DNA from: a virus
Length of the DNA: 22,950 nt
Reading direction: 5' to 3' (one strand)
IMG/VR virus record: IMGVR_UViG_3300022885_000080
Location: 1 to 22,950 of that record
The notes beneath the pieces were generated by a model, which had not been told where the DNA came from, made no database searches, and was given only the letters and a program-made list of their open reading frames with translations. Position numbers and translations under genes: made by a program. Below, piece by piece: positions 1 to 22,950 of this stretch. How positions within the stretch are numbered: position 1 is the first letter of the stretch; each line of letters opens with the position of its first letter.

Positions 1-673
1 CAGCTTGCTGATTGTTTGCAAGATTCTGAAATATCATTTGCTTATAAGTATCTGCATCTGCTTTAGCAATTGGTATAGCAGAGTTCATGATACCTTCGGC
101 TAATGCCTCAGCTGCCATAGAACTTTGACTCATACCTCTATTAGCCATAGCTGCTTCAGTTGCTTTAGCTGCACCTCTAGCCCATACTGGTAAAGGATTA
201 CCTGCTGCTACTGCTGTTTCAACATCACTTTGTAAACTTGCTAGCTGACCTCTAACTGTAGAATCTGTACTAACAGTTCCTGTTTGTGCTACTGCAGGTG
301 CTGTTACTGTACCTTGTGCCCCAGTCATAGTAGGAGTTGATGCTGCTACTCCTGATGCAGTATAAACATTAGCTGCTTGTGTAGTAGGTACTGTAGTTGC
401 TGTAGAGGTTGGTGCTGCTGCTCCAGTTATTGTAGGTGTTGTTGCACCTGTAGGTGTAGCTGCTGCTACTGTCCCACTAACTCCTGCAGTACTCATTAAT
501 TCATTACTTGCTACATTTTGTAATTGCGGAGATATAGTAGTCCCCGTAGGCATAGTAGGATTAGCTACTATAGACTCAATCAGTGAAGTAGCTTTACTTG
601 ATGTAGTTTGATTACTAGATGTAGGCTTAACTGAGCCTGTCTGTAAGTTAACTGTATCTACTGTAGCTGCCAT
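1..673 (-). CDS. Probable phage virion protein, N-terminal 224 residues (3' end outside window)
   Basis: The frame opens with ATG at 673 and stays open to the left edge, so the C-terminus is missing. A ribosome site (AAGGAAG) lies about 9 bases upstream, inside the end of the preceding small gene, only three bases separating that stop from this start. The first 150 residues are low-complexity and rich in Ala, Thr, Val and Ser, suggesting an extended or disordered linker. From about residue 150 the protein becomes helical, with a stretch reading ARGAAKATEAAMANRGMSQS followed by SMAAEALAEGIMNSAIPIAK. From memory, this 'ANRG(M/L)..SSMA' style segment occurs in internal or tail-associated virion proteins of marine podoviruses. 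Its place at the end of the tail/fibre block agrees with a virion or DNA-ejection role. That role is inferred; no enzymatic motif is visible. Confidence 0.75.
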   Translation of the reverse strand, partial: MAATVDTVNLQTGSVKPTSSNQTTSSKATSLIESIVANPTMPTGTTISPQLQNVASNELMSTAGVSGTVAAATPTGATTPTITGAAAPTSTATTVPTTQAANVYTASGVAASTPTMTGAQGTVTAPAVAQTGTVSTDSTVRGQLASLQSDVETAVAAGNPLPVWARGAAKATEAAMANRGMSQSSMAAEALAEGIMNSAIPIAKADADTYKQMIFQNLANNQQA

Positions 674-676
674 AAT

Positions 677-799
677 TTATCTTCCTTGTCCGTTATATTT
701 TTTAAATGTTGAACTCTTGTTTAAACTTTTAGTGTGCCTTCTGGGTCTCTTTGGTGGTTTATCTCTTTTTATGTAGTGTGAAAAATTCTGTTTAGCCAT
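677..799 (-). CDS. 40-aa very basic phage microprotein
   Basis: This short reading frame starts with ATG at 799, five bases after the stop of the 119-aa gene, and stops three bases before the next gene. It fills what would otherwise be a gap. The protein begins MAKQNFSHYIKRDKPPKRPR and ends KKYNGQGR. About one third of residues are Lys, Arg or His. I recall small marine-phage proteins of the same plan (an N-terminal 'F.HY.KR..PP+R' block, a 'TKSLNK' centre and a 'F+KY.GQGR' end), but I cannot verify the match here. The charge suggests nucleic-acid contact or packing inside the virion; function is unknown. The upstream ribosome site is weak, so coupling to the preceding gene is likely. Confidence 0.7.
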   Translation of the reverse strand: MAKQNFSHYIKRDKPPKRPRRHTKSLNKSSTFKKYNGQGR

Positions 800-804
800 G
801 GGTA

Positions 805-1164
805 TTACTTAGGCAGGCTTACCTTAACTGCAGCTATATCAACTTTCCAACTATCAATTCCATCATCATATATTTTTTCAAGTTGAGATTCCCATGTACC
901 ATATGCTTTTCTTCTCATATCTAAAATTGTTCTAGCAACAACAGCATCATTAATTGTTAAACCCCATTCTTGACAATAAGTAAAATCAAATCCAGAAGGT
1001 ACTGTGTTTAATAATTGTAATTCAGTAAATGTATCTTTAGTCAATAATAAAAAAGCATCGTTGCTTGGTGTCTGTGCTATTATTGTAACATCTCTTTGAA
1101 TTGGATTTTCTATAGTTCCGAAGAACGTCTCCCAATTACTGGCTTCAATTTTATATAACTTCAT
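805..1164 (-). CDS. 119-aa protein of unknown function downstream of tail fibres
   Basis: ATG at 1164 lies inside the 3' end of the 202-aa gene (14-base overlap in another frame), typical of coupled phage genes. The product is soluble and mixed alpha/beta, with aromatic residues in the N-terminal half (WETFFGTIENP, FDFTYCQEWGL) and a charged helix near the C-terminus (ARTILDMRRKAYGTWESQLEKIYDDG). No signal peptide, membrane segment or catalytic motif is visible. Its position directly after fibre genes and the 202-aa protein makes a fibre-assembly or tail accessory role possible, but that rests on context alone. Confidence 0.8.
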   Translation of the reverse strand: MKLYKIEASNWETFFGTIENPIQRDVTIIAQTPSNDAFLLLTKDTFTELQLLNTVPSGFDFTYCQEWGLTINDAVVARTILDMRRKAYGTWESQLEKIYDDGIDSWKVDIAAVKVSLPK

Positions 1165-1759
1165 CTTCTACTCCTGTTAATGCTATTTTTAACATTGGGT
1201 TAATATTTCCTTCAAGAATTTTTGTTTCTTTAGGAATTAAACCTATACTCTTTAATGCGTTCCATGTATAGGGATTACTCATGGCATTTCTTAATTTAGC
1301 TGGAGATGGTCTGCCATTAGCAATCATTTCAGCTTGTATTTCTCTACCAATATTTACAGTAAATTCATTAGCTGCATTAGCTTCAAACATTTCTTCATCA
1401 CTATAACCTTCTATTCTTGTAGGTTCTGCAATCACATAAAGTTCTTTTAATAGTTTATTTAGAATTTCAATCTCTTTTTTATTAAGTTCAAAGGCTTCTT
1501 TAGCTGCTGGTTGATGACTTTCACCTTCCAATATTTCAGCTTTAAGTTCTAAGATTTCATGTTCTAAACCATGACCACCATTTTGTAGATGTTTTAGTTT
1601 AGCAAGTTTAGCTTGATCTTTTAAATTTCCTACTTCTTCCAGTACAGCTGCTCTAACTCTACCCTCTAAAAAACCTTTTAAAGTTTTTATTTTTTCCCAA
1701 GCAGTATCTCCTATTACTTGGTATCTGTAATTGAACTCTGTATTTAGTTTTGATGCCAT
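1151..1759 (-). CDS. 202-aa fibre-adjacent phage protein of unknown function
   Basis: ATG at 1759 follows the first propeller fibre gene after a 35-base gap. The N-terminal third begins MASKLNTEFNYRYQVIGDTA and continues with helices rich in Lys, Glu and Leu. The middle (about residues 65-110) looks like a coiled coil (LEHEILELKAEILEGE, FELNKKEIEILNKLLKEL). The C-terminal half has EGYSDEEMFEANAANEFTV and NGRPSPAKLRNAMSNPYTW. I associate similar proteins with tail-fibre loci of marine phages, including cyanophages, where they are annotated as hypothetical. A chaperone or fibre-assembly role would suit the coiled coil and the location but is not shown by the sequence. Confidence 0.85.
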   Translation of the reverse strand: MASKLNTEFNYRYQVIGDTAWEKIKTLKGFLEGRVRAAVLEEVGNLKDQAKLAKLKHLQNGGHGLEHEILELKAEILEGESHQPAAKEAFELNKKEIEILNKLLKELYVIAEPTRIEGYSDEEMFEANAANEFTVNIGREIQAEMIANGRPSPAKLRNAMSNPYTWNALKSIGLIPKETKILEGNINPMLKIALTGVEDEVI

Positions 1760-1794
1760 GTTGTTATCTTCTTTCTATGTTGTTGTTATTAATT

Positions 1795-3075
1795 TTATGC
1801 ACTTGTTGAATATCCTGCTGCTGCTAGAGCATATCTTGCAGTTCCTACTCCAGTAACATCAGCTGCTACAACTCCAGAGTTTGAAACTAGATTAGTTAAT
1901 GAAGAATTTGAACCAGTACTACCATAACCAAAGATAGCCTTATCTCCTCCATACCCAGATGCTGCACATTGATTCCTAGCTGTTCCGACACCAGTTACAT
2001 CTGCTGCTACAACACCTGAACTTGAAATTAAATTTGATAAAGAAACATTAACATCACCTGCAGCAATTCCATATGCAAATAATGCTTGACCAGTTGAACC
2101 ATAACTTGCTGCTGCTGCACCATATCTAGCTGTTCCTACTCCTGTAGTATCACTTGCAACCACTCCTAAATTTGAAACTAAATTAGTTAATGAATAATGA
2201 ATAGGACCACCAGACCATATATAACCATATCCAAAGATAGCTTTATCTCCACCGTAACCACAAGCTGCTAGAGAACCTCTACCAGTACCTACACCAGATA
2301 CATCAGTTGCAACAACACCAACATTAGAAACTAAATTAGTCATAGAAACATATGAACCACTATAACCATAACCAAATATTGCCTTATCTCCTCCGTATGA
2401 AGTTGCTGCTAATTCATTCCTAGCTGTACCAACACCAGTAACATCTGCTGCTACCACACCACTATTATTAACAAGGTTAGTTATTGATGTAACACTTCCA
2501 GAATTTCCATAACCAAAAATGGCTTTATCACCACCATATCCAGCTGCTGCTGGTCTATTCCTAGCTGTTCCTACTCCTGTAACATCTGCTGCTACAACTC
2601 CAGAACTAGATACTAAATTGGTCATAGATACATTTGAACCAGTATAACCAAAACCAAATATAGCTTTTTGAGTTGGTGGTGCAGTAGGCTCTAATGCAGA
2701 AGCATCATCATCTAAAGGTAGCCAACCTTTAGTAGCATCTGAATAAACTATGTTTAATGATTGACCATCTGTATTATATTCCACTGTGTAAGTATCATCA
2801 TTACCTTGATAATTTAAACCATTTGAATCTATTATAATTTTGTTTGTTCCCCAAGTTCTTAAATAATCTATAAAAACTATTTGATCACCTTTTTCAGCAG
2901 AGCTTGGCAAAGTGATTGTGCAAGTATTTGAAGTCGTATTAATCCAGTAACCATTTCCAGCAACAGCAGTTAATGTTGAACCTGTAATAATTGTAGAGTT
3001 CCAATTAAGTCCAGCAGCACTTACTGCTATAACCCCAGAACTTCTTAATATATTACTTTGTACTATTCCACTCAT
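1795..3075 (-). CDS. Tail fibre / receptor-binding protein with six kelch-like repeats (paralogue 1)
   Basis: This 426-aa protein has two parts. Residues 1-136 are a beta-rich N-terminal domain of a type common in marine phage fibres, with NTTSNTCTITLPSSAEKGDQ, a 'DY.RTWGTN' segment, 'IDSNGLNYQG' and 'SLNIVYSDATKGW'. Residues 137-426 are exactly six repeats of 47, 47, 47, 52, 49 and 48 residues. Each runs KAIFGYG, a variable loop, TNLVSN.GVVA.D.TGVGTAR, then LAA.GYGGD. The GxGTAR...GYGGDKAIFGYG spacing resembles the kelch motif, so I predict a six-bladed beta-propeller. The start is ATG at 3075, with an AGGA site inside the last codons of the upstream paralogue (four bases between stop and start). 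It likely binds the host surface at the virion tip. Fibre identity is fairly sure; the fold is inferred. Confidence 0.9.
   Translation of the reverse strand: MSGIVQSNILRSSGVIAVSAAGLNWNSTIITGSTLTAVAGNGYWINTTSNTCTITLPSSAEKGDQIVFIDYLRTWGTNKIIIDSNGLNYQGNDDTYTVEYNTDGQSLNIVYSDATKGWLPLDDDASALEPTAPPTQKAIFGFGYTGSNVSMTNLVSSSGVVAADVTGVGTARNRPAAAGYGGDKAIFGYGNSGSVTSITNLVNNSGVVAADVTGVGTARNELAATSYGGDKAIFGYGYSGSYVSMTNLVSNVGVVATDVSGVGTGRGSLAACGYGGDKAIFGYGYIWSGGPIHYSLTNLVSNLGVVASDTTGVGTARYGAAAASYGSTGQALFAYGIAAGDVNVSLSNLISSSGVVAADVTGVGTARNQCAASGYGGDKAIFGYGSTGSNSSLTNLVSNSGVVAADVTGVGTARYALAAAGYSTSA
1798..2667 (-). repeat. Six tandem ~47-residue kelch-like coding repeats (paralogue 1)
   Basis: Six in-frame repeats occupy residues 137-426. 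The fourth is longest because its variable loop after GYG is extended by about five residues (YIWSGGPIHYSL). Framework residues are nearly constant and the loop following 'FGYG' differs in every copy. Confidence 0.9.
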
Positions 3076-3079
3076 AATT

Positions 3080-4330
3080 TTATCCTACTTTTGCTGCTGC
3101 TAATGTAGTTCTTGCAGTTCCTACACCCGTTGTATCACTTGCAACTACACCAGTATTAGAAACTAAATTAGTTAATGATAATTTTGCAACATTATTAAAT
3201 CCATACCCAAAGATTGCTTTATCTGTACTGTACCCAGCTGCTGCCAAATTATGTCTACCTGTACCCACTCCTGTTACATCTGCAGCAATTACTCCAGTAT
3301 TAGATACTAAGTTTGTTAATGAATAAGTAGCCGCACCATAACCAAAAATTGCTTTGTCAGTACCATAAGTTGTTGCTGCTAAAGTTTCCCTAGCGGTACC
3401 AACTCCTCCAACATCACTAGCTATCACCCCAGTATTTGAAACTTTATTGCTTAATGATACGGTACTACCAATATAACCATATCCGAAAATACCTTTATCT
3501 TCACCATAACCAGCTGCAGCCAATCCTCTTCTAGCAGTACCCACACCTCCTGTATCAGTTGCTACAACACCTGTAATAGAAACTTTATTAGACATAGATA
3601 AATTAGAACTTCCATCAAATCCATAAGCAAAAATACCTAGTTGTGTACCATAACTAGATGCAGCTATACTTCCTCTAGCAGTTCCAACACCTGTAGTATC
3701 TGCTGCTACTACACCACTATCTGAAACTAAATTTGTTATTGCAGTTACACTTGCAGTTTGACCAAAACCAAATAACGCTTTATTTCCGCCATATGTAGTT
3801 GCTGCTAAATAACCTCTAGCCGTACCTACACCTGTTACATCTGTTGCCACTACCCCTGAACTATTAACTAAATTAGTCATTGAAACATAAGGAGTAGTAA
3901 ATCCATATCCAAATATTGCTCTTAATGGGGGTGGTGCAACTCCTACATCTGCTACTGCATCATCTGAAACTGGAATCCAACCTTTAGTTGCGTCTGAATA
4001 TACGATTGATAAACTTTGACCAGCAGTAGAATAATCTACAGTATATGTATCTGGATCGCCTTGAAAATTTAATCCGTTAGAATCTATAATTAAGTTATTG
4101 ATTGACCAAGTTCTAGCATAATCTACTAATACAATTTGATCTCCAATTTCTGCTGAACTAGGTAAAGTTACAGTACAAGCATTAGATGTTGTATTAATAT
4201 AATATCCATTTGCTGCTTCTGCTGATAATGTTGTTCCAGTTATAACTGCTGAACTCCAGTTAAGACCAGCTACAGTAGGAGCTATAACTCCTGATGCTCT
4301 AAATACGTTGCTTGTTATTTGTCCACTCAT
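3080..4330 (-). CDS. Tail fibre / receptor-binding protein with six kelch-like repeats (paralogue 2)
   Basis: This 416-aa paralogue has the same layout: an N-terminal domain at residues 1-136 (NTTSNACTVTLPSSAEIGDQ, RTWSINN, IVYSDATKGW) and six repeats from residue 137 to the end. It shares the opening pattern MSG..(T)SN..R.SGVIA with both neighbours, so all three may attach to the same virion site. Its repeats use shorter loops than paralogue 1, for example 'GYGAATYSLTN' in the fifth. The extreme C-terminus differs: the last repeat ends AAAKVG instead of AAAGYST. In DNA this alters the end to GTAGGATAA, which also supplies the AGGA ribosome site for paralogue 1. Five bases separate it from the upstream paralogue. 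Host-receptor binding is inferred from family style and location. Confidence 0.9.
   Translation of the reverse strand: MSGQITSNVFRASGVIAPTVAGLNWSSAVITGTTLSAEAANGYYINTTSNACTVTLPSSAEIGDQIVLVDYARTWSINNLIIDSNGLNFQGDPDTYTVDYSTAGQSLSIVYSDATKGWIPVSDDAVADVGVAPPPLRAIFGYGFTTPYVSMTNLVNSSGVVATDVTGVGTARGYLAATTYGGNKALFGFGQTASVTAITNLVSDSGVVAADTTGVGTARGSIAASSYGTQLGIFAYGFDGSSNLSMSNKVSITGVVATDTGGVGTARRGLAAAGYGEDKGIFGYGYIGSTVSLSNKVSNTGVIASDVGGVGTARETLAATTYGTDKAIFGYGAATYSLTNLVSNTGVIAADVTGVGTGRHNLAAAGYSTDKAIFGYGFNNVAKLSLTNLVSNTGVVASDTTGVGTARTTLAAAKVG
3083..3922 (-). repeat. Six tandem kelch-like coding repeats (paralogue 2)
   Basis: Six repeats of about 45-48 residues fill residues 137-416. The third and fourth use SNKVS in place of the TNLVS framework. 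The last lacks the usual GYST end. Confidence 0.88.
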
Positions 4331-4335
4331 AATTT

Positions 4336-5595
4336 TTATGCCGTTGTTGAGTATCCTGCGGCTGCTAATCCAGTTCTTGCTGTACCAACTCCTGATACAT
4401 CTGTTCCTATTACTCCAACATTTGTAACCAAGTTAGTCATGTTTTGTCTGCCAGCATTATCACCATAACCAAATATAGCTTTATCACCACCATAAGAACA
4501 AGCCGCTGGACCTCCTCTAGCTGTTCCAACTCCTGTTACGTCTGCTGCAATTACTCCAAGATTTGAAACTAAATTTTTATGTGCTGTTTTTCCTGCTATA
4601 ACTCCATATGCAAAAACACCTTTATCTCCTCCATAACCAGCAGCTGCTCTGTAAGTAGTTGCAGTACCTACTCCAGTTCCGTCACTTTGAACTACACCTA
4701 AATTATTTACTATATTAGAAAGATTTGAACTAGCAGCACCAGAACCAAATGCAAATATAGCTTTGTCTCCACCAAATCCACAAGCTGATGAGTTTGTTCT
4801 AGCAGTTCCTACACCAGCAGTATCACTTGCTACAACACCTAAATTAGATACTAAATTTGATACTGCTGTAGCACTACCACTATTACCAAAAGCAAATATA
4901 GCTTTATCATTACCATATGAAGCGGCAGCTCTTTCGTTTGTTGCAGTACCAACTGCAGATACATCTGTTCCAACTACTCCTAAATTAGTAACTAAATTAG
5001 TCATACCTACATTTGATCCAGTAGTACCAAAACCAAATATTGCTTTATCCCCACCATAAGATGCTCCAGCTAAATATGCTCTTGGAGTACCAACACCAGT
5101 TACGTCTGATGCTACTACACCACTACTATTAATTAAATTACTTAATGAACTATAGCCACTAGAAGGTTGTCCATATGCAAATAAACCTTTCTGTGTTGGT
5201 GGTGCTGTATGATCAAAAGCTGAAACTATATCAGATGCTGGTGTCCAACCAACAGTTGCTCCAGAATAAACTAAATTAACTGCTTGACCACTTGTGTCAT
5301 AATCAACAATGTAAGCATCTGTTTCAGATTGAAATAATAAACCATTACTATCTATTGTGATTGCGTTAGTACCCCATGTTCTTGCATAGTCTGTAAGAAT
5401 AATCTGATCTCCAGCTGTCGCAGAACTTGGAAGTGTAATTGTACAAGCGTTTGAGGTAGTGTTAATAAAATAACCTTTACCAGCACTAACTGTTACAGTT
5501 GAAGCTGTAACTACTGGTTGCCAACTTAAACCACCAGCTGCTGCAACTATACTTCCAGATGATCTAAAAATATTGTCTTTTACCAATCCACTCAT
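4336..5595 (-). CDS. Tail fibre / receptor-binding protein with six kelch-like repeats (paralogue 3)
   Basis: This 419-aa protein is the first translated and most divergent of the three tandem fibre paralogues. The N-terminal domain (residues 1-135) keeps the signature NTTSNACTITLPSSATAGDQ, DYARTWGTN, IDSNGLLF and LVYSGATVGW. Six repeats follow from residue 136. Several use GVGTAT or AVGTAT where the others have GVGTAR, and FAFG where others have FGYG. The variable loops (QPSSGYSSL, TTGSNVGM, NSGSATAV, SGAASSNL, VIAGKTAH, DNAGRQNM) differ from those of both neighbours. It ends AAAGYSTTA like paralogue 1. A likely ribosome site (AGGA) is about 12 bases from the ATG. A receptor-binding fibre or spike is the best reading; the six-bladed fold is inferred. 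Confidence 0.9.
   Translation of the reverse strand: MSGLVKDNIFRSSGSIVAAAGGLSWQPVVTASTVTVSAGKGYFINTTSNACTITLPSSATAGDQIILTDYARTWGTNAITIDSNGLLFQSETDAYIVDYDTSGQAVNLVYSGATVGWTPASDIVSAFDHTAPPTQKGLFAYGQPSSGYSSLSNLINSSGVVASDVTGVGTPRAYLAGASYGGDKAIFGFGTTGSNVGMTNLVTNLGVVGTDVSAVGTATNERAAASYGNDKAIFAFGNSGSATAVSNLVSNLGVVASDTAGVGTARTNSSACGFGGDKAIFAFGSGAASSNLSNIVNNLGVVQSDGTGVGTATTYRAAAGYGGDKGVFAYGVIAGKTAHKNLVSNLGVIAADVTGVGTARGGPAACSYGGDKAIFGYGDNAGRQNMTNLVTNVGVIGTDVSGVGTARTGLAAAGYSTTA
4339..5190 (-). repeat. Six tandem kelch-like coding repeats (paralogue 3)
   Basis: Six repeats of about 47-48 residues occupy residues 136-419. They are more degenerate at the Arg of GVGTAR than in the other two genes, while the KAIF/KGVF strand and the Gly-Val-Val/Ile strand are kept. 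Confidence 0.88.
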
Positions 5596-5609
5596 GGTGT
5601 TTTAAATTC

Positions 5610-5939
5610 CTATAATGTTTGATCTAAATAACTAATAACAACATCAACATTTCCTGCACTTGCTAATGCAGCAGAAAGAACATCTCCAGCTTCTAATACA
5701 AGTCTAGATGTATGTTCGAATGTTGCGTTTGCACCTAGAGCTTGATCTGAATAAATTTCAAAGTCATTAGCACCTGCATCATCTCTTATATATAAATCAA
5801 AAGTTTCAGCTGCACCTGCAGTTTCACATAATGATAAATTAAGTATAGTATAAGTGTGTCCACTTGCTACAGTCAATAAATCGTTTTCACTATTAGTAAC
5901 TCCTGCTACTAATTTTACTTTCATTAATTCACTTGCCAT
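5610..5939 (-). CDS. Small beta-rich structural protein (109 aa)
   Basis: The protein opens MASELMKVKLVAGVTNSEND and is dominated by short beta strands: LLTVASGHTYTILNLSLCET, ETFDLYIRDDAGANDFEIYS and NVDVVISYLDQTL. There is no signal peptide or membrane segment. The composition and the phrase LSLCETAGAAETFDLYI match, to my memory, small proteins found beside fibre and neck genes in marine phages, usually annotated as structural or hypothetical. It sits between the collagen-like-length fibre gene and the three propeller fibres, with 14 bases to the next gene. A linker, decoration or fibre-attachment role is plausible; the sequence does not decide. Confidence 0.82.
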   Translation of the reverse strand: MASELMKVKLVAGVTNSENDLLTVASGHTYTILNLSLCETAGAAETFDLYIRDDAGANDFEIYSDQALGANATFEHTSRLVLEAGDVLSAALASAGNVDVVISYLDQTL

Positions 5940-5958
5940 ATTTATTTTCCTTTATTAA

Positions 5959-7455
5959 TTAAAAACCCATTACAAAGGATTTTCCTATTGTTGTTAATTG
6001 ACCACCTTCTGCTGTTACTATTCCAGCTGTTGTTAAATTTCTAACACCTGTATAATCTTTATTACTATCTAATATAACTGCTTTACTAGCGATAGCTGTA
6101 CCAGTTCCTGTAGCACCTAAATCTAAAGCATTAATTTCACCAACCACAACAGTAGCACCATCTAAAATATTAATTTCTGTTGCAGTAGAAGTTACTGCTA
6201 CATCTTCATTTACTTTTGGTGAAGTTAAAGTTTTGTTTGTAAGAGTTTGTGTTGCGTCATTTAAAGTAATATTTGATGTGTTAGACAAATCTGTTGAGGT
6301 AATACTTATGTTTGCTGTTCCATCAAAACTTTGACCTGCAATTGTTCTAGCCGTAGCTAGTGCTGTAGATGTAGCTGCTAACCCTACCGCAATATTAGCT
6401 GTACCATCAAAACTAGTACCCCCAATAGTTCTAGCTGTTTCTAATGCTGTAGCTGTAGCTGCATTACCAGTAGTACTTTGGTTAAGAGTTGCCACTGTAA
6501 AGTCTAGTGTGTTATCTGCATCATCATATGCTACTGTAATACCTGATTCAGTATTTGAAGATACCATTGCACCAACTGTATCTGAAATAACTTCAGACAA
6601 ATCAATATTGGCTGTACCATCGAATGATACTCCGTGAATAGTTCTAGCCGTAGCTAATGCTGTAGTAGTATCCGATAAAGCGACTGCAATGTTTGCTGAC
6701 CCATCAAAACTAGTACCACCAATAGTTCTAGCCGTAGCTAATGCTGTAGTAGTATCCGATAAAGCGACTGCAATGTTTGCTGACCCATCAAAACTAGTAC
6801 CACCAATAGTTCTAGCTGTTTCTAATATTGTAGCTGTTGCGGCATTACCTGTAGTATCTTGATTAAGAGTACCTACTGTAAAATCTAAAGTATTATCAGC
6901 ATCATCATATGCTACTGTAATACCCGATTCAGTATTTGAAGTAACCATAGCACCAACTGTATCTGATATTGTTTCTGCTAAAGTAGTACCAGCAAGAGTT
7001 AATGCTCCTGATATATCTACTGCACCATTGATATCAATAGTAGTTGCAGCTATTTGTATTTCTGTATCTGCTACTATATCTAATTGACCATCTGTTGATT
7101 GAAAAATATAAGTTCCAGTGTCGCCAAAGTTTAATCTTTCTGTACTATTCATTAAGATGTCATCAGAGAATTTAAAGTAATCCTCATCTTCCATCCATGT
7201 TAATATACCATCAGCAGTCTCTCCATCAAATGTTACAGCAATATCTGTGCCTGCTGTAGCATCACCAATAGTGATTGCTGTGCCTAATAATTTTGTAATG
7301 GGTCCACCTTCTGCGGCTGTCCCATCGTGAGTATGTCCTGAAGTTACAGCAAATGCAGCAAGAACTTGATCAAATTCTGCATTTATATCTGATGCCTCAA
7401 TAACTGCACCATCAACAATAGCTGATGCACTCTGTCTTGTATATGTTGCTCCCAT
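5959..7455 (-). CDS. Tail fibre protein with internal sequence repeats (498 aa)
   Basis: Residues 1-60 (MGATYTRQSASAIVDGAVIE, then INAEFDQVLAAF and HTHDGTAAEGG) are of the kind that begins many podovirus fibres. Residues 70-160 carry the marine-phage fibre signature DGILTWMEDEDYFKFSDDIL, followed by RLNFGDTGTYIFQSTDGQL. Residues 163-390 are built from repeats: five copies of ARTI.G.SFDG(S/T)ANI, and a 68-residue block present twice at residues 163-230 and 290-357. The C-terminal part has the common motif LTNKTLTSPKVNEDVAVTST and NILDGATV. ATG abuts the stop of the nozzle gene as TAAATG. It probably forms a trimeric fibre linking to the tail; host recognition may lie here or in the three propeller fibres downstream. 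Confidence 0.9.
   Translation of the reverse strand: MGATYTRQSASAIVDGAVIEASDINAEFDQVLAAFAVTSGHTHDGTAAEGGPITKLLGTAITIGDATAGTDIAVTFDGETADGILTWMEDEDYFKFSDDILMNSTERLNFGDTGTYIFQSTDGQLDIVADTEIQIAATTIDINGAVDISGALTLAGTTLAETISDTVGAMVTSNTESGITVAYDDADNTLDFTVGTLNQDTTGNAATATILETARTIGGTSFDGSANIAVALSDTTTALATARTIGGTSFDGSANIAVALSDTTTALATARTIHGVSFDGTANIDLSEVISDTVGAMVSSNTESGITVAYDDADNTLDFTVATLNQSTTGNAATATALETARTIGGTSFDGTANIAVGLAATSTALATARTIAGQSFDGTANISITSTDLSNTSNITLNDATQTLTNKTLTSPKVNEDVAVTSTATEINILDGATVVVGEINALDLGATGTGTAIASKAVILDSNKDYTGVRNLTTAGIVTAEGGQLTTIGKSFVMGF
6385..6969 (-). repeat. Larger 68-residue direct duplication in the fibre gene
   Basis: The block from ISDTVGAMV through GTSFDG(S/T)ANIAV occurs at 6766-6969 and again at 6385-6588, a 381-base offset. 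The protein copies differ at only a few positions, and the DNA copies differ at many silent sites, so this duplication is older than the 84-bp one nested between them. Confidence 0.85.
6641..6808 (-). repeat. Two identical 84-bp tandem copies within the fibre gene
   Basis: Positions 6641-6724 and 6725-6808 are identical base for base, encoding the same 28 residues (beginning ARTIGGTSFDGSANI) twice, residues 214-241 and 242-269. Further, more diverged ARTI units flank them. Perfect identity suggests recent duplication, or an assembly artefact. Confidence 0.93.
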
Positions 7456-9000
7456 TTACCTTCTTCCCCCTGGTGTAAATTCTAATTGAAACCCTTTGAT
7501 TGCAAAGGGTGCGTTAGTACTTGTGTCTGTTATTTTTAATGCTACTGCAAATCCTGATCCTTCTACTGATTCTCTTGTAATAGGTAAATCTCCTTGACCA
7601 TAAGCTGCTGTACCAAATGTTCCTGTTCCAAAATAGGCTCCACTACCAGATGATTCTAATGCTATTAAACTTGGTTGAGGAGTATTTATATCGTCATAAT
7701 TATATCTTACAAATAAACTTGAACTTACGATACCTTCAGGTTCCCAGTTTATGTTAACTCTGTCCATTGATTTTCTAATACCAGCATCACCCATTGTCAT
7801 ATCTGGGGATCTATATGTTGCATCAATAGCAGATGTTGAGCCTGCTGTTGTAAACACATTTCCTGATTCCTGTAAATATATATATCCATCATATCCACCA
7901 TGAACAATAGTTTCTATATTGCTAATATAATCAGAATCACATGATGAAACTTTTAAACCCTTTATATCTGCATACTCAAAACCTAATTGACCTGTAGTAG
8001 GGTTTGATTTAATAACAGCTAATAAACCTTTTTGATTTGCTTCTAATCCTGAATCTTTAGGATAAAATAGTCTGTATTGAGATTTGTTTCTAACTACTGC
8101 TGCTGTAACATTATCATATGTAATCTCATTAATTCTTTCTTGTACTTGTTTTGAAATAGTACCAAGTTCTATGTCACCAATTCTATCTGTACCTGCAACA
8201 GTTCTTAAACCATCTGCAGCTAAAAATATTAAATCTCCACCTAATTCCTGGATAGAATGGGGTGCAATTGTACCAACGTTTTTAGCAACTTCAGCCAGTG
8301 CAAAGTTAGTAGATGAAGTACCTGTTAATTTATATATCTTTCTTTGGCAGAATATAAATAATTCATCTCTAAATACTTTTAATCCTGTAACAACATCACC
8401 AACTTTTATCTCTCCCGCACCACTAGCCGAAGTAAAGTCGTCTTCTAAAAAAGGTACTGAGAATAATATGCTGTGTGTAGAATTTGACATACCACCATAA
8501 AATACATGATTGGCAAATGTCTTAACAAATTTAGGATTAGTAGGTGCAGTGCCACCACCTGTAGCATTTATTACATCTACTGTAAAACTTGTATCAACAG
8601 TAAATGCTGCTGCTTCTCCTGTTGCAATTATAATTTTACTTGTTCCATTAAAGTTAAATTTATCAAAATCATATGTGTAAACTTTACCTTGGGTAGTTGC
8701 CAGTGAAGTCCATGCTCCACTTGTCCCACCATAAGATACTGTACCACCTCTAGCTACAACTATCTTATTATTAAAGATTGCAGACATTTGTATTCTTTCA
8801 TTAGCTAATGTTACTTGAGGTACTATTGTTGAATTATATTTTGTAGTCCCATTAAGTCTTCTGTATCCACCTTCTGTAGATGGTTCAAAATTTACTAATT
8901 GTAATGCTTCTCCTGGTTGCATGTCATAAACATCTTTGTTTAAAACAAGTCCACCACCACAGGTAGCATTAAAGTTTTTTAATAGGGAAGTATCTGCCAT
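7456..9000 (-). CDS. Tail nozzle / stabilisation protein (P22 gp10- or T7 gp12-like role)
   Basis: This 514-aa beta-rich protein begins MADTSLLKNFNATCGGGLVL and has the motif 'ALQLVNFEPSTEGGYRRLNG', which I associate with podovirus stabilisation proteins that close the tail tube. Repeated beta segments follow: NNKIVVARGGTVSYGG, FANHVFYGG, VFRDELFIFCQRKIYKLTG, GGDLIFLAADGLRTV, and a C-terminal FQLEFTPGGRR. The layout agrees with a beta-propeller-based nozzle assembled below the adaptor. It follows the adaptor gene with its ATG one base beyond that stop, and no separate ribosome site is evident, so translation is probably coupled. The structural role is fairly confident from motif and gene order; the exact family (gp10 or gp12 type) is less certain. 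Confidence 0.82.
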   Translation of the reverse strand: MADTSLLKNFNATCGGGLVLNKDVYDMQPGEALQLVNFEPSTEGGYRRLNGTTKYNSTIVPQVTLANERIQMSAIFNNKIVVARGGTVSYGGTSGAWTSLATTQGKVYTYDFDKFNFNGTSKIIIATGEAAAFTVDTSFTVDVINATGGGTAPTNPKFVKTFANHVFYGGMSNSTHSILFSVPFLEDDFTSASGAGEIKVGDVVTGLKVFRDELFIFCQRKIYKLTGTSSTNFALAEVAKNVGTIAPHSIQELGGDLIFLAADGLRTVAGTDRIGDIELGTISKQVQERINEITYDNVTAAVVRNKSQYRLFYPKDSGLEANQKGLLAVIKSNPTTGQLGFEYADIKGLKVSSCDSDYISNIETIVHGGYDGYIYLQESGNVFTTAGSTSAIDATYRSPDMTMGDAGIRKSMDRVNINWEPEGIVSSSLFVRYNYDDINTPQPSLIALESSGSGAYFGTGTFGTAAYGQGDLPITRESVEGSGFAVALKITDTSTNAPFAIKGFQLEFTPGGRR

Positions 9001-9001
9001 A

Positions 9002-10108
9002 TTATACTATTGATAACCTTGAATTTCCTGATGATACTCTAGTATCTTTCATGTAGTCTGATCTAGAACTATAGTCAGTTTTTAATAAACTTAATTTTCT
9101 TTGGTAATCTCTATTAGACATACTGGCATGATCGGGATCTGATCTTAACATATATGTATAATATTTAGATCTATCTACAATTAAAGAACCAAATCTATCT
9201 GGTAATCCCATAACATCGCCATGTGCTGATAAATCCGTATGAGTTGTGTAGTATTCATAACTAATTAAGTAGTCATTTTTATCAGGTATTGGAGTTAATC
9301 CGAATGCACTGTAGTCTGGTTTTTTATAAACATATTGGGGTAGACCATAGTGACCACTACTATTTTGTGAATCTTGTTCTTTAAATCTTTGCATGTAATC
9401 ATCATAAGATATGTATCTTAGTTTTCTAGTCATTATATCTGCTCTAGATACTCTTATATAATCTATATCAAGATTAGTTTCCGTAGTTGTATTATTAACA
9501 GTTATAAATGTTGTCTGATCTGTTGCAGTAAATTGTACATCTAGTATTGCACCTGCATTAAAGTCTGTTACTGTTAATGTTGTATTTAAATTTTGTGTAC
9601 CTTCTGCTGCTGTACCCACTTGTACCTTTAAAGCAGCACCTGTACCATTAGAATCTAATACTCTAACTTGTAAATTATAAGTTTTATTTACTACAGTTGA
9701 TATTGATTGATATGCAGCATAATCATTTAATCTTAATCTACCATTACTAGAACTATTATAAGCTGCACTACCTGCACCAGCTAATGTAGTCCAACTAGTT
9801 ATGTTAGAAGTAAACTCACCATTAGTAATTAATTCATTTGGTTTTAAAAAAAAAGACTCAAAATCTACTCTACGCATATCCGTTGGGAATGTGTATTCAC
9901 TGTCTCCAGTGTAAGTAGTTTGAGTCGTTGACGTGTGTAAAAGAGGTATCTCTACACTCTCATTGTAAATATCATGAACAGATTTGTTAATAAAATCTTT
10001 AACAGCAGTTTGAATACCACGACTACTAGAAAAAGTAGATGAAGTCATTTCAACTTCATTTAATTCTCTGAGTACTCTGTTGGATAAATCTAAGTAAGTG
10101 GTAGCCAT
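9002..10108 (-). CDS. Tail adaptor / head-to-tail connector with inserted jelly-roll-like domain
   Basis: Residues 1-90 (LDLSNRVLRELNEVEMTSST, then AVKDFINKSVHDIYNE and EYTFPTDMRRVDFESFFLK) and residues 227-368 (TRKLRYISYDDYMQRFKEQD, then PIPDKNDYLISYEYYT) fit the ring-forming adaptor between portal and nozzle in podoviruses (gp11/gp4-like role). Between them, residues about 91-222 form a separate beta-rich module. It opens NELITNGEFTSNITSWTTL and closes NLDIDYIRVS, the usual start and end of carbohydrate-binding or galactose-binding-like jelly rolls. The flanks read on naturally if the module is removed, so it looks like a domain insertion. The ribosome site AGAGGA lies 8 bases before the ATG. 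Adaptor identity is likely; sugar binding by the insert is inference. Confidence 0.82.
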   Translation of the reverse strand: MATTYLDLSNRVLRELNEVEMTSSTFSSSRGIQTAVKDFINKSVHDIYNESVEIPLLHTSTTQTTYTGDSEYTFPTDMRRVDFESFFLKPNELITNGEFTSNITSWTTLAGAGSAAYNSSSNGRLRLNDYAAYQSISTVVNKTYNLQVRVLDSNGTGAALKVQVGTAAEGTQNLNTTLTVTDFNAGAILDVQFTATDQTTFITVNNTTTETNLDIDYIRVSRADIMTRKLRYISYDDYMQRFKEQDSQNSSGHYGLPQYVYKKPDYSAFGLTPIPDKNDYLISYEYYTTHTDLSAHGDVMGLPDRFGSLIVDRSKYYTYMLRSDPDHASMSNRDYQRKLSLLKTDYSSRSDYMKDTRVSSGNSRLSIV

Positions 10109-10112
10109 TTAT

Positions 10113-10295
10113 TTATTCCTCTGTTTTATTGTTATCTTCTGCAAATTGTTCGCATCTAATTAATAATCTTTTAATACGAGACTGAGCATCATCTAATTGT
10201 TTCTTCAAATCATCAATCTGCTTTTTTAAGGCGGTGTTATCAGACTTGTATTCAGAAATTATTTCAAGAAGCTGATGTCTTTTCTGATATTGCAT
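10113..10295 (-). CDS. 60-aa coiled-coil protein
   Basis: The product is almost wholly a predicted coiled coil: KKQIDDLKKQLDDAQSRIKR has clear heptad spacing of Leu and Ile. Its ATG at 10295 lies inside the 3' end of the preceding 60-aa gene, overlapping by 32 bases in another frame, and its stop is four bases before the adaptor start. No strong ribosome site precedes it. Position between head and tail genes suggests a small assembly factor or a virion accessory protein, but there is no family match I recognise. The overlap and weak ribosome site make this slightly less certain than its neighbours. Confidence 0.65.
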   Translation of the reverse strand: MQYQKRHQLLEIISEYKSDNTALKKQIDDLKKQLDDAQSRIKRLLIRCEQFAEDNNKTEE

Positions 10296-10446
10296 TAAGT
10301 ATTGAAGTTATCTGATCTAATTTATCTGATTGTTCTTCTACTTTACTTTCTAAATTCTTTATCCTTATACCCTCATTAGTACCTAATGGAGTAGATCTTT
10401 GACCTGTGCTTGCATCAGTTTCTTTTATTAAATTATATGTAGCCAT
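10264..10446 (-). CDS. 60-aa small protein with C-terminal coiled coil
   Basis: ATG at 10446 has an AGGA ribosome site five bases upstream, the first gene after the intergenic hairpin at 10478-10503. Residues 1-25 (MATYNLIKETDASTGQRSTP) look extended; residues 27-52 (IRIKNLESKVEEQSDKLDQI) form a short coiled coil. The opening MATYNLIKETD and its place just ahead of the adaptor recall small neck-region proteins, but I do not recognise the family. It overlaps the next gene by 32 bases. Confidence 0.7.
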   Translation of the reverse strand: MATYNLIKETDASTGQRSTPLGTNEGIRIKNLESKVEEQSDKLDQITSILNAISEKTSAS

Positions 10447-10477
10447 AAATTTCCTAAAGTTTATAAGGGGTGTTATC

Positions 10478-10503
10478 TAAGGGGGATATTAATACCCCCC
10501 TTA
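10478..10503 (-). promoter_or_regulatory. GC-rich hairpin between capsid and tail genes (attenuator or processing site?)
   Basis: On the minus strand TAAGGGGG pairs with CCCCCTTA-type arms: an 8-bp stem around a 10-base loop. No U-tract follows, so it is not a classical terminator. A nearby ACCCCTTA (rc of 10463-10470 region) just before the next ribosome site could pair with the same G-run, giving an alternative fold. It may lower readthrough from the highly expressed capsid genes into tail genes or protect the 3' end of the capsid message. Confidence 0.6.
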
Positions 10504-10517
10504 AAGTTATTTATCTA

Positions 10518-10955
10518 TTAGTTATTGTCAGTTTCATCAATACCTGATACGTCACATAGAACTGCCCAAACACGGATTTTACCCACACTTGAAGCTGCTC
10601 CTGCAAGTAAAGCATCTAGAGTATCTGCACTAGCATTAACAAGATTAGCTGTTGCTGTAAGAACACTATAACCTGTTGCGTTCGTATCACCATCAACAAA
10701 ATTGTCAACGTCTCCACCTGTTATACCTAAATCAATAGTTACTGAACTTGATAGTGCTGTAAGCACCTCAACTCCTGCCTGCATGATTAAAGTTTCTGCA
10801 GGTAGATCTAGACACTGAACAATGTCTCCATCTGCAGTACCAGCAGCACTATTAATTGCTGCGATATCAATTGTGTTCTCAACTAAGTAAGGTGTTCTAC
10901 CATTAGACGGATGCCCTGTAGTACCACCTACTCCTGTTTTGTCGTAAGTTGCCAT
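10518..10955 (-). CDS. Probable capsid decoration / head structural protein (145 aa)
   Basis: This gene follows the major capsid gene after 26 bases and has the strongest ribosome site in the block (AAGGAG, 9 bases from ATG), suggesting high expression. The protein begins MATYDKTGVGGTTGHPSNGR and contains beta-rich stretches (TIDIAAINSAAG, CLDLPAETLIMQAGVEVLTA, SVTIDLGITGGDVDNFVDGD, GKIRVWAVLCDVSG). From memory, proteins with the 'LP..TL...AG.EV.TA......DLGITG.DVD.F.DG' pattern accompany capsid genes in marine phages. Decoration of the capsid surface is the most natural reading; a small fibre is an alternative. There is no catalytic motif. Confidence 0.75.
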   Translation of the reverse strand: MATYDKTGVGGTTGHPSNGRTPYLVENTIDIAAINSAAGTADGDIVQCLDLPAETLIMQAGVEVLTALSSSVTIDLGITGGDVDNFVDGDTNATGYSVLTATANLVNASADTLDALLAGAASSVGKIRVWAVLCDVSGIDETDNN

Positions 10956-10981
10956 ATTCTATTTCTCCTTCTAAGTTAGAA

Positions 10982-11923
10982 TTAACCGATTGTTATAACA
11001 CCAGAGTAAACTGCTTCAGTTCTTAGAATTTTTCTTCCAAAAACGTGAAGACCTCTTACGATGTCTGAAAATGAATCAGGGTCTCTGATAAGTTCTGTTT
11101 TCGCAATATGGTTTGCAGTTGCTACTGCACCTTGATGTCCATAAAGGAAAGCGTACTCATTAGCACCTGCTGATCCAAAAGTTTTACTTGCTGCTGATCC
11201 ACTTGATACAGCTATAGCATTAGTAGTGTACATTCTAAACCCAAATAAAGGTCTATCTGTAATCATACCATTTCTCATAGCTGAAGCTGACCCATCTGCC
11301 ATAACAGATTGATCAACGATTTTTGCACCTGCTTTTCTAAGTTGTTGATAGAAAGCTGGTGGTGCAACGAACCATCTGTTTTCTTCTGGTACATCTTGAC
11401 CATCAAGAACTGTTTTAGCTGCTGACATAATATCTGTTAATGTGTCAACTGCTGCATCACCATCTATAGGTGATCCGTCTGTTCCTGTATTAGCTGCAGA
11501 AGTACTCGCTCCAGAGTAGATTGCACTCAATACATTAAAGTCGTAGTTCTTTTTAAGTGCATAAGCACCTGAAGAAGTTGCAAGAGCTTCAAAGTTTACA
11601 TGTGATTGTCTTTCTTCGATGTCATCTACTTTAAACGCAAAGTAAGAACCTTGGTCGACAGTCAATTGAATTTGATCGTCTGCAAGTGTTTGCGTGTTAA
11701 CTGTTTGACCTCTAGCGTAGTCATTCACCGTAATAGTCGGCTCTTTTATTATATTTACTGTGTCGCCAAAATTTTCAATTTCTCCAGCGTAATCAGTGTT
11801 TGTAATGTCTTCTACAACTGATGCTCTTCTGAAAAACTTTTGAACCTTTTGACTATAAATTGCTGGTGCCCAATTACCTGATGGTAAATTCTGATAGCCA
11901 GCTGCTTTTCCCATTGTTGCCAT
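10982..11923 (-). CDS. Major capsid protein
   Basis: This 313-aa protein directly follows the scaffold gene. It starts MATMGKAAGYQNLPSGNWAP and shows features expected of an HK97-fold coat protein: an N-terminal arm, FFRRASVVEDITNTDYAG, a strand-rich section (GDTVNIIKEPTITVNDYARG, TLTVDQGSYFAFKVDDIEER), a helical spine (DFNVLSAIYSGAS, ALTDIMSAAKTVLDGQDVPE), and NRWFVAPPAFYQQLRKAGAK. The C-terminal part includes GFRMYTTNAI and FLYGHQGAVATANHIAKTEL, followed by FSDIVRGLHVFGRKILRTEA, a common capsid ending. No N-terminal protease-processed domain is evident, as in podoviruses with separate scaffolds. Identification rests on these features plus gene order. Confidence 0.9.
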   Translation of the reverse strand: MATMGKAAGYQNLPSGNWAPAIYSQKVQKFFRRASVVEDITNTDYAGEIENFGDTVNIIKEPTITVNDYARGQTVNTQTLADDQIQLTVDQGSYFAFKVDDIEERQSHVNFEALATSSGAYALKKNYDFNVLSAIYSGASTSAANTGTDGSPIDGDAAVDTLTDIMSAAKTVLDGQDVPEENRWFVAPPAFYQQLRKAGAKIVDQSVMADGSASAMRNGMITDRPLFGFRMYTTNAIAVSSGSAASKTFGSAGANEYAFLYGHQGAVATANHIAKTELIRDPDSFSDIVRGLHVFGRKILRTEAVYSGVITIG

Positions 11924-11952
11924 AATGTTTGCCTTTGTTTATAGTTGTTAGT

Positions 11953-12900
11953 TTAAGGTTGAATCCTACCTTCTCTTGATGCTTCATCGATTTCAGCTTC
12001 AAACTTCTCAAACGTTCTTCTACTCATCTTACCAATTTCAGAGTTAGACCAGATCTTCTTTGTGGGAATATCTGATTCTGTAGCTTTACTAGTTTTTGTT
12101 ATAGCCTTAGCTGCTTCTTTCTTAACAGATATTTCCTGCTTTTTATTTAGTGTACTAGTACCTTTATCCATCTTATAAAGATCGATTGCTCTTCCAGCTA
12201 ATTGTGCATTAGATGTATTTTCATACAACCAACTTTGAATAACTGGATCTTGCTTACTAGCCCACTCGTGAAATTCGTCTCTCTTACGAATCTCAGTAAA
12301 GTCAGGATGTACTTTTAACAATTCTACTTCGGCTTTCTCTTTACTAATCTGTTCTTGTTGAGCTTGTAGACTTTGGTATTTCTCCTCCATCTCCTTCGCT
12401 CTAGTATCAGCCTTTGTCATAGCTATAGTTTCAACCATATCATATACATCGGGATACTCCTGCTTCCAAGCTTCTAATTCTTCCTTGGATTTAGGTGGAA
12501 CAAAATCTTTAGTAGATGTTTCCAATTGCGTTCTTAAAGTTCTAACTTCGTCTTTGTGCTTAAACAAAGTAGAATCATAGTGTTTTTTTAAATCGTCATA
12601 ACGTTTCTTAAAAACACGATCTTCGGCATTTTCAGGGCGTTCAGTTGAAGGAGTAGCTTCGGTATCCGAGCTTGCAATTTCTTCAGATGTTTCTGTGTCC
12701 TTTTGAACGGTTGCTGCTTCTGCTTTCTCTTGATTAAATTTATTTAATTCCCCTTTAGTAAATGCCTCAGTTTCAGGATCACTCTCGTCATCTCTATGCT
12801 TCTGATACATTGACTTACTAGTTGGTTTCTTAAATAGTTTAGTCTCTTGTTTAACTTCTGTTTCTCTAGAAACTTCAGTTAAGTTTTCGTTCTCTTCCAT
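11953..12900 (-). CDS. Capsid scaffolding protein
   Basis: The 315-aa product is highly charged and mostly helical, rich in Glu, Lys and Thr. Residues 1-100 are disordered and acidic. Residues 100-135 (FKKRYDDLKKHYDSTLFKHK) and about 165-195 (KEMEEKYQSLQAQQEQISKE) are coiled coils. Residues 195-250 (VELLKVHPDFTEIRKRDEFH, then WASKQDPVIQSWLYENTSNA) are typical of podovirus scaffolds. The end is basic to mixed charge (RRTFEKFEAEIDEASREGRI). It lies immediately upstream of the major capsid gene, the standard position for a scaffold, which is expected to leave the head on maturation. The ribosome site AAGGAAAATA precedes the ATG. Confidence 0.88.
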   Translation of the reverse strand: MEENENLTEVSRETEVKQETKLFKKPTSKSMYQKHRDDESDPETEAFTKGELNKFNQEKAEAATVQKDTETSEEIASSDTEATPSTERPENAEDRVFKKRYDDLKKHYDSTLFKHKDEVRTLRTQLETSTKDFVPPKSKEELEAWKQEYPDVYDMVETIAMTKADTRAKEMEEKYQSLQAQQEQISKEKAEVELLKVHPDFTEIRKRDEFHEWASKQDPVIQSWLYENTSNAQLAGRAIDLYKMDKGTSTLNKKQEISVKKEAAKAITKTSKATESDIPTKKIWSNSEIGKMSRRTFEKFEAEIDEASREGRIQP

Positions 12901-12922
12901 TATTTTCCTTTTAGGTTGAGTG

Positions 12923-12936
12923 CCTTATGGATAAGG
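12923..12936 (-). promoter_or_regulatory. Short inverted repeat in the scaffold leader
   Basis: CCTTAT and ATAAGG flank a 2-base centre in the 67-base gap before the scaffold gene. The minus-strand message also has an 8-codon frame (MEVSYPYP, ATG near 12953) ending inside this repeat. A small RNA hairpin or protein site is possible; nothing further supports either. Confidence 0.3.
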
Positions 12937-12967
12937 GTAGCTCACTTCCATAATTTGTGGGCTGAAA

Positions 12968-13525
12968 TTATACTAGACCTTGATCTATTGCATCTGTTTC
13001 TAAAGTATCTGGCTCTTGAGCCATTATACCATTAGGGTTAGATGCCTGTACATTCTCAGGTGGCACATTATTGGTATCATCTGATTGTGACTCAGATAAT
13101 TCTGTAACGAATCCTTGTAGGGATTCTTGTTCTGTATTGCTAGGGTATTTTTTTCTAGCGAAATTCTTTACGACTGATACTGGTAGTATAACGTTTTCTT
13201 CAGCAGATGTAAACTGTGATATTACGTCACTAGCTTCAGGTAATATTTTTGTTAATATACTTGAAAGGCTTGGTGATAACACCATATCTAATTGTTGTTT
13301 TTCCTCATCTGATAGACTATTTAATTTCTCTATCATTGCAGGATCTTTTATTTCTGGTCTTTGTGCCATTGGTGCAACTGCTTGTTGAGGTGCAGGTGCC
13401 TGCTGTACTTCAGCTTGTTGTGGCTGACCTTGTCCTAATGATGACATATCAGGGGCATCGGGTACTTTAGGTTGTCCACCCATTAAACCTGTTGTTGTTA
13501 CTTTACCATCTGGTCCTATTGCCAT
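12968..13525 (-). CDS. 185-aa Pro/Gln-rich head-region protein of unknown function
   Basis: I place the start at ATG 13525 rather than a TTG 15 bases upstream, because the ribosome site GGAGAAGAG lies just before this ATG, inside the TTG-extended reading, and because the ATG overlaps the upstream stop as TAATG. The N-terminus (MAIGPDGKVTTTGLMGGQPK) runs into a disordered Pro/Gln/Ala segment. Residues about 60-125 are helical (MIEKLNSLSDEEKQQLDMVL, DVISQFTSAEENVILPVSVV), followed by an acidic, Asn-rich tail ending IDQGLV. It sits between a virion protein gene and the scaffold gene, so a head assembly or minor virion role is likely. I do not recognise a family. Confidence 0.8.
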   Translation of the reverse strand: MAIGPDGKVTTTGLMGGQPKVPDAPDMSSLGQGQPQQAEVQQAPAPQQAVAPMAQRPEIKDPAMIEKLNSLSDEEKQQLDMVLSPSLSSILTKILPEASDVISQFTSAEENVILPVSVVKNFARKKYPSNTEQESLQGFVTELSESQSDDTNNVPPENVQASNPNGIMAQEPDTLETDAIDQGLV

Positions 13526-14880
13526 TATACTCTTCTCCAATGTGTTAAATTATATTTACTAATTTGTTTATCACTTACAAAGTTACCTAGTGCCCAACAT
13601 ACGGGTTCACCTATACTTGCATATATTCTTCCAAGTAAATCAAACTTACCTTCATTTAATCTCCATGCAATATCATTTGCTCTGTGTTGTGCAATGTGTT
13701 TCCACACTTTTCTATATCTAGGGTATTTTTGTATATGTTTTACAGTAGGTTCTGCCCAAAGTAAATATCCTTTAACATGTGTTTTAGTTAATTTTTTAAA
13801 TGTAAATTTTGTATCCCTTATCCAATCTATAGTAGATAATTCTCCTGTTTTGTGTAGATCTGTACATATAACTCTTCCACCTCCACCACCTGTATCACCA
13901 CCACCTTGGCTTGTATCTCTACCAAATCCTGATTTACCAAAACCTGTAACATTAGTTTTAGTATTTCCACTTTCTGCATCTTTTTTATCTGCTCTACTTT
14001 GATCATACTCGTTAATTTGGTTTTGAAATTCTTTTGTTTTTGTATCAAAGTTTTCTTTTTTTGCACCTGATAATTTTTCAGAAGTTTTGTTTCTTTTATC
14101 AACTCTATTTAATGCACCACTTCTAACATTCCCAAATGCAGATACAGCATTCATTCCAGCAAATACATTAGTAGCTGGGTTTCCAGATATTCTACCACCA
14201 CTTTCTGCAGCATCCATATTAAAATAGCCTCTGTTAAATTTATCTGTAGGGCTATCTTTAGGTACAACTTTAGATAACATATTAAATGCACCCATTACTG
14301 GTTTAGCACCAGTTATAAATCCTAATGCTGTTGCAGCATATCCTATTGCTTTACTATTTTTAACAGAATCTATTACACCTGATACTGTATCTTGTACTGC
14401 TGACGTAGCTTTAGAAGTTAGACTAGGTGGCTTACTATATTTAACACCAGTTTGACCACGTAAAATTCCATCTTGATATGTAGGTGTTGTACCTATATTT
14501 TCTTGAGGTGCTGCTTGATTTGCTTTAGCTTGTTGTGTTGCAAATTCACTAGCTGGTGTAGATCCCGCTTGTCTAACTGTAGCCTCGTTAACCTTAGCGT
14601 CTTTAAGTGTAGATGTGTTTAATTGACTACCTTGACCACCACCATTATTATATGTATTAGCAGGTTTAAATACTTCTGTAGTCTGTGCTTTAATAGTATC
14701 TTCTGTAGCCTTCTTAGTTGTATCAGCTACACTTGTAGTATCACTAGTTTTTAAATCAGGTAAATTTAATTTATTTACTTGAGTAAATCCTACTGAGTTT
14801 AAATTATAGTTACCATTAGCATCTTGTGCTAATTCGTAAGTACCACCTCCAACTCTTGATGTATCAAATGTATTTGCCAT
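13525..14880 (-). CDS. 451-aa virion-associated protein with conserved C-terminal domain
   Basis: Residues 1-150 are disordered (Thr, Gln, Asn, Lys). Residues about 170-200 form a small hydrophobic stretch (AIGYAATALGFITGAKPVMG) that could be membrane-active. Residues 250-330 are charged, ending in a Gly-rich linker (GGGDTGGGGG). The C-terminal ~115 residues start RVICTDLHKTGELSTIDWIR, then HVKGYLLWAEPTVKHIQKYP and GRIYASIGEPVCWALGNFV. From memory, this 'RVICT...GY..WA.P.V...............GEPVC...G.FV' domain recurs at the C-termini of structural proteins in many marine phages, usually without assigned function. Position between portal and scaffold suggests an internal head or ejection protein. 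Its stop overlaps the next start as TAATG. Confidence 0.82.
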   Translation of the reverse strand: MANTFDTSRVGGGTYELAQDANGNYNLNSVGFTQVNKLNLPDLKTSDTTSVADTTKKATEDTIKAQTTEVFKPANTYNNGGGQGSQLNTSTLKDAKVNEATVRQAGSTPASEFATQQAKANQAAPQENIGTTPTYQDGILRGQTGVKYSKPPSLTSKATSAVQDTVSGVIDSVKNSKAIGYAATALGFITGAKPVMGAFNMLSKVVPKDSPTDKFNRGYFNMDAAESGGRISGNPATNVFAGMNAVSAFGNVRSGALNRVDKRNKTSEKLSGAKKENFDTKTKEFQNQINEYDQSRADKKDAESGNTKTNVTGFGKSGFGRDTSQGGGDTGGGGGRVICTDLHKTGELSTIDWIRDTKFTFKKLTKTHVKGYLLWAEPTVKHIQKYPRYRKVWKHIAQHRANDIAWRLNEGKFDLLGRIYASIGEPVCWALGNFVSDKQISKYNLTHWRRV

Positions 14881-14900
14881 ACTATTCTTCTTTATTCCTT

Positions 14901-16976
14901 TTAATTGTTTCCTTTAGACTGAGGATCTTGCGAAGCAAAACCAGCTTCCCCTGGCATCGGTACATTACCTGTTCCGATATTGCCACCTCCATTTCCTGTT
15001 GGATCTGTTGGCGAAGCTCCTGGAGGTACTCCTCCCATATTTCCCATTGGACTTTGTTGTCCGCTATTGCTTGTAGTCGTTTGATTTCCATTTGCCATCC
15101 CCATTATTTGTGCATATATTGCTGCTTTCTCTGGATCATTAACCAATTGATCTGGATCAATGTCTAGTGACTTAGCAACTTCTTTTAAACATGTATGCCA
15201 TTTAACAAAAGGTGCTAACGATGGGTTAGATGCTGTTTGCATAAATGTCATTAGTCTTTGTGATCTTACTTCTTTTTGCATCAAAGAAGATGTTCCTTGT
15301 GCTTTAATATCTAGATCACCTTGTATTTCAGGTCTTTCACTATTGAATTGCATGTTCCAATGAAACAATGAATTACCTAGGGGTTTTAATAAATAGTCAT
15401 CAATGTTTTTAATAACTGTCTTAATACTTAATGCTGCAGCTCCCATCAACATAGACATACCTGCTGCCGTTCTTGTAGTTGATTGTACTCCAGTTGTACC
15501 ATGGGAGTAAGAGGGTATTCCAGTTGACTCATCTGCTAGTTGTCTGAATCTATCAAACATCATTAAATTTTCATTAGCAGTATTTGGAAACTTAATACCA
15601 TGTATTGCTTGACCTGGTTGTCCACTCTGTCTTCTAAAAATTTTACCAGGGAATACTTTCATATCTTGACCTGGTACTAACATTGTTTCATCAACATCAA
15701 ATACTAAATTACCTGACAGTGCTAAGTTATCAATTGCCATTCTTGCATGACCATTCATAACTTGTTGTGAATCTTGCATGTTTTCTGGTATACCTACACC
15801 AAAGAATTGATAAGGATTTAATTCATAAGGACAAACCATATAAGGTATTCTTTTTGGTGAGAAAGGATTTTCTACCACCCTTAAAACTTTACCACCACAT
15901 ATCCAAACATTAACTGATACGACATCTAATTCATCATCGTAATCAAAATCTAATTCTTCTGCTAACTGCTTACTTATAACTCCCCAATATTCTAATACTT
16001 CAAATCTGTTTTTATATAATGTTGAAACATTTTCTCTATCATACAAAGAAGATTCATATCCTCTTGTTTCATAATTTGGTCCTTTCTCTAAACATTCTCT
16101 AATCTTTTCTGCATTGAACATAGGCTTCTTAGCTAGTTCTGCAAACTGTTCCCTATTAAAAGAATGTCTTTGAATAACATATTCAGCATCATTCATATTA
16201 GTTGAATTAGGATCTGGATAGAAATCCCAACATGATACTGCCTCAATACCTGGTACATCTTTTTGAATTTCCATCATTGCTGATGCACCTGTTTCTTTAT
16301 CTCTAGAAAATTTGTATTGGCTCTTTACATTTGTAAAGGGACCTTTTAAAATTCCTGTTCCTAATAAAGCCATTTCAAAAAGTACATGTCTTATAACTGA
16401 GATTGCATCACTTTCTTCTAATTGATCATGAATTACTTTTTGCATTTTAGCTGCTGCCATTGCAGCTGGCTCTATCTGTGGCTGAGTTTTTAAATCAGGG
16501 GCGTCCCCTTCTTCAAAACCTAAATTCTTGTATTCTTGTGCTAGATCTTTCATTAAAGATTCTGCTGTAGCACCTTTTGGTATTCCACCACCATCACCTG
16601 AAAAACCATATGGATCTTGTGGTTTAGCTTCTTTTGCTTGTGGGTCTTGTGGTTGACCTGGTTTCATGTGAGCATATTCTGCTACACCTTCTGGCATTGA
16701 TGTAGGTGTTACACCAATTGGAAACTTGCCTGATGAAAATAGTACTTCAATAAGTTGACCAAATGCAGCAAGTACTTTAGTCTTTGTTACTTTAACAAAT
16801 ACTTTAGATTTTTCACTATCACGAAAAGTTTGTTCTGGACCATATAACCCTCTGTAATTTCTATAAGCAGATAACCATCTCTTTTCATCTTGTAGTCTCG
16901 ATGTCTCTGCCTCTTGAAACTTCTGTCTTATGTATCCTACAAACGGATCGTAGTTATCCTTCTCGTTATTATCCAT
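14901..16976 (-). CDS. Portal protein
   Basis: This 691-aa protein lies between TerL and the capsid genes, as portals do. It begins MDNNEKDNYDPFVGYIRQKF, then RWLSAYRNYRGLYG. Residues about 110-165 are a Pro/Gly/Gln-rich insertion. Typical portal stretches include VIRHVLFEMALLGTGILKGP, VSCWDFYPDPNSTNMNDAEY, RIPYMVCPYELNPYQFFGVG and QQVMNGHARMAIDNLALSGN, followed by the 'stem and crown' helix region FDRFRQLADESTGIPSYSHG, TRTAAGMSMLMGAAALSIKT. It ends in a Gly/Asn/Gln-rich tail. Twelve copies are expected at the packaging vertex, binding TerL during packaging and the adaptor afterwards. The long size and separate scaffold fit a podovirus portal. The ATG directly abuts the previous stop. Confidence 0.92.
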   Translation of the reverse strand: MDNNEKDNYDPFVGYIRQKFQEAETSRLQDEKRWLSAYRNYRGLYGPEQTFRDSEKSKVFVKVTKTKVLAAFGQLIEVLFSSGKFPIGVTPTSMPEGVAEYAHMKPGQPQDPQAKEAKPQDPYGFSGDGGGIPKGATAESLMKDLAQEYKNLGFEEGDAPDLKTQPQIEPAAMAAAKMQKVIHDQLEESDAISVIRHVLFEMALLGTGILKGPFTNVKSQYKFSRDKETGASAMMEIQKDVPGIEAVSCWDFYPDPNSTNMNDAEYVIQRHSFNREQFAELAKKPMFNAEKIRECLEKGPNYETRGYESSLYDRENVSTLYKNRFEVLEYWGVISKQLAEELDFDYDDELDVVSVNVWICGGKVLRVVENPFSPKRIPYMVCPYELNPYQFFGVGIPENMQDSQQVMNGHARMAIDNLALSGNLVFDVDETMLVPGQDMKVFPGKIFRRQSGQPGQAIHGIKFPNTANENLMMFDRFRQLADESTGIPSYSHGTTGVQSTTRTAAGMSMLMGAAALSIKTVIKNIDDYLLKPLGNSLFHWNMQFNSERPEIQGDLDIKAQGTSSLMQKEVRSQRLMTFMQTASNPSLAPFVKWHTCLKEVAKSLDIDPDQLVNDPEKAAIYAQIMGMANGNQTTTSNSGQQSPMGNMGGVPPGASPTDPTGNGGGNIGTGNVPMPGEAGFASQDPQSKGNN

Positions 16977-17249
16977 TTAAACCTTTGTAAATTGTCCTGT
17001 TGGCTCTAACTTCTTTTTATCTTTAGCTGCTTTCTTTAAAGCTTGTAATTCTTCTTCTGTTAATGTAGGATTATTGCTTAGCATTTGAGCAGTCTCTAAA
17101 TCTACCGAAGAGTATCCCTTCATGTTAGAAGCCTTTATATCTTTACCAGATATATCAGCTACTTTTAAATTATCAGTAACTGATTGATTTCTAACTTTAG
17201 CAATAGGATGTTCATTACTGTAAACTTTAGTAGTGTCTGTAAGAGCCAC
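16977..17249 (-). CDS. 90-aa small protein bearing a YSNEHP motif (GTG start)
   Basis: The frame starts with GTG at 17249, two bases after the upstream stop; no ATG is available before residue 44. It ends exactly where the portal gene begins. Residues 8-14 read KVYSNEHP, a motif also present in two small proteins upstream of TerL. The rest is polar, with a C-terminal basic helix (EEELQALKKAAKDKKKLEPT). The purine-rich AAAGAGAC upstream may serve as ribosome site. Function is unknown. Position between TerL and portal suggests a packaging accessory role, but nothing in the protein proves this. Confidence 0.75.
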   Translation of the reverse strand: MALTDTTKVYSNEHPIAKVRNQSVTDNLKVADISGKDIKASNMKGYSSVDLETAQMLSNNPTLTEEELQALKKAAKDKKKLEPTGQFTKV

Positions 17250-17251
17250 TA

Positions 17252-17446
17252 TTAGTAGTCTCTTTCTTCAGCCATTTTAAAAATAGATGCATCAACTTTT
17301 GATTTAGCACCTGCCTTATCATTGCTGTCACCAGCAGTTGAACCTTGGGTAACTTTAGAGTTAGGGTCTATTGCTAATTTTTCTTTTTTAGCTTTAGCCA
17401 CATCAGCTGAAAGCTCACCATGCTTGTATCTTTTATTTATATCCAT
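17252..17446 (-). CDS. 64-aa small protein, paralogue of the 75-aa protein at 17684-17911
   Basis: ATG at 17446 has a strong GGAG ribosome site about 8 bases upstream and overlaps the previous gene by 14 bases. Residues 25-34 (AIDPNSKVTQGST) and the C-terminus (KVDASIFKMAEERDY) line up with FDPKAKVKQGDLST and QLDANFNKLADEKDY of the 75-aa protein upstream. The two therefore look like ancient copies with a different middle. The composition is hydrophilic and probably flexible. I do not recognise the family. It is one of five tiny genes between TerL and portal. Confidence 0.78.
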   Translation of the reverse strand: MDINKRYKHGELSADVAKAKKEKLAIDPNSKVTQGSTAGDSNDKAGAKSKVDASIFKMAEERDY

Positions 17447-17684
17447 TGCTATTCTCCTTTTTTGTATAGCCTTGGTAGCCGTAGAACTTACTGTCTGTAA
17501 GTTTCTTAGCTCCCATTTTTTTTCTTCTTTCCATTACTAAATGAGCTTGAAGTTTTTCTTTAAACTTTGTCTTTTTTTCTGGTGGATTCTTTTCGTCAAA
17601 CTTTTTTTTCTTTTCTGCTTTTATTTCTTTTTGAAGTTGGGGATCATCCACAAGTTCCATAAAGCTATAACTTTTATCAGCCAT
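17433..17684 (-). CDS. 83-aa lysine-rich small protein
   Basis: ATG at 17684 shares its base with the upstream stop (TAATG) and has an AAGGA ribosome site 7 bases before. The protein begins MADKSYSFMELVDDPQLQKE, then is extremely basic (KAEKKKKFDEKNPPEKKTKF) and ends with RRKKMGAKKLTDSKFYGYQG. The central part is likely a charged helix. Contact with DNA or RNA is possible from charge alone. No recognised domain. Its last 14 bases overlap the next gene. Confidence 0.75.
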   Translation of the reverse strand: MADKSYSFMELVDDPQLQKEIKAEKKKKFDEKNPPEKKTKFKEKLQAHLVMERRKKMGAKKLTDSKFYGYQGYTKKENSNGYK

Positions 17685-17911
17685 TAGTAATCCTTCTCAT
17701 CAGCCAACTTATTAAAGTTAGCATCTAATTGGCTTCTGAATTTTTTAGGTTCATAGTAACCATGTTTTCCATCTTGAGTTTCAGCAGCATGTTCTTCTCT
17801 ACCATAAGCAATTTTTAAATTGCCAGGTTCTTGATTAGGTTGCTTACCCTCAGGAGTTGTACTTAGATCACCTTGTTTAACTTTAGCTTTGGGGTCAAAT
17901 TTCATTTCCAT
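17684..17911 (-). CDS. 75-aa small protein (DPKAKVKQGDLS family, paralogue of 17252-17446)
   Basis: ATG at 17911 has AAGGA five bases upstream; a second ATG two codons later is possible. The sequence starts MEMKFDPKAKVKQGDLSTTP and continues with KQPNQEPGNLKIAYGREEHA, then HGYYEPKKFRSQLDANFNKL, ending DEKDY. The N- and C-terminal segments recur in the 64-aa protein two genes downstream. The middle, with its Tyr and His cluster, is unique to this copy. No cysteines, no hydrophobic core of obvious size, so it may fold only on binding. Role unknown; small TerL-to-portal proteins like these are common in marine podoviruses. Confidence 0.78.
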   Translation of the reverse strand: MEMKFDPKAKVKQGDLSTTPEGKQPNQEPGNLKIAYGREEHAAETQDGKHGYYEPKKFRSQLDANFNKLADEKDY

Positions 17912-17919
17912 ATTATTCC

Positions 17920-18210
17920 TTATTGTTTTATTTTTTTTATTTCTAAAACGTTTGTTGTTGGGATAGTAGTATAACCACCACCTGTTTTTATTTTACCGTT
18001 GTTTTCAAATATAATATCCGCCATAACAACAGTCTTATCTTCGTTTTGTAATACTAGCCATCCAAAGCTACAACATACTGCTGTATTGGAATTTTTAATA
18101 TCTGGAATTTCAGCCCAGCCAGCATCTCCAACTATGTCTTCCCAATATACCATTGCTAGTTCATAAGGAAAATTCTTTTTATCTATGGTAGGTAACTTCT
18201 TTTTTTTCAT
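17920..18210 (-). CDS. 96-aa conserved small phage protein of unknown function
   Basis: ATG at 18210 follows TerL after 13 bases with an AGAGG ribosome site. The fold looks compact and beta-rich, unlike its disordered neighbours: MVYWEDIVGDAGWAEIPDIK, then NTAVCCSFGWLVLQNEDKTV and VMADIIFENNGKIKTGGGYT, ending IPTTNVLEIKKIKQ. I recognise this layout ('W.D...DAGW', 'CC..GWL', 'IP...V..I+.I') as a small protein met in many phages, always without a firm function. The position just after TerL suggests a head/packaging accessory, but phages place it variously. Cys-Cys in the centre is notable. Confidence 0.82.
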   Translation of the reverse strand: MKKKKLPTIDKKNFPYELAMVYWEDIVGDAGWAEIPDIKNSNTAVCCSFGWLVLQNEDKTVVMADIIFENNGKIKTGGGYTTIPTTNVLEIKKIKQ

Positions 18211-18223
18211 TTATCCTCTTTTA

Positions 18224-19867
18224 TTAATATCCAAATATTTTATCTGCGGGGATAAAGTTAGTTGTTAAACTCTTATTACCGTATAACTTGTTAGCGTAAC
18301 TTGTATGCATAGGTCTACTCATACATCCATATCTTAGTGCATCATATGCGTGATCTTCTACGTGTGTATTAATATCCTCAGGGTTACTATCATCTAATGG
18401 TAGTGTAGGAAATGTTCTTAATAAATTTCTACAATTAGAAAATATACGAATACCTGGTTCTTTAGTCTTTTCGTTTACTATCTTTAATCTTTTGTGGATT
18501 TCTAGCTTTCCACTTATTCTACTTCGGGGAGTTCTATCAGAAGGTCTCCAACGACACCCAGCTTGAATCATTGTTTCTGCTATACTTGGACCCACATCTC
18601 CTCTCCGTGCCCATGTACTGGCGTCTAAGACCCCGTAGCGTATGTATTCTCCATGCTCTAAGGTTAGGACTTTCTTTGCGAAAACATCTGCAGTAATCTT
18701 TTGGGTATACAACTCTCTATAAATCCATAGATTATTATCATAATCAATAGCAAACCATAAACAACAAGCAGGAGAACTGTAGCCCCAGTCCGCAGCACGA
18801 AATCTCTGCCAGCCTTTAGGTATTTCAAATGGTTCAACAACATGTAAGTCCCTATCAAATTCAGAGAATGCTGCATTAGAGAATGCATCCCAGTCTCCAT
18901 TTAAAAATTGTTTTCTTTGTACTTCTGGTAATGATGATAACATTGCGTAGTAATCATCAGTTTGCATAAGGTACGGATTGTCTTGTAACTTAGCTGGTAT
19001 AAATCTTCTTGTTATATACTTTGTTCCTTTAGGTGTAGAAACCTCAATGTTAAAAGCTGTATTAGGATCTATAGGATCCACAAACATCTCTTTAACCCAT
19101 TGTGATCCAACATTACCTGGGTTACCTGTAGCCCTCATATAAACTGGTATACTAGGATCAACTGATCTAAGTGACGATCTTAGAAAATTATATATATCTG
19201 GCGAATGATATTGTGGAAGTTCGTCTATTCCTATCCATGTGTAAGACTGCCCTTGGTAACGTAATACGTCTGTCATGTTCTCTGCATAACCAAACTCTAT
19301 TTTTGCTCCTGATGGGAATCTCCATTCTTTTTCCTGCTCTCTCCATTTTGCTCCTGGATATGCTCTTGAGTATAATCGTTGAGAATGATTAATCAAATCT
19401 CTTAACTCTGGCATAGTTCTACGAAGTAGTAGACAACGATGATGTTCTTTATGACAGTACCTTAGAGGATCTATTAACATGGCGTATGATTTACCACCAC
19501 CTCTTGCACCCCCGTAAAACACTTCTCGTTCTGATGCTGCTAGGAAATCTCTTTGTGGACCTTTATTAGGTTGAAAGATTATATCCTTATCAGCTAGATG
19601 TTCCTGTACGTTTGCTGGAACTTCATCTATTACGTCTTGGGTTATAAGCTGCTGCTCTCTTCCATCCAATACTTTGTCAATGGTTAACAATTTATCCTTG
19701 ACATTTTTTGCATGGGTCTTTGCTGAACGTAAAGCTTGTTCTGCCTTAGCAACTTTTTTACGTGTTCGTGCTATTGCTTGTTTAGCTGACTGCTTGGCTT
19801 TGGTCTTGACTTTTTTCTTTGGCTTTGGAAGTGCTATCTCTGGTAACTCTTTTTCTAAGTCCGACAT
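18224..19867 (-). CDS. terL: Terminase large subunit (ATPase/nuclease DNA packaging motor)
   Basis: This 547-aa protein powers DNA packaging and cuts the concatemer. Counting from ATG 19867, Walker A is GGARGGGKS at residues 119-127 and Walker B is IGIDE at 212-216. A coupling-type motif lies at RATGNPGN. The nuclease domain has its three acidic positions: D360 in AADWGYSSP, D415 in GVLDAS and D509 in EDHAYDALRYG. Residues 15-75 are a lysine-rich helix (KKKVKTKAKQSAKQAIARTR). A TTG 42 bases upstream would add 14 residues, but the ATG is preferred. The next in-frame ATG lies past Walker A, so the 86-base overlap with the upstream helix-turn-helix gene cannot be avoided. All key residues are present, so the motor should be functional. 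Confidence 0.95.
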   Translation of the reverse strand: MSDLEKELPEIALPKPKKKVKTKAKQSAKQAIARTRKKVAKAEQALRSAKTHAKNVKDKLLTIDKVLDGREQQLITQDVIDEVPANVQEHLADKDIIFQPNKGPQRDFLAASEREVFYGGARGGGKSYAMLIDPLRYCHKEHHRCLLLRRTMPELRDLINHSQRLYSRAYPGAKWREQEKEWRFPSGAKIEFGYAENMTDVLRYQGQSYTWIGIDELPQYHSPDIYNFLRSSLRSVDPSIPVYMRATGNPGNVGSQWVKEMFVDPIDPNTAFNIEVSTPKGTKYITRRFIPAKLQDNPYLMQTDDYYAMLSSLPEVQRKQFLNGDWDAFSNAAFSEFDRDLHVVEPFEIPKGWQRFRAADWGYSSPACCLWFAIDYDNNLWIYRELYTQKITADVFAKKVLTLEHGEYIRYGVLDASTWARRGDVGPSIAETMIQAGCRWRPSDRTPRSRISGKLEIHKRLKIVNEKTKEPGIRIFSNCRNLLRTFPTLPLDDSNPEDINTHVEDHAYDALRYGCMSRPMHTSYANKLYGNKSLTTNFIPADKIFGY

Positions 19868-20051
19868 ATGATATGTATCTTTTTGTTTTTGCTGATAACC
19901 AAATAGCAACCTCTCGGTATGAACATGTTTTTAAAAAATTCTTTGCTTCTTCTAATGCTTCTAATTCAAATTGTATTGGTTCAATATAATCTGTGTCTTC
20001 TGCTAGCTTGTATCCAAAGGGGATAGTTCTAGATTTTCTTTTAATCACCAT
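19782..20051 (-). CDS. 89-aa putative helix-turn-helix protein overlapping terL
   Basis: The sequence begins MVIKRKSRTIPFGYKLAEDT, then YIEPIQFELEALEEAKNFLK and SYREVAIWLSAKTKRYISYV, followed by GLRKRV. The 'PFGY...E.I..ELEAL..A......SYREVA.WLS.KTGR.IS..GLRKR' layout resembles the recombinase-type helix-turn-helix region, and I recall related small proteins next to terminase genes in marine phages. It could recognise packaging DNA or assist TerS/TerL. Its ATG overlaps the 22-aa microprotein by 11 bases. Its last 86 bases are also the start of terL in the +1 frame, where the tail becomes low-complexity (STSKAKEKSQDQSQAVS). The domain assignment is inference. Confidence 0.78.
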   Translation of the reverse strand: MVIKRKSRTIPFGYKLAEDTDYIEPIQFELEALEEAKNFLKTCSYREVAIWLSAKTKRYISYVGLRKRVTRDSTSKAKEKSQDQSQAVS

Positions 20052-20109
20052 ATTTAGGGTGCTCGTTAGAGTAGACTTTCTTTTTAGGTTTATTAGGTTT
20101 GTCTGACAT
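20041..20109 (-). CDS. 22-aa microprotein with YSNEHPKY motif
   Basis: ATG at 20109 lies six bases after the stop of the 66-aa gene, and the frame ends with TAA inside the first codons of the helix-turn-helix gene. It reads MSDKPNKPKKKVYSNEHPKY plus two residues. The YSNEHPKY string matches the N-terminus of the adjacent 66-aa protein with different codons, which argues for translation of this short frame. No strong ribosome site is seen; translation may be coupled. It could be a real microprotein or the remnant of a duplicated neighbour. Confidence 0.5.
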   Translation of the reverse strand: MSDKPNKPKKKVYSNEHPKYGD

Positions 20110-20115
20110 AATTAA

Positions 20116-20316
20116 TTACTTTTTTATACTTCCTAGATATATTTTGTATGCTTCCTCTGGATTCATTTTAAAATAAGCTACAGTTAAACCAGTTATTTTT
20201 GCGGCTATCTCAGCATATTTTAAAACAACTGAGTTACCTGGTCCAGCAACTTTAATATTTTTATCTGGGTTTTCTTTATTATACTTAGGATGTTCGTTTG
20301 AATAGTTCTTTGACAT
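20116..20316 (-). CDS. 66-aa small protein with N-terminal YSNEHPKY motif
   Basis: ATG at 20316 lies two bases before the upstream stop in coupled arrangement; a GGA-rich ribosome site is somewhat distant. The first 20 residues are MSKNYSNEHPKYNKENPDKN. Residues 24-60 form a more hydrophobic helix-rich portion (GNSVVLKYAEIAAKITGLTV, then FKMNPEEAYKIYLGSIKK). The N-terminal motif is shared with the next microprotein and with the 90-aa protein before the portal gene. No known domain is recognised. Location between TerS and TerL points to packaging, by context only. Confidence 0.75.
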   Translation of the reverse strand: MSKNYSNEHPKYNKENPDKNIKVAGPGNSVVLKYAEIAAKITGLTVAYFKMNPEEAYKIYLGSIKK

Positions 20317-20318
20317 AT

Positions 20319-20852
20319 TTAATCATTTTCCTTTCTAACTTCTCTAGTTAATTTTCTGTCAACTTTCTGCCTCTTGAGTGCACTTCTAGGGACAATAATT
20401 CTTCCCGATCTACCTTGTCGTTGAGAAGGATAACTAAAGGGTGTTAGTGGAGGTGCAAACCTTTCAAATAATCTACGACCAACTCTTGCTTCTCTTGGAG
20501 TTAAAGTTGTTTTTAAAATTAATCTGTCTTTTGCAGATACAGGTTTAACGCCCCATTTTGAATTAACATCTGTGTTACTTCTAGCAAAACTTTTAGCGGC
20601 ATCAACTCTACCAGTGTCTGCTTTTTTAGTTTTAGCTCTTTCAAAAAAATATCGTCCTTGGTACTTATCATTTAACTTATTACCAGGAGCAGAAGATACG
20701 TCTTGTCTTTTACTTGTTCCTCTTATTACAGATACACTTTTACCTGCCCCGCCCTTTAAACCAATACTATCTAAACTTTCAGCTAAGGGATCTAATTTTA
20801 TAATCTTTACGTTACTATAAATCTTTTTACTATTGTAGCTGTCTTTTGTCAT
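20319..20852 (-). CDS. 177-aa basic protein of unknown function between terS and terL
   Basis: ATG at 20852 comes two bases after the TerS stop. The protein is strongly basic and probably flexible, with many Lys, Arg, Ser: MTKDSYNSKKIYSNVKIIKL, then GGAGKSVSVIRGTSKRQDVS and GRYFFERAKTKKADTGRVDA. The C-terminal 70 residues (ILKTTLTPREARVGRRLFER, then SGRIIVPRSALKRQKVDRKL) are Arg-rich, ending REVRKEND. GGAGKS resembles a P-loop fragment, but it lacks the surrounding beta strands and is likely chance. DNA binding during packaging is a reasonable guess from charge and location. No family recognised. Confidence 0.8.
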   Translation of the reverse strand: MTKDSYNSKKIYSNVKIIKLDPLAESLDSIGLKGGAGKSVSVIRGTSKRQDVSSAPGNKLNDKYQGRYFFERAKTKKADTGRVDAAKSFARSNTDVNSKWGVKPVSAKDRLILKTTLTPREARVGRRLFERFAPPLTPFSYPSQRQGRSGRIIVPRSALKRQKVDRKLTREVRKEND

Positions 20853-20854
20853 GA

Positions 20855-21286
20855 TTAATCCTGTATCGGAGTTACGATTGATTCTTCTGGTTCATCTTTT
20901 GCTGGTAATATAAATATACCATGTTTTAAATTCATATTAATATCTAATTGATCTTTCTTAGCTACACCAACTCTATCTAATATTTGTTTTGCTGCTTCCA
21001 TTCGTATACTAGCGTGTGGAGTTGTTCCATCTTCGTCTAACAAGTGTACCATTCTAGTTGCAGCCTTCGCAGAATGTATGGCTAAATAATTTTCTGCTCT
21101 TTTAACAATCTCGTCTTTTAAATTACGTAGAACTTTAGGATATGAATGTTCTGAATAACCTGCTAACTCTCCTGCCTGTCTGGGATTTCCTTGGGCTTCT
21201 CCGAATAATGCGTCTAGAAACTTTTCCTGTGAGACCGTCAAGCTTTTCTTTTGAGTATTTGTTGTAATAGAATCCATTGTTTGCAT
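20855..21286 (-). CDS. terS: Probable terminase small subunit
   Basis: This 143-aa protein has a TerS-like architecture. Residues 17-55 form an N-terminal helix-turn-helix candidate (LTVSQEKFLDALFGEAQGNP, then RQAGELAGYSEHSYPKVLRN), followed by oligomerisation helices (KRAENYLAIHSAKAATRMVH, ASIRMEAAKQILDRVGVAKK) and a C-terminal TerL-binding-type tail (HGIFILPAKDEPEE). The 'I.LP....' tail after '(A).QILDR.G..K' is typical of small terminases. ATG at 21286 has GGAG 7 bases upstream; another ATG three codons later is less well placed. TerS would recognise phage DNA (pac or cos region) and stimulate TerL. Four small genes separate it from terL. Confidence 0.85.
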   Translation of the reverse strand: MQTMDSITTNTQKKSLTVSQEKFLDALFGEAQGNPRQAGELAGYSEHSYPKVLRNLKDEIVKRAENYLAIHSAKAATRMVHLLDEDGTTPHASIRMEAAKQILDRVGVAKKDQLDINMNLKHGIFILPAKDEPEESIVTPIQD

Positions 21287-21342
21287 TTACCAACTCCATA
21301 ATTTCCTTGAAAGGAAGTTCTAAAGCTTTAGTGGGTATCAAC

Positions 21343-21825
21343 CTATTTTTTCTTTTTTAATTTACTGAAGAACTCAGCTCCAGTTTTAGAGGATTTAAAT
21401 TTACTGAAGATACTTTCTTTATTCTCTGAACCTTTAGTTTTAGTAGGATCAAATCTTTTTTCTCTTTTACCTTTAGTAGTTAAGTAACCAGTACCACCTA
21501 GCATAAAGCTAGATTTGCCTGATTTCTCAGCAGCATCGAAAGCTTCTTTAAAAGATCTTTTCTTTCCTGGCATAACTTTAGCATCATCTCTGTTTTTCGC
21601 AGATTTAAACATGCTTTCTGCAGCATACATTTTCTTAGTAGCTCCAGCATTAGCTTTTCCCTGTGCTTCGGAAGCTTTTGCAGCTCTTTTTTCTTTAGCT
21701 AGTCTTCCTTCGAAGATATTACCAGTTTTCTTAGTCTTTTCTCTTGCCTTGTAGGCAGCCTTATCTTTGTAAGTAACACCGTTTGCAACGATACTACCAT
21801 CATCTTTAATTTTTATTCCAGCCAT
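21343..21825 (-). CDS. 160-aa lysine/alanine-rich protein, first gene of the structural operon
   Basis: ATG at 21825 with AAGGA 9 bases upstream is the first start downstream of the strong minus-strand promoter, after a leader of about 130 bases. The N-terminus (MAGIKIKDDGSIVANGVTYK) is a small beta motif; the rest is rich in Lys, Ala and Gly. Residues 88-117 (KRSFKEAFDAAEKSGKSSFM, LGGTGYLTTKGKREKR) recall a short 'F..A...G...F...G..Y.T' motif frequent in small phage proteins. It ends with KKKK. High positive charge suggests DNA binding or condensation, possibly inside the head. Unknown function. Confidence 0.82.
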   Translation of the reverse strand: MAGIKIKDDGSIVANGVTYKDKAAYKAREKTKKTGNIFEGRLAKEKRAAKASEAQGKANAGATKKMYAAESMFKSAKNRDDAKVMPGKKRSFKEAFDAAEKSGKSSFMLGGTGYLTTKGKREKRFDPTKTKGSENKESIFSKFKSSKTGAEFFSKLKKKK

Positions 21826-21851
21826 TTGTTTATATCCTTATTGATTGTTAA

Positions 21852-21959
21852 ACTTTGGGGGAATCCTAGGTATCCCCGATAGTCAGGTACAGTTTAGTGA
21901 TGACCGTGTGTGAGCGTATAGCTCGATAGTAGTTGTGTGTCCTTTTAAAGTGTACCTGA
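21852..21959 (-). promoter_or_regulatory. Structured 5' leader of the structural operon
   Basis: The leader between promoter and first gene (21826-21957) contains inverted repeats. TCAGGTAC (21883-21890) is the reverse complement of GTACCTGA (21952-21959), extendable by one A-T pair inside, and brackets a GAGC-GTATA-GCTC hairpin (21912-21924). Nearer the first gene, 21858-21877 is an imperfect palindrome, GGGGA...CCTAGG...TCCCC. One arm overlaps the expected transcription start, so a repressor site or an RNA fold could both apply. Confidence 0.5.
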
Positions 21960-21963
21960 TTCT

Positions 21964-21992
21964 AGTATACACACGAATATCACTTTTGTCAA
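21964..21992 (-). promoter_or_regulatory. Strong sigma70-type promoter for the packaging/structural operon
   Basis: On the minus strand TTGACA (21987-21992) and TATACT (21964-21969) are separated by exactly 17 bases, with an A/T-rich segment behind the -35 that can act as UP element. Transcription should start near 21957. The next gene is the lysine-rich protein followed by terS. No other promoter of this quality was noticed downstream, so it may serve the whole block with host RNA polymerase. Confidence 0.85.
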
Positions 21993-22043
21993 GTACTAAT
22001 TTAAATTATTTTTATATTATAGCATTATTGTTGAAAATAATCC

Positions 22044-22072
22044 TTGACAAAAGGTGAAAGTGGGTGTATAAT
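22044..22072 (+). promoter_or_regulatory. Consensus sigma70 promoter firing rightward, away from the operon
   Basis: TTGACA (22044-22049), 17-base spacer, TATAAT (22067-22072): a perfect consensus. It shares TTGACAAAAG, a 10-base gap and GTGTATA(A/C)TAG with the minus-strand promoter 52 bases away, so the two look like inverted copies of one element. No plus-strand gene lies downstream in the window. Confidence 0.85.
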
Positions 22073-22087
22073 AGTATTAACAATACT
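22073..22087. promoter_or_regulatory. Perfect inverted repeat at the start site of the plus-strand promoter (operator candidate)
   Basis: AGTATT-AAC-AATACT directly follows the -10 box and spans the expected start near 22079. Because one arm lies in the untranscribed discriminator, it would act as DNA, for example as a repressor or activator site, rather than as an RNA hairpin. Confidence 0.5.
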
Positions 22088-22132
22088 CAGGGGGGGTTAT
22101 ATACATATAGTATCCATAAATATCCATACCCC

Positions 22133-22148
22133 CTAGGGTATACCCTAG
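22133..22148. repeat. Perfect 16-bp palindrome CTAGGGTATACCCTAG
   Basis: The sequence equals its own reverse complement. In RNA it folds as a 6-bp stem with a UAUA loop. CCCTAGTA recurs nearby at 22143, 22180 and 22293, so the half-site itself is repeated in the intergenic region. Confidence 0.7.
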
Positions 22149-22460
22149 TATCTTGTCGGGAGATATACAGAATATTAACCCCTAGTATATAGCCACAGGG
22201 TGGTTTACAGGGGAATTAGGGATTTTAGTATGAGTGTATATGTATATATGTACAGCCCCCCCTAGCACCCTGCATACCCCCCTGAATAATATCCCTAGTA
22301 AGTACCTTGAGAAATTACTGGGTATATTTTTGGTTTATTACTGGGGGAATATTGTGGTTTCGTTTGGTGAGAGTTAGGGGGGTGTTAAAATTTTGTAAGT
22401 GTTAGCCTAGTTGCTACCCACATATTAACCCTGATATGAATTGAGACAGTACCTAGTTAA

Positions 22461-22484
22461 ATCATAGTAGTATGATAATCATAC
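22461..22484. repeat. Three alternating ATCATA/TATGAT half-sites
   Basis: ATCATA (22461-22466), GTAG, then GTATGATAATCATAC (22470-22484), itself a 15-bp palindrome about a central A. The middle half-site can pair with either neighbour. This is the pattern expected of cooperative operator sites or of two alternative hairpins. Confidence 0.55.
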
Positions 22485-22514
22485 CGAGATTAGAGCTGTA
22501 TTTTAATAACGCCC

Positions 22515-22555
22515 AAAAAAAAACCCTCATACAAAATTAATTGCATAAGGGTTTT
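22515..22555 (-). terminator. Intrinsic terminator of the right-edge gene (possibly bidirectional)
   Basis: Reading the minus strand, a 13-bp stem (22543-22555 with 22520-22532, containing CCC/GGG) with a 10-base loop is followed by a run of T (nine Ts including the stem base, 22515-22523). It lies 31 bases beyond the stop at 22586. In the other direction the stem has a C-A mismatch and a weaker TTTTAATTT tail. Confidence 0.88.
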
Positions 22556-22585
22556 AATTTGATTTGTAATTGTTCGATTGTTTAT

Positions 22586-22950
22586 TTATTGATTAACTGC
22601 TTTCTTAATACTGCCGTCTATCTGTAAATTTTGTTCACAGTAGTCGTAAGTATTTCTCACTAACTCACTTGATAACAATTGTTTAATATTTAAAATATCT
22701 TCAATTGCTTGTTCACTTAACAAACTAAAAAACTGCTCGTACTTTTTGTTTTTAGCTAACTCAATAACATGAGATAAGTCCTTAACAAAATTACTTGCTG
22801 ATGTTTTTATATTTGATTTATTGCCTTTGCTACCATTACTTGACGCAGTACCGTTGAAACGCTTCCACATCTCATCAATGGCAGTTGTATTAACAGGAAT
22901 TAAAGTTGTTTCTTTGTTAGGCTCACTAACAAATTTCGCTTTAATTCGCT
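22586..22950 (-). CDS. Unrecognised gene, C-terminal 121 residues (5' end outside window)
   Basis: The frame is open from the right edge to TAA at 22586. An internal ATG at 22870 would give 94 residues. The upstream codons (RIKAKFVSEPNKETTLIPVN, then TTAIDEMW) look equally protein-like, so the true start is probably outside. The visible part is polar, then helical: ASNFVKDLSHVIELAKNKKY, EQFFSLLSEQAIEDILNIKQ, and it ends with DGSIKKAVNQ. No motif is recognised. It is the last gene of the preceding transcription unit, ended by the terminator at 22515-22555, and so likely belongs to an earlier-expressed module than the structural block. Confidence 0.75.
   Translation of the reverse strand, partial: RIKAKFVSEPNKETTLIPVNTTAIDEMWKRFNGTASSNGSKGNKSNIKTSASNFVKDLSHVIELAKNKKYEQFFSLLSEQAIEDILNIKQLLSSELVRNTYDYCEQNLQIDGSIKKAVNQ

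Follow-up and report, generated by a model that had tools for sequence, protein, structure and literature searches.

A conserved host-type promoter and non-coding DNA blocks mark a possible packaging junction in HMO-2011-type podoviruses

What purpose does a perfect sigma-70 promoter serve in a phage genome where it faces away from the late genes? We addressed this question in an entire IMG/VR record of 22,950 bp, a virus genome fragment analysed over its full length (the window). Its late genes lie on the minus strand throughout and include those encoding the capsid, the portal, the terminase large subunit (TerL, 18224-19909; 74% identity to HTVC033P) and a probable terminase small subunit (TerS, 20855-21286; PHROG 51, E = 1.2e-4), and a further minus-strand gene of no clear family (22586-22948) is truncated by the contig end. 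The portal belongs to the SU10 family (SU10_portal Pfam, E = 1.8e-31), its distant matches are dominated by N4-like phages, and a TerS scan of host genomes returned no relatives. HTVC033P, a SAR11 phage in culture, belongs to the HMO-2011-type group (PMC9038755), and the window probably represents an HMO-2011-type podovirus with a SAR11 host. As a separate observation, three adjacent genes of ~420 aa (1795-5595) share repeat units like TNLVSNxGVVAxDVTGVGTAR and are apparently duplicated fibre or surface genes.

The promoter, TTGACA-N17-TATAAT (22044-22072, plus strand), reads away from the late operon. An earlier note on this DNA had described a rightward consensus promoter in a region free of plus-strand genes, and both observations stand: the promoter is the sole 12/12 sigma-70 match in the window, and the absence of plus-strand genes holds for open reading frames of at least 60 aa. 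The hexamers are invariant in relatives; in our first set, taken upstream of orf160 homologues, the hexamers and the GGTGTATAAT end were intact in 28/28 intact regions, with a varying spacer core. Overall, the hexamers were kept in ~90 loci from related marine phage contigs, and since many of the later loci were collected through the promoter pattern itself, the first 28 regions constitute the unbiased test. In HTVC033P, an unannotated intergenic stretch at 51.5-51.8 kb is 66% identical to the window at the DNA level and contains the conserved core described below, although its promoter matches at 11/12 and differs in the first hexamer (TAGACA); the published account of this phage makes no mention of a promoter, intergenic or non-coding element (PMC9038755). 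The divergent late-operon promoter (TTGACA-17-TATACT; 21964-21992, minus strand) partly repeats the plus promoter region in inverted orientation; self-comparison aligns the two as an imperfect inverted repeat, with a 71% match over 119 nt. Elsewhere in HTVC033P (L038), two early TTGACA promoters (608-657 and 1244-1287) lie within a terminator-like hairpin stem, which points to combined terminator-promoter elements.

Across the predicted start site (~22079) lies a palindrome, AGTATTAACAATACT (22073-22087, plus strand), the only mismatch-free copy in the window. Its arms covary strongly in relatives (permutation p < 1/4000), and partner-swap tests of all segment pairs gave a strong signal only here. 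The letters of the palindrome differ between relatives, with both arms changing together (ATAACTATAGGTTAT, GTACATAGGTAC, GTTCCATAGGAAC), much like a fast-changing operator or cruciform. An operator role through palindrome copies elsewhere in the 22.9-kb window was also considered, and no copies were found above chance. The initially transcribed sequence would then enter a G-run (G7; 22090-22096, plus strand), which corresponds to a conserved G-rich tract in relatives.

We further compared the sequence past the promoter among relatives. In pairwise comparison, the first 215 nt show a divergence similar to that of TerS third codon positions and contain few gaps, whereas 22288-22520 is much less alike between relatives. 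The element of about 480 nt proposed earlier is therefore too long, as conservation extends to ~22285 and is followed by a block at 22377-22395. The strongly conserved blocks comprise, in order, a G-run, CCCCCTAGGG, GTCGGGAGAT..AGAATA, GGTTTACA, ATTTT, TATATA, a G/C-run cassette, CTGCxTACCCC and, further on, GGGG..AATTTTTG. On the plus strand of the window, conserved blocks ACCCCCTAGGG... and GTCGGGAGATATACAGAATATT (22128-22176) are followed by three core blocks: block 1, GGTGGTTTACAGGGG...GGGATTTTAG (22199-22228; profile E = 1.2e-9), with a single strong copy in both the window and HTVC033P; block 2, TATATGTATATA with the C/G-run cassette (C7 at 22256-22262) and CTGCATACCCCCC (22236-22282); and block 3, GGTTTCGTTTGG...GGGGGG...AAAATTTTG (22356-22395), in which TTTTG is present in all aligned relatives and after which (after 22395) a genome-end cut is predicted. 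The distance between blocks 1 and 2 is near-fixed even in distant groups, and the cassette is hypervariable, carrying a C-run, a G-run or both in close relatives with identical flanks; this fixed spacing together with the flipping of C- and G-runs suits a DNA element better than RNA helices. In L006, L007/L043, L008 and L014, a cassette of ~35-40 bp at +160 to +200 (window 22229-22270) is wholly different between identical flanks, and L008 carries the allele of the window, suggesting cassette recombination. L097 and HTVC104P (L036) each have two intergenic copies of the GGTTWACA/AGTTTACA core motif.

Every group examined has the element upstream of its first late gene (TerS in most cases), at the early/late junction; one minus-strand gene separates it from the early genes in HTVC033P and none does in HTVC104P, and in CRP-1 TerS is ~5 kb distant. 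The core profile also matched HMO-2011, CRP-1, CRP-345 and HTVC103P, and weakly CRP-9. Four of these, the non-SAR11 phages HMO-2011, CRP-1, CRP-345 and CRP-9, carry the core at the early/late junction, and block 1 is also present in the first three, yet none of the four has a plus sigma-70 promoter above shuffled background. A core that occurs in four phages with no visible plus promoter is not merely the body of an RNA gene. Judged from this distribution, the core probably acts as DNA and is likely older than the promoter.

These results bear directly on the alternative that survives best, which we nevertheless consider doubtful: a phage non-coding RNA of ~200-330 nt starting at ~22079 and acting as a regulator, protein decoy or packaging RNA. 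It would account for a conserved perfect promoter with no gene downstream, the transcript would contain the conserved sequence blocks, and a 5' hairpin starting from the predicted +1 was detected in relatives without the start-site palindrome (permutation p = 0.011). However, the core occurs without the promoter in the four phages above, and the fold is not conserved. The earlier note had proposed two long-range helices (22089-22098 with 22254-22263; 22274-22285 with 22374-22385); both complementarities exist base by base, including three G-U pairs, but they are not special relative to shuffles or to the other strand. Folding energy was equally below that of shuffles on both strands (z = -2.83 for plus, -2.82 for minus), so that the signal reflects the complementarity of G- and C-runs. 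Covariation across 37 relatives spoke against helix 1, in which 52.1% of cells were paired compared with 52.7% after shuffling, slid registers were equally good, and the position predicted for the C-run partner holds a G-run in several relatives. Helix 2 received marginal support (54.5% paired vs. 50.9% shuffled, 8/500 shuffles; permutation p = 0.04), which counts for the RNA, but pairing rose to 57.2% after a slide of +1, and nearly half of the cells were unpaired at the proposed register. RNAalifold consensus structures for several subsets of relatives were near zero, with the reverse strand equally good, and Rfam gave no match at the gathering score, its weak matches (E up to 5) being unrelated small or terminator-like families.

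The proposed 3' end of the RNA, a hairpin at 22520-22555, is indeed present, but its T-run follows on the minus strand, in relatives as well as in the window. Because the U-tract would thus be on the minus strand, we assign the hairpin as a Rho-independent terminator of the opposing minus-strand gene (22520-22555, minus strand), which places the terminator on the wrong strand for a plus-strand RNA. A second copy of this minus-strand terminator hairpin (CCCCCAAGCTAAGCTAAGGGGGGGCTAG) is inserted within the element in L027 (~2003-2353, minus strand). What survives of the RNA reading is thus a strong, conserved promoter directed into a non-coding stretch, which is well supported; the folded regulatory RNA is not, given the helices, the strand-equal folding energy and the wrong-strand terminator. 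Among the three roles suggested earlier, assistance in packaging comes closest, with the evidence favouring a DNA element over a proven RNA.

We then focused on genome ends. The relative G001 (54,497 bp, a size that fits a complete genome of the group at 53-55 kb) carries a 146-bp sequence at both ends, identical at 144/146 positions, which spans core block 2 to the end of core block 3. The homologous stretch of the window, with boundaries predicted from this repeat, is ~22242-22395, and the conserved promoter lies 170 bp ahead of this putative terminal repeat and reads into it. G001 is the only near-complete genome to show the repeat; in metagenome data, contig ends can arise from strain variation, which would also fit the two mismatches. 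Judged from contig ends alone, three distinct contigs (G001 and two partial ones) stop at the identical base, after GAATTTTTG, a coincidence with a chance probability of ~0.003-0.02 depending on the number of ends counted. Nine long contigs of related groups, whose ends were also checked, have TerS internal and break elsewhere, and near-complete contigs of a related group run through the element. In two of the nine, the ends overlap exactly, by 69 and 115 bp, at other places, which circular assembly or permutation would also yield. A lambda-type cos site was considered for the G/C-rich cassette and set aside, the observed repeat being ~146 bp rather than a short overhang. A literature search returned no description of an RNA, of genome ends or of a packaging site for the HMO-2011-type group.

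Together, these findings are best read, with even confidence, as marking the packaging site of an HMO-2011-type podovirus: a concatemer junction with a terminal repeat, into which a host-type promoter would direct transcription. In its favour, TerS and TerL are neighbours of the element, which is located where the late operon begins, and the terminase and portal types match those of short-repeat phages. Against it, conserved blocks are not in themselves a demonstration of terminase binding, TerS is distant in CRP-1, and HMO-2011 was deposited as circular. We keep our confidence at this level, and retain three rivals (an RNA gene, a replication origin and a headful pac site), because the evidence for the repeat comes from one near-complete and two partial contigs, other contigs break elsewhere, the HMO-2011 record is circular and blocks 1 and 3 do not match as one motif by profile. 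The last point also led us to drop the idea of two equal terminase sites flanking the repeat, since the block 1 profile does not recover block 3 (modest similarity only).

A headful pac site, or a late-operon promoter/operator region without fixed ends, in which the coincident ends would be assembly breaks, is unlikely in our assessment. It is in keeping with the circular HMO-2011 record and with the operator-like start-site palindrome, and assemblies could break because of the hypervariable cassette and the variable gene downstream; however, three independent contigs break at one base, where a conserved block ends, and the 22.9-kb window holds no second copy of the palindrome. Slightly less likely still is a transcription-primed replication origin, in which host-polymerase RNA with a G-rich start would form an R-loop and prime DNA synthesis: the strong promoter, the G7 near the start, the non-coding early/late junction and, in HTVC104P and HTVC115P, a very A+T-rich tract downstream of the core would suit it, but this tract is not evident in the window or HTVC033P, the core occurs without the promoter, and third-position GC skew in HTVC033P gives no clear origin signal, since gene direction and a flip at 32-44 kb both confound it. 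The flip itself is a change of sign within the uniformly minus-strand late block of HTVC033P (L038), near the tail genes.

If the stretch is a packaging junction, a short terminal repeat (~150 bp; window ~22242-22395) would link replicated genomes head to tail. Terminase, which is encoded nearby, may recognise the blocks on either side (GGTTTACA...ATTTT; TATATA with the G/C-run and CTGCxTACCCC; GGGG..AAAATTTTG), as their conservation suggests, and would cut at the conserved blocks flanking the repeat. The strong host-type promoter just outside the repeat would send host RNA polymerase across the junction, and this transcription would probably assist terminase by opening the junction, pausing there or marking it, by analogy with T7 RNA polymerase. 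A folded regulator is the less likely role for the RNA itself, which would rather be a by-product or a primer. We propose more tentatively, and with less than even confidence, that phages lacking their own polymerase place a consensus host sigma-70 promoter here for junction transcription, and that terminase depends on this transcription (or on its short G-rich RNA) to locate, copy or cut the repeat.

In the surface ocean, HMO-2011-type phages rank among the dominant viruses (PMC9038755), and the element offers a concrete location in which to look for their genome ends and packaging site. Host transcription across the cutting site may matter for packaging, and the cultured HTVC033P makes the host-polymerase idea testable.

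Known packaging systems provide several points of comparison. If the transcript matters, the element would resemble the phi29 pRNA as a possible phage RNA tied to packaging, whereas neither an Rfam match nor a conserved fold was found here. The terminal repeat of T7 is ~160 bp. At the T7/T3 concatemer junction, the paused phage polymerase and gp18/gp19 together initiate maturation and packaging (PMC3276506). Like that junction, the present element is non-coding, holds a putative terminal repeat (~150 bp) and has predicted transcription through it; unlike it, the promoter is of the host sigma-70 type, and the element lies beside TerS at a divergent early/late junction. A search of HTVC033P and three relatives for the single-subunit RNA polymerase PF00940 gave no match, in a search whose control also matched nowhere. 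The C3 podoviruses SU10 and phiEco32, to which the window is linked by a related portal family, have 193-bp terminal repeats and lack their own RNA polymerase, and the SU10 authors state that such phages process concatemers in an unknown way (PMC4281155). Their genomes are larger, and the part of that account covered here describes no conserved promoter-junction element for them (PMC4281155). The element bears on the question posed there, namely how concatemers are processed by phages without their own polymerase when T7 uses a phage polymerase (PMC4281155). By analogy with T7, host polymerase could take on the corresponding job at the junction of HMO-2011-type phages, as the conserved promoter suggests.
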